This document shows, piece after piece, positions 1 through 39,954 of a stretch of DNA of 39,954 bases (position 1 is its first letter; every line of letters starts with the position of its first letter). The notes below the pieces were generated by a model, which saw only the letters and a list, made by a program, of their open reading frames with translations, was not told where the DNA came from and did not search any database. The position numbers were made by a program, and so were the translations under genes. The DNA comes from Desulfuromonadales bacterium (GTDB taxonomy: Bacteria > Desulfobacterota > Desulfuromonadia > Desulfuromonadales > JACZKF01), in NCBI GenBank assembly GCA_029289095.1, contig JARFUG010000029.1:1-39954 (forward strand), given 5' to 3'.

Positions 1-33
1 GGTGTATGTTATGATGAAAGAGAAGTTTTGAAA

Positions 34-52
34 CCGGAGAACGGCTCTCCGG
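34..52 (+). other. Small hairpin in the leader of the first gene
   Basis: A perfect 7-bp stem (CCGGAGA / TCTCCGG) with a 5-nt loop lies just upstream of the Shine-Dalgarno AAAGGAG (57-63). There is no T-run after it, so it is not a classical terminator; it may shape the leader of the gene at 72 or be the end of something outside the window. Function unknown. Confidence 0.3.
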
Positions 53-71
53 GTGGAAAGGAGATCTCTCC

Positions 72-296
72 ATGAAAACCGAAGAATTCCACAGCATCTG
101 CCAGTCCGTCGCGTCCGGGGAGAAGGTGTTGGTTCAGAATCTCGAGCTGATGTACACCGGAGAGGTCGTGGCGTGCGGGAAAAACTATTTTGTCGTCGAC
201 GCCTTCGGGCACAATGCGAGGTGGGACAACGGGATCTGCCGACCGGCCGACGAAAGTGTCAACCCCCTGGGGCCGCCCAGCAGTGTGAGACACTGA
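72..296 (+). CDS. Small hypothetical protein (74 aa)
   Basis: An ATG follows a strong Shine-Dalgarno (AAAGGAG, about 8 nt upstream), which is the main support for this being a real gene. The product is a 74-residue soluble protein without signal peptide or membrane segment; it has two Cys residues and a central stretch of beta-like alternating hydrophobic residues (VLVQNLELMYTGEVVA). I recognise no family. Its stop TGA overlaps the ATG of the next gene (TGATG, 294-298), so the two are probably translationally coupled and cotranscribed with the VOC protein. No function can be assigned from sequence. Confidence 0.6.
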   Translation: MKTEEFHSICQSVASGEKVLVQNLELMYTGEVVACGKNYFVVDAFGHNARWDNGICRPADESVNPLGPPSSVRH

Positions 297-805
297 TGGC
301 AGGCGCAGCGTCAAAATTCGGGCCGATTGACCCCGGCGTCGTCATCGGGCATGTTCATCTCAAAGTCGCCGACCTGGAGCGATCGCTCGCCTTTTACTGC
401 GGTGTGCTGGGGTTCCAGCTCACCCAGCGCCTCGGCAACGGGGCCGCTTTCGTCTCGGCGGGGGGATACCATCACCATATTGGCCTGAACACCTGGGAGA
501 GCCGCGGCGGCTCGTCCCCTCCCCCCGGCACGACAGGGCTCTACCATGTCGCCATCCGCTATCCAAACCGCAAAGCGCTGGCCCAGGCCCTGCAGCGACT
601 CGACGCCGCAGGCATCCCACTCGAAGGCGCCTCGGACCATGGCGTCAGTGAGGCCCTGTACCTGAGCGATCCGGACGGCAACGGACTGGAACTGTACTGG
701 GATAGGCCGAGCGAGAAGTGGCCGCTTTCGGCCGAGGGAGAACTGGCGATGAAGACCGAGCGCCTAGATCTGGATGGGCTGCGTCGGGAAACCTCACCGG
801 GGTAA
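296..805 (+). CDS. VOC-family (glyoxalase/extradiol dioxygenase fold) protein
   Basis: A 169-aa single-domain vicinal-oxygen-chelate protein. It has the two beta-alpha-beta-beta-beta halves of the fold: HVHLKVADLERSLAFY near residues 19-34, then YHVAIRYP near 83-90, ending in the LYLSDPDGNGLELYWD strand. Candidate metal ligands are His19 or His21, His84 and Glu132, as in CatE-like catechol 2,3-dioxygenases and related lyases. The substrate cannot be told from sequence; glyoxalase, dioxygenase or thiol-transferase activities all occur in this superfamily. The start is the ATG overlapping the upstream stop; the open frame extends further upstream but that part is out of frame with a well-supported small gene. 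It probably forms a two-gene unit with the 74-aa protein. Confidence 0.85.
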   Translation: MAGAASKFGPIDPGVVIGHVHLKVADLERSLAFYCGVLGFQLTQRLGNGAAFVSAGGYHHHIGLNTWESRGGSSPPPGTTGLYHVAIRYPNRKALAQALQRLDAAGIPLEGASDHGVSEALYLSDPDGNGLELYWDRPSEKWPLSAEGELAMKTERLDLDGLRRETSPG

Positions 806-963
806 CGGGGAGCCCCCTTTTCACAGACATATCCCGCATTCAAAAAATACGCGAGCCGGAAACACAGCTTTTCCTGCACCTTCTCGCCTGAAATTCTTTG
901 ACTTGAACCGCTTTGTCCCATACCATTACCTGGTTTGTCCGATTTGACCTCAAGGAGGATGCT

Positions 964-2085
964 GTGCAGACAAAGAAAGCAGAAAACCCCGATCTTAGCA
1001 AAGCGGTGAGCATCGGAAACGGAACGTGGTGGGTCGGCAGCGGAGGAAAATCTTTTCTGAGCCGCAACAGCTATTTTCGCGAGTTCAAGGGGAGCGAAAA
1101 GGTCGTCAACCTCCTTATCGACCCGGGTCCTCCACTCGATTTCGATCAGCTCAACCAGAAGGTGACATCCATCGTCGGAGGGCTGGGGAAGGTCAACATG
1201 ATCTTTGCCAACCACCAGGATCCCGACGTCGTCGGCTGTCTCCCCTATCTGGCCAAGATCAACCCCAATGCCTACTTCCTCGCTTCGGAAGACACCTGGC
1301 GCCTCGTGCGGCTCTTCGGTCTGAACAGCAAGTATTTCCGCGCAGTGGAGCGCTTCAAAGACGGCCGGGCGGTTCTGCCGAGCGGCCATCAGATCCATTT
1401 CATCGCCACCCCCTTCTGCCATTTCCGGGGCGCCGTCATGCTCTACGATCCCGATACGCGCATTCTCTTCAGCGGCGATCTGCTGGGCGGAATCGCGTCG
1501 CCGGGACTCTTTGCCGGCATTGACAACTGGATCGGCATCAAAGCCTTCCATCAGCTCTACATGCCGAGCAACGCCGCTCTGCGGCTGGCGGTTCAGAAAA
1601 TCCGGCAGCTCGATCCGGCGCCTGTCATGATTGCACCCCAGCACGGCGGCATTCTGGAGGGCGAACTGATCGAGACCTTCCTCGAGAGGCTCGAGAACCT
1701 TCAGGTCGGCCTCGACATCATCACGTCGCTGCACGATCAGTTGCCGCTGCTTCTCGACGCCGTCAACGAGATCCTCGATGCAGGGCGCCAGCTCCTCGGA
1801 GAAGACAGGGTCGCCGAGATCATGCGGGCCTTCGAGGTCGATGGAACCTACCCGGCCTTCTTCACTCTGACTCGGTCTGGGCGGGTGCAGGAGATCCGGG
1901 GCGAACCGTTCGAAACCATCGAGACGATGGTCAAAATTCTCTATCGCAGCCTTGACGAGCGGCAGAAGAATCTGCTGACCGCCCGCATTCTGAAAATCCT
2001 TCTCGACCGCAATCTTCCCCCCTTCGACCTGTTGCTGCAGCAGGAGGCGGGGCCGGAATTCGAACTGAGCGAGGCGGAGTTCTGA
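964..2085 (+). CDS. MBL-fold di-iron protein of the ODP / flavo-diiron-like class
   Basis: A 373-aa protein whose first ~250 residues are a metallo-beta-lactamase domain of the flavodiiron (FprA/ODP) type. The motif NHQDPD (83-88) replaces the usual HxHxDH, with further ligands His153, Asp172 (SGDLL) and His227 (PQHGG). Oxygen-binding di-iron proteins (ODP) of chemotaxis and signalling systems share the HQDPD form, so O2 binding rather than hydrolysis is a reasonable inference. No flavodoxin domain follows. Instead there is a helical ~120-aa C-terminal region with no clear assignment. The start is a GTG 5 nt after AAGGAGG (952-958); a longer frame from a TTG at 913 would run through this ribosome-binding site. 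Convergent with the SDR gene, 14 nt apart. Confidence 0.8.
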   Translation: MQTKKAENPDLSKAVSIGNGTWWVGSGGKSFLSRNSYFREFKGSEKVVNLLIDPGPPLDFDQLNQKVTSIVGGLGKVNMIFANHQDPDVVGCLPYLAKINPNAYFLASEDTWRLVRLFGLNSKYFRAVERFKDGRAVLPSGHQIHFIATPFCHFRGAVMLYDPDTRILFSGDLLGGIASPGLFAGIDNWIGIKAFHQLYMPSNAALRLAVQKIRQLDPAPVMIAPQHGGILEGELIETFLERLENLQVGLDIITSLHDQLPLLLDAVNEILDAGRQLLGEDRVAEIMRAFEVDGTYPAFFTLTRSGRVQEIRGEPFETIETMVKILYRSLDERQKNLLTARILKILLDRNLPPFDLLLQQEAGPEFELSEAEF

Positions 2086-2099
2086 GCCGTTTCGGCCTC

Positions 2100-3005
2100 T
2101 CAGGCCGACGAGCCGCCGTTCACGCGCAGATCGACCCCGTTGAGGTACGACATCTCCGGGGCGGCAAGATTGAGCACGACCGCCGCGATATCCTCGGGGA
2201 CGCCGATACGCCCGGACGGATTGGTCCTGGCGAAAAGGGAGAGATCGCCGTACATCCGTCTCAGGAGCGCGGTATCGACCGCCCCCGGCGAAATGCTCAG
2301 AATGCGCAGATTGCGGCCGGCGTTTGCCAGTGCCGCCGACCGGGTCAACCCAATGACCCCGTGCTTGCTTGCCGAATAGGCGCCCCACCGGTCTGCCCCT
2401 TCATGAGCTAGGCTTGAGGCCGTATTGATGACGACTCCTCCCCTGCCGCGGCGCATGACCGGCAGCTCGTAGCGCATGGCGAAAAAGACGCCGTCCAGGT
2501 TGGTGCGCATCACGTCCCGGTACCCCATCTCCCCGTCCATCGGGATCTCGTCCAGATCACCTTCCGGCCCCTCGATCCCGGCGTTGTTGAAGGCGATATC
2601 TATCCTGCCGTAGGTCTCCACGCAGGCTTCAACGAAGCCTCTTACGTCCCGTTCCTCCCGTACATCGGCCTGGTGGAATCTCGCCTCGGCGCCGTTCTCA
2701 TGGAGGCTCTGGGCCACCGCATTGCCGCGATCCGCACGTCGTCCGCAGAAAAAGACCCTGGCTCCTTCTGCCGCAAAGGCACGGGCGCTCGCCTCTCCGA
2801 TGCCGGAAGTCGCACCGGTGATCAACACGACCCGGTTTCGGAAGCGCTCGCGGTTGCTTGCCTCCCAAGGCCACTTTTGCGGCTGCTGCGTACTACCGAA
2901 CACGCTCCCAGCCGTTGCGCTCGCCAGAGCTGCCATTCCCCCGACGACGATCCGTCTACGCGTGCGGTCCGCGTCTCCACCGGCAAACTCTCTGTTCTCT
3001 GTCAT
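2100..3005 (-). CDS. SDR-family oxidoreductase with a Tat-like signal
   Basis: A 301-aa classical short-chain dehydrogenase/reductase. The cofactor loop TGATSGIG is at 63-70, NNAG at 140-143, the catalytic Ser at about 198, and YxxxK at Tyr210/Lys214, followed by SPGAVDT. All catalytic residues are present. Unusually, the first ~40 residues look like an export signal: an Arg-rich TRRRIVV stretch and a hydrophobic Ala/Gly core (residues 15-36). This resembles a twin-arginine signal, or a cleavable or anchoring leader. The ATG used here is preceded by AGGAG at a 9-nt spacing; an upstream ATG at 3089 lacks support. Substrate unknown. It is divergent from the OmpA-like gene across 281 bp. Confidence 0.85.
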   Translation of the reverse strand: MTENREFAGGDADRTRRRIVVGGMAALASATAGSVFGSTQQPQKWPWEASNRERFRNRVVLITGATSGIGEASARAFAAEGARVFFCGRRADRGNAVAQSLHENGAEARFHQADVREERDVRGFVEACVETYGRIDIAFNNAGIEGPEGDLDEIPMDGEMGYRDVMRTNLDGVFFAMRYELPVMRRGRGGVVINTASSLAHEGADRWGAYSASKHGVIGLTRSAALANAGRNLRILSISPGAVDTALLRRMYGDLSLFARTNPSGRIGVPEDIAAVVLNLAAPEMSYLNGVDLRVNGGSSA

Positions 3006-3286
3006 AGCCGAAATCTCCTGAAGGTTCCGAACGGATGATCTTGAAGTCCTGAATTGCGGCAAGTATATCTGAGCGACCCAGCGGGGCAACGAATCGAAGG
3101 GCGAGATCGCCGGCTGACAAAATTTGCCCGGTCTGCAGGATCAAAGGGCGAAATTCCCGACAACCCACAGGCGCCGAATCGGCATCTGTGCGCTCTCTCC
3201 CCCCGGCGCGGACCTTGCAGTCCGGCCGCCAGGGAAACGCAAGGCCGGAGCGATTCCGGACCATTCGAAAGAAAAGGAGCAGGACA
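3006..3286. other. Divergent intergenic region, no gene seen
   Basis: 281 bp between the divergent SDR and OmpA-like genes. It must hold both promoters, but I could not pick convincing -35/-10 pairs. The short frames that cross it show no ribosome-binding site or recognisable protein. Confidence 0.4.
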
Positions 3287-3793
3287 ATGATCAGAGGTGT
3301 AATGTTGATGGTGCTTTTGCTGGCGGCGACTGCGGCTTTCGCCAGCGATGCCGGAGGGCTCAGAGGCCTTGCCACAGGCGTCGGCAAACAGATGGGTCAA
3401 TCGACTTCTGATGTCGCCCTGAACGCACTCACCCAGAAGCTCAAGAGGGTGCAGAACGAACACGGTCCGATCCGCTTCGTCACCGGAAAAGCGGAAATCG
3501 ATCCGGCATGCGACAGAACAATGCAGCAGATCGCCAGCATCATGGCGGAATATCCCGGCTTCAAGGTACAGGTAGACGGTCATACCGACAGCGTGGGGCG
3601 CCCTGAAGCCAATCAGAGACTCTCCCAGGCGCGTGCCGAGGCGGTGGTGAACTACCTGGTGCAGAAGAAGGGGGTTTCGGCCAGCCGGCTCTCGGCCAAG
3701 GGGTGGGGAGACCAGCAGCCCATAGCCGACAACGGTACCGAGGCAGGGAGGGCAAAGAACCGCCGAGTCGACTTTACCGTCACGAAACCATGA
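3287..3793 (+). CDS. OmpA-family peptidoglycan-binding outer-membrane protein
   Basis: A 168-aa exported protein. Residues 1-19 form a signal peptide (hydrophobic core MLMVLLLAATAAFA, cleavage after AFA). Residues ~60-168 are an OmpA C-terminal domain with the diaminopimelate-binding signature GHTDSVG (Asp101), the RLSQARAEAVVNYL helix and NRRVDF (Arg160). There is no beta-barrel N-terminal domain and no lipobox, so it is probably a periplasmic or outer-membrane-associated OmpA-like protein that tethers envelope to murein. The ATG at 3287 has AAGGAG 8 nt upstream; the frame extends to 3188 without a start signal. A strong terminator follows 18 nt after the stop, so it is likely monocistronic. 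Confidence 0.88.
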   Translation: MIRGVMLMVLLLAATAAFASDAGGLRGLATGVGKQMGQSTSDVALNALTQKLKRVQNEHGPIRFVTGKAEIDPACDRTMQQIASIMAEYPGFKVQVDGHTDSVGRPEANQRLSQARAEAVVNYLVQKKGVSASRLSAKGWGDQQPIADNGTEAGRAKNRRVDFTVTKP

Positions 3794-3810
3794 ACCTGTC
3801 GTCATGACCG

Positions 3811-3855
3811 CCGAAAAAAAGGAGCAGAGGGATTCCCCCTGCTCCTTTTTTTCGG
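3811..3855. terminator. Bidirectional rho-independent terminator
   Basis: A perfect 17-bp inverted repeat (3811-3827 with 3839-3855) flanks an 11-nt loop. The stem has A-runs on one side and a T7 run on the other, so it can terminate transcripts from both the OmpA-like gene and the convergent gene ending at 3872. Confidence 0.9.
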
Positions 3856-3871
3856 CGCGCCTGAATGCGTC

Positions 3872-4396
3872 TTACCTGTTCGGTCCTCTTCCCCTGCCGG
3901 GGTGATCCCCCTTCCCTTTCCCTTTGTCCTTGTCCTTGTCCGGCCTGAAAGATTGTCCCGGATAGGTGGGACCTCTCTGTGCGTAACGCATGTACTCCCT
4001 GTCGCGATGCTCCCGAATCTTTACATGATGGTGTTTGCGCAGCCCCTGTGGGAGATGCTCGCGCACGATCACCGCCCACGGTCCGTTGTAGCCCGGGCTC
4101 GCATACCAGTGATTGCCGTGATGAAGGTAATAGTAGCCATCCATGAAGACCATGACGTACGGGACACCGACGGCGACCCACATGCCGAGTCTGGGCGGGG
4201 CGAGAAACAGCGGAGGCTCACTGACAAATACCGGCGCCGGAACCGGTGCGACGACGACCGGGGGAGGAACAGGATAAGGGGGCGGCGCGGACCGTCCGCT
4301 CCCTACATTGACATTGACGTTCCAATCGACATTGCCGGCCCAGGCTCCGCCGGCCGTTAGAGCCACCATGAGTGCCACTCCCATTCCGAGACGCAT
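3872..4396 (-). CDS. Exported proline-rich, His/Tyr-rich hypothetical protein
   Basis: A 174-aa secreted protein of unknown function. Residues 1-20 are a signal peptide (LGMGVALMVALTAGGAWA). Next come an Asn/Val stretch and a proline-rich linker (PPPYPVPPPVVVAPVPAP). A central aromatic/His-rich part follows (DGYYYLHHGNHWYASPGYNGPW), then a highly basic Lys/Asp/Gly/Arg tail (KDKDKGKGKG). The central part resembles the WxxxP-type surface-protein repeats seen in other exported Gly/Tyr-rich proteins, but I cannot name a family. The ATG at 4396 is chosen because GGAGG lies just upstream; an in-frame ATG six codons earlier has no ribosome-binding site. Divergent from the DUF4142 gene. Confidence 0.75.
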   Translation of the reverse strand: MRLGMGVALMVALTAGGAWAGNVDWNVNVNVGSGRSAPPPYPVPPPVVVAPVPAPVFVSEPPLFLAPPRLGMWVAVGVPYVMVFMDGYYYLHHGNHWYASPGYNGPWAVIVREHLPQGLRKHHHVKIREHRDREYMRYAQRGPTYPGQSFRPDKDKDKGKGKGDHPGRGRGPNR

Positions 4397-4578
4397 GAAA
4401 CTCCTCCTGTTCATCGAGAAAAAATGATTCTGCCGCAGCGTGAATATGCAGCAATCCTGCCAGAAGTCAGGACTCCACTGGATGTGCACGAGGTTGACAA
4501 CTGGGCGGCGCGGGCTACTTTTCGGGGACGAGTAAATAAAAATTCACACACCCGGGGTATTAACTGATGGAGGGCAAC

Positions 4579-5145
4579 ATGAAAAGTCGGATTTACGTCT
4601 TCATTTCTCTTTTTCTGGTCGCAAGCATGGGATTTTTACAGGCAGCGATGGCACAGCCATCCGAAAAGGACGCACAATTCATGATGAATGCGGCCAAAGG
4701 CAACCTGATGGAAATTCAGCTCGGACAACTGGCCACGCTGCAGGCAGAATCCGATGAGGTCGCCGAATTCGGTCAGGCAATGATCGAAGACCACGGCACG
4801 TCGAGTGCAGAGCTGAATGAAATCGCCCAGCAGAAAAACGTCCAGTTGCCGCTCGATCTCGATCCGGAGCAGCAGGCCACCGTCGATGAGTTGCATGAAC
4901 TCACGGGCGCCGAGTTCGACCGGAAATACATGCGCGAGATGGTGAAAGCCCATTCAAAGGATGTAACCAAATTCCAGCTCGCCGCCCAGCGGCTCGAGGA
5001 CCCGGATCTTGCCGCATGGGCGCAGGAGAGTCTTCCGGTGCTGGAAGCTCATCTGCAGGAAGCCGTTCAGATCGCACAGCAGTTGGGGGTCGATGTCGAA
5101 GAGGCCCGAGAAGAAGGAATTCAGGAAGCGGAGCAGGAAATGTAG
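4579..5145 (+). CDS. DUF4142 exported ferritin-like-fold protein
   Basis: A 188-aa exported protein. Residues 1-25 form a signal peptide ending in AMA-Q. The rest is a four-helix DUF4142 domain. Its hallmarks are FMMNAAKGNLMEIQLGQLA, AEFGQAMIEDHG, the AEFDRKYMREMVKAH helix and a final LPVLEAHLQEA helix. DUF4142 proteins have a ferritin-like fold and are common in the periplasm; their biochemical role is not established, although they are often linked to stress. Two ATGs are possible; the second (4579) is used because GGAGG lies 6 nt upstream of it. The C-terminus is Glu-rich. It is convergent with the symporter gene across about 100 bp. Confidence 0.85.
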   Translation: MKSRIYVFISLFLVASMGFLQAAMAQPSEKDAQFMMNAAKGNLMEIQLGQLATLQAESDEVAEFGQAMIEDHGTSSAELNEIAQQKNVQLPLDLDPEQQATVDELHELTGAEFDRKYMREMVKAHSKDVTKFQLAAQRLEDPDLAAWAQESLPVLEAHLQEAVQIAQQLGVDVEEAREEGIQEAEQEM

Positions 5146-5210
5146 GTAGACAGGGGTGCCGCCCCCCCCGAGACGCGGCCGAATCGGCCCCTCACCGTGG
5201 AATGATGGCA

Positions 5211-5240
5211 GGGGAGGGAAGATGCAGTCTCTCCCTCCCC
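5211..5240. terminator. Possible terminator hairpin between convergent genes
   Basis: A 9-bp G/C-rich stem (GGGGAGGGA with TCCCTCCCC) and a 12-nt loop lie between the convergent DUF4142 and symporter genes. There is no T-run, so intrinsic termination is uncertain. Confidence 0.35.
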
Positions 5241-5250
5241 CGCAGGCGTA

Positions 5251-6864
5251 TCAGGCAATTCTGCGAAAGCACGTCTCCACATGCTGCTCGCAAACTGGGC
5301 GACCCCAGCCGTTGACCAGCACGGTGGCCAGGATCGATGCGGGCAATGCGATGACCAGGGGGTCGACCACGGCCCAGAGAGTCCCCTCGGCAAGCGAATC
5401 GACGCCGAAGAGCGCCTTGCAGAGCAGAAGCGGTCTAGACTCGTTGATGCGTATGAAGAGAATCCAGAAGAGGCTCACGAGCGTGCCGGTCAACATACCG
5501 GCGTAGGCGCCCGCGAGGGTCATGCGCTTGAAATAGATGGCTCCGAAATACATCGGCAAAAAGGCTGCTGCGCAGATGCCGAAGAAGATGGCGGTGCCGC
5601 GGGCGATGATGGCGGTCCCCCCCTCGAAGAGAATCGGCAATCCCCAGGCAAGAAAGTAGCTGATGGCAATGGCGAAGAGGACGCCGATGCGGTTGATAAG
5701 GACCGAATTCCCCTTTTGTCCCAGCGCCTGCTCGTAGATGTCGCGCCCAAGGGAGGTTCCCATGGCGTGGAACTGCGAACTCAGGGTGCTCATCGCCGCC
5801 GAGAGAAGGGTCACCATGAAGAGGGCGGTGAACCACTGCGGCATCGCCTGGCTGATGTAGAGGGGGATGATCTGGTCGACGTTCCGGCCGGCGGCGGCAA
5901 TGGCGATCTGCCCCTCGGTGGCGGGGTTCTCGTAGTAGAAGAAGACGTTGGAGAGGGGACCCACGATGAAGGCGACGCCGACGGCGACCATGATGAAGAT
6001 CCCGCCGATCAGGACCGCCCGGTTGAGTTCCCGGTCACTGTCGACGGTCATGAAGCGTACGATGAGCTGGGGCTGCGCCAGAACACCGATGCCGACGCCA
6101 AGGATGATGGTCGTCACCACCACCAGCCAGTATTCCGAGGCGAAGGCCGGGAACGATGTCCACCCGGTGTGCCCCCGAGCGCCGAAGGTCGCGATGGCGA
6201 TCTCCTTCATGCCGGTGAGACGCTCATGGGCGACGGTGACCCCTCCCAGCTTGTAGTAGGTGAAGAGCAGCAGAGTGACCATCCCCGCGAACATGACGCT
6301 CCCCTGGAAGGCGTCGGTGTACATCACCGCCTTGAGCCCCCCCAGAACGACATAGACGGCAATGATCAGGGTCAGGAAGAAGAGAGCGACGTTGTAGTCG
6401 ACCTCGAGGATCTGGGTGACGAAGGCCCCCCCTCCCATCAGCACCACGCTGGCGTAGAGGGGCATTGCGACAAAGATCAAAAGCCCCGCGGCCCCCTGCA
6501 GCCCTTTGGACTGGAAGCGGCGGCCGAGAAACTCCGGGAAGGTGTGGGCGTTCAGGTTCAGCCCCATACGGCGAGTGCGGCGGCCGAAGAAGACGAAGGC
6601 GACGAAGACGCCGACGAAGATCGTCAAAAAAGTGAGCCACAGCAGGCTCATGCCGAAGACGGCGGCGGCCCCGCCGAAACCGACGATGGCCGAGGTGCTG
6701 ATGAAGGTCGCCCCGTAGGACATGGCCATGACGAAGGGGTGTGTCTTGCGGCCGGCGAGCATGTAGTCGGCGGCGCTGTGGGTGGCGCGAAAGGCCTGGT
6801 GGGACAGATAGGCGACAATACAGAGATAGACCGCAACGACGGCGGCCAGCAAAGGGATGCTCAC
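5251..6864 (-). CDS. Sodium:solute symporter (SSS family)
   Basis: A 537-aa polytopic inner-membrane protein of the SSS family (ActP/PutP/PanF relatives), with about 13 hydrophobic segments. Family features are the N-terminal SAADYMLAGRK loop after the first helix, SYGATFISTSAIVGFGGAA in helix 2, GGLKAVMYTDAFQG, and the LLSAAMSTLSSQFHAMG segment that carries Na+-site residues. The substrate cannot be read from sequence; monocarboxylates such as acetate are common for close relatives in anaerobes. The start is GTG and overlaps the stop of the small upstream gene by 4 nt (GTGA), so the two are translationally coupled. A LysR-type regulator is divergently transcribed next door and is the obvious candidate regulator. 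Confidence 0.9.
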   Translation of the reverse strand: MSIPLLAAVVAVYLCIVAYLSHQAFRATHSAADYMLAGRKTHPFVMAMSYGATFISTSAIVGFGGAAAVFGMSLLWLTFLTIFVGVFVAFVFFGRRTRRMGLNLNAHTFPEFLGRRFQSKGLQGAAGLLIFVAMPLYASVVLMGGGAFVTQILEVDYNVALFFLTLIIAVYVVLGGLKAVMYTDAFQGSVMFAGMVTLLLFTYYKLGGVTVAHERLTGMKEIAIATFGARGHTGWTSFPAFASEYWLVVVTTIILGVGIGVLAQPQLIVRFMTVDSDRELNRAVLIGGIFIMVAVGVAFIVGPLSNVFFYYENPATEGQIAIAAAGRNVDQIIPLYISQAMPQWFTALFMVTLLSAAMSTLSSQFHAMGTSLGRDIYEQALGQKGNSVLINRIGVLFAIAISYFLAWGLPILFEGGTAIIARGTAIFFGICAAAFLPMYFGAIYFKRMTLAGAYAGMLTGTLVSLFWILFIRINESRPLLLCKALFGVDSLAEGTLWAVVDPLVIALPASILATVLVNGWGRPVCEQHVETCFRRIA

Positions 6865-7052
6865 GACGACCTCGTGTCTCTACAGATGTTCCGCGCCGTT
6901 TCGTTGCCTTCCCACTGCGGATTGCAGGGATCGAGTTCTTCGACCCGATCCCCCCGGTTCCAGTTCACAAAACCGTAAACGGCGCACAGAACCGTGCTCA
7001 TTATCGACAGCAGAAATCCCAGCGGCACCGCCACTCCTTCAAGTCCCAGCAT
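6861..7052 (-). CDS. Symporter small accessory protein
   Basis: A ~63-aa membrane protein with one hydrophobic segment (LGFLLSIMSTVLCAVYGFVNW) followed by NRGD and an acidic, polar tail with two Cys. Short single-span proteins of exactly this pattern are encoded directly upstream of SSS transporters in many Desulfuromonadales and related bacteria and are annotated as symporter small accessory proteins; their exact role is not known. The ATG at 7052 is favoured because GGAG lies 6 nt before it; ATGs at 7058 and 7064 are also possible. It overlaps the symporter gene by 4 nt. Confidence 0.8.
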   Translation of the reverse strand: MLGLEGVAVPLGFLLSIMSTVLCAVYGFVNWNRGDRVEELDPCNPQWEGNETARNICRDTRSS

Positions 7053-7175
7053 GTCCATCTCCATGATTAATATTTTCGATTGATAGATCTTCTGCTAAAG
7101 TGAGGCCAAATTCTTCGACGTGCTGGTTTTTTACACGAAAATCCGATTCGCGGCCAACGAAATTTTCAGCAGACT

Positions 7176-7196
7176 GCGTTCGATTTTTTCGAACGC
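7176..7196. promoter_or_regulatory. Perfect inverted repeat upstream of the LysR gene
   Basis: GCGTTCGA and TCGAACGC (8 bp each, 5 T's between) lie immediately before the AGGAG of the LysR gene, in the divergent symporter/LysR region. It could be an autoregulatory operator or an mRNA hairpin next to the ribosome-binding site. It does not fit the usual LysR T-N11-A box well. Confidence 0.4.
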
Positions 7197-7208
7197 GAGG
7201 AGCGCACC

Positions 7209-8120
7209 TTGGAACTCTATCAACTCCATTCCTTCGCGACCATCGCCCGGGAAGCCAACCTGACCCGCGCCGCCGAGAAGCTTCACCTGAGCCAGTCGGC
7301 CCTCTCCAGCCAGATCAGGCAACTGGAGAGCGACCTGGGGGTGACGCTGTTCAGGCGCACAACCCGGGGGATGGATCTGACGGAAGCGGGACGCGAACTC
7401 CTTCCGCTGGCCGATGGCGCCCTTGAGGCGGCCCAGAAGATTCGGCGCCGCGCCCTGGCGCTTCACCAGGGGGTGAGCGAATCGGTCAGCATCGGACTCA
7501 ATGCCGATCCGGCCTTCCTGCGGGTCGGAGCCATCAACCGCCGCCTTTCGCTGCTGCACCGCGATCTCAACGTCATCTTTCTCACCACTCAGACAGTCAG
7601 AAGCGCACAGATGCTGCGCCAGGGACAGCTCGATCTCGCGTTCTTCTACGGCGACGCGAGCGATGCCGACATCGCCCACACCCTGCTCGCGAGGGTTCGT
7701 ATCTGCATCGTCATCCCTACCCGTCTCTGCGCCGATCGGCAGCGCATGAGTTGGGAGGAGATCGCCCCTCTGCCGTGGATCTGGGCAGCGCAGAGCCCCT
7801 TCTACACCGCCCTGGCCGACCAGATGACACAGCGGCGACTGCGTCCGCTGCAGGCTGTGGAGACCATGGACGAACATATCGTCAAGGAATTGGTGATGGA
7901 CGGACAGGGGCTGGCCGTCATGCGGGAGGACGAGGCCCGTCCCCTGGCCGAAAGCGGTCGCGTGCGCCTCTGGGACAAGGGGTGGATGACCGTACCGCTG
8001 AGCCTCGCCTGGCTGGAGAAAAACTCGGACAAGAAACGCGTCCGCGCCGCCCGCGATGCGATCCGTCATGTCTGGCAGGACGTGGAGGAGGGCGGCGAAT
8101 CGGCTCCGTACTGGCTGTAG
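7209..8120 (+). CDS. LysR-family transcriptional regulator
   Basis: A 303-aa LTTR. The N-terminal winged helix-turn-helix spans residues 1-60 (FATIAREANLTRAAEKLHLSQSALSSQIRQLESDLGVTLFRRT), with a linker helix to ~85 and a periplasmic-binding-protein-like effector domain to the end. The start is a TTG with AGGAG 7 nt upstream; there is no competing ATG. It is divergent from the symporter pair across about 156 bp, the classic arrangement in which an LTTR controls its neighbour in response to a pathway metabolite. The effector domain (FFYGDASDADIAH, VMREDEARPL) does not identify the ligand. Confidence 0.92.
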   Translation: MELYQLHSFATIAREANLTRAAEKLHLSQSALSSQIRQLESDLGVTLFRRTTRGMDLTEAGRELLPLADGALEAAQKIRRRALALHQGVSESVSIGLNADPAFLRVGAINRRLSLLHRDLNVIFLTTQTVRSAQMLRQGQLDLAFFYGDASDADIAHTLLARVRICIVIPTRLCADRQRMSWEEIAPLPWIWAAQSPFYTALADQMTQRRLRPLQAVETMDEHIVKELVMDGQGLAVMREDEARPLAESGRVRLWDKGWMTVPLSLAWLEKNSDKKRVRAARDAIRHVWQDVEEGGESAPYWL

Positions 8121-8225
8121 GCAGGGGGGAATGCGACCCCGGGCGAGTCGGGAGCGGCAGAGTTGATTCCGGCCGATCCTCATCTACAATCGAAGGAATA
8201 GACCATCCCAGGGGAGGAGGCCGCG

Positions 8226-8696
8226 ATGAACCTCGAAGGACGCGACGCACCGCAATTCGAGCTCGAAGGGACCGACGGCAGGACGCACCGGCTCTCGGAC
8301 TACCGCGGCAATACGGTGGTGCTCTATTTCTATCCCCGCAACTTCACTCCCGGTTGCACGAAGCAGGCCTGCGCATTCCGCGACCGCTTTCCGACCTTCC
8401 AGGGGCTGAACGTCGTCGTTCTGGGGGTCAGCCGCGACAGCATCGGCTCCCACGACAACTTCATCGCCGACTTCCGTCTCCCCTTCGTCCTTCTTTCCGA
8501 CCCGGAGGCCAAAACGATGCGCGATTACGGCGCTTTCGGCGAGAAGACGGTGCGCGGGAAAACGACCCAAGGGACGATCCGCTCGACGGTCATCATCGGC
8601 CCCGACGGGAAAGTCATCCGACACTGGCCCAAGGTCGCCAAAGCGGAAGATCACCCGCAGGAGGTGGTCGACTACCTTTCGGCCCTCAAGACCTAA
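8226..8696 (+). CDS. bcp: Thioredoxin-dependent peroxiredoxin, BCP/PrxQ type
   Basis: A 156-aa atypical 2-Cys peroxiredoxin. The active-site stretch FTPGCTKQACAF has the peroxidatic Cys44 and, five residues on, the resolving Cys49, which is diagnostic of the PrxQ/BCP alpha-2 arrangement. The rest of the thioredoxin-like fold is complete (VVLGVSRDSIGSHDNF, LLSDPEAKTMRDYGAFGEK, RSTVIIGPDGKV). It reduces H2O2 and organic peroxides in the cytoplasm with electrons from thioredoxin. The ATG follows GGGGAGGAGG at a good distance. It ends convergently with the DUF374 gene, with an 11-nt overlap of the two coding ends. Confidence 0.93.
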   Translation: MNLEGRDAPQFELEGTDGRTHRLSDYRGNTVVLYFYPRNFTPGCTKQACAFRDRFPTFQGLNVVVLGVSRDSIGSHDNFIADFRLPFVLLSDPEAKTMRDYGAFGEKTVRGKTTQGTIRSTVIIGPDGKVIRHWPKVAKAEDHPQEVVDYLSALKT

Positions 8697-9423
8697 GCCC
8701 CCCCGCCCCTTCCGATCCTTTGACGTCGAAATCCGGTGCGACGAGCGCTTCCGCCCTGCGCTCGACCATCGCCAGAGCTTGCTCCAGACGGGAAATCCAG
8801 GGGCCGAAATCCTCTCTTCTCAACCCGGAAGGGATCTTCAGAGCCTCCCCGACCACCAGGGCGACGCGGGTGAAGGGGAGCGGAACTTCCATAAAATCCC
8901 AGCGTTTTCTCAGAACCATCCGCCGCCGGGCCACCGTAGAAACGGGCAGGAGCACGAACCCGAGCTCCGAGGCGAGTAGCACCGGTCCCGCTTTTGCGAC
9001 ATGGCGCGGTCCGAGGGGACCGTCGACGGCGACGGCGCCTGCCGCCGAGGCCTGGAGGGATCTCCTCATGAGCTCGAGAGCGCCGGCGCCCGAGCGCTCG
9101 GGAAGAAAGACGGCCCGATAGCCGAACCGGCTGCAGATCCCCGCGATGACGGAACCTCGGAAGGAGCGACTGGTGAAGACGCAGGCATCTTCGCCCTTGA
9201 AAAAGGGGAAGATCGCCGCATACTTTCCGTGCCAGAAGACGACAAGCGGGCGCCTGCCGGCGCAGTCGAGCGATCTGAGGCGCTCCGCCCCTTCAATCCT
9301 ACGACGCCAGCTCACCCATTGAAGGCGTAGCAAAGCGGTCAGGACCCAGGCCAGAAGGGATGCGACTGCACGATGCGCCGCGGCCGGCGCCCCCTGCGAG
9401 TGGAATCCACTCCGAAACGTCAT
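8686..9423 (-). CDS. DUF374 / lysophospholipid acyltransferase-like protein
   Basis: A 245-aa protein of the DUF374 group. It has one N-terminal hydrophobic segment (AVASLLAWVLTALLRL), then FWHGKYAAIFPFF (His65) corresponding to the acyltransferase H-box region, TSRSFRGSVIAGICSRFGYRAVF, and VDGPLGPRHVAKAG. DUF374 proteins resemble the LpxL/PlsC-type acyltransferases of lipid A and phospholipid synthesis, but lack the classical HX4D, so the activity is inferred only. The start at 9423 has AAGGAGG upstream and overlaps the glycosyltransferase stop by 4 nt (ATGA), placing it third in a coupled minus-strand unit. An extension to 9501 is unsupported. Confidence 0.8.
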   Translation of the reverse strand: MTFRSGFHSQGAPAAAHRAVASLLAWVLTALLRLQWVSWRRRIEGAERLRSLDCAGRRPLVVFWHGKYAAIFPFFKGEDACVFTSRSFRGSVIAGICSRFGYRAVFLPERSGAGALELMRRSLQASAAGAVAVDGPLGPRHVAKAGPVLLASELGFVLLPVSTVARRRMVLRKRWDFMEVPLPFTRVALVVGEALKIPSGLRREDFGPWISRLEQALAMVERRAEALVAPDFDVKGSEGAGGLRS

Positions 9424-10709
9424 ACTTCCTCCTTCCGGTCGCTCCCCTCGCTGCGCACCGCATCCCCCAGCGCGTGGGCGAGATTGCGCAGGATCTTCCA
9501 CTCCTCGGCGAAGCGCCGCCGGGCGGCGATCCAGCGGCTCGTCTCGATCTTCTTGGGAGCGGGGGTTCCCTCGGCCAATTTCTCGTAGAGTGAGAGGGTG
9601 TGCGCGGCGCGGCGCGCGAGAGAGAACTCCTGGGCCGTCTCCCTGGCGCCTTCTCCAAGACGGCGCCGTTCTTCCTCGGGCAAGGACGCCACCGCGTCGA
9701 GAGCGGCGGCGAACGCCTGGGCGTCTTCCGCTCCCAGCAGGCGTCCGTTCGACCCGTCTCTCACGATTTCCCGCACCCCCGGTGCATCGAGGGCCACCAC
9801 CGGAACTCCGGCCGCCATCGCCTCGGCAAGAACCATCCCCTGCGTTTCGGTATGGGAGGCAAAGGCGAAAAGATCCATCGCGCCGTAAGCGCCGGCGAGT
9901 TCGCGGCGGTCGAGAACTCCGGCGAGGATCAACCGGTGCGAAAGTCCGCGATCTGCCAACAAAGCGCGAAGATCCTCCCGGGCCGTCCCCTCTCCAGCCA
10001 CCAGGAAGAGCGCCCTGTCGTGGCGCAACAGGAAACGGGCGACCCCATCGGCCAGAAAGCCAAGGTTCTTCTCCGGGGCAAGACGCCCGACATGCCCGAT
10101 GACGAAGGCTTCGGGGGGAATGCCGAGGCTCTTGCGGAAAGCCTCACCGTCCCCCGCCGCAAAAACGCGAAGATCGACACCGGTGGGGATGATCTCCACG
10201 GGGACCCTCACCCCCCGCTGCGCCAGCAAATCGGCGATGGAGCGACTCGGGGCGATGACCGCATCGCACAGATTGCAGTAGCCGGTGACCAGATCGAGCA
10301 CGAAACGCTTGAGTCGGGGAGAATCTCCCGGCACGTAGTGTGTGTATTCCTCATAACGGGTGTGATGGGTGAAGACGACGGGGAGATTGCGTGAAGCCGC
10401 GACCCGCAAGACAGTATCGCCGAGGAGAAACGGATGGTGGGAATGGACGATGGCGGGGCGGAAGAGCCGCAGGGCCGAGGCGACCCGTCCCGGGACCGGC
10501 ACCGGGACCGAGAAGTCGCTGCCGCTGAAATGTTGGACGGCCGGAAAACGGATCACTTCCCTCTCATCCTCCGAAACACCGGGAAAGAGTGGAGCCACCA
10601 CCAGGACGCGATGCCCTCGCCGACGGAAGGCGCCGGCGAATGTCGCCACGCTTCGGGCAACCCCGCCGACGTGCGGGGAATAGGTGTTCGTGAACATCAC
10701 GATGTTCAT
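9420..10709 (-). CDS. GT4-family glycosyltransferase
   Basis: A 429-aa GT-B enzyme. The N-terminal Rossmann half (1-170) has the PHVGGVARSVATFAGAFRRRGH acceptor-side signature and HSHHPFLLG. The C-terminal GT4 half has GHVGRLAPEKNLGFL and the donor-binding HTETQGMVLAEAMAAGVPVVAL with the expected Glu residues. Relatives transfer sugars from nucleotide donors, often to lipids (for example MgdA/GlcDG synthases and PimB-like enzymes); the neighbouring acyltransferase-like gene would fit a glycolipid, but this is inference. The start at 10709 has GGAGG upstream and ATGA overlap with the glycosidase stop. The open frame extends to 11081 only as a shadow of the upstream gene. Confidence 0.9.
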   Translation of the reverse strand: MNIVMFTNTYSPHVGGVARSVATFAGAFRRRGHRVLVVAPLFPGVSEDEREVIRFPAVQHFSGSDFSVPVPVPGRVASALRLFRPAIVHSHHPFLLGDTVLRVAASRNLPVVFTHHTRYEEYTHYVPGDSPRLKRFVLDLVTGYCNLCDAVIAPSRSIADLLAQRGVRVPVEIIPTGVDLRVFAAGDGEAFRKSLGIPPEAFVIGHVGRLAPEKNLGFLADGVARFLLRHDRALFLVAGEGTAREDLRALLADRGLSHRLILAGVLDRRELAGAYGAMDLFAFASHTETQGMVLAEAMAAGVPVVALDAPGVREIVRDGSNGRLLGAEDAQAFAAALDAVASLPEEERRRLGEGARETAQEFSLARRAAHTLSLYEKLAEGTPAPKKIETSRWIAARRRFAEEWKILRNLAHALGDAVRSEGSDRKEEV

Positions 10710-12949
10710 CTCGCCTCCTCCCACGAAAGCGAAAGGATGCCTGCGTCCCCTTGCGCGGCGACCCTGCCGAATCGGGGGATCCGGACCTCGACGGGGGGAG
10801 CCGCTCCGTGCCAGGCGCCCTCCCACTCGATCCGGACACCGTCCGGAAGGGGGTGGATTTCGACCCGCACCGCCCCGAAGGAGGTCGGCGCCGGGCCGAA
10901 CGAGAGGACCTGAGGCTGGTTCAGCCACTCGGGAAAGATCCCCGAGCCGAGAACGAGCCTCTCCCCTTCCTCGCGCATGAAGGCGTTTCGGACCCAGAGG
11001 ACCCATTCTGCCGCCGCCCAGACGTGCTGGCCGTCCCCCATGCATCCGCCCAGAGTCCGGGGGTGAACGGCCTCCGGCCACTGCCCCGTCGGCGAAGCGA
11101 GCTCCGCCACCGTACGGGCGAGATCGAGGGCGCGCTCGTCCCCCGCCCGCATGAGGACCTGCGCCAGGTGCAGGGTGAGGTACGGGTTGATCCCCGAATG
11201 GATGATGTCCTGATAGAAGCCCCCCCGGAAGAGGCAGCGCTCAAGGAGGAAGCGGGCGGTGTCGAGAAGGCGGAGGTCGTCCCCGGGAAAGATCTGAAGG
11301 GGGTAGCCGGCCGCCAGGGAACCGACCGCCCCGGAGTCGAGACGCCGGGTTGGGGCGGCGGGCATGGCGTGGCGCCCCAGGGAGCGGGAGGCTGCGGCGA
11401 GACTCGCCTCGACGGCAGCCAGGAAACGGTCGGCCTCCTGCTGCAGTCCTGCGGCTATTCTGCCCATTCCATAAAGAGACAGGAGCGTCGCCGCCGCGCG
11501 AAGACCTGCGACCCCCCAGAAGTCGTCCCAGTAGTAAAAATCGTTCGGCCCCAGGTGCTCGGCGCTGAACCCCGGCGGCAGCAGCCCCGCCTGGGGTCCG
11601 GACCCTGGCGGAAGACGCTTGCGCTCGATCCAGCGGGCGCCCCGAAGGACGGCCCTTCGCCACTGTCGCTTCGGCGGCCGGCCGCTCAGCGTGCAGAAAC
11701 GCTCCATGATCCAGAGAGCCTCTCCGTTGGAGTCCCATTCCCCCTCCTGGGAATGGAAGAATCCCGACCTCTTCTGGCGTCCCGGAAAGGTGTCGAGGAC
11801 CCGCTCGACACGATCGAAAAGCCCTGCGCACAGCAGGGCGTGCAGGATGAAGGCGGCATCGCGGAACCAGAAGCGCCGGTAGGTGTAGGGGCCGGGATAG
11901 ACCTCGCGGTGGGCATGCAGCACCACAGTGCGCAGAGCCGACCGGTAGAGGTCGCTGAAAAGGGGATCGGGGATCTGCAGGGCGGCGGCGCCGGTAAGTG
12001 CATCCCTCCAGCCGGGCGCTTGCGGGACGGGCCTGGATGGGGCTTCCCGGTGCAGGGGGACCCACGTCCGAATCGTCCGGGGCTCGCCCGGGGCGATCGG
12101 AAAGAGGGCGGCGGCGGTGGCCAGGCCGACCTCGCAGTGGACCGAGGAGCGCTCCTCCAGGCAGAGCAGACGCTGGAGGACGTCTCCACTGCGGTAGTCG
12201 GAGAAGGCGCAGTGCGCGGCCTGCTCGCTGAAGATCACCCGATCCCTTCGCCCGATGCGCCATCCGCCGCGGCCGGACTCCAGCCGGATATCGTGAACGA
12301 AACTGACCCCTTCGGGGTTGTAGGGGCGAAGGGCGACGACCAGCCACCCCGGATGGTCGCTGCGGGCCGTGGCGGCCAGACAGACGGCGCCCCCCTCCAA
12401 GCGCTGCGCCTCGATGCGGGTCGCAAGCTCCATCCCCTCAAAGGCGCTTCGGGTCAGCACAGCCAGGGCGTCGTCGAGCTCCAGACTCTGGTGGGCGTCG
12501 AGGCGCGACGGGATGAGGCGGGCGCCCCCACTTGTGATCACCATTGCATCGAGGGACCAACTGTCCCAAAAGGGGGTGAGAAGGCCGCGAGGGTCGACGA
12601 TGGGGAGCTCGTCCATATCCGGAAGCCCCACGGCCGTCCAGTTGCGGTGGGTCAGATTGACGTGAGTGATGGAGAAGGCGCGCGGAATGAAGGCTTCGTC
12701 GGCAGGGTCATACTGACGCTCCACCCAGAAGGGCCAGACCCAGTCGAGATTGTGCTGGATCGCCCCGGTGTTCAGCAGGCCGCGCGCATGAAAGACGACC
12801 CCGGCTCGCAAAAGCTCCAGAGGCTCCTTGACCTCGAGGGGCTGCCCGAAACTCTCCAGACGCGACAGGAGCCGTATCGGATCGGCGAACCCGTGCGCCC
12901 GCGCCACCCGCGCCACCACCTGTTTCCAGGGGAACCACCGCATCCACAT
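10706..12949 (-). CDS. Six-hairpin glycosidase / glycogen-debranching-like protein
   Basis: A 747-aa protein. The N-terminal beta-rich region (about 1-330) has features such as DLDWVWPFWVERQYDP-like text and HVNLTHRNWT. The C-terminal alpha/alpha toroid (about 340-690) carries RRFWFRDAAFILHAL, SQEGEWDSNGEALWIM and NDFYYWDDFWGVAGL. These Trp/Asp/Glu-rich loops are typical of GH15/GH63/GDE-type six-hairpin glycosidases. The exact family and substrate are unclear (alpha-glucan or a cell-surface glycan). The ATG at 12949 follows GGGGAGG; the frame runs on to 13099 without a comparable site, although a TATAAT box lies at 13000-13005 on this strand, just upstream. It heads the coupled glycosidase-GT4-DUF374 unit. 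Confidence 0.78.
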   Translation of the reverse strand: MWMRWFPWKQVVARVARAHGFADPIRLLSRLESFGQPLEVKEPLELLRAGVVFHARGLLNTGAIQHNLDWVWPFWVERQYDPADEAFIPRAFSITHVNLTHRNWTAVGLPDMDELPIVDPRGLLTPFWDSWSLDAMVITSGGARLIPSRLDAHQSLELDDALAVLTRSAFEGMELATRIEAQRLEGGAVCLAATARSDHPGWLVVALRPYNPEGVSFVHDIRLESGRGGWRIGRRDRVIFSEQAAHCAFSDYRSGDVLQRLLCLEERSSVHCEVGLATAAALFPIAPGEPRTIRTWVPLHREAPSRPVPQAPGWRDALTGAAALQIPDPLFSDLYRSALRTVVLHAHREVYPGPYTYRRFWFRDAAFILHALLCAGLFDRVERVLDTFPGRQKRSGFFHSQEGEWDSNGEALWIMERFCTLSGRPPKRQWRRAVLRGARWIERKRLPPGSGPQAGLLPPGFSAEHLGPNDFYYWDDFWGVAGLRAAATLLSLYGMGRIAAGLQQEADRFLAAVEASLAAASRSLGRHAMPAAPTRRLDSGAVGSLAAGYPLQIFPGDDLRLLDTARFLLERCLFRGGFYQDIIHSGINPYLTLHLAQVLMRAGDERALDLARTVAELASPTGQWPEAVHPRTLGGCMGDGQHVWAAAEWVLWVRNAFMREEGERLVLGSGIFPEWLNQPQVLSFGPAPTSFGAVRVEIHPLPDGVRIEWEGAWHGAAPPVEVRIPRFGRVAAQGDAGILSLSWEEAR

Positions 12950-13142
12950 CGTGCGCCTCCCCGACTGATACGCCTCCGCTTCCCGGGCGGACCTGATCAT
13001 TATACTGCACGAGGAGAAATCAGCTCCGCGGCGCCTGCAATTGGCGTTGAGCGCGCACACAAGGGATTCAGAGGCAGGCGCTCCGGAAGGTTGCGCCACC
13101 GAAGGGTGGTGAGGCGGGACAATGCCATGGAAGGGAAGCCCC

Positions 13143-13853
13143 TCACCTCGCCTCTATGCTCACCAGCGTCATCACCGTCTCGATGCGCCCCCCGCGCAGT
13201 TGCTCCGCCCGTATCGGAATGTAGTCGAGAGCGGGGACGTGCCAGACGCGAGCGAGGCGGCTCGATCCGGGACGCGTGCTTTCGTACAGGACCGCCTCGA
13301 TCTCGCCGTTCTCCAGTTGAACGGGCGCCTCTGCGACCCGGGTATAGCTGTAATGCTTGATCTCGTCGCCATCGACCATCGGAATCGTTCCGGGTTCGAC
13401 CCCCCGCCGCAACGCCGTGATGACGGCAATCTGAATCGAGAGGCGATCCTGCAGACCCGGCTCCACCGGCAGATCGATGCTATTGCCTTCAAAGGTCCCG
13501 GCGACCCGTCCTTCCTCCCAGGAAAAGTCGAGAAAGCCGTTTCCCAGCCTGCCGTGATTCATCCTCCAGCTCAGTGGCCGCACTCCCTCCTCGTCGATGT
13601 GCATCACGCTGTGCTCGACCACATTGCTCCCCACGACAAGACGGGTGATCACACCCGGTTCACCGCGTGTCTCATAAACGAAACGGTCCGGCCCCTCGGT
13701 GCGCAACTCGACATGGAGGAACCCCGCCGCAAAACCGCGGTAGATGACGGAGTAGGTCGCGGCAAACGGAAGGGGCTTCCGGGGCTCTGCCCAGGCGGCG
13801 GCCGGCGAGATGAGAGCTGCAAAGACCAGCAGCGACACGATACGTTTAAACAA
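13143..13853 (-). CDS. DUF3108 exported protein
   Basis: A 236-aa exported protein. Residues 1-22 are a signal peptide (IVSLLVFAALISPAAAWA). The rest is a beta-rich DUF3108 domain beginning PFAATYSVIYRGFAAGFLHVEL, with the family's TRLVVGSNVVEHSVMHID and DYIPIRAEQLRGG strands. Function of DUF3108 is not established; it is a periplasmic or outer-membrane-associated beta protein related in shape to lipoprotein carriers. The start is a TTG with AAAGGAG 7 nt upstream, clearly better than any internal codon. A TATAAT -10 box on this strand lies at 13888-13893, 35 nt upstream, without a good -35. It could be cotranscribed with the glycosidase unit 193 bp downstream. Confidence 0.82.
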   Translation of the reverse strand: MFKRIVSLLVFAALISPAAAWAEPRKPLPFAATYSVIYRGFAAGFLHVELRTEGPDRFVYETRGEPGVITRLVVGSNVVEHSVMHIDEEGVRPLSWRMNHGRLGNGFLDFSWEEGRVAGTFEGNSIDLPVEPGLQDRLSIQIAVITALRRGVEPGTIPMVDGDEIKHYSYTRVAEAPVQLENGEIEAVLYESTRPGSSRLARVWHVPALDYIPIRAEQLRGGRIETVMTLVSIEAR

Positions 13854-14040
13854 AGCGCTTCTCCTTTGGTATGGGGTGCATTGCCTAATTATACCTTACC
13901 CCTCCCCGCCACCTTCGTCGCCCGGGAGGGTTCCCCTCCTTGCCGCGACGACGAAATCGTGTTATTCCGGTAGCTTCGGCCGACAGGAAAATGTCTCGAA
14001 AAAATTTTTCCTCATTCCGGCATAACATCCTGAAAAAAAG

Positions 14041-14068
14041 TGGAAATTTGATTCAAAACAGGTATAAT
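14041..14068 (+). promoter_or_regulatory. Sigma-70-like promoter of a small transcript
   Basis: A perfect -10 TATAAT (14063-14068) has a 4/6 -35 (TGGAAA, 14041-14046) at a 16-nt spacing. Transcription would start near 14075 and run into the terminator at 14217-14250, giving a transcript of about 170 nt. Confidence 0.5.
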
Positions 14069-14121
14069 GAAATTGCAGCGCTGCAGTGGCAATCACCCCT
14101 GGCAAAGGAGGTCGCCTATCG

Positions 14122-14193
14122 ATGATGCGCAATCACAACCTGATGCTGCAAATGGAGCCGGCGAGTCGAATCTCCGGCGTGACCCGTGATTAG
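14122..14193 (+). CDS. Possible 23-aa small protein in a self-contained unit
   Basis: An ATG-ATG start preceded by AAAGGAGG (10 nt spacing) opens a 23-codon frame ending in TAG. The peptide starts MMRNHNLML and ends SGVTRD, has no membrane segment and matches nothing I know. A near-consensus promoter lies about 50 nt upstream and an intrinsic terminator just downstream, so the unit is complete even though tiny. It may equally be a small regulatory RNA whose ribosome-binding-like sequence is coincidental. No neighbouring gene is coupled to it. Confidence 0.4.
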   Translation: MMRNHNLMLQMEPASRISGVTRD

Positions 14194-14216
14194 GGGACAG
14201 CCAAACATTTCAAAAG

Positions 14217-14250
14217 AAGGCCCGACGATGTCGGGCCTTTCACTTTTTCG
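14217..14250. terminator. Rho-independent terminator
   Basis: A 10-bp stem (AAGGCCCGAC / GTCGGGCCTT) with a 3-nt loop is followed by TCACTTTTT. It ends the small plus-strand transcript and, with the A-rich sequence on the other side, may also serve the convergent gene ending at 14272. Confidence 0.8.
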
Positions 14251-14271
14251 GCGCACTGAAATTTGCGACGG

Positions 14272-15327
14272 CTATCGATCGATCGGCTGCGGCGGATCGC
14301 CGTGGCCGAAGAGTCGCCACTCTTCTCCATCATGGCAGGCGCCGTAACGGAAAGGAGCGCGGCGGCTCGTCTCCGGATCTCCCGGGCTGAAACGCAGATC
14401 GCGGAACCAGACGCAGGTTCCCACATCGGTCTGCTCGACCCTGAAGGCGTGGGGGAGCTGTGCGAAACTGCGATAGTCGGCCATCTCTTCACTGTACCAG
14501 GCCTCCCGGGCCAGCGGCCGCTTCTCCGGAACGGGGCCGAAGGCGTGGAAGGAGCGCCAGCGCAGATCGTCCACCGGACGGTAGCTCGCCATGAGCTGGG
14601 CGATCCTTCCATCGCCGGGATCCGCCGGAGCTTCCCGCGCCCGCAGATTGACTGCCGCGATCCAGTAATCCTTCTCGCTTTCGACCACCACCTGCCAGTT
14701 GAAGGGGGAGAGCGGTTGAGGCAACGCCGAAACCCGCGCCCCTTCCATCCCTTCCTCGAGGGCATAGCGCTCTCCCACCTGCAGAGCCGCATGGAGCTGC
14801 ACCCCCTGAAAACCGACGTATCCGACGAGAACTAGCAGAGAGAGGGCCGCCGGAAGGCGCGATGCACGCCACAGCCATGACCCGATGACCCCCAGCAGCA
14901 GGATGCCGGTGAACCACGGATCGATGATGAAGGTCGTCGGAATCGCGGCCTTGTAATCGGAGAAGGGGGCGAAGATCATCGTCCCATAGGCGGTGATGAC
15001 GTCTCCGGCGATGTGGATGGCGATCCCCATGGCGGCCAGCGGGAGATAGTCGCGGGGGCGGTGCGGGTCGCGGTAGACCCGGGAGAAGATCCAGGCGAGA
15101 AGAAGCGCCCAGAGGGGCAGAAGGATGATGGAGTGCGTCGGCCCCCGATGCAGACCGAGAAAGGTGATCGGGTCGACGAAGGGGCGAAGGGCGAAATCGA
15201 TATCCGGGAAGGCCGCCGCGATGAAGCCGACGGCCATGCGGCGCCGCGGACTCAGCGGCGAGCCGTCGAGCCCCGAGGTCGCGCGCCCGAGCACCGCACC
15301 GCTGATGGCATGAGTCAGAGTATCCAT
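14272..15327 (-). CDS. YdjM-like membrane-bound metal-dependent hydrolase
   Basis: A 351-aa inner-membrane protein of the YdjM/DUF457 family. It starts with the signature MDTLTHAISGAVLGRA, followed by AFPDIDF and LHRGPTHSI. These three His/Asp motifs form the presumed metal site. Further hydrophobic segments lie at about residues 70-80, 97-115, 138-150 and 160-175, and a ~190-aa soluble C-terminal domain follows. Members are annotated as metal-dependent hydrolases (the Escherichia coli member is LexA-regulated), but the substrate is unknown. No clear Shine-Dalgarno precedes the ATG; the N-terminal motif supports this start. No LexA box was seen. Confidence 0.83.
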   Translation of the reverse strand: MDTLTHAISGAVLGRATSGLDGSPLSPRRRMAVGFIAAAFPDIDFALRPFVDPITFLGLHRGPTHSIILLPLWALLLAWIFSRVYRDPHRPRDYLPLAAMGIAIHIAGDVITAYGTMIFAPFSDYKAAIPTTFIIDPWFTGILLLGVIGSWLWRASRLPAALSLLVLVGYVGFQGVQLHAALQVGERYALEEGMEGARVSALPQPLSPFNWQVVVESEKDYWIAAVNLRAREAPADPGDGRIAQLMASYRPVDDLRWRSFHAFGPVPEKRPLAREAWYSEEMADYRSFAQLPHAFRVEQTDVGTCVWFRDLRFSPGDPETSRRAPFRYGACHDGEEWRLFGHGDPPQPIDR

Positions 15328-15485
15328 AGAAGAATTATGGAAAATCGCAGACTCGATTGCAAGGGGGGGAGGCCGGGATTCGAACGGAGGCAGGGACGTA
15401 GCGGACCCGGGATGCTACAGTTGAAAGGCGCACGGGCGTAGCGGCATCGAGGCGTCGCCCGGCAGCGTTTTCGATGGAGAGACGC

Positions 15486-16637
15486 ATGAGCGACCGGAAG
15501 CCCGCCAGGGAATACGTGGCCGAACCGAACGTTCTGGAGCGCAGCGCGGCGGCCTACCTGCAGCGGGTGAACCGGCGCGAAGAGGTGCAGCTTCGCGAAT
15601 GCCGCCCTGAAGACCTGGCCCTGATCCGCAAGGTGGAGCGCCGCGGGATTTTCCTTGCCTTTGTGGCCGGAGCGATCTCCGGCGCCATTCTCGGGGGGAC
15701 GGAGATATTCGTGCGCCAGGGGTATCTGGAAGGGATGGAGGGGCTCGACTGGCGCGAACAACTCCCCTACTGGGCCGCATTCACGGGGCTGGCCCTCGTG
15801 GTGAGCGGCATCGAGATACTCTTTCTCTATTGGAACGCCCTGCGCTCGGTGGGGCGCATCTGCCATATCGCTGGGCTTCCCCTCGGCGGCAACCACATGG
15901 GCGAATTCATGGCCCGCGGACTTGCCCGCGCCGCCCTGGAGTTCCCCAACCCCCGCGATCCCATCTACCGTATCGACCCCTACGCACGCACGCCGCAATG
16001 GAAACTCGCCATTATCGCCCTCATGTACCGGATGAAGGTCGGCGTCACGAGCTTCGTATTGCGGGTCCTGCTGCGGCGGATGCTGGGACGCGCCGCCCTG
16101 CGGGGGGTGATTCCGCTCATCACCGGCCCCCTCTACGCCATCTGGAACGCCGTGATCACCTGGCGCATCGTGCGCGAGGGGAGAATCCGCGCACTTGGCC
16201 CCCTGGCGGTGCGGGAAGCCGTCCGGCAGATCGGCGCCTGCTGCGAAGAACTCTCCGATGACGAGCGCCGCCTCGTTCTGAGCGCCGTGGGAGAGATGAT
16301 CATCCGCAGCGAAGACGCGCATCCCAATTTCGCGCTGCTGCTGCGTTCGCTCATGGACGCCATGGACATCGGCACCGAGCAGGCCGGGATCGAGTGGCGG
16401 CAGAACCGCAAAGAGCTGTCCGAACTCGGCGAAGAGGGGAAAAGGGCGGTTCTGACGGCGCTGGTCGTCACGAGCATTCTGGACGGGCGCGTCTCACGGG
16501 CCGAAAGGGAGTTGCTGGAAGAGGCACATGCCGCCTGCGGGCGCCCTTTTCATCGAAAGGCCTTCGAGCGCCTCAATGACAAGGTGATGAAAGGGTCTCT
16601 CCTTCGGGACGACGATTTCGAGGAGCTCTGGAGATGA
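15486..16637 (+). CDS. Membrane protein with TerB-like C-terminal domain
   Basis: A 383-aa protein. An N-terminal cytosolic helix (to ~50) is followed by two membrane spans (FLAFVAGAISGAILGG and WAAFTGLALVVSGIEILFLYW), a central region with amphipathic helices (IIALMYRMKVGVTSFVLRVLLRRMLG), and a C-terminal ~120-aa all-helical acidic domain. The C-terminal text VLTALVVTSILDGRVSRAERELLEEAHAACG resembles TerB/DjlA-like tellurite-resistance modules. It looks like the LBF_2804-type family of uncharacterised membrane proteins; I know no function. The second ATG (15486) is chosen because GGAG lies 6 nt upstream. It is convergent with the yajD-like gene. Confidence 0.7.
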   Translation: MSDRKPAREYVAEPNVLERSAAAYLQRVNRREEVQLRECRPEDLALIRKVERRGIFLAFVAGAISGAILGGTEIFVRQGYLEGMEGLDWREQLPYWAAFTGLALVVSGIEILFLYWNALRSVGRICHIAGLPLGGNHMGEFMARGLARAALEFPNPRDPIYRIDPYARTPQWKLAIIALMYRMKVGVTSFVLRVLLRRMLGRAALRGVIPLITGPLYAIWNAVITWRIVREGRIRALGPLAVREAVRQIGACCEELSDDERRLVLSAVGEMIIRSEDAHPNFALLLRSLMDAMDIGTEQAGIEWRQNRKELSELGEEGKRAVLTALVVTSILDGRVSRAERELLEEAHAACGRPFHRKAFERLNDKVMKGSLLRDDDFEELWR

Positions 16638-16655
16638 CGACCTGTCCGGGGGAGA

Positions 16656-17024
16656 TCACTTCTTGAACTTCTCCGCCAGGGATGCAAACGGCGAATGCGC
16701 CAGCGACGGTCGGGCCGGAGCGGACGAAGGCGCGTCTTCGCCGCGCCCCTCCTGAACGCCGCGGGTGTGCTCGTGGTCGTGGCAGTAGATGCACAGCAGC
16801 TCCCAGTTGCTGCCGTCGGGGGGGTTGTTGTCGTGGTTGTGATCGATATGGTGCACCGTCAGCTCCCGCAGCTTCTTCCCCTCGAATTCCCGGGCGCAGC
16901 GCCCGCAAACGTGCGGAAAGAGCTTCAGCGCCTTCTCCCGGTACCCCGCCTGGCGCTTTTCCTCCTCCCGGCGCATTTCGGCGACGAGGCGCTCGCGTTC
17001 TTCATCGGTTCTGGTCTTGGACAT
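16656..17024 (-). CDS. yajD: YajD-family HNH nuclease
   Basis: A 122-aa HNH-fold protein. The zinc pairs CGRC (about residues 40-43) and CIYC (77-80) bracket the catalytic core LTVHHIDHNHDNNPPDGSNWELL, which contains the HH/N/H residues of the nuclease motif. The N-terminal ~30 residues are a charged helix (RTDEERERLVAEMRREEEKRQ) and the C-terminal tail is low complexity. YajD-type proteins are short stand-alone HNH enzymes of uncertain role in DNA metabolism. The ATG follows GAGGAGAG closely. No methyltransferase or phage gene is adjacent, so this is not obviously part of a restriction system. Confidence 0.88.
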   Translation of the reverse strand: MSKTRTDEERERLVAEMRREEEKRQAGYREKALKLFPHVCGRCAREFEGKKLRELTVHHIDHNHDNNPPDGSNWELLCIYCHDHEHTRGVQEGRGEDAPSSAPARPSLAHSPFASLAEKFKK

Positions 17025-17076
17025 GCTCTCCTCTTCTGATTGGTGGGTCCCTTTAATTTTCGAGAGCCAAAGGCGT

Positions 17077-17246
17077 TCTCACGCGACGCCGCAACGACGC
17101 GACGAAAAGCTCCAGGCAAACCGAAAGCAATTTTGCAGAAATGGGCTTGATTGGACCTTTTGAACGGCTTTCCTGTCCATCCTGCATTCCAAAACTGCCT
17201 GATGACCTCCGGGTTTAACGTTGCGTCGTTGCGGCGTCGCGTGAGA
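17077..17246. repeat. 24-bp perfect inverted repeat flanking a 122-nt spacer
   Basis: 17077-17100 and 17223-17246 are exact reverse complements (TCTCACGCGACG... / ...CGTCGCGTGAGA). The sequence resembles the dispersed intergenic repeat built on CTCACGCnnnGACGCnnnGACGC that is common in Geobacter/Pelobacter-type genomes. The 122-nt spacer has no evident gene; the whole 234-bp gap between the yajD-like and MBL genes is otherwise empty. It could be a miniature mobile or processed repeat. Confidence 0.8.
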
Positions 17247-17258
17247 CCGGTTTTAATC

Positions 17259-18170
17259 TTAAAGAGCCTTTCGCCCCTCCACCGGCAGGCTCTCCACGTA
17301 CTCCCTCATCCCACGGAAAGAGTTGCCGAAGAAGATCCGCTCCCGGGCCAGGATATCGGGGGGAAGACGCTCGATGTTGCGAAAGACTTCGTCGCGCTCG
17401 AGAAGCCAGGCGAAAAAAGCCTCCTCGTGGGCGGCCTCGTCGGGCGAGGCGGTCTCGGCGACCCCCTCGACCCACCTCAGGAGCTGGCGTCGGCCGATGC
17501 GCAAGTGCTCGACGGCATCGTCGACCCGTCCGTAATGGGCGAAGACCATGGTGCGGGGATTCAGTGCGATCATGCGATCGATGGAATCGAGAGCCACATC
17601 GAGCAGGAATCGAGGCGGAGTGGCGGGGCGCATGTAGAGCCCCCCGTCGAGCTCGCAGCGCACCCCGGCGACCTCTCCCGCGAACAGGAGGTCCCCCACC
17701 AGATAGCAGACGTGATGAGGCGCATGACCGGGGGTGAGAAAGGCGCGCACACCCCCGCGGGCGACCTCTTCGGCGAAACCGATCGCCTGCTGCGGCACAG
17801 CAACGATCTCCCCGTAGGCTTCGGCCGTCTTTCCGAGAACCTTGAGCGAGCCCTGCCAGAGCTTCTCCGGCGCCGTCATGTGCCGGACCCCTTCGGGATG
17901 ACAGAGCACCTGCGCACCGGGAAACTCCCGCAGCAGCGCGCCCGTCCCTCCGGCATGATCGATGTGGATGTGCGTCAGCAGGATGTAGTCCAGGCGCTCG
18001 ACCCCGCGCCGGCGCAGTTCCGAAATGAGGCGGGGAATCGTCGATAGTGGACCGGGATCGACGAGAAGAGTGAGTCCCTCGCCCTGGTAAAGCCACGAAC
18101 TGATGAACTTTCTGAAGCCAACGAGCGAGGGTTGATCGAGATCGATGCAGACGGGATTATCCGGATTCAT
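17259..18170 (-). CDS. MBL-fold metallo-hydrolase
   Basis: A 303-aa metallo-beta-lactamase-fold enzyme with the full binuclear site: THIHIDHAGG (His67, His69, Asp71, His72), then a His in FLTPGHAPHH, an Asp/Glu in LLFAGEVAG where many members have Asp, and a final FAHYG His. It is glyoxalase II- or lactonase-like, acting on an unknown (thio)ester or lactone. The ATG at 18170 follows AAGGAA; the frame continues to 18272 without support. Replacement of the bridging Asp by Glu (FAGE) occurs in some family members. Divergent from the PAS kinase across 144 bp. Confidence 0.85.
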   Translation of the reverse strand: MNPDNPVCIDLDQPSLVGFRKFISSWLYQGEGLTLLVDPGPLSTIPRLISELRRRGVERLDYILLTHIHIDHAGGTGALLREFPGAQVLCHPEGVRHMTAPEKLWQGSLKVLGKTAEAYGEIVAVPQQAIGFAEEVARGGVRAFLTPGHAPHHVCYLVGDLLFAGEVAGVRCELDGGLYMRPATPPRFLLDVALDSIDRMIALNPRTMVFAHYGRVDDAVEHLRIGRRQLLRWVEGVAETASPDEAAHEEAFFAWLLERDEVFRNIERLPPDILARERIFFGNSFRGMREYVESLPVEGRKAL

Positions 18171-18314
18171 CACTATTCCTTGCTTGATTTTTCTCTGGCG
18201 ATCATACCTTTTTTCCAGGGAATCGGTCCACTTCAAAGACAACGCTGAGCGCGGAAGACTTCGCGCCGACACATGCTATGATTAAAAAACAGTTCTCACC
18301 CGAAAGAAACGGCT

Positions 18315-19457
18315 ATGGATCAGAAAACCGCGAGCGGCGCTTCGCTCGAGAGGCGAAAAACCGATTCCCGACTCATGGCGGTGCTCGATACCGTCGTCGA
18401 CGCCGTCATCACCATCGACGAGAACGGAACCATCCAGTCGTTCAACCGCTCAGCCGAGCGCATCTTCGGCTTCATGGCGCAGGAAGTCCTCGGGCGCAAC
18501 GTCAACATCCTCATGCCCGAACCGTATCACAGCGAGCACGACCGCTATCTCCAGAACTACCTCTCCACGGGGGTAAAGAAGATCATCGGCATCGGGCGGG
18601 AGGTGACCGGCAAGCGCCGCGACGGCTCGACCTTCCCGATGGAACTGGCGGTCAGCGAGTCATGGGTGGGCGACCAGCGCATCTTTACCGGCATCATCCG
18701 CGACATCACCGAGAGACGCCGCGCCGAACTCGAACGCGAAGCCCTCATCGCCGAACTCGAAGAGAAGAACGCCGAGATGGAGCGCTTCACCTACACGGTC
18801 TCCCACGACCTCAAGAGCCCCCTGATCACCATCCGCGGCTTTCTCGGCCACCTTGAAAAGGACGTGGCCGCGGGCAACGAAGTGCGCATGAAGGAGGACA
18901 TCCGCCACATCCAGGAAGCGGTGGTGAGGATGCAGACCCTCCTCGACGAACTCCTGACCCTCTCGCGGATAGGGCGCATCTCCAACCCCCCCCGGGAGAT
19001 CGATATGGGAGAGTTGGCCCGGCAGGCGGCCGAGCAGGTCGCAGGACGGATTGCCCAGGGAAAAATCGACGTCGTGATCGCCCCCGATCTTCCGAAAGCC
19101 TGCGGAGATCCGCCGCGGATCTACGAAGTCCTGCAGAACCTCATCGACAATGCCGCCAAGTTCATGGGGGACGAACCCCGGCCACGGATCGAAATCGGCG
19201 CCCGAAGGGAAGGGACGCAGAACGTCTTCTTCATCCGCGACAACGGAACCGGCATCGATCCGCGCTACCATCAGAAGATCTTCGGCCTTTTCGAACGCCT
19301 CGACGCGGCGACGGAGGGGACCGGGATCGGTTTGGCCCTCGTCAAGCGCATCGTCGAAGTGCACGGAGGGCGCATCTGGGTCGAATCGGACCTCGGACGG
19401 GGGGCGACCTTCTTTTTCACCCTCCCTCAAGGAGAGAGCCATGGACCCCAGAGCTGA
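18315..19457 (+). CDS. FixL-like PAS sensor histidine kinase
   Basis: A 380-aa soluble kinase. Residues ~20-135 are a PAS domain very close in sequence to FixL: VNILMPEPYHSEHDRYLQNY then KKIIGIGREVTGKRRDGSTF. His75 (EHD) aligns with the haem-ligating His of rhizobial FixL and Arg95 (IGIGR) with its O2-sensing Arg. A short coiled coil leads to the H-box TYTVSHDLKSPL (His164), then the ATPase with NLIDNAAKF, DNGTGI, FGLFERL and GTGIGLALV. There is no membrane span. It is probably a cytoplasmic redox/O2 sensor (inference). Its 3' end overlaps the next response-regulator gene by 17 nt, so the two form a cognate pair. No strong ribosome-binding site precedes the ATG. Confidence 0.87.
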   Translation: MDQKTASGASLERRKTDSRLMAVLDTVVDAVITIDENGTIQSFNRSAERIFGFMAQEVLGRNVNILMPEPYHSEHDRYLQNYLSTGVKKIIGIGREVTGKRRDGSTFPMELAVSESWVGDQRIFTGIIRDITERRRAELEREALIAELEEKNAEMERFTYTVSHDLKSPLITIRGFLGHLEKDVAAGNEVRMKEDIRHIQEAVVRMQTLLDELLTLSRIGRISNPPREIDMGELARQAAEQVAGRIAQGKIDVVIAPDLPKACGDPPRIYEVLQNLIDNAAKFMGDEPRPRIEIGARREGTQNVFFIRDNGTGIDPRYHQKIFGLFERLDAATEGTGIGLALVKRIVEVHGGRIWVESDLGRGATFFFTLPQGESHGPQS

Positions 19458-19893
19458 AGAACCGTTGATCATCCTTCTGGTGGAGGACAACCCCGCCCAT
19501 GCCGAACTGGTCAAGCGCAGCCTCGAAGGACACCCCGTACCGAACCGGATTATCCATATCTCGGACGGCGAATCGGCCCTGGCGTACCTCTTTCGCCGGG
19601 GAGAGTTCGCCGATCCGGAGAAAAGCCCCCGACCCCATGTCGTGCTGCTCGACCTTCGCCTTCCTCGCATCGACGGGCTCGAAATCCTCAAGGAGATTCG
19701 GACCTCGGCCGAGATGGAGAAGCTCCCCGTCGTGGTCCTGACCACCTCCGAAGCGGAGATGGACGCCGCCCGCGCCTACGAATATCACGCCAACAGCTTT
19801 GTCGTGAAACCCCTCGACTTCGACCGCTTCGCCAAACTGATGGACGATCTCGGATTCTACTGGCTCAAGTGGAACTATTACCCATGGGCGTGA
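19441..19893 (+). CDS. Single-domain response regulator (Rcp1-like)
   Basis: A 150-aa stand-alone receiver. Acidic residues Glu15/Asp16, phosphoacceptor Asp71 (VVLLDLRLP), Thr101 and Lys123 (VVKPLDF) are all in place. The long alpha1-beta2 insert (RRGEFADPEKSPRP) and the C-terminal FAKLMDDLGFYWL are typical of Rcp1-type receivers that work with phytochrome-like or PAS kinases. There is no output domain, so it acts as a phosphorelay intermediate or by protein contact. The ATG lies inside the kinase gene, 17 nt before its stop, behind AAGGAGAG. The following REC-kinase 15 nt downstream may be the next relay partner. Confidence 0.9.
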   Translation: MDPRAEEPLIILLVEDNPAHAELVKRSLEGHPVPNRIIHISDGESALAYLFRRGEFADPEKSPRPHVVLLDLRLPRIDGLEILKEIRTSAEMEKLPVVVLTTSEAEMDAARAYEYHANSFVVKPLDFDRFAKLMDDLGFYWLKWNYYPWA

Positions 19894-19908
19894 TTATTGG
19901 CGTAATTT

Positions 19909-21141
19909 ATGTTGACCCCTCCAGGCGCCATATTGATAATGACAGTCATGATCGATAGCCGCCTGGATATCCTGCTTGTCGAAGACGAGGAGGGACATGC
20001 CCAGCTTGTCCTGCGCGCCTTCGAGCTGCGCCCGGGTGTGCGACTGCGGGTCGCCCGCTCGCTGGCGGAGGCGCGGGAGCTCCTCTCGCAAACGACTCCG
20101 GATCTGGCCATCATCGACCTGCTTCTGCCCGACGGCCGCGGCATCGAGTTGCTCGAAGAACTGAGGATGAGCGAAACCCCCTTTCCGGCGATCATCATGA
20201 CGAGCCACGGCGACGAGGAGGTGGCCGTCGAGGCGATGAAGGCCGGCGCCCTCGACTATCTCGTCAAGTCGCAGGAGAACCTCAGCCAACTCCCCCACTT
20301 CTGCGCGCGGGCGCTGCGGGAATGGCATCATATCGCGGAGCGCCGGGTGGCCGAAGAGAAGCTGCGCGAGAGCAACCGCGAACTCGAGGCCTTCGTCTAC
20401 ACCATCTCCCACGACCTGCGCTCTCCCCTGGCTCCCATCATCGGATATGCCGAGTTTCTGCGCGACGCCTACGGCGAGGTGCTCGACACGATCGCACTTG
20501 ACTCCCTCGCCGAGATCGAGGGGCAGGGGCATCGGATGATGACCCTTCTCGAAGACCTTCTCGATCTGGCGCAGGCAGGATACCTCGAGCGCCCCGAGGA
20601 GCCGGTCGATGCCGAAGATGTCCTCCGCGCCGTCCTGCGGGAGATGGAGAGTCAGTTCCCCAGGAAAGTGGAGGTCAGAACCGTTTCCCCCCTCCCCTCC
20701 TCGCGCGTCCCCGCGAGCCAGCTTGCGCAGATCTTTCAGAATCTCATCGGCAACGCTCTTCGGTACGGCGGGGGCAACGTCGAGGTCGGCGGGGAGCGTC
20801 AGGGCTCGCAGGTCTGCTACTACGTCCGCGATCGAGGTCCGGGGATCCCTCCCGAGGAGCGGGACAGGATCTTCGAGGTTTTCTACCGGGGTTCGACAAG
20901 CGGTGCAAGCCGGGGAACAGGGGTAGGTCTGGCGACGGTGAGAAAGATCGCCCGCGCCTTTGGGGGAAAGGTCTGGGTCGAGGAGACCCCCGGGGGGGGG
21001 AGCACCTTCCGGGTGCAGTTGGCCGACGATCCTTCGCGGGAACCGCTCCCCCTCCCTGAGAACAAGAGGTTTCTGCTTGAAATCTACGGCGAGTACTGCG
21101 AGTTCCCCCCCCTTGCTCCCGGTAAAAGCCCCTCTCCCTGA
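19909..21141 (+). CDS. Response regulator-histidine kinase hybrid (REC-HisKA-HATPase)
   Basis: A 410-aa cytoplasmic protein with a receiver first. Asp70 (AIIDLLLPDG) is the phosphoacceptor and Lys120 (DYLVK) the conserved Lys. A coiled-coil linker (AERRVAEEKLRESNRELEAF) follows, then the H-box YTISHDLRSPL (His168), N-box NLIGNALRYGGG, DRGPGI and GTGVGLATV. The C-terminal ~45 residues are unassigned. The architecture is that of a phosphorylation-controlled kinase downstream of another kinase. It follows the single-domain regulator by 15 nt, forming a three-gene relay. The start is uncertain: ATG 19909 (used), 19939 and 19948 are in frame and none has a good ribosome-binding site; the last begins just before the receiver. 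Confidence 0.87.
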   Translation: MLTPPGAILIMTVMIDSRLDILLVEDEEGHAQLVLRAFELRPGVRLRVARSLAEARELLSQTTPDLAIIDLLLPDGRGIELLEELRMSETPFPAIIMTSHGDEEVAVEAMKAGALDYLVKSQENLSQLPHFCARALREWHHIAERRVAEEKLRESNRELEAFVYTISHDLRSPLAPIIGYAEFLRDAYGEVLDTIALDSLAEIEGQGHRMMTLLEDLLDLAQAGYLERPEEPVDAEDVLRAVLREMESQFPRKVEVRTVSPLPSSRVPASQLAQIFQNLIGNALRYGGGNVEVGGERQGSQVCYYVRDRGPGIPPEERDRIFEVFYRGSTSGASRGTGVGLATVRKIARAFGGKVWVEETPGGGSTFRVQLADDPSREPLPLPENKRFLLEIYGEYCEFPPLAPGKSPSP

Positions 21142-21207
21142 AAGACGGCCGGACCGTGATCCGCTGGCCATGTCCTTCCGTAGGCCAGGGCTTCGAAACG
21201 ACCGGCA

Positions 21208-24045
21208 CTATGACCGGCGCACCTTCGCAGCCTGCAGGCGAAAAGCCTCGCGCACATGCCGGCGCAGTTGATCGTTGTCCCACGGTTTGGTTAAAAGCCT
21301 GTAGATGTCCCCCTCGTTGATCAACTCCATGATCGCCGGCAGGTCGGCATACTCCGAAAGGACCATGTGCACCGTGTCGGGGTGCAGCGCCCTGACCTTC
21401 CTGAGAAATTCTGCCCCCGACATCTCCGGCATCCGCAGATCTGTGACGATCACCTGCACGATGTTCCCGGCAAGCAGATCGAACCCCTCGCGGGCGTTGC
21501 CTGCGGTGAGGACTATGAAATTTTCACCGGCAAAGACGCGCTTCAGAGCGGCAAGGACTTCCGGGTCATCATCCACGACCAGCAGACTCGGAAGCGCCGC
21601 GCGATCCTCGGACATCGCCAGGGACGCGCCCCGGCGATACAACTCGGCAAACTCCCCGGGCGGAAGAGGTTTACTGAAATAAAAGCCCTGCATCTCGTCG
21701 CACCCGTTCTGCCTCAGGTACCCGAGCTGCGCCTCGGTCTCCACCCCCTCTGCCACGACCCTGAGCCTCATGCGATGCGCCAGTGCAATGACCGAGGTGG
21801 AGATCGTCGCGGAGTTCGGGTCGGTGACGATCTCCTGGATGAACGATCTGTCGATTTTCAATTGATCGATGGGAAAACGCCCCAGATATTCCAGACTCGA
21901 ATAACCGGTGCCGAAATCATCCAGCGAGATGCGCACACCGATGCGCCGCAGCGCCTCCATGCGCCTGATCGCCTCCTCGGGGTCGTCCATGAGCATGCTC
22001 TCGGTCAGCTCGAGCATCAGGCGCTCTGGGGGGATTCCGCTTCGCTGCAGCGCAGCCGAAACCTGCGCTTCCAGATCGCCGGTGCGAAACTGCCTCGCCG
22101 ACACGTTGACCGACACGCGGATGTTCTGAAGCCCGGCGTCGCTCCACTCTCGAATCTGGCGGCAGACCTCATCGATGACCCAGTTTCCGATGGGGACGAT
22201 GAGCCCGTTTTTTTCGGACAGGGGGATGAAGTGCAGAGGGGGCACCATCCCCCTGTCCGGGGAGGCCCAGCGCAGCAGGGCTTCGGCGCCCGTGATGCGC
22301 CCGGTTCGCAGATCGACCTTGGGCTGATAGTGCAGGATGAACTCCTCGCGCTCCAGGGCGCGCCGCAGCGCCGACTGGAGTTCGAGGCGCATGCGCGCCT
22401 GCGCGTTGAGCTCCGGAGTGCAGTAACGGAACTGTCCGCCGCCGCGCTCCTTGGCCAGGTTGACGGCCGCATCGGCGCCATGCAGCAGTTCGCGTGCGGC
22501 GCCGCCGTCCTGCGGGAAGATGCTGATGCCGAAACTCGCCCGAAGAACGACCCGCTCTGTGTCCTGGAGAGAAAAGGGTTCTTCGAGAACCGACTGAAGG
22601 TTTCGGACCACCACGTCCACGGACGAGAGATCTTTGATCCCCTCGAGCATGAAGGCGAAGCGGTCCCCGGACAGGCGCGACAGCGCATCTTCGACCCGCA
22701 CCCTCCCCCGCAATCGCCGGGCAACCGCAACCAGCAGATCGTCCCCCGCCTTGTGGCCGAATGTTTCGTTGACGGCCTTGAACTGATCGAAATCCAGGAC
22801 GAGCAGCGCCACCTGTTTCCCCTTGCGGCGGGCGCGCTCCAGGGCATGCTCCACCATCGATTCGAAGAGCTGTCGCCTGGGCAGATCGGTCAACGCGTCG
22901 TGGTTGGCCAGACGCTGCAGCCTCTCTTCGCTCTTTTTCAGACGGGTGAGGTCGGTGATCACCCCTACAAAATGCGTCGCCTCCCCTGCACAGTTGCGGA
23001 CCGCGCTCAGCGTGAGCCATCCCGGAAAGGTCTCTGCGCTCCTTCGCCGCCCCCAGAACTCCCCCTGCCAAAAACCCTCCTTCCCCAACGAGGTCCAGAT
23101 CTCCGCATAGGAACCCCGCTCCTGTCGACTGGAGAAGAGAAGACGGGGATGGGCTCCCAGAATCTCACTTTCGCTATAGCCGGTCATTCCAGAAAAGGCC
23201 GGATTGACCGAGAGAACGCGGGGTGTCCGGTCGACGATGAGGACGGCGTCGCGGGTGCTCATCAGCGCCGCCGCATCGAGCCTGATGCGCTCTTCGGCCC
23301 GGCGCTTGTCGGTCACGTCGTGGGCGACGGCGATCCTGGCGCTTCGTCCGGCGAACTCGATATTGTTGGCATAAATCTCCACCTCGATCAGGCTGCCGTC
23401 CTTGCGCCGGTGAAGCGTCGGAAGGCGATCGACCTCCTCGCGGCTCACCGCATCGAGCAACTCCTGCTTTGACCCATGGGGTTTGATGTCTTCGACGGTC
23501 AGTAAAAGAAACTCTTCACGGCTATATCCGTAATGTCGAACGGCGGCGTCATTGACGGCGAGGAAGCGCAGCGTCTCCATATCGAAGATCCACATCGGGA
23601 GGGGATTGGCCTCGAACAGGAGGCGATAGTGCCTTTCGCTCTCTCGCAGGAGGATTTCCGATTCCCTGCGCGCCGTGATGTCCTGGATGAAGGCGACCCC
23701 GCAGGGGCCTTCGTCCGCATCGACGATCCACGCACCGGAGACAAGCCCACAGACGACTTTCCCGCTCTTGTGCAGGTAGCGCTTTTCATAGCTAAAAGGA
23801 GTCTCCTCCCCAACTCCCGCCTTTCGAAACTGCGCCTCGGTGAACGCCCGGTCCTCCGGGTGGGTGAGGTCGAAAAGGTTCAAAGAGAGAAGTTCCGCCT
23901 CGGTGTACCCCAAAAAGTCGCACAAGGTGCGGTTGAAGAGCACTAAGGCGCCGTCCGGACGTACGACCCCCATGGCGACGGAGGAATGGTTGAAGAGCGT
24001 CTGAAAGAGGGCGCGCCGCTGCTCACTGGTGAACGACCGTGACAC
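21208..24045 (-). CDS. PAS-PAS-PAS-GGDEF(degenerate)-EAL-REC c-di-GMP protein
   Basis: A 945-aa cytoplasmic protein. Three PAS domains fill about residues 8-370. A GGDEF-type domain (~380-540) has the signature altered to SGDRF (459-463), which should abolish cyclase activity. An RVED (450-453), five residues before it, matches the inhibitory I-site RxxD. The EAL domain (~560-805) keeps AEALLRW (Glu588), NVSARQF, ELTESM, DDFGTGYSSL and AEGVET, so phosphodiesterase activity is expected. A C-terminal receiver follows (Asp869 in VTDLRMPEMSG, Lys920). A GTG start at 24045 with GGAG just upstream is chosen; the open frame to 24183 passes through the riboswitch terminator and cannot be coding. It is controlled by the c-di-GMP riboswitch at 24209-24288. 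Confidence 0.88.
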   Translation of the reverse strand: MSRSFTSEQRRALFQTLFNHSSVAMGVVRPDGALVLFNRTLCDFLGYTEAELLSLNLFDLTHPEDRAFTEAQFRKAGVGEETPFSYEKRYLHKSGKVVCGLVSGAWIVDADEGPCGVAFIQDITARRESEILLRESERHYRLLFEANPLPMWIFDMETLRFLAVNDAAVRHYGYSREEFLLLTVEDIKPHGSKQELLDAVSREEVDRLPTLHRRKDGSLIEVEIYANNIEFAGRSARIAVAHDVTDKRRAEERIRLDAAALMSTRDAVLIVDRTPRVLSVNPAFSGMTGYSESEILGAHPRLLFSSRQERGSYAEIWTSLGKEGFWQGEFWGRRRSAETFPGWLTLSAVRNCAGEATHFVGVITDLTRLKKSEERLQRLANHDALTDLPRRQLFESMVEHALERARRKGKQVALLVLDFDQFKAVNETFGHKAGDDLLVAVARRLRGRVRVEDALSRLSGDRFAFMLEGIKDLSSVDVVVRNLQSVLEEPFSLQDTERVVLRASFGISIFPQDGGAARELLHGADAAVNLAKERGGGQFRYCTPELNAQARMRLELQSALRRALEREEFILHYQPKVDLRTGRITGAEALLRWASPDRGMVPPLHFIPLSEKNGLIVPIGNWVIDEVCRQIREWSDAGLQNIRVSVNVSARQFRTGDLEAQVSAALQRSGIPPERLMLELTESMLMDDPEEAIRRMEALRRIGVRISLDDFGTGYSSLEYLGRFPIDQLKIDRSFIQEIVTDPNSATISTSVIALAHRMRLRVVAEGVETEAQLGYLRQNGCDEMQGFYFSKPLPPGEFAELYRRGASLAMSEDRAALPSLLVVDDDPEVLAALKRVFAGENFIVLTAGNAREGFDLLAGNIVQVIVTDLRMPEMSGAEFLRKVRALHPDTVHMVLSEYADLPAIMELINEGDIYRLLTKPWDNDQLRRHVREAFRLQAAKVRRS

Positions 24046-24140
24046 GAAGGCTCCGCTGTTCGAGTTGGAGGGAGCAGCGCCTGCAAAAAAAACATTGCGG
24101 CACTTCGGTGCGGGGCAGAAAAAGAGAGATTCCGGGAAAG

Positions 24141-24160
24141 TAAAAACCCCTCTTCGGGGT
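24141..24160 (-). terminator. Riboswitch expression-platform terminator
   Basis: On the minus strand, ACCCC-GAAGA-GGGGT is followed by four further T's (five counting the last stem base). The hairpin lies between the GEMM aptamer and the GTG start of the PAS-EAL gene, the place of a riboswitch terminator. The stem is short (5 bp) but all G/C plus one A/T. It could also end readthrough from the lipoprotein gene 300 nt upstream. Confidence 0.65.
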
Positions 24161-24208
24161 GAAGACGGGCTTACGCGCTCCATACGGTGCGATAGAGCAA
24201 GGACCTTC

Positions 24209-24288
24209 TCTTCGGCAACCCGGCTGTCCCTGGAGGACCCGTGGCTTTGCGTCCCTGGGTTGCCCCAGGTTTGCGATTATCGGAGACG
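24209..24288 (-). promoter_or_regulatory. Cyclic-di-GMP-I (GEMM-I) riboswitch aptamer
   Basis: The minus strand reads the GEMM-I core in order: CGCAAACC, a 6-bp stem CCTGGG/CCCAGG capped by a GCAA tetraloop, GGACGCAAAGCC, the second stem (CACGGGTCC ... GGGACAGCC), and GGGTTGCCG. The base directly before CAAACC (position 20 in Vc2 numbering) is G at 24274, the guanine-specific form; the cGAMP-selective variants of Geobacter carry A there. The conserved A47 and C92 equivalents are present. It precedes a c-di-GMP phosphodiesterase-type gene on the same strand and is followed by a terminator. Confidence 0.93.
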
Positions 24289-24348
24289 GAAAAAGATGTG
24301 TGTATTTATCAAACCTGCATACAAAAACATCTCCAGCAGATCGCGTAT

Positions 24349-24378
24349 ACAGTAGTACAGCTTTTGAATGCGCGTCAA
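24349..24378 (-). promoter_or_regulatory. Possible promoter of the riboswitch transcript
   Basis: On the minus strand TTGACG (24378-24373) is followed after 18 nt by TACTGT (24354-24349), about 60 nt before the aptamer. A TATAC lies slightly further on. Suggestive only. Confidence 0.35.
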
Positions 24379-24464
24379 GTAAAACAAAGTTTTCCGCTCA
24401 GCAATTCCGCGACCGACTCCACACGCCCATCCGGGATTATCTCGCGCCCGCAGAATCCCGCAGA

Positions 24465-25064
24465 TCACTGCAGCGCCCGCAGATTTCGGAGCTGGATCTC
24501 TGCGGTCTCGATCCCCCTCTTCGCCCCGTCATGAGCGTCGTGAAAGACGAGAATCTTCTTCCAGGTATCGATGGCCGCCGGAAGATTTCCGCCCCGGTAA
24601 TCGGCCAGCCCCCTCGACATGAGGCGCTCGGCACAGATCTCCAGGCGTTCGAGAAGATCGTGACGGGCGATCCCGATCATCGCCGCCGTCTTGCGTTCGC
24701 TCGGATAATGCGTCAGAAGAGCGCGCAGCACCCGACCGCATCGATCGTATTCCCCCGCTTCGAAGAGCTTCTCTCCCGCGGCGGCGAGTCCTCGAAGCGC
24801 CTGGATGTACTCCTCCTCGAATGCCTCTTCTAAACCTCTGCGGCGCCGCTCCTGCGCGATCACCTCGAGTGCCGCCTCGCTCCGGCCTGCGCGCAGATGA
24901 GCGGCAATCTGCGACGCGGCCTCTTCGCGCGCAGGAACCGCTGTCTTCGCCGTGGGAGTAGTCGAAACTGGAGGTGGGGGCGGCGGGGCCAGGGTGGGGG
25001 GGGCGGGAGCGCAGGCGGCCAGGACCAAGGTCGCCAGAAGGGCCGAAAGGATGTTCTTTTTCAT
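24465..25064 (-). CDS. Lipoprotein with TPR-like helical repeats
   Basis: A 199-aa lipoprotein. The signal peptide ends in the lipobox LAAC (Cys18), then comes a Pro/Thr-rich linker (PPTLAPPPPPPVSTTPT). The remaining ~150 residues are all-helical with TPR-like spacing (AAHLRAGRSEAALEVIAQE, LFEAGEYDRCGRVLRALLTHYP, GLADYRGGNLPAAIDTWKKIL). It probably sits in the periplasm anchored to a membrane and makes protein contacts; no enzyme motif is present. Its ATG overlaps the stop of the HD-GYP gene by 4 nt (ATGA), so the two are coupled. Such pairs often combine a periplasmic partner with a membrane-bound signalling enzyme, which would fit here. Confidence 0.82.
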   Translation of the reverse strand: MKKNILSALLATLVLAACAPAPPTLAPPPPPPVSTTPTAKTAVPAREEAASQIAAHLRAGRSEAALEVIAQERRRRGLEEAFEEEYIQALRGLAAAGEKLFEAGEYDRCGRVLRALLTHYPSERKTAAMIGIARHDLLERLEICAERLMSRGLADYRGGNLPAAIDTWKKILVFHDAHDGAKRGIETAEIQLRNLRALQ

Positions 25065-26443
25065 ACGGCGAGATCCCAGCTCAGGGTGAACTCTTCTTCC
25101 ACGTACCCGGGCAGGATCTCGAGAAATCGGTCGGTCAGCTCCGGCGCGAACTGAATCCCCCGATAGCGGCGGATCTCTCTCATCGCCTCCTCACAGCTTC
25201 GCCCGGCGCGGTACGGACGGCAACTGGTCAGCGCGTCGTAGGTATCGGCCAGCGTGAGGATGGCGGCAGAAAGAGGGATATCGTCCCCTTTCAGCCCGGC
25301 AGGATACCCCTGCCCGTTGTACCACTCGTGATGATGCAGAACGGCGGGGATGTGGCGCTGCAGCTTCCCGGAAAGTTGCAGGATTTCTGCGCCGTGCGCG
25401 GGATGACGCCTGATTGCCTCGAGTTCCTGCGGGCTCAGTGGGCCGGCCTTTTTCAGGATGGCGTCGGGGACTCGTATCTTTCCGAGGTCGTGCAGAAAAC
25501 AGGAGAGGGCCAGACACTTGAGCTCGGCAGCGTCCATTCCGAGGCGCCGCCCGATCAGAACCGAAAGATTCGCCACCCGAGTCGAGTGCCCCAGCGTATA
25601 TTCGTCCCGGGCCTCGATAGAGGCCGCCAGAATGCGCACCATGGAGGTGTAGGACTCTTCCAGATCGCGCGCATGGCTCTGAAGGCTCTGCTTCTGTCCG
25701 GAGATGGTGCGGGCCATCTCGTTGAAGTCACGGGTCAGGCGGCCGAGTTCGTCGCCGGAGACGACCTCGATGACAGGCTCCTCCCCCGCCTTGAGGCGGG
25801 CCACGCCGGAGGCCAGACGCTTGACCGGCACGGTGATCAGAGCCGAAAGGAGCCATGTGGCCGCCACCCCCAGGGCGATGACCGCCGCACCTACGGCGGC
25901 AATCGTCCGGCGAGCCTCTGTCCTGGAAACCTCGAGGTCGGCCGCGTCGAGCCCGAGATAGACATCGCCGACCTTTTTTCCCGCGAATTCCACTGGAGTG
26001 CGGAACTCGAAGAATCGGCCGCCGTCGCGCTCGACCTTCTGAACCTGATACTCCTCCGACCAGGCAACCACAGTGCCTCTGAGCTCTTCGAAGGGCCGGC
26101 CGACGGCCTCCAGCCGATTGTGAGCGAGGATTGTTCCTTGCGATCCGACAATGACGAGATACCCGATATCGGCCTGCGATTCCTCGATCTTGGCCGCCAG
26201 ATTGTCGAGAGCCAGACGATCGCCTGCCAGGATGCTGAAAGCTGCCGGCGTGGCGGCGCTCCGGGAAACGGAGAGACCCCGCTTGACCAGTTCCTGCAGC
26301 AGAAAATCGTCCATCACCCGGATAACCGGTATCGACAGACCGCACGTCAGAACCACGATCAGCACCAGAATGGCCAGCGCCAGCTTGCAGCCGATCCCGC
26401 GGAAAAAAGTCTGAACCGCCCCCCCGAACCTGAGCAGTTCCAT
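25061..26443 (-). CDS. Membrane-bound HAMP/HD-GYP phosphodiesterase
   Basis: A 460-aa inner-membrane signalling enzyme. One transmembrane helix lies at ~20-42 (LALAILVLIVVLTCGLSIPVI), then a periplasmic sensor of ~130 residues, a second helix at ~180-203, and a HAMP domain at ~204-255. The HD-GYP domain (~262-455) has GHSTRV (His286), the HD pair 318-319 in FLHDLGKI, HPAHG (350), LHHHEWYNGQGYPAGL with GYP at 379-381, and TLADTYDALTS (Asp400). All catalytic metal ligands are present, so it should hydrolyse c-di-GMP. The ATG follows AAGGAGG. It is coupled to the lipoprotein, and both lie upstream, in the same direction, of the riboswitch-controlled EAL gene. Confidence 0.92.
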   Translation of the reverse strand: MELLRFGGAVQTFFRGIGCKLALAILVLIVVLTCGLSIPVIRVMDDFLLQELVKRGLSVSRSAATPAAFSILAGDRLALDNLAAKIEESQADIGYLVIVGSQGTILAHNRLEAVGRPFEELRGTVVAWSEEYQVQKVERDGGRFFEFRTPVEFAGKKVGDVYLGLDAADLEVSRTEARRTIAAVGAAVIALGVAATWLLSALITVPVKRLASGVARLKAGEEPVIEVVSGDELGRLTRDFNEMARTISGQKQSLQSHARDLEESYTSMVRILAASIEARDEYTLGHSTRVANLSVLIGRRLGMDAAELKCLALSCFLHDLGKIRVPDAILKKAGPLSPQELEAIRRHPAHGAEILQLSGKLQRHIPAVLHHHEWYNGQGYPAGLKGDDIPLSAAILTLADTYDALTSCRPYRAGRSCEEAMREIRRYRGIQFAPELTDRFLEILPGYVEEEFTLSWDLAV

Positions 26444-26474
26444 GCATCCTCCTTGAAGCGCCCCCTGATTAAAT

Positions 26475-26503
26475 CTTTTAACTTATTAAAATTTAATATT
26501 CAA
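26475..26503 (-). promoter_or_regulatory. Probable promoter of the HD-GYP/lipoprotein pair
   Basis: In a conspicuously A/T-rich stretch, TTGAAT (26503-26498) and TAAAAG (26480-26475) are 17 nt apart on the minus strand, about 30 nt before the ATG at 26443. Confidence 0.45.
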
Positions 26504-26925
26504 GAAAAAAAAGCGCCTCCATTTCTTTGTCAGGTCCGGACGCTTCGATGCAGCGCACAGGAGAGTCCGGCACACGCCGAGAAGATCCGCAGCCTGCGAT
26601 TACTTCAAAAAAGGGGGAGACGCCCTGAAAAGGGCTGAACACATTGGGATTTCCGATGGATCGACTGGAAAGGAGAGAAGCTTCCGCGATCTCGCGTCGG
26701 GCCTGGAGCGTGTCCATGACGAAGGGCGGGAGGTGGCCGAACGCGAAGACTTCGCTGGCGAGAGGACGGCGATCGAAAAAGAAATGAGGCAGAGGTCGAC
26801 CAGGGGTGAAGGAATTTCAAAGACGGATCGACCGCTGGTCGTCAGGCGGATGACTGGGCATTGGTCTTTAATCCGGATTCCCCGCTCGCGCCCGGCGATG
26901 CCGTTCGGGCGCGAGCGGCTCTGTT
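26504..26925. other. Intergenic region with a strong hairpin, no assigned gene
   Basis: About 420 bp. A perfect 13-bp stem (26882-26894 with 26906-26918, 11-nt loop) lies next to the stop of the minus-strand sulfite-reductase-like gene and may end that operon, though there is no T-run on the proper side. The stretch 26630-26860 has a plus-strand frame with acidic, helix-like text (for example EREDFAGERTAIEKEM) but no ribosome-binding site or usable start, so it may be a gene remnant. Nothing else was seen. Confidence 0.4.
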
Positions 26926-27885
26926 CTATCTCTTCGCCCACTTACCCACCTGGATATTGACAACCTGCGGCGGGATCGTTTCGGCAGGGACGTACTCCGC
27001 GAACTTCACCCGCAGGTGCTCGAGGAGCGAACCCTCCCCTTCGCGCAGGATGACGTCTGCGATGCGGATCCTTCCGAGCCCTTTCGCCTTTTCGCCATAC
27101 CAGGCGAGGACCTCCTGGAGAAATTCCACGACCTTTTCGGCCGGCAGGAACAGAGCGAACATCGTCCCGAGAGTCGGCTTATGCCCCCCCTTCCCGCCGA
27201 TACGCACAAGGTATCCGCTCTTGCCCGCCGTCCACGCCTCGGTGGGACAGACCTTGATGCAGTCGCCGCAGTAGATGCAGTTCTCGGAGAAAAAGACCGG
27301 CTTGTTCCCCGCCCCCATTTCGATGGCCGCATGGCCGCACGCCTTGGCGCAGAGCCCGCAACTGATGCACCCGCCGAGATCGAGCGCAGGATAAACGACC
27401 CCCTGGAATCCAACGTCGTTCATGTTCGACTTGAAACAGTCGATGGGGCATCCCGAGAAGCTTATCTTGAACTTGTGATGTCCCGTCGGAGTGCTGAAGA
27501 GCTTCTCGTCGACCTCCAGGGCCGAGGCCTGCGCGTCCATCAGGCCGTTGGGGTTGTACTCACACCCGCCGCAGGCCGTCGGCACGCGCACCCTCGCCCC
27601 GCATGAGGCGACCTTCTGCCCAGCCTCGGCCAGCTCGGAGACGATGCCGTCGAAATCGTTGATGTGGACGTGGACCATCTCGACCGACTGGCGCACGGAG
27701 AGATGGATATTCTCGATGCCGTACTTTTGCGCGACTTCGGCAATCTTCTTCATCCGGGCGGCGGGGAGGCGTCCGCCGGGGACGCGCAGGCGCACGGTGA
27801 AGAGGTCCTTCTGCCGCTCCTTGATGAAGCCGCCCGACTTGAGGTTTTCCAGATCGATAGCCGTTTTTGCATTCTTTTCCGTCAC
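26926..27885 (-). CDS. Siroheme/4Fe-4S sulfite-reductase-like protein with ferredoxin domain (copy 2)
   Basis: A 319-aa protein related to small sulfite/nitrite reductases. The N-terminal ferredoxin-like half (DLFTVRLRVPGGRL, HLSVRQSVEMVHV) is followed by a cluster region with Cys105/Cys108 (ACGGCEYNPNG) and Cys146/Cys150 (GCPIDC). Two inserted 4Fe-4S motifs follow: CISCGLCAKAC and CIYCGDCIKVCP. Expected role: six-electron reduction of sulfite to sulfide in the cytoplasm. It aligns without gaps to the second copy at 28331 over ~220 residues. The start is GTG at 27885 with AGGAG upstream; this matches the paralogue's N-terminus, whereas the ATG at 27933 would add unrelated residues. It is last in the hcy/sir operon. 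A non-sulfite substrate cannot be excluded. Confidence 0.83.
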   Translation of the reverse strand: MTEKNAKTAIDLENLKSGGFIKERQKDLFTVRLRVPGGRLPAARMKKIAEVAQKYGIENIHLSVRQSVEMVHVHINDFDGIVSELAEAGQKVASCGARVRVPTACGGCEYNPNGLMDAQASALEVDEKLFSTPTGHHKFKISFSGCPIDCFKSNMNDVGFQGVVYPALDLGGCISCGLCAKACGHAAIEMGAGNKPVFFSENCIYCGDCIKVCPTEAWTAGKSGYLVRIGGKGGHKPTLGTMFALFLPAEKVVEFLQEVLAWYGEKAKGLGRIRIADVILREGEGSLLEHLRVKFAEYVPAETIPPQVVNIQVGKWAKR

Positions 27886-27980
27886 GTGCGTCTCCTGATG
27901 TTTGGCGGGTGGATGTCGAACCATTTTGGTCATATTTGAAGACGAAAAAAATCAGGCGAGGAAAGAGGCGCTTTTTTTCG

Positions 27981-28205
27981 CTACTCCTCCCCCTTCTCCA
28001 GCGTCAGGCGGTAATACCCCTCCTCCTCCTTGAGCCCGAGGAGCTTGTGCCCTTCGGCCTTGAGGGAGCGGGGGACGTTCTTGACCGGTTCACCGTCGTC
28101 GAGGAGGAACTCGACCGTTTCACCGACATCGATCATTTCCAGGGCCAGCTTGGCCTTGACGAAGTTGGTCGGGCAGCTTACGCCGCGCAGATCTACGATG
28201 GCCAT
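27981..28205 (-). CDS. TusA-family sulfur-carrier protein
   Basis: A 74-aa TusA/SirA-fold protein. The characteristic first strand and loop read MAIVDLRGVSCPTNFVKAKLAL; Cys11 is the sulfur-carrying (persulfide) residue. The usual CPxP is CPTN here, as in several TusA-like proteins linked to sulfur metabolism rather than tRNA thiolation. The remainder (GETVEFLLDDGEPVKNVPRSLKAEGHKLL) fits the family. It lies between the two sulfite-reductase-like genes, so delivery of sulfur or sulfite-derived sulfur to the carrier-protein system is a reasonable guess. The ATG at 28205 is used since the family starts there; a GTG at 28250 is in frame but extends into a repeat region. Confidence 0.85.
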   Translation of the reverse strand: MAIVDLRGVSCPTNFVKAKLALEMIDVGETVEFLLDDGEPVKNVPRSLKAEGHKLLGLKEEEGYYRLTLEKGEE

Positions 28206-28248
28206 GGGATTCTCGCTTTCTTTCAAACGAACTGGAATTTCTATTCTC

Positions 28249-28320
28249 ACCGCGGAGGTCGCGGAGCACGCGGAGAAAACTTAATAAGGGCTCCTCCGCG
28301 ATCTCCGCGACCTCCGCGGT
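28249..28320. repeat. Palindromic intergenic repeat (ACCGCGGAGGTCGCGGAG family)
   Basis: 18-bp perfect inverted arms (28249-28266 and 28303-28320) enclose further half-matching CGCGGAG/CTCCGCG units, so the whole 72 nt can fold as one long hairpin. It sits between the tusA-like gene and the first sulfite-reductase-like gene. It looks like a dispersed GC-rich element found in many genomes; copy number must be checked. Confidence 0.85.
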
Positions 28321-28330
28321 AAATTGCCTT

Positions 28331-29278
28331 TCAACTTCCGATCTGCGTATCGATAACCTGCGGCGGGATCGTCTCCTTCACCACGTAATCGGGGAATTTC
28401 CCCCGCAGCCGCTCGAGGAGCGATTCTGCGCCGACCCTGTGGATCACGTCGCCGATGCGGATGCGCCCCATCCCCTCGGCCTTCTCCTTGTACCACTCGA
28501 GGACTTCGGCAATGAAGGGGATGACCCGGTCCTCCGGGAGAAAGACGGCGAAAAGAGTGCCGACCAGGGGGCGCCGCCCCCACTTGCCGCCGATACGCAC
28601 GGTGTACCCTCTTTTTTCTTCCTTCCAGGCCTCGCTCGGGCAGACCTTGATGCAGTCGCCGCAGAAGATGCACTTCTCCGGGATGAAGACGAGACCGCCG
28701 TTCTCGTCCTGCACGATGGCGTCCTCGGTGCACGACTTGACGCAGAGGCCGCAGAAGAGGCATTCGTCATGGTTCAGCTCGGGCCAGACCGCGCCCTGGA
28801 AGCCGACGTCGTTGGTCGCCGACTTGGGGCAGTCGAAGGGGCAGCCGGCGAAGCCGACCTTGAACTTGTGGTGGTGGGTCTCGGCGCCGAAGAGGGCGGC
28901 ATCGACCTCCAGGGCCGACTTCTGGGTGTCGATGAGCCCCTGGGGGTTGTACTCGCACCCGCCGCATGCTGTCGGCACGCGCATCCGGGCGCCGCAGGAG
29001 GCGACTTTCTGCTCCCCCTCGCCCAGCGCCGAAACGACCGCGTCGAAGTCCTTGAAGTTGATATGGACGAGCTCGATCGACTGGCGCACCGACAGATGGA
29101 CGAACTCGCCGCCGAACTCTTCGGCCACCTCGGCGATCTTCTTCAGGCGCGAGACGGGAAGGCGCCCTCCCGGCACCCGCAGGCGCACGGTGAACAGATC
29201 CTTGCCGCGCTCCTTGATGAAACCGCCAGCCTTCAGATTCTTCAGCTCGATGGCCGTTTTGGGGGCCTCTTTGGACAT
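28331..29278 (-). CDS. Siroheme/4Fe-4S sulfite-reductase-like protein with ferredoxin domain (copy 1)
   Basis: A 315-aa paralogue of the gene at 26926 with identical motif spacing: Cys105/Cys108 (ACGGCEYNPQG), Cys146/Cys150 (GCPFDC), then CLFCGLCVKSC and CIFCGDCIKVCP. The C-terminal ~90 residues (LFAVFLPEDRVIPFIAEVLEWY, ETIPPQVID) are shared too. In siroheme reductases the first cluster pair is normally Cys-x5-Cys; here it is Cys-x2-Cys, which both copies share, so this is a separate subfamily. Sulfide made here could be the sulfur donor for the HcyS thiocarboxylate. The ATG has AGGAG 7 nt upstream. Placed between the JAMM protease and TusA genes. Confidence 0.83.
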   Translation of the reverse strand: MSKEAPKTAIELKNLKAGGFIKERGKDLFTVRLRVPGGRLPVSRLKKIAEVAEEFGGEFVHLSVRQSIELVHINFKDFDAVVSALGEGEQKVASCGARMRVPTACGGCEYNPQGLIDTQKSALEVDAALFGAETHHHKFKVGFAGCPFDCPKSATNDVGFQGAVWPELNHDECLFCGLCVKSCTEDAIVQDENGGLVFIPEKCIFCGDCIKVCPSEAWKEEKRGYTVRIGGKWGRRPLVGTLFAVFLPEDRVIPFIAEVLEWYKEKAEGMGRIRIGDVIHRVGAESLLERLRGKFPDYVVKETIPPQVIDTQIGS

Positions 29279-29314
29279 TGGGAACTCCTGTAAAGCTGTA
29301 AAGCTGTATCCGGA

Positions 29315-29387
29315 AGCCAGAATCCAGGAGCCAGGAGAAGTTCAAAAGCTTTTCAAAAGCTTCTATTCTGGCTCCTGGATTCTGGCT
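29315..29387. repeat. Palindromic intergenic repeat (CCAGGAGCCAG family)
   Basis: 20-bp perfect inverted arms at 29315-29334 and 29368-29387, with an inner GAAG/CTTC pairing around a direct repeat of TTCAAAAGC. It fills the gap between the sir-like gene and the JAMM gene. A 14-nt piece of the same family (GCAGGAGCCAGGAG) recurs at 33991-34004. Confidence 0.88.
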
Positions 29388-29399
29388 CCTGGCTCCTGC

Positions 29400-29798
29400 C
29401 TAAACGATTTCCACTTCCTCCTGCGTCACCACCCCGCCGCTGATCTTGAACGACTTCAGAACCGGGCGCTCGGCGTCCATGACGGAGATGATGACGTGGG
29501 AAATCCCCGGCGTGAGCGCCAGGCGGATGTCCTCCTGCGAGGGGCGCGCCGGCGTCTCGGGGTGTGAATGATAGACGGCGCTCATCTCCAGCCCGGCGGC
29601 GCGAAGCTCCTTGACGACCGCGAACTGCTCGCGAGGCTCCATGGTGAAGTGTTCGTTGCTCGCATCGGTGTTGGTCATCCGAAAGGCCTTCTCGATCGTC
29701 CCTTCGCGGCCGCCGAGAATGCCGCAGACCTCCAGAGGGATTCCTTCGAGGGCGTGCGCGATCAGGTCGTCGTGGATCTTCTTGGGAATTCTAAGCAT
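29400..29798 (-). CDS. hcyD: JAMM/MPN+ metalloprotease (HcyD-like)
   Basis: A 132-aa JAMM-domain peptidase. Glu23 (LEVCGILGG) and the zinc motif His77-x-His79-x7-Ser87-x2-Asp90 (HSHPETPARPSQED) are all present, so it should be catalytic. In Wolinella succinogenes HcyD removes the residue after the GG of the sulfur carrier HcyS and later frees homocysteine from the carrier; in the QbsD and Mec+ systems JAMM enzymes do similar jobs. Here it sits with a carrier ending GGGR, an E1-like enzyme and an O-acetylhomoserine sulfhydrylase, the same set. The ATG at 29798 follows AGAGGT; the in-frame extension to 29840 enters a repeat. Confidence 0.9.
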   Translation of the reverse strand: MLRIPKKIHDDLIAHALEGIPLEVCGILGGREGTIEKAFRMTNTDASNEHFTMEPREQFAVVKELRAAGLEMSAVYHSHPETPARPSQEDIRLALTPGISHVIISVMDAERPVLKSFKISGGVVTQEEVEIV

Positions 29799-29813
29799 GT
29801 TTGGACCTCTTTG

Positions 29814-29887
29814 AAATCCCCCTCGATCCCCCTTTGTCAAAGGGGGAAGATTTACCCCCCTTTAGCAAAGGGGGGTAGAGGGGATTT
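29814..29887. repeat. Palindromic intergenic repeat (AAATCCCCCTCGATCCCCC family)
   Basis: A 74-nt element beginning AAATCCCC and ending GGGGATTT, with two internal hairpins (CCCCCTTTG...CAAAGGGGG and CCCCCCTTTAGCAAAGGGGGG). It lies between the E1-like gene and the JAMM gene. The type is widespread in bacterial intergenic DNA. Confidence 0.85.
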
Positions 29888-29893
29888 GGGCTC

Positions 29894-30712
29894 TCAGCCT
29901 TTCGCCGCCTCCAGATCGCACACCGTCATCGCATCGACTTCGTCGACAAGCTCGGTGATCGTCGGCGCCTCTCCGCAGATGGGGCATTTGGGATTGCGGT
30001 TGAGGGCGACCTCGCGAAAGCGCATGTCGAGGGCGTCGTAGGTCAGAAGGCGGTTGGAGAGGACCTTCCCCTTGCCGAGGAGGAACTTGATCGCCTCGGT
30101 GGCCTGGATCGTCCCGAGGACCCCGGGCAGAACGCCGATGACCCCCGCCTGCGAACAGGTGGGGATGGCGTCCTTGGGGGGCGGCTTGGGGAAGATGCAG
30201 CGGTAGCAGGCCGACTCCCCCGAGAGGACGGTGATCGTCTGGCCGAAGAAGCTGAGAATCCCGCCGTGGGAGTAGGGCTTGCCGGCCATCACGCAGGCGT
30301 CGTTGATGAGGAATTTGGCGGCGAAGTTGTCGGTGCCGTCGATGACGAAGTCGTACTCCTTCACCATCTCCAGGATGTTCGCGGCGCTCACCCACGTCTC
30401 GTAGGGGATCACCTTGACGTCGGGGTTGATCGCCTCCATCTTCTCCTTGGCCGAGAGGACCTTCGCCTTGCCGACGTCGGGTGTGAAGTGGATCACCTGG
30501 CGCTGCAGGTTGGAGAGGTCGACGCAGTCGGCGTCGGCGATGCCGATGGTGCCGACCCCGGCCGCCGCCAGGTACAGGGCGATGGGCGAACCGAGGCCGC
30601 CGGCCCCGATGATCAGGACCTTGCCGTCGAGAAGCTTCTTCTGCCCCTTCCCGCCGACCTCCTTGAGGATGATATGGCGCGAATAGCGCTCGATCTGCTC
30701 ATCGGTCAACAC
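29894..30712 (-). CDS. hcyF: E1-like adenylyltransferase, ThiF/MoeB family (HcyF-like)
   Basis: A 272-aa ThiF/MoeB/HesA-type protein. The nucleotide-binding loop GAGGLGS (36-42) follows strand LIIG, then DADCVDLSNLQRQ with the adenylation Arg, IDGTDNF, and the PTCSQAGVIGVLPG segment with the conserved Cys. Zinc pairs CYRC and CPIC are present; there is no rhodanese domain. It would adenylate the C-terminal Gly of the adjacent sulfur carrier with ATP so that sulfide or a persulfide can form the thiocarboxylate. It starts with GTG two nucleotides after the carrier's stop, with GGAGGG in the carrier's last codons, so the two are coupled. The neighbourhood (JAMM, MetY-like, sir-like) favours HcyF over a thiamin or molybdopterin role. 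Confidence 0.9.
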   Translation of the reverse strand: MLTDEQIERYSRHIILKEVGGKGQKKLLDGKVLIIGAGGLGSPIALYLAAAGVGTIGIADADCVDLSNLQRQVIHFTPDVGKAKVLSAKEKMEAINPDVKVIPYETWVSAANILEMVKEYDFVIDGTDNFAAKFLINDACVMAGKPYSHGGILSFFGQTITVLSGESACYRCIFPKPPPKDAIPTCSQAGVIGVLPGVLGTIQATEAIKFLLGKGKVLSNRLLTYDALDMRFREVALNRNPKCPICGEAPTITELVDEVDAMTVCDLEAAKG

Positions 30713-30714
30713 CG

Positions 30715-30927
30715 TCAGCGCCCTCCGCCCATGAAGTAGAGAAACTCCACCGCATCGCCGTCGCGCACGACGGTTGCGGGGAAGTTGTCGCGCTCCAGGA
30801 TCTCGCCGTTCAACTCGACGGTGACGTAATCGGGCTGCTCGACCTTGAGGACCGAGAGGAGCTCGGTCACGTTGAGTTCTACTTTTCCATCGATGGCGGC
30901 GGGCTTGCCGTTGACTGTCAGGGTCAT
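30715..30927 (-). CDS. hcyS: ThiS/MoaD-like sulfur carrier ending GGGR (HcyS-like)
   Basis: A 70-aa ubiquitin-fold sulfur carrier: MTLTVNGKPAAIDG, TELLSVLKV, VTVELNGEILERDNF, VVRDGDAVEFLYFMGGGR. ThiS proteins end at Gly-Gly; here a final Arg70 follows Gly67-68-69. In Wolinella HcyS carries an extra C-terminal Ala that HcyD removes before adenylation, and QbsE carries two extra residues, so this Arg tail predicts proteolytic activation by the JAMM protein two genes downstream. The product would carry sulfur as a thiocarboxylate for addition to O-acetylhomoserine by MetY. The ATG has AAGGAGAA upstream. It is preceded by a 70-bp repeat that separates it from metY. Confidence 0.9.
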   Translation of the reverse strand: MTLTVNGKPAAIDGKVELNVTELLSVLKVEQPDYVTVELNGEILERDNFPATVVRDGDAVEFLYFMGGGR

Positions 30928-30950
30928 GCTGTTCTCCTTCTGATACGATT

Positions 30951-31020
30951 TGTAGGGGCGATCCTCGTGATCGCCCTGGTCCTTGTGATCAGGTGGGCGA
31001 ACACAAGGTTCGCCCCTACA
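30951..31020. repeat. Palindromic intergenic repeat (TGTAGGGGCGA family)
   Basis: A 70-bp element with 11-bp perfect terminal inverted repeats (30951-30961, 31010-31020) and inner GGGCGA / TCGCCC pairings. It sits between metY-like and hcyS genes. Elements with this GTAGGGGCGAnCC...GGGCGAACACAAGGTTCGCCCCTACA design are common dispersed repeats in proteobacterial and other genomes. Confidence 0.88.
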
Positions 31021-31033
31021 GGATTGAGAAATT

Positions 31034-32278
31034 TCAGACCTGCTCCAGCGCCTGGGCGAAATCGCCGACGATGTCTCCTGGCGCTTCGATCCCCACCGAC
31101 ACCCGCACCAACTCTTCGGTGACCCCCATGAGGGCTTTCTCCTCGGGGGTGTAGTCGCAGCAGATGGTGCTCGCCGGGTGAATGACGAGCGTCTTCGCGT
31201 CGCCGATATTGGCAAGATTGCGCGCCAGACGCAGGGCGTTGATGAAGCGGAAGGCCGCCTCCTTGTCGGGGAGCCCGAAGGTCAGCAGCGCCCCGTAGCG
31301 TCCGCCGAACTGGCGAGAGGCGATATCTTGAAAAGGGGAATCCGGCAGGCCGGGGTAGTTGACCCAGCGAACCTTCGGATGTTCGCGAAGAAAGCTCGCC
31401 AGGCGCAGGGCGCTTGAGCAGTGGCGCTCCATGCGCAGCGCCAGCGTCTCGATCCCCTCGGCGAGCAGAAACGAATTCATCGGGGCGGCGCAGGCGCCAA
31501 GGTCCTTGTGAACCAGCTTGCGCGCCCGGGCGGTGAAGGCGAAACGGCCGAATTTTTTGACGAAGGGAGCGAAGTGGGGATACTTCTCCCCGCCCCAGTC
31601 GAAACGGCCCAGATCGATGATCGCCCCCCCGATGGCGCTGCCGGATCCGTTGATGAACTTGCTCGTCGAGTGCACGACGAGATCGGCCCCGAGATCTTTC
31701 CCCCGGGCCATCCAGGGGGTGGTCACGGTGGCGTCGAGCATAAGGGGGATCTTCGCCTCGCGGGCGATTTCGGCGAGGGCGGCGATATCGGGAACGTCCA
31801 TCTTCGGATTGCCGATCGTTTCGACGAAGAGGAGACGGGTGCGCTCACCCACCCCTTCGCGAACGGCCTTCAGGTCGGTGGGGTCGACGAAGCGAACGCC
31901 GATGCCGTAGCTGCTCAGGGTATCGCGAAAGAGGGAGAAGGTCCCGCCGAAGACCGAGGAGGAGGAGAGGATCTCGTCTCCGCTTCGCAGGATGGTCAGC
32001 ACCGCCGTACTGATCGCCGCCATGCCGGACGCCGTGACGATGCCGGCGATGCCGTCTTCAAGCAGAGTGAGACGCTTCTCCAGGCTCTCGGTCGTGGGAT
32101 TTCCGATGCGGGTGTAGACCTGCCCGGGCCTGCGTCCCCGGAAGACATCCTCCAGAGCGTCGGCGCTGTCATAGGCAAAGGCGGAGGACTGGACGATCGG
32201 AACGGTCGTGGCGCCGGCCGGACCGGGCTCCAGTCCGCCGTGAATCAGAAGGGTCTCGAAGTCCCACTTTTTTTCCAT
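31034..32278 (-). CDS. metY: O-acetylhomoserine sulfhydrylase-type PLP enzyme (MetY)
   Basis: A 414-aa Cys/Met-metabolism PLP enzyme. It has VYTRIGNPTTESLEKRL, ASGMAAIS, the PLP-Asp region MLDATVTTP, the Schiff-base Lys207 in HSTSKFINGSG, and the C-terminal LARNLANIGDAKTLVIHPAST. The GDAKTLVIHPAST and SKFINGSGSAIGG signatures are those of MetY-type sulfhydrylases rather than of MetB/MetC. It should replace the acyl group of O-acetylhomoserine with a sulfur nucleophile; with HcyS-thiocarboxylate it would give the carrier-homocysteine adduct (Wolinella model). The ATG at 32278 follows AAGGGA; a GTG ten codons upstream is possible. First gene of the minus-strand operon; promoter at 32383-32412. 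Confidence 0.9.
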   Translation of the reverse strand: MEKKWDFETLLIHGGLEPGPAGATTVPIVQSSAFAYDSADALEDVFRGRRPGQVYTRIGNPTTESLEKRLTLLEDGIAGIVTASGMAAISTAVLTILRSGDEILSSSSVFGGTFSLFRDTLSSYGIGVRFVDPTDLKAVREGVGERTRLLFVETIGNPKMDVPDIAALAEIAREAKIPLMLDATVTTPWMARGKDLGADLVVHSTSKFINGSGSAIGGAIIDLGRFDWGGEKYPHFAPFVKKFGRFAFTARARKLVHKDLGACAAPMNSFLLAEGIETLALRMERHCSSALRLASFLREHPKVRWVNYPGLPDSPFQDIASRQFGGRYGALLTFGLPDKEAAFRFINALRLARNLANIGDAKTLVIHPASTICCDYTPEEKALMGVTEELVRVSVGIEAPGDIVGDFAQALEQV

Positions 32279-32382
32279 CTCGCCGTCCCTTTTCTCCGCG
32301 CCATGCACCCGGATTCGAGCCGAAATCGTCCAAGTCTCGAGCGGGTTTTCGGAATCGCTTTCTCACCCGAACTTGTCTGGAA

Positions 32383-32412
32383 CCTATACTTTAATTCCAA
32401 CAATCTTGTCAA
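32383..32412 (-). promoter_or_regulatory. Promoter of the metY-hcy-sir operon with overlapping dyad
   Basis: On the minus strand TTGACA (32412-32407) and TATAGG (32388-32383) are 18 nt apart. The -35 forms half of a GTCAA-N8-TTGAC dyad (about 32408-32425), a possible operator. No riboswitch lies between this promoter and metY (about 100 nt leader). Confidence 0.6.
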
Positions 32413-32540
32413 GAATAAAGTTGACTTCTTGAGTGCATTTTAAGGCCACAAATTTTCACATTGGATCGCTGTGCTTTGCGATCCCCGTTTCACGCGCCCT
32501 GCAATATTCCATCCGCCGCCCCATTCCCTGCATTATCCTG

Positions 32541-32569
32541 TTGACAATGCGCGAGTTATTCCTTATCGT
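32541..32569 (+). promoter_or_regulatory. Promoter of the first SAM-I riboswitch unit
   Basis: Perfect -35 TTGACA (32541-32546), 17-nt spacer, -10 TATCGT (32564-32569), with transcription expected about 25 nt before the aptamer's P1 stem. Confidence 0.7.
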
Positions 32570-32602
32570 TCCCCCATATCCGGCGCATAGCCGACCAAAG
32601 CA

Positions 32603-32740
32603 CTGTCCGTATCAAGAGTGGTGGAGGGACTGGCCCTGTGAAACCACAGCAACCGGCCTGCCGTCGCCGTAAAGGCGAAGGCAAGAGTGTCAGGTGCTAA
32701 TTCCAGCTCCGGCAAATTGTCCGGGGGAAGATGAGGACGG
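32603..32740 (+). promoter_or_regulatory. SAM-I (S-box) riboswitch upstream of metI/metC-like genes
   Basis: The S-box core is complete: ATCAAGAGTGGTGGAGGGAC, TGGCCCTGTGAAACCACAGCAACC, GTGTCAGGTGCTAATTCC, and the 3' P1 strand GATGAGGACGG (32730-32740) pairing with 32603-32613. GATGAG can alternatively pair with CTCATC in the terminator's 5' arm (32790-32795), a ready antiterminator. SAM binding would free the terminator and switch the two downstream PLP genes off. Confidence 0.95.
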
Positions 32741-32783
32741 CGCTTCGAAGGATTCCGATCCGTTGTCTCCGATCCCCTCGAAG

Positions 32784-32816
32784 CCCCTTCTCATCGCCCG
32801 TGAGAAGGGGTTTTTT
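32784..32816 (+). terminator. SAM-I riboswitch terminator
   Basis: A 10-bp stem CCCCTTCTCA / TGAGAAGGGG with a 7-nt loop followed by six T's, 23 nt before the ATG of the first methionine gene. Confidence 0.92.
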
Positions 32817-32838
32817 CATTCGAAAGGGGGCAGATCAC

Positions 32839-33990
32839 ATGACCACCAAACAGACGCAGACGCTCGAGACGCGCCTCGTTCAACTCGGCGTCGGTCGCGA
32901 CGAGAGAACCGGCGCGATCAGTTTTCCGATCTACCCGAGCGCCACCTACCGCCACCCCGGGGTCGGGGAGAGCACCGGATACGACTACACCCGCTCAGGG
33001 AACCCGACCCGTGAACTCCTCGAAGAAGCCCTTGCCGAACTCGAGGGGGGGCAGAGGGGGCTCGCCTTCTCCTCCGGAATGGCGGCGCTCACCACGCTCT
33101 TTCTCCACTTTTCCTCGGGGGATCACATCATCGTCTCCGAGGATCTGTACGGCGGCACCTATCGCCTGCTTGCCCAGGTCTTCGAGAAGCTCGGCCTGAG
33201 CGCCTCCTACGTCGACACCACCGATAACGGCGCCGTCGCCGCCGCCGTCACCACCGCCACCAGGGCGCTGCTCGTCGAAACGCCGGGCAATCCCCTGCTG
33301 GGGGTGGCCGACCTGGAAGAGCTCGGACGTCTGTGCCGCGAGCGCGGCCTCCTCTTCATCGTCGACAACACCTTCCTCACCCCCGTGCTGCAGCGCCCCA
33401 TGGAATTCGGAGCCGACGTCGTGGTACATTCGGCGACCAAGTACCTCGGCGGCCACAACGACCTGTGTTCCGGCGCCCTGATAGCGAGGAGCGCCGAATT
33501 GGGCGAGCGCCTCTACTTCCTCCAGAACTCCACCGGCGCCGTTCTTCCTCCGCAGGAGTGCTGGCTACTGGTGCGTTCGCTCAAGACCCTTTCTCTGCGC
33601 ATGGAGCGCCACTGCGCCAACGCCCTGCAGATCGCCCGCCGGCTCAAGGCGCACCCGAAGGTGACCGCCGTCTACTTTCCGGGGCTGGAGGACCACCCCG
33701 GACACGAACTTTCGAAGCGCCAGGCCAGCGGTTTCGGCGGGATGCTCTCCTTCCGCGTCGAGACGCCCGAACTCGCCCGCACCGCCCTGAAGCGCCTGCG
33801 CCTCATCTCCTTCGCCGAGAGCCTGGGGGGGGTCGAATCGCTCATGACGCTGCCGGCAGTGCAGACACACGGCGACATCCCCCCCGAAGAGCGCGAGCGC
33901 CTCGGCATCTGCGAGAGCCTTTTGCGCCTGTCGGTAGGGATCGAAAGCGCCGAGGACATCATCGCCGATCTGGAGCAGGCGCTGGCATAA
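32839..33990 (+). CDS. Cystathionine gamma-synthase / acylhomoserine thiolyase-type PLP enzyme
   Basis: A 383-aa Cys/Met-metabolism PLP enzyme. It contains YDYTRSGNPTRELLEEALAE, SSGMAALTT, EDLYGGTYRL, VDNTFLTPVLQRP and the Schiff-base Lys201 (HSATKYLGGHNDLCSG), ending with SLGGVESLMTLPAVQTH and RLSVGIES. Overall it resembles Bacillus MetI, a cystathionine gamma-synthase that also uses sulfide. It would join acyl-homoserine to cysteine (or sulfide). The ATG has AAAGGGGG upstream and follows the riboswitch terminator, so its expression should fall when SAM is high. The next gene, 46 nt on, is a second member of the family and probably the lyase partner. Confidence 0.87.
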   Translation: MTTKQTQTLETRLVQLGVGRDERTGAISFPIYPSATYRHPGVGESTGYDYTRSGNPTRELLEEALAELEGGQRGLAFSSGMAALTTLFLHFSSGDHIIVSEDLYGGTYRLLAQVFEKLGLSASYVDTTDNGAVAAAVTTATRALLVETPGNPLLGVADLEELGRLCRERGLLFIVDNTFLTPVLQRPMEFGADVVVHSATKYLGGHNDLCSGALIARSAELGERLYFLQNSTGAVLPPQECWLLVRSLKTLSLRMERHCANALQIARRLKAHPKVTAVYFPGLEDHPGHELSKRQASGFGGMLSFRVETPELARTALKRLRLISFAESLGGVESLMTLPAVQTHGDIPPEERERLGICESLLRLSVGIESAEDIIADLEQALA

Positions 33991-34004
33991 GCAGGAGCCA
34001 GGAG
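33991..34004. repeat. Fragment of the CCAGGAGCCAG-type repeat
   Basis: GCAGGAGCCAGGAG directly after the stop of the first PLP gene is identical (reverse complement) to part of the element between the sir-like and JAMM genes (29386-29399). Probably a degraded copy. Confidence 0.5.
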
Positions 34005-34036
34005 ATGCTTTCACCCTTGAAGGAGATTTTCAACAG

Positions 34037-35200
34037 ATGACAACGGACAACGGACAACGGACCAAACCGTTGCGTCCCGCAACGGTTTTAGTCCACCAGG
34101 GGCGCGACCGCGACCCGGCCACCGGCGCCTCGGCGATCCCGATCTACGCCGCTTCCACCTACCATCACACCGAGGGGCGCTCGGGAGAATACGACTACGC
34201 CCGCAGCGGCAATCCGAGCCGCGATCAGGTGGAGGAGGCCATCGCCCTTCTGGAGGGCGGGGTGCGCGGCTTCGCCTACGCTTCGGGGATGGCCGCCATC
34301 GGCAGCGCCTTGTCGCTCCTCAAAAGCGGCGATCACGTGATCGCCCCCCTCGATCTCTACGGCGGCTCCTGGCGCTACCTCAACGTCGTCGCCCCACAGC
34401 AGGGGATCGCGGTCACCTTCGTCGACATCACCGACCTGAACGCCGTCGAGGAGGCGATCCTTCCCGAGACGCGGGGCATCTTCCTCGAGACCCCCTCCAA
34501 CCCCCTCTTCAACATCACAGACCTCAGGGGGGTGGCTGGAATTGCCCGAAAGCGCGAGATCCTCACCTTTCTCGACAACACCTTCATGACGCCGCTCTTG
34601 CAGCGCCCCCTCGATCTCGGCATCGACGTCGCCATCCACAGCGGAACCAAGTTCCTGGGGGGGCACTCGGATCTGCTGGCCGGGCTCGTCACCACCGCCG
34701 ACCCTGGGCTGGTCAGGCGCCTGAAACAGTTCCAGAACGCCTTCGGCGCCGTTCTCTCCCCTTTCGACTCTTTTCTGCTCGCTCGCGGCATCAAGACTCT
34801 CAAGTTGCGCCTGGAGGCGGGACAGCAAAACGCCCTCGTCCTCGCCGAGCGCCTCTCGGAGCATCCCGCGGTGGTCCGCGTCCACTACCCTGGACTCGCC
34901 TCGTTTCCGGGTCGCGCGCTGCACTTCTCGCAGGCGACGGGGGCCGGCGCCGTGTTGTCGGTGGAGCTCAAAGAGAAAGACCAGGTCAAAAAGCTGCTGC
35001 GCACGGTGAAGCTGCCGATCATCGCCCCGAGCCTCGGGGGGGTGGAGACGATCCTCACCCACTGCTGGAGCATGTCGCACGCGGCCATCCCCGCCGACGA
35101 GAAGGTGCGTCTCGGCATTACGGAGAAGCTGGTTCGCCTCTCGGTCGGGATCGAAGATGTGGAAGACCTCTGGGACGACCTGACGGCAGGGCTGGGGTGA
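34037..35200 (+). CDS. Cystathionine beta-lyase-type PLP enzyme (MetC-like)
   Basis: A 387-aa second Cys/Met PLP enzyme. It has ATVLVHQGRDRDPATGASAI, SGEYDYARSGNPSRDQVEEA, ASGMAAIGSAL, LDLYGGSWRYLN, LDNTFMTPLLQRP and Lys205 (HSGTKFLGGHSDLLAG), ending SLGGVETILTHCWSMSHAAIP and RLSVGIEDVEDL. The sequence is closest in feel to Bacillus MetC (cystathionine beta-lyase), which would release homocysteine from the product of the upstream gene. Exact specificity cannot be read safely from sequence in this family. The ATG follows GAAGGAG by 11 nt. Its first codons (MTTDNGQRT) are made of a GACAACGGACAACGGAC-type dispersed repeat, an odd N-terminus; conserved text begins only at about residue 11. Confidence 0.85.
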   Translation: MTTDNGQRTKPLRPATVLVHQGRDRDPATGASAIPIYAASTYHHTEGRSGEYDYARSGNPSRDQVEEAIALLEGGVRGFAYASGMAAIGSALSLLKSGDHVIAPLDLYGGSWRYLNVVAPQQGIAVTFVDITDLNAVEEAILPETRGIFLETPSNPLFNITDLRGVAGIARKREILTFLDNTFMTPLLQRPLDLGIDVAIHSGTKFLGGHSDLLAGLVTTADPGLVRRLKQFQNAFGAVLSPFDSFLLARGIKTLKLRLEAGQQNALVLAERLSEHPAVVRVHYPGLASFPGRALHFSQATGAGAVLSVELKEKDQVKKLLRTVKLPIIAPSLGGVETILTHCWSMSHAAIPADEKVRLGITEKLVRLSVGIEDVEDLWDDLTAGLG

Positions 35201-35224
35201 ACATTTCGCACCTCCCCTACCCGA

Positions 35225-35253
35225 TTGACAAACGAACACCTTTCATTTAGAGT
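35225..35253 (+). promoter_or_regulatory. Promoter of the metX riboswitch unit
   Basis: -35 TTGACA (35225-35230), 17-nt spacer, -10 TAGAGT (35248-35253), about 20 nt before the SAM-I aptamer. Confidence 0.65.
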
Positions 35254-35273
35254 GCCCCTACAATCAGATGCAT

Positions 35274-35402
35274 CGTCTTTATCAAGAGTGGTGGAGGGAT
35301 AAGGCCCTGTGAAACCACAGCAACCGGTTCGCCTTCGCTCAATGCTACGGCGGACGTCAGGTGCTAATTCCTACCCTGCCTCGGCGGGGAGAGATGAGGA
35401 CG
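35274..35402 (+). promoter_or_regulatory. SAM-I (S-box) riboswitch upstream of metX
   Basis: A second complete S-box: ATCAAGAGTGGTGGAGGG, GGCCCTGTGAAACCACAGCAACC, GACGTCAGGTGCTAATTCC, GAGATGAGGACGG. P1 is a 10-bp helix (35274-35283 with 35393-35402, two G-U pairs). It is very like the copy at 32603, differing mainly in P3 and P4, which suggests duplication or strong constraint. Confidence 0.95.
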
Positions 35403-35444
35403 GAGCCGGCGTCGGAGCGCTCGAGCGCTCGTTGAGAAAAACGC

Positions 35445-35483
35445 AGGCCCCTTCCCATCGTATTCATGGGAAGGGGCCTTTTT
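35445..35483 (+). terminator. SAM-I riboswitch terminator before metX
   Basis: A 14-bp stem AGGCCCCTTCCCAT / ATGGGAAGGGGCCT, 7-nt loop, then a T-run. An ATG in its 3' arm (35466) is in frame with metX but lies inside the stem, so it is not the start. Confidence 0.93.
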
Positions 35484-35504
35484 GTTTCTGGGGAGGATGG
35501 TTCT

Positions 35505-36626
35505 TTGAGCGGTTCCGTCGGCATCGTCAAAACCGAATACGTCACCTTCGATACGGAGCTGCAGCTCGAGAGCGGACGCCTCCTGGGCCCCATCACCCTG
35601 GCCTACGAAAGCTACGGGGAGCTCAACGCCGAGCGCTCCAACGCCATCCTCGTCTGCCACGCCTGGACCGGCGACGCGCACGCCGCAGGCCGCCACACGC
35701 CGCAGGACCGCAAGCCCGGCTGGTGGGACGACATGATCGGCCCGGGGAAGGTTCTCGACACCGAACGCTTCTTCGTCCTGGTCTCCAACGTCATCGGCTC
35801 CTGCCACGGCTCCACCGGCCCCACCAGCGTCAACCCCCGCACGGGAAAGCCCTACAACCTGACCTTTCCCGTGCTGATGGTGCGCGACATGGTGCGCGCC
35901 CAGAAGCTCCTCGTCGACCACCTGAAAATCCCCTCGCTGCTCACTGTCATCGGCGGAAGCATGGGGGCGATGCAATCTCTGGAGTGGGGGATCCTCTACC
36001 CCGAGATGGTGCGCTCCATCGTCCCTATCGCCGGCACCGGGCGCACCTCCCCCATGGCCATCGCCCTGAACAGCCTTGCAAGGCAGGCGATCTTCAACGA
36101 CCCGATGTGGAAGAAGGGGAACTACAAGCCCGAGCACCCTCCCGCCGACGGGCTGGCGCTGGCGCGGGCGGTGGGGCACATCTCCTTTCTCTCCGACGCC
36201 TCGATGCACCTCAAGTTCGGGCGGCGCTTCTCGGTGCGCGACGGGCTCTTCGACTTCTTCGGGCAGTTCGAGGTAGAACGCTACCTCGTTTACAACGGCC
36301 AGAACTTCGTCGACCGATTCGACACCAACAGCTTCCTCTATCTCGCCAAGGCCCTCGACCTCTACGATGTCGCCTGGAACTTCGACGGCCTCGACGACGC
36401 TCTTTCCCGCCTTGCCTGCCCTTCTCTGTGGTTCGCCTTCACCTCCGACTGGCTCTACCCTCCGACCCAGACCGAAGAAGTCGTGCGAGCTCTCGAGCGC
36501 CTCGGCAAGCCGTTCGCCTACCATCTCATCGACTCCGATTACGGACACGACTCCTTTCTGGTCGAGCCGGAGAAGTTCACCCCTTTCGTGGTGGCGTTTC
36601 TGGATAGAATTTCAAAAGGAATTTGA
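35505..36626 (+). CDS. metX: Homoserine O-acyltransferase
   Basis: A 373-aa alpha/beta-hydrolase-fold MetX. It contains [48 protein letters not shown], the nucleophile elbow GGSMGAMQ (Ser152), and near the C-terminus FTSDWLYPP (Asp) and [10 protein letters not shown] (His) completing the triad. It acylates homoserine (acetyl-CoA in most MetX; succinyl-CoA in some) and so feeds MetY and the cystathionine synthase. The start is a TTG at 35505, 8 nt after GGAGG; the only in-frame ATG upstream is in the riboswitch terminator. Alone in its riboswitch-controlled unit. Confidence 0.93.
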
Positions 36627-36747
36627 TCCGCGGATTACGCAGATAAATTCTCAATTTCAGGCAATTACGATCTTCGAGCAACCCCAAAAGGTGAAGCCCG
36701 AATCCTTCTCAGCCTGCCATTGACCTTAATCTGTGAAATCTGCGGAT
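36626..36747. repeat. Imperfect inverted repeat (ATCCGCGGATTACGCAGAT family)
   Basis: Arms at 36626-36644 and 36728-36747 match as inverted repeats with a few mismatches. It fills most of the 147-bp gap between metX and the small Cys-rich gene. The left arm starts at the last base of the metX stop codon. This design is common among dispersed bacterial intergenic repeats. Confidence 0.65.
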
Positions 36748-36773
36748 ACTGCTTTTTTCTGTGTTAAAGAATC

Positions 36774-36953
36774 TCAGGATTTCTTCTCGGAAAAGAGATC
36801 GAGCTGGTCGTAGCGGTGCTCGGCGATCTTGAAGGGGCGGGGGAGGAAGCGGGGGCAGTCGACGAGGACGACGCAGGCGCTCTGGCGGCACCGGCGCACG
36901 CAGCGCCCGCAAAGGGAATTGATGCTCGTCTCATCAAGAGTTTTCTTCACCAT
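36774..36953 (-). CDS. Small cysteine-rich protein
   Basis: A 59-aa protein: a charged N-terminus, then LCGRCVRRCRQSACVVLVDCP with five Cys in CxxC-x3-C-x4-C-x5-C spacing, and a tail PFKIAEHRYDQLDLFSEKK. The Cys pattern could bind zinc or a small Fe-S cluster; I know no named family. There is no good ribosome-binding site before the ATG at 36953, and a repeat replaces the sequence upstream, so the start is not certain (an in-frame ATG at 36977 lies within that repeat). It lies directly downstream of selU on the same strand, about 18 nt after its stop, and is probably cotranscribed with it. Confidence 0.6.
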   Translation of the reverse strand: MVKKTLDETSINSLCGRCVRRCRQSACVVLVDCPRFLPRPFKIAEHRYDQLDLFSEKKS

Positions 36954-36959
36954 GACTTT

Positions 36960-36993
36960 CAATTCAAAATTCAACATTCATAATTCAAAATTG
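36960..36993. repeat. A/T-rich AATTCAAAATT repeat at the 3' end of selU
   Basis: AATTCAAAATT occurs directly repeated at 36961-36971 and 36982-36992 with TCAACATTCAT between. The element supplies the last codons and the TGA stop of selU (ending ILNYEC). Its A/T content contrasts sharply with the surroundings, and it is a known style of dispersed intergenic sequence. Confidence 0.65.
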
Positions 36994-38020
36994 CCCTTAT
37001 CGCTTCCTTGAGCCTGGCATACCCCTCCTCCTGCGCCTCGATATCGATATCGATGAGTTTTTGGGGGCGGGTATGCTCGTAGAGGGGATCGTAATAGAGC
37101 TCCATCAGGCTTCGGGCCAAAGAGGCCCAGTCTCCTGCCTCCAGCATCTGCAGCAACTCTTCCACCGCCTTTCCCCCCAGCCTCGGCCTGAGGAGCCGGA
37201 TCGGCCGCAGGAAAGATTCCCTGTGACTGTCGAGCGCAGGATAGTCGTCCAGGATGACGCGCACGCGATGCTCGAGAGAGGCGCTGATCCAGAGGGTCGT
37301 CTCGCTCTGCAGCGCCTGGTAGAGGCGCTTGGGGAGAATAAGGCGTCCGATGTGGCGGCTCTCCCCCTCGGCCAGAGCATAGGCCCCGGGAGGGATTTTC
37401 CGAAGCTCGTCCCACAGCAGCGCTTCGAACATCTTCTGCGGCGGCTGGGGCGCCAATCCCAGGGCGCCGAAGGCGCTGCCGCGGTGATTGGCGAGCCCCT
37501 CCAGGTCGAGGACCGGATACCCCTCCTCCTTCAGACGAACCAGAAGGCGGGTCTTTCCGACTCCCGTGAGCCCCCGCAGGACCAGAAGCCTCCCCCACTC
37601 CCCCTTCGAGAGAAAATCGAGAACGTGGTTACGAAAAGCTTTATGACCCCCCTCGAGCTGTCGGGCGGGAACCCCGGCCAGCTCCAGAAAGGTGGTGAGC
37701 GCCCGGCTCCGCATCCCGCCGCGCCAGCAGAAGACGACCACCGGCGGACGCCTCCCTTCCAGGGCGGACTCGACCGAGCGTATCAGGGCGGGAATTCTGG
37801 GTGAGACAAGCTCGACGGCGAGTCGGCGTGCGGCCGCCTTCCCCTGTTCCTTGTACAGGAGGCCGACGCGGGCGCGCTCCTCGTCGTCGAAAATCGGAAC
37901 GTTGACGGCTCTCGGAATGGTCCCTTCGGCGTATTCGGCCGGCGTGCGCGCATCGATGAAAAGAGAACCGCGCTCGCGCAGGGCGAGAGCTTGGTCGAGG
38001 GTCAGGGCGCTGGAGGACAT
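36971..38020 (-). CDS. mnmH: tRNA 2-selenouridine synthase
   Basis: A 349-aa MnmH/SelU protein. Residues ~8-130 are a rhodanese domain with FIDARTPAEYAEGTIPRA and the active Cys98 in VVFCWRGGMRS. A P-loop domain begins with GLTGVGKT (150-157), followed by VLDLEGLANHRGSAFG, both diagnostic of MnmH. It replaces the sulfur of 2-thiouridine at the tRNA wobble position by selenium from selenophosphate, through a geranylated intermediate. The ATG at 38020 has no clear ribosome-binding site but matches the family's start; the frame to 38161 is unsupported. The last six residues come from an A/T-rich repeat, so the native C-terminus was probably altered. It implies selenophosphate synthesis elsewhere in the genome. 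Confidence 0.92.
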   Translation of the reverse strand: MSSSALTLDQALALRERGSLFIDARTPAEYAEGTIPRAVNVPIFDDEERARVGLLYKEQGKAAARRLAVELVSPRIPALIRSVESALEGRRPPVVVFCWRGGMRSRALTTFLELAGVPARQLEGGHKAFRNHVLDFLSKGEWGRLLVLRGLTGVGKTRLLVRLKEEGYPVLDLEGLANHRGSAFGALGLAPQPPQKMFEALLWDELRKIPPGAYALAEGESRHIGRLILPKRLYQALQSETTLWISASLEHRVRVILDDYPALDSHRESFLRPIRLLRPRLGGKAVEELLQMLEAGDWASLARSLMELYYDPLYEHTRPQKLIDIDIEAQEEGYARLKEAIRAILNYEC

Positions 38021-38185
38021 GACGGTTCGCGCATGGGTGAAGGGTGAGAAGCCTGGCCGTTTATACCGGATATTGTGAGGGAACACAAGTGCGGCTTCTC
38101 CGGTGAAAAATGATGTCCGACCAACACGCCTGCCGCCAAAAATCGCACCGCAGTTCGTCAACGCCTGCGGCAGCCAGCATACGCG

Positions 38186-39954
38186 CTATTTCAGGGCGCT
38201 GCGCAGATCGCTCGATGAGCGCGCCTTGCGCAAACGTTCGTATCGCTCAGGGGTGGAAACAAAATGGGCGATCTCGGAGAGTTGCGTCAGATGCTCGTTG
38301 GGCTGATCTGTCGGGGAGAGAACCACGAAGATCAGATGGGCCGGCGCAGATGCATGGGGGAATGCAACCCCTTCAGGGCTGATCCCTAAAAAGATCATAG
38401 AGTGGAGCAGATCCGGCACTCGCACATGCGGCACGATGACGCCCGGCCTCACCTCGGCGGCAAAGGTCGAGATGCTCTCGAGGAGTGCGTCTTCGATCCG
38501 GTGCAGACGCAGCGGTTCCGAGGCGAACTCGGTCGCCAGAAGAGCTCGAAGCACCTCCGGGTAGGGGTCGGCCGGAAGATCGAAAAGTGTCCGAGCCGAC
38601 GAAAGCGAGCGGGGCATGGCGACTCTGGCGGGGGGTGTCGGGGTCGGCGGTGTGGATTCGGCGGGGTAGAGCATGATGAAACTCTCCGGCACCAGATTCG
38701 CCAACCTGTTGGGCAACTGGTCGAAAGCCTGGGCCCATGCGACCGATCCCCTGCGGGCGCCCAGGACAACCACCAGATCGTCAGAGCGCAGCTTCAACCG
38801 GAGACGCCGCAGGACCTCGTTCCAATCGGGAGCATGCTCAAAGGTCGAGGGGGCATCCGGAGCGGTGCTGTCGAGATAGTTCTGATAGATTTGTGATTCT
38901 TCCCCGACGCTGAATCCGATAATGGCGGAGCTGAGGCGATTGGCCATCTGCTTCACCGCGTGCACCGCCTCCAGGAAGCCGGGGATGCGGTCTGCTCCCT
39001 CGGGCGCCAGGAGGATGATGCGCTCGGTGGTGTTCAAGGGATGTCCAAGCCGCGCCACGAGGAACATCTGCCGCGTCTGTTCGAGCACCTGGTCGAGAAC
39101 GCTGCCGAAAACCCCCCGTCGCGAAGAGCTCTTGCCGTCCCAGCCGATGATCACGGTGGAGGTTCGCGTCTCGGTGATCCCCCGGGCGATGCCGTCGGCG
39201 AAGTTGTGGTCGACGCGGGTCAAGGGCACAACGGGGACGTTAGCCCCCGAAGCGTACGCGACCGCGTGGCTGAGCATCTTCTCGGCCATCTCCACGAATT
39301 TGCTCTCGCCTTCCTCGTCGGAGGGAACGACCGTGAGCGGATAGACCGGCTCCGTGGAGTCGGGCTCGCGAAGCACGAGCGCCAGCTCCATGAGGGCGCC
39401 GGCGGTGGCGGGATTGGCCATCGGAACCAGGATGCGCTGCGGCGCATGTCCCGGCGTGTACGGCTTGCGCTCTTCCTGCAGGGCGACTTCCCTACCGTAC
39501 TTCTCCACAACCCACGGACCGAGGATGCACGTCACCAGGATCATCATGATCGCGCCGTTGAGGATCGCCTCGTCGAAGAGCCCCACCTCCAGTCCGATAA
39601 GGGTGGCTGCGAGAGTGGCGGCCGCCTGCGGAACCGAGAGGCCGAAGACCGTCCACCCTTCAGCGGCGGAGAAGCCGCAGAGTTTCTCCGCCGCTTTGGC
39701 GGCAATCCACTTGGTCGCGCTCACCGTGACCGTCATCGCTGCCATAACCTGCCAGGCGCGCAGATCTCCGGCAAGGATGCGCAAATCGACGAGCATCCCG
39801 ATCGACAGGAGAAAAAAGGGGATGAAGATGGCCTCCCCGACAAAATGGATACGGTTGTTGAGAAGACTGGTCTCGGGAATCAGACGATTAAGGGCGAGCC
39901 CCACCATGAAGGCCCCGACGATCGGCTCGATTCCGGCGACTTCGGCCAGATAGG
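38186..39954 (-). CDS. Cation:proton antiporter with USP-like and PTS EIIA-like domains (5' end outside window)
   Basis: At least 589 codons; the reading frame is open through the window edge, so the N-terminus is missing. The first ~150 visible residues are the last membrane helices of a CPA2/Kef-type exchanger (IFIPFFLLSIGMLVDLRIL, ATLIGLEVGLFDEAILNGAIMMILVTCILGPWVVEKYG). Then follow two universal-stress-like segments (RILVPMANPATAGALMELAL ... STVIIGWDGKSSSRRGVFGS; ERIILLAPEGADRIPG). The last ~150 residues are a PTS EIIA(fructose/mannitol)-like module with the active-site His in VIVPHVRVPDLLHS. It would move Na+/K+ against H+ with nucleotide- or phosphorylation-linked control (inference). 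It is upstream of selU on the same strand, 165 bp away. Confidence 0.88.
   Translation of the reverse strand, partial: YLAEVAGIEPIVGAFMVGLALNRLIPETSLLNNRIHFVGEAIFIPFFLLSIGMLVDLRILAGDLRAWQVMAAMTVTVSATKWIAAKAAEKLCGFSAAEGWTVFGLSVPQAAATLAATLIGLEVGLFDEAILNGAIMMILVTCILGPWVVEKYGREVALQEERKPYTPGHAPQRILVPMANPATAGALMELALVLREPDSTEPVYPLTVVPSDEEGESKFVEMAEKMLSHAVAYASGANVPVVPLTRVDHNFADGIARGITETRTSTVIIGWDGKSSSRRGVFGSVLDQVLEQTRQMFLVARLGHPLNTTERIILLAPEGADRIPGFLEAVHAVKQMANRLSSAIIGFSVGEESQIYQNYLDSTAPDAPSTFEHAPDWNEVLRRLRLKLRSDDLVVVLGARRGSVAWAQAFDQLPNRLANLVPESFIMLYPAESTPPTPTPPARVAMPRSLSSARTLFDLPADPYPEVLRALLATEFASEPLRLHRIEDALLESISTFAAEVRPGVIVPHVRVPDLLHSMIFLGISPEGVAFPHASAPAHLIFVVLSPTDQPNEHLTQLSEIAHFVSTPERYERLRKARSSSDLRSALK

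Follow-up and report, generated by a model that had tools for sequence, protein, structure and literature searches.

A GEMM-I riboswitch with C at the ligand-selectivity position upstream of a predicted c-di-GMP phosphodiesterase gene in a Desulfuromonadales genome

GEMM-I riboswitch types and the pocket of the window aptamer

The closest described relatives of the element analysed here are the riboswitches of the GEMM-I (c-di-GMP-I) clan. Vc2, the type case of RF01051, has the pocket bases G20, A47 and C92, whereas the GEMM-Ib (3',3'-cGAMP) riboswitch of Geobacter, the best-studied case of which (pilM) is an ON switch, has A20. The consensus of RF03167 (c-di-GMP-I-GGC) is G20/G47/C92, and that of RF03168 (c-di-GMP-I-UAU) is U20/A47/U92. 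Position 20 is a known ligand-selectivity position (PMC9262584, PMC6274999), and its base serves to separate c-di-GMP riboswitches from those for cGAMP. In the aptamers of V. cholerae, U at this position weakens c-di-GMP binding (Vc1) or abolishes it (Vc2) (PMC4744006). Class I OFF switches are found in C. difficile (PMC6366702). In Cd1, an OFF switch of that species, a G occupies the place of G20, the ligand-stabilised P1 helix frees the terminator, and the regulated genes are flagellar. c-di-GMP riboswitches have been described as rarely controlling the genes of c-di-GMP metabolism (PMC6366702).

The window, that is, the whole stretch of 39,954 nucleotides that was analysed, contains a GEMM-I aptamer on the minus strand (24284-24210). 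In an Rfam search of the whole window it scored 65.1 bits (E-value 2.5e-13) against RF03167, its best match in the clan, where the cut-off is 59. Against RF01051 it scored 67.9 bits, far above the cut-off of 35; these curated covariance-model cut-offs place it in clan CL00126. When it was aligned with about 12 relatives, 8 of the 19 pairs in helices P2 and P3 were altered on both sides with the pairing kept. The aptamer is a real GEMM-I element, and the match is far beyond chance. It is followed on the minus strand by a linker hairpin, a terminator (24172-24144), a GGAG/GTG start (GTG at 24045-24043) and the gene of a 945-aa protein. The initial annotation had described the aptamer, terminator and GTG in this order and had proposed a scan with the c-di-GMP-I model; the order was recovered, and the RF01051 score agrees with its assignment.

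The same annotation had read position 20 as G, and here it erred: the base, 24275 on the minus strand (column 17 of the alignment of relatives), is C. Counted as in Vc2, G20 immediately precedes G21-C22-A23-A24-A25 on the 5' side, and G21 and C22 are paired to C46 and G45, respectively. The window has ...GAUAAU-C-GCAAACC... at this place, and the G that follows C20 is G21 of the P2 helix. An alignment slip as the origin of C20 was rejected, since the G21-C46 and C22-G45 pairs fix the register; the 12 relatives are also free of gaps there. The two other pocket bases, A47 (24248) and C92 (24215), are the standard letters, and all the remaining conserved positions and helices of the aptamer are intact.

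The pocket C20/A47/C92 thus differs from each of the described types. The window aptamer shares with Vc2 the whole fold, A47, C92, a GNRA-type P2 loop and a terminator-type platform, but has C in place of G20. With the Geobacter cGAMP riboswitch it shares the fold, A47 and C92, but not A20. Although RF03167 is its best match, two of the three GGC letters are replaced (C20 and A47), and compared with RF03168 it has C20 and C92 in place of U20 and U92. C20 cannot make the ligand contact of G20, and, given that U20 weakens or abolishes c-di-GMP binding, the affinity could be poor. In the freely accessible literature searched, no paper was found that describes a C20 aptamer from nature or measures binding to a G20C mutant.

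The regulated gene and its neighbours

The gene behind the riboswitch (21208-24045, minus strand) encodes a protein of 945 aa with a PAS-PAS-PAS-GGDEF-EAL-REC architecture, as determined by Pfam and by alignment with the MorA structure 4rnh. The GTG codon at 24045-24043, which lies about 100 nt beyond the terminator, is a plausible start; it is preceded by a GGAG site resembling a ribosome-binding site (24054-24051), and the choice of both follows from their position past the terminator. The longest ORF in this frame opens at 24183, within the leader.

Pfam places the GGDEF domain at 22908-22438, the EAL domain at 22371-21667 and the REC domain at 21582-21253, all on the minus strand. About 430 GGDEF-EAL residues could be aligned with MorA, the EAL domain over its full length, and all the EAL catalytic motifs (EAL, N, E, DD, K, E, Q) are present. 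This agrees with the intact EAL site and the domain order given in the initial annotation, which did not mention that the GGDEF motif is degenerate. It reads SGDRF instead of the GG(D/E)EF of active diguanylate cyclases, and the domain is presumably inactive; this motif and the C-terminal REC domain distinguish the protein from MorA. The gene product is therefore a predicted c-di-GMP phosphodiesterase. As metabolic genes are rare targets of c-di-GMP riboswitches, this target is of some interest.

Two genes lie upstream on the same strand. The first encodes an sCache-HAMP-HD-GYP protein (26443-25061) with HD, HHE and NGQGYP motifs, in keeping with the HD-GYP neighbour noted earlier. The second, a lipoprotein-like gene without a family hit (24465-25064), overlaps it by 4 nt. 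Because of this overlap, and because no terminator preceding the riboswitch was detected in the scan of 23950-24500, read-through from these two genes may also feed the riboswitch. A promoter for the element is presumed; the only site in a sigma-70 promoter scan overlaps the aptamer and was not credited.

Among about 30 best loci in the order, no orthologue of the EAL gene with a riboswitch was found. The closest orthologue (L118, 57% identity) has a GGDEF gene in front, and the aptamer is absent.

Distribution of C20 and the nature of the ligand

The genome contains nine GEMM-I copies: seven have G20, one (L009) has A20, and C20 occurs in the window copy only. Across the order, a strict core pattern revealed G at position 20 in 130 cases, A in 47, C in four and T in none (136 genomes). 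When about 85,000 species genomes were scanned, 74 contigs proved to contain the C20 core, and inspection by eye indicated a full downstream aptamer with A47 and C92 in nearly all of them. All 16 C20 loci run through Rfam (13 of the 74 contigs and three loci from the order) pass the gathering thresholds; for some of the other C20 aptamers, RF03168 is the best match. A chance origin of the pattern hits was rejected, most of them carrying a complete downstream aptamer, and a few (e.g., L063, L067, L095 and L109) resemble chance matches. The C20 aptamers cluster in Burkholderiales, Actinoplanes, Paenibacillaceae, Omnitrophota and Geobacteraceae. C20/A47/C92 is a rare, recurrent pocket genotype across phyla and not simple decay. 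This conserved natural third state of position 20 is unnamed in Rfam and lies outside the usual G/A rule, so that ligand calls based on G or A omit a group of switches.

In Burkholderiaceae/Sphaerotilaceae, a conserved GEMM-I aptamer (L044, L045, L052, L054, L104, L164 and L165, among others) precedes one family of secreted peptidases, which we take to be S8-like from their sequence. Of 24 such peptidases placed on a tree, 22 have a C20 aptamer (e.g., L074 and L104); the other two have a G20 aptamer (L164 and L165) and make up a single clade. The other GEMM-I copies in the family of these hosts (201 genomes) comprise 21 with G20 and none with A20 or T20. C20 and G20 thus serve one regulatory place, which suggests that the C20 aptamers still answer c-di-GMP; the two forms before the same gene constitute a ready natural experiment. 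Inhella crocodyli is a C20 species with no further GEMM-I copy of the strict pattern, and of its 49 readable GGDEF motifs, 48 are D-type, one is N-type and none is of the Ser/Thr (cGAMP) type, so that in this species c-di-GMP is the obvious ligand. The neighbouring base also differs: G19 stands beside C20 in 1 of 81 rows and beside G20 in 26 of 53 (fetched loci L039-L116 and L172-L176, the rows being phylogenetically related). This near absence hints at a locally adapted pocket, with the reservation that the rows are not independent.

On these grounds, the window aptamer most likely still senses c-di-GMP, perhaps with a lower affinity or a less strict selectivity. The initial annotation had also named c-di-GMP; its argument from G20 fell with the base, and this ligand is now inferred from the orthologous riboswitches in which C20 and G20 replace each other.

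A bolder proposal, which we make only tentatively, is that C20/A47/C92 marks a third specificity within GEMM-I that occurs in nature, the ligand being cGAMP, either of the two dinucleotides, or c-di-GMP bound by a protonated and hence pH-dependent C+:G contact. If this were true, the bacterium would lose a c-di-GMP phosphodiesterase in response to a different signal, or to acidity. Somewhat less probable, in our estimation, is that C20 has changed or relaxed the specificity of the window aptamer itself so that its signal is 3',3'-cGAMP, or either of the two dinucleotides, one messenger controlling the destroyer of another. The change does fall on the established selectivity position, and, by base-pairing chemistry, a neutral C could pair with A on its Hoogsteen face, and a protonated C with G. 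Besides c-di-GMP, another ligand probably exists in this genome. Two GGDEF hits carry Ser at the cGAMP (Hypr) signature position and are predicted cGAMP-type synthases: L187 (GHLAGS, G000:C5:27361-27819, minus strand), with an intact GGDEF motif, and L192 (GYRAGS, G000:C1:6016-6291, plus strand), a partial hit. The A20 aptamer L009 (1501-1575, plus strand; G000:C7:101533-101607), which has the same platform, is of the cGAMP type. cGAMP is a possible ligand of the window aptamer because of these synthases and this aptamer; however, in Burkholderiaceae C20 alternates before the same gene with G20 and was not seen to do so with A20, and the C20 host I. crocodyli lacks Ser/Thr-type motifs among those readable.

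Two further observations concern the paralogous copies. The A20 aptamer L009 sits upstream of a LuxR-type response regulator gene, and L006 and L008 (G000:C134:27342-27441 and 27100-27204, minus strand) are two GEMM-I aptamers that stand in tandem ahead of the gene of a single large secreted protein.

Expression platform and the predicted direction of switching

The intrinsic terminator T1 (24172-24144, minus strand) has the stem AAGCCC.UCUUC / GAAGA.GGGGUU, a hairpin energy of -15.6 kcal/mol and a T-rich tail reaching 24137. RNA folding assigns the outer part of the P1 5' strand to 24284-24290 (CCGUCU at 24289-24284) and the P1 3' strand to 24204-24215 (CCGAAGAG at 24215-24208), both on the minus strand; the latter is an alternative partner of the 5' half of T1, with which it forms the antiterminator (GAAGA at 24213-24209 with UCUUC at 24165-24161). 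Two strings occur twice each: CCGUCU is shared by the P1 5' strand and the T1 5' half (24168-24163), and CCGAAGAG by the P1 3' strand and the T1 3' half. As a result of these duplications, the P1 3' strand and the T1 5' half each have two partners.

Folding of growing transcripts gave the antiterminator a probability of about 0.9 in the unliganded state once the T1 5' half had emerged, and of about 0.01 once P1 was stabilised, the ligand being modelled as an 8 kcal/mol stabilisation of P1. When the platform was shuffled with dinucleotide composition kept, 16 of 500 sequences had an antiterminator as strong. Of the eight remaining copies in the genome, five (L002, L003, L004, L006 and L009) have the same pairing; in two of these, L002 and L004, the stabilisation assumed for the ligand was too small to displace it. 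P1, the antiterminator and the terminator are predicted to be mutually exclusive, the arrangement expected of an OFF switch, and the layout predicts, as far as folding goes, that the ligand stops the phosphodiesterase gene. In this it would resemble Cd1, whose target and pocket base are different, and would differ from the pilM riboswitch. In equilibrium folding of the full-length leader, the terminator was favoured both with and without ligand; the switching must therefore be kinetic. A second, weak hairpin (GCAC-CGAA-GUGC, about 24111-24088, minus strand), followed a few nucleotides later by U8, is a possible second terminator.

The explanation that we favour, with about even confidence in the whole of it, is that a C20/A47/C92 GEMM-I switch controls the PAS-GGDEF-EAL-REC phosphodiesterase gene by transcription termination, still sensing c-di-GMP and turning the gene off. 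Without ligand, the CCGAAGAG strand of P1 would pair with the 5' half of T1, the terminator would be delayed and the gene would be read. With ligand, this strand would be held in P1, the terminator would form immediately and the gene would be off. If the ligand is c-di-GMP, a high level of it would shut off one of its own degraders, giving a double-negative and hence positive, latching loop. A feedback loop, as suggested in the initial annotation, is then possible, but simple homeostasis is not what the layout predicts.

The opposite direction, in which the ligand raises read-through or acts on translation and the enzyme is induced by its own substrate (negative feedback), appears distinctly unlikely. 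Class I switches do act in both directions (PMC6366702, PMC9262584), and in the equilibrium model the full-length terminator forms whatever the ligand state. However, T1 can form its entire hairpin independently of the P1 strand, the P1 3' strand resembles the T1 3' half and competes with it as an antiterminator, and the same layout recurs in the paralogous copies of the genome. Least probable of all is that the window holds a decaying copy, with C20 a loss-of-function mutation and T1 a constitutive attenuator: the absence of the element from the orthologous genes examined in the order and the restriction of C20 to this one copy in its genome would fit, but the aptamer is otherwise unimpaired at its conserved positions and helices, the platform retains the antiterminator pairing, and C20 has been kept elsewhere over long divergence.

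The window also contains two SAM-I riboswitches on the plus strand, at 32606-32737 (81.6 bits) and 35276-35400 (79.7 bits).
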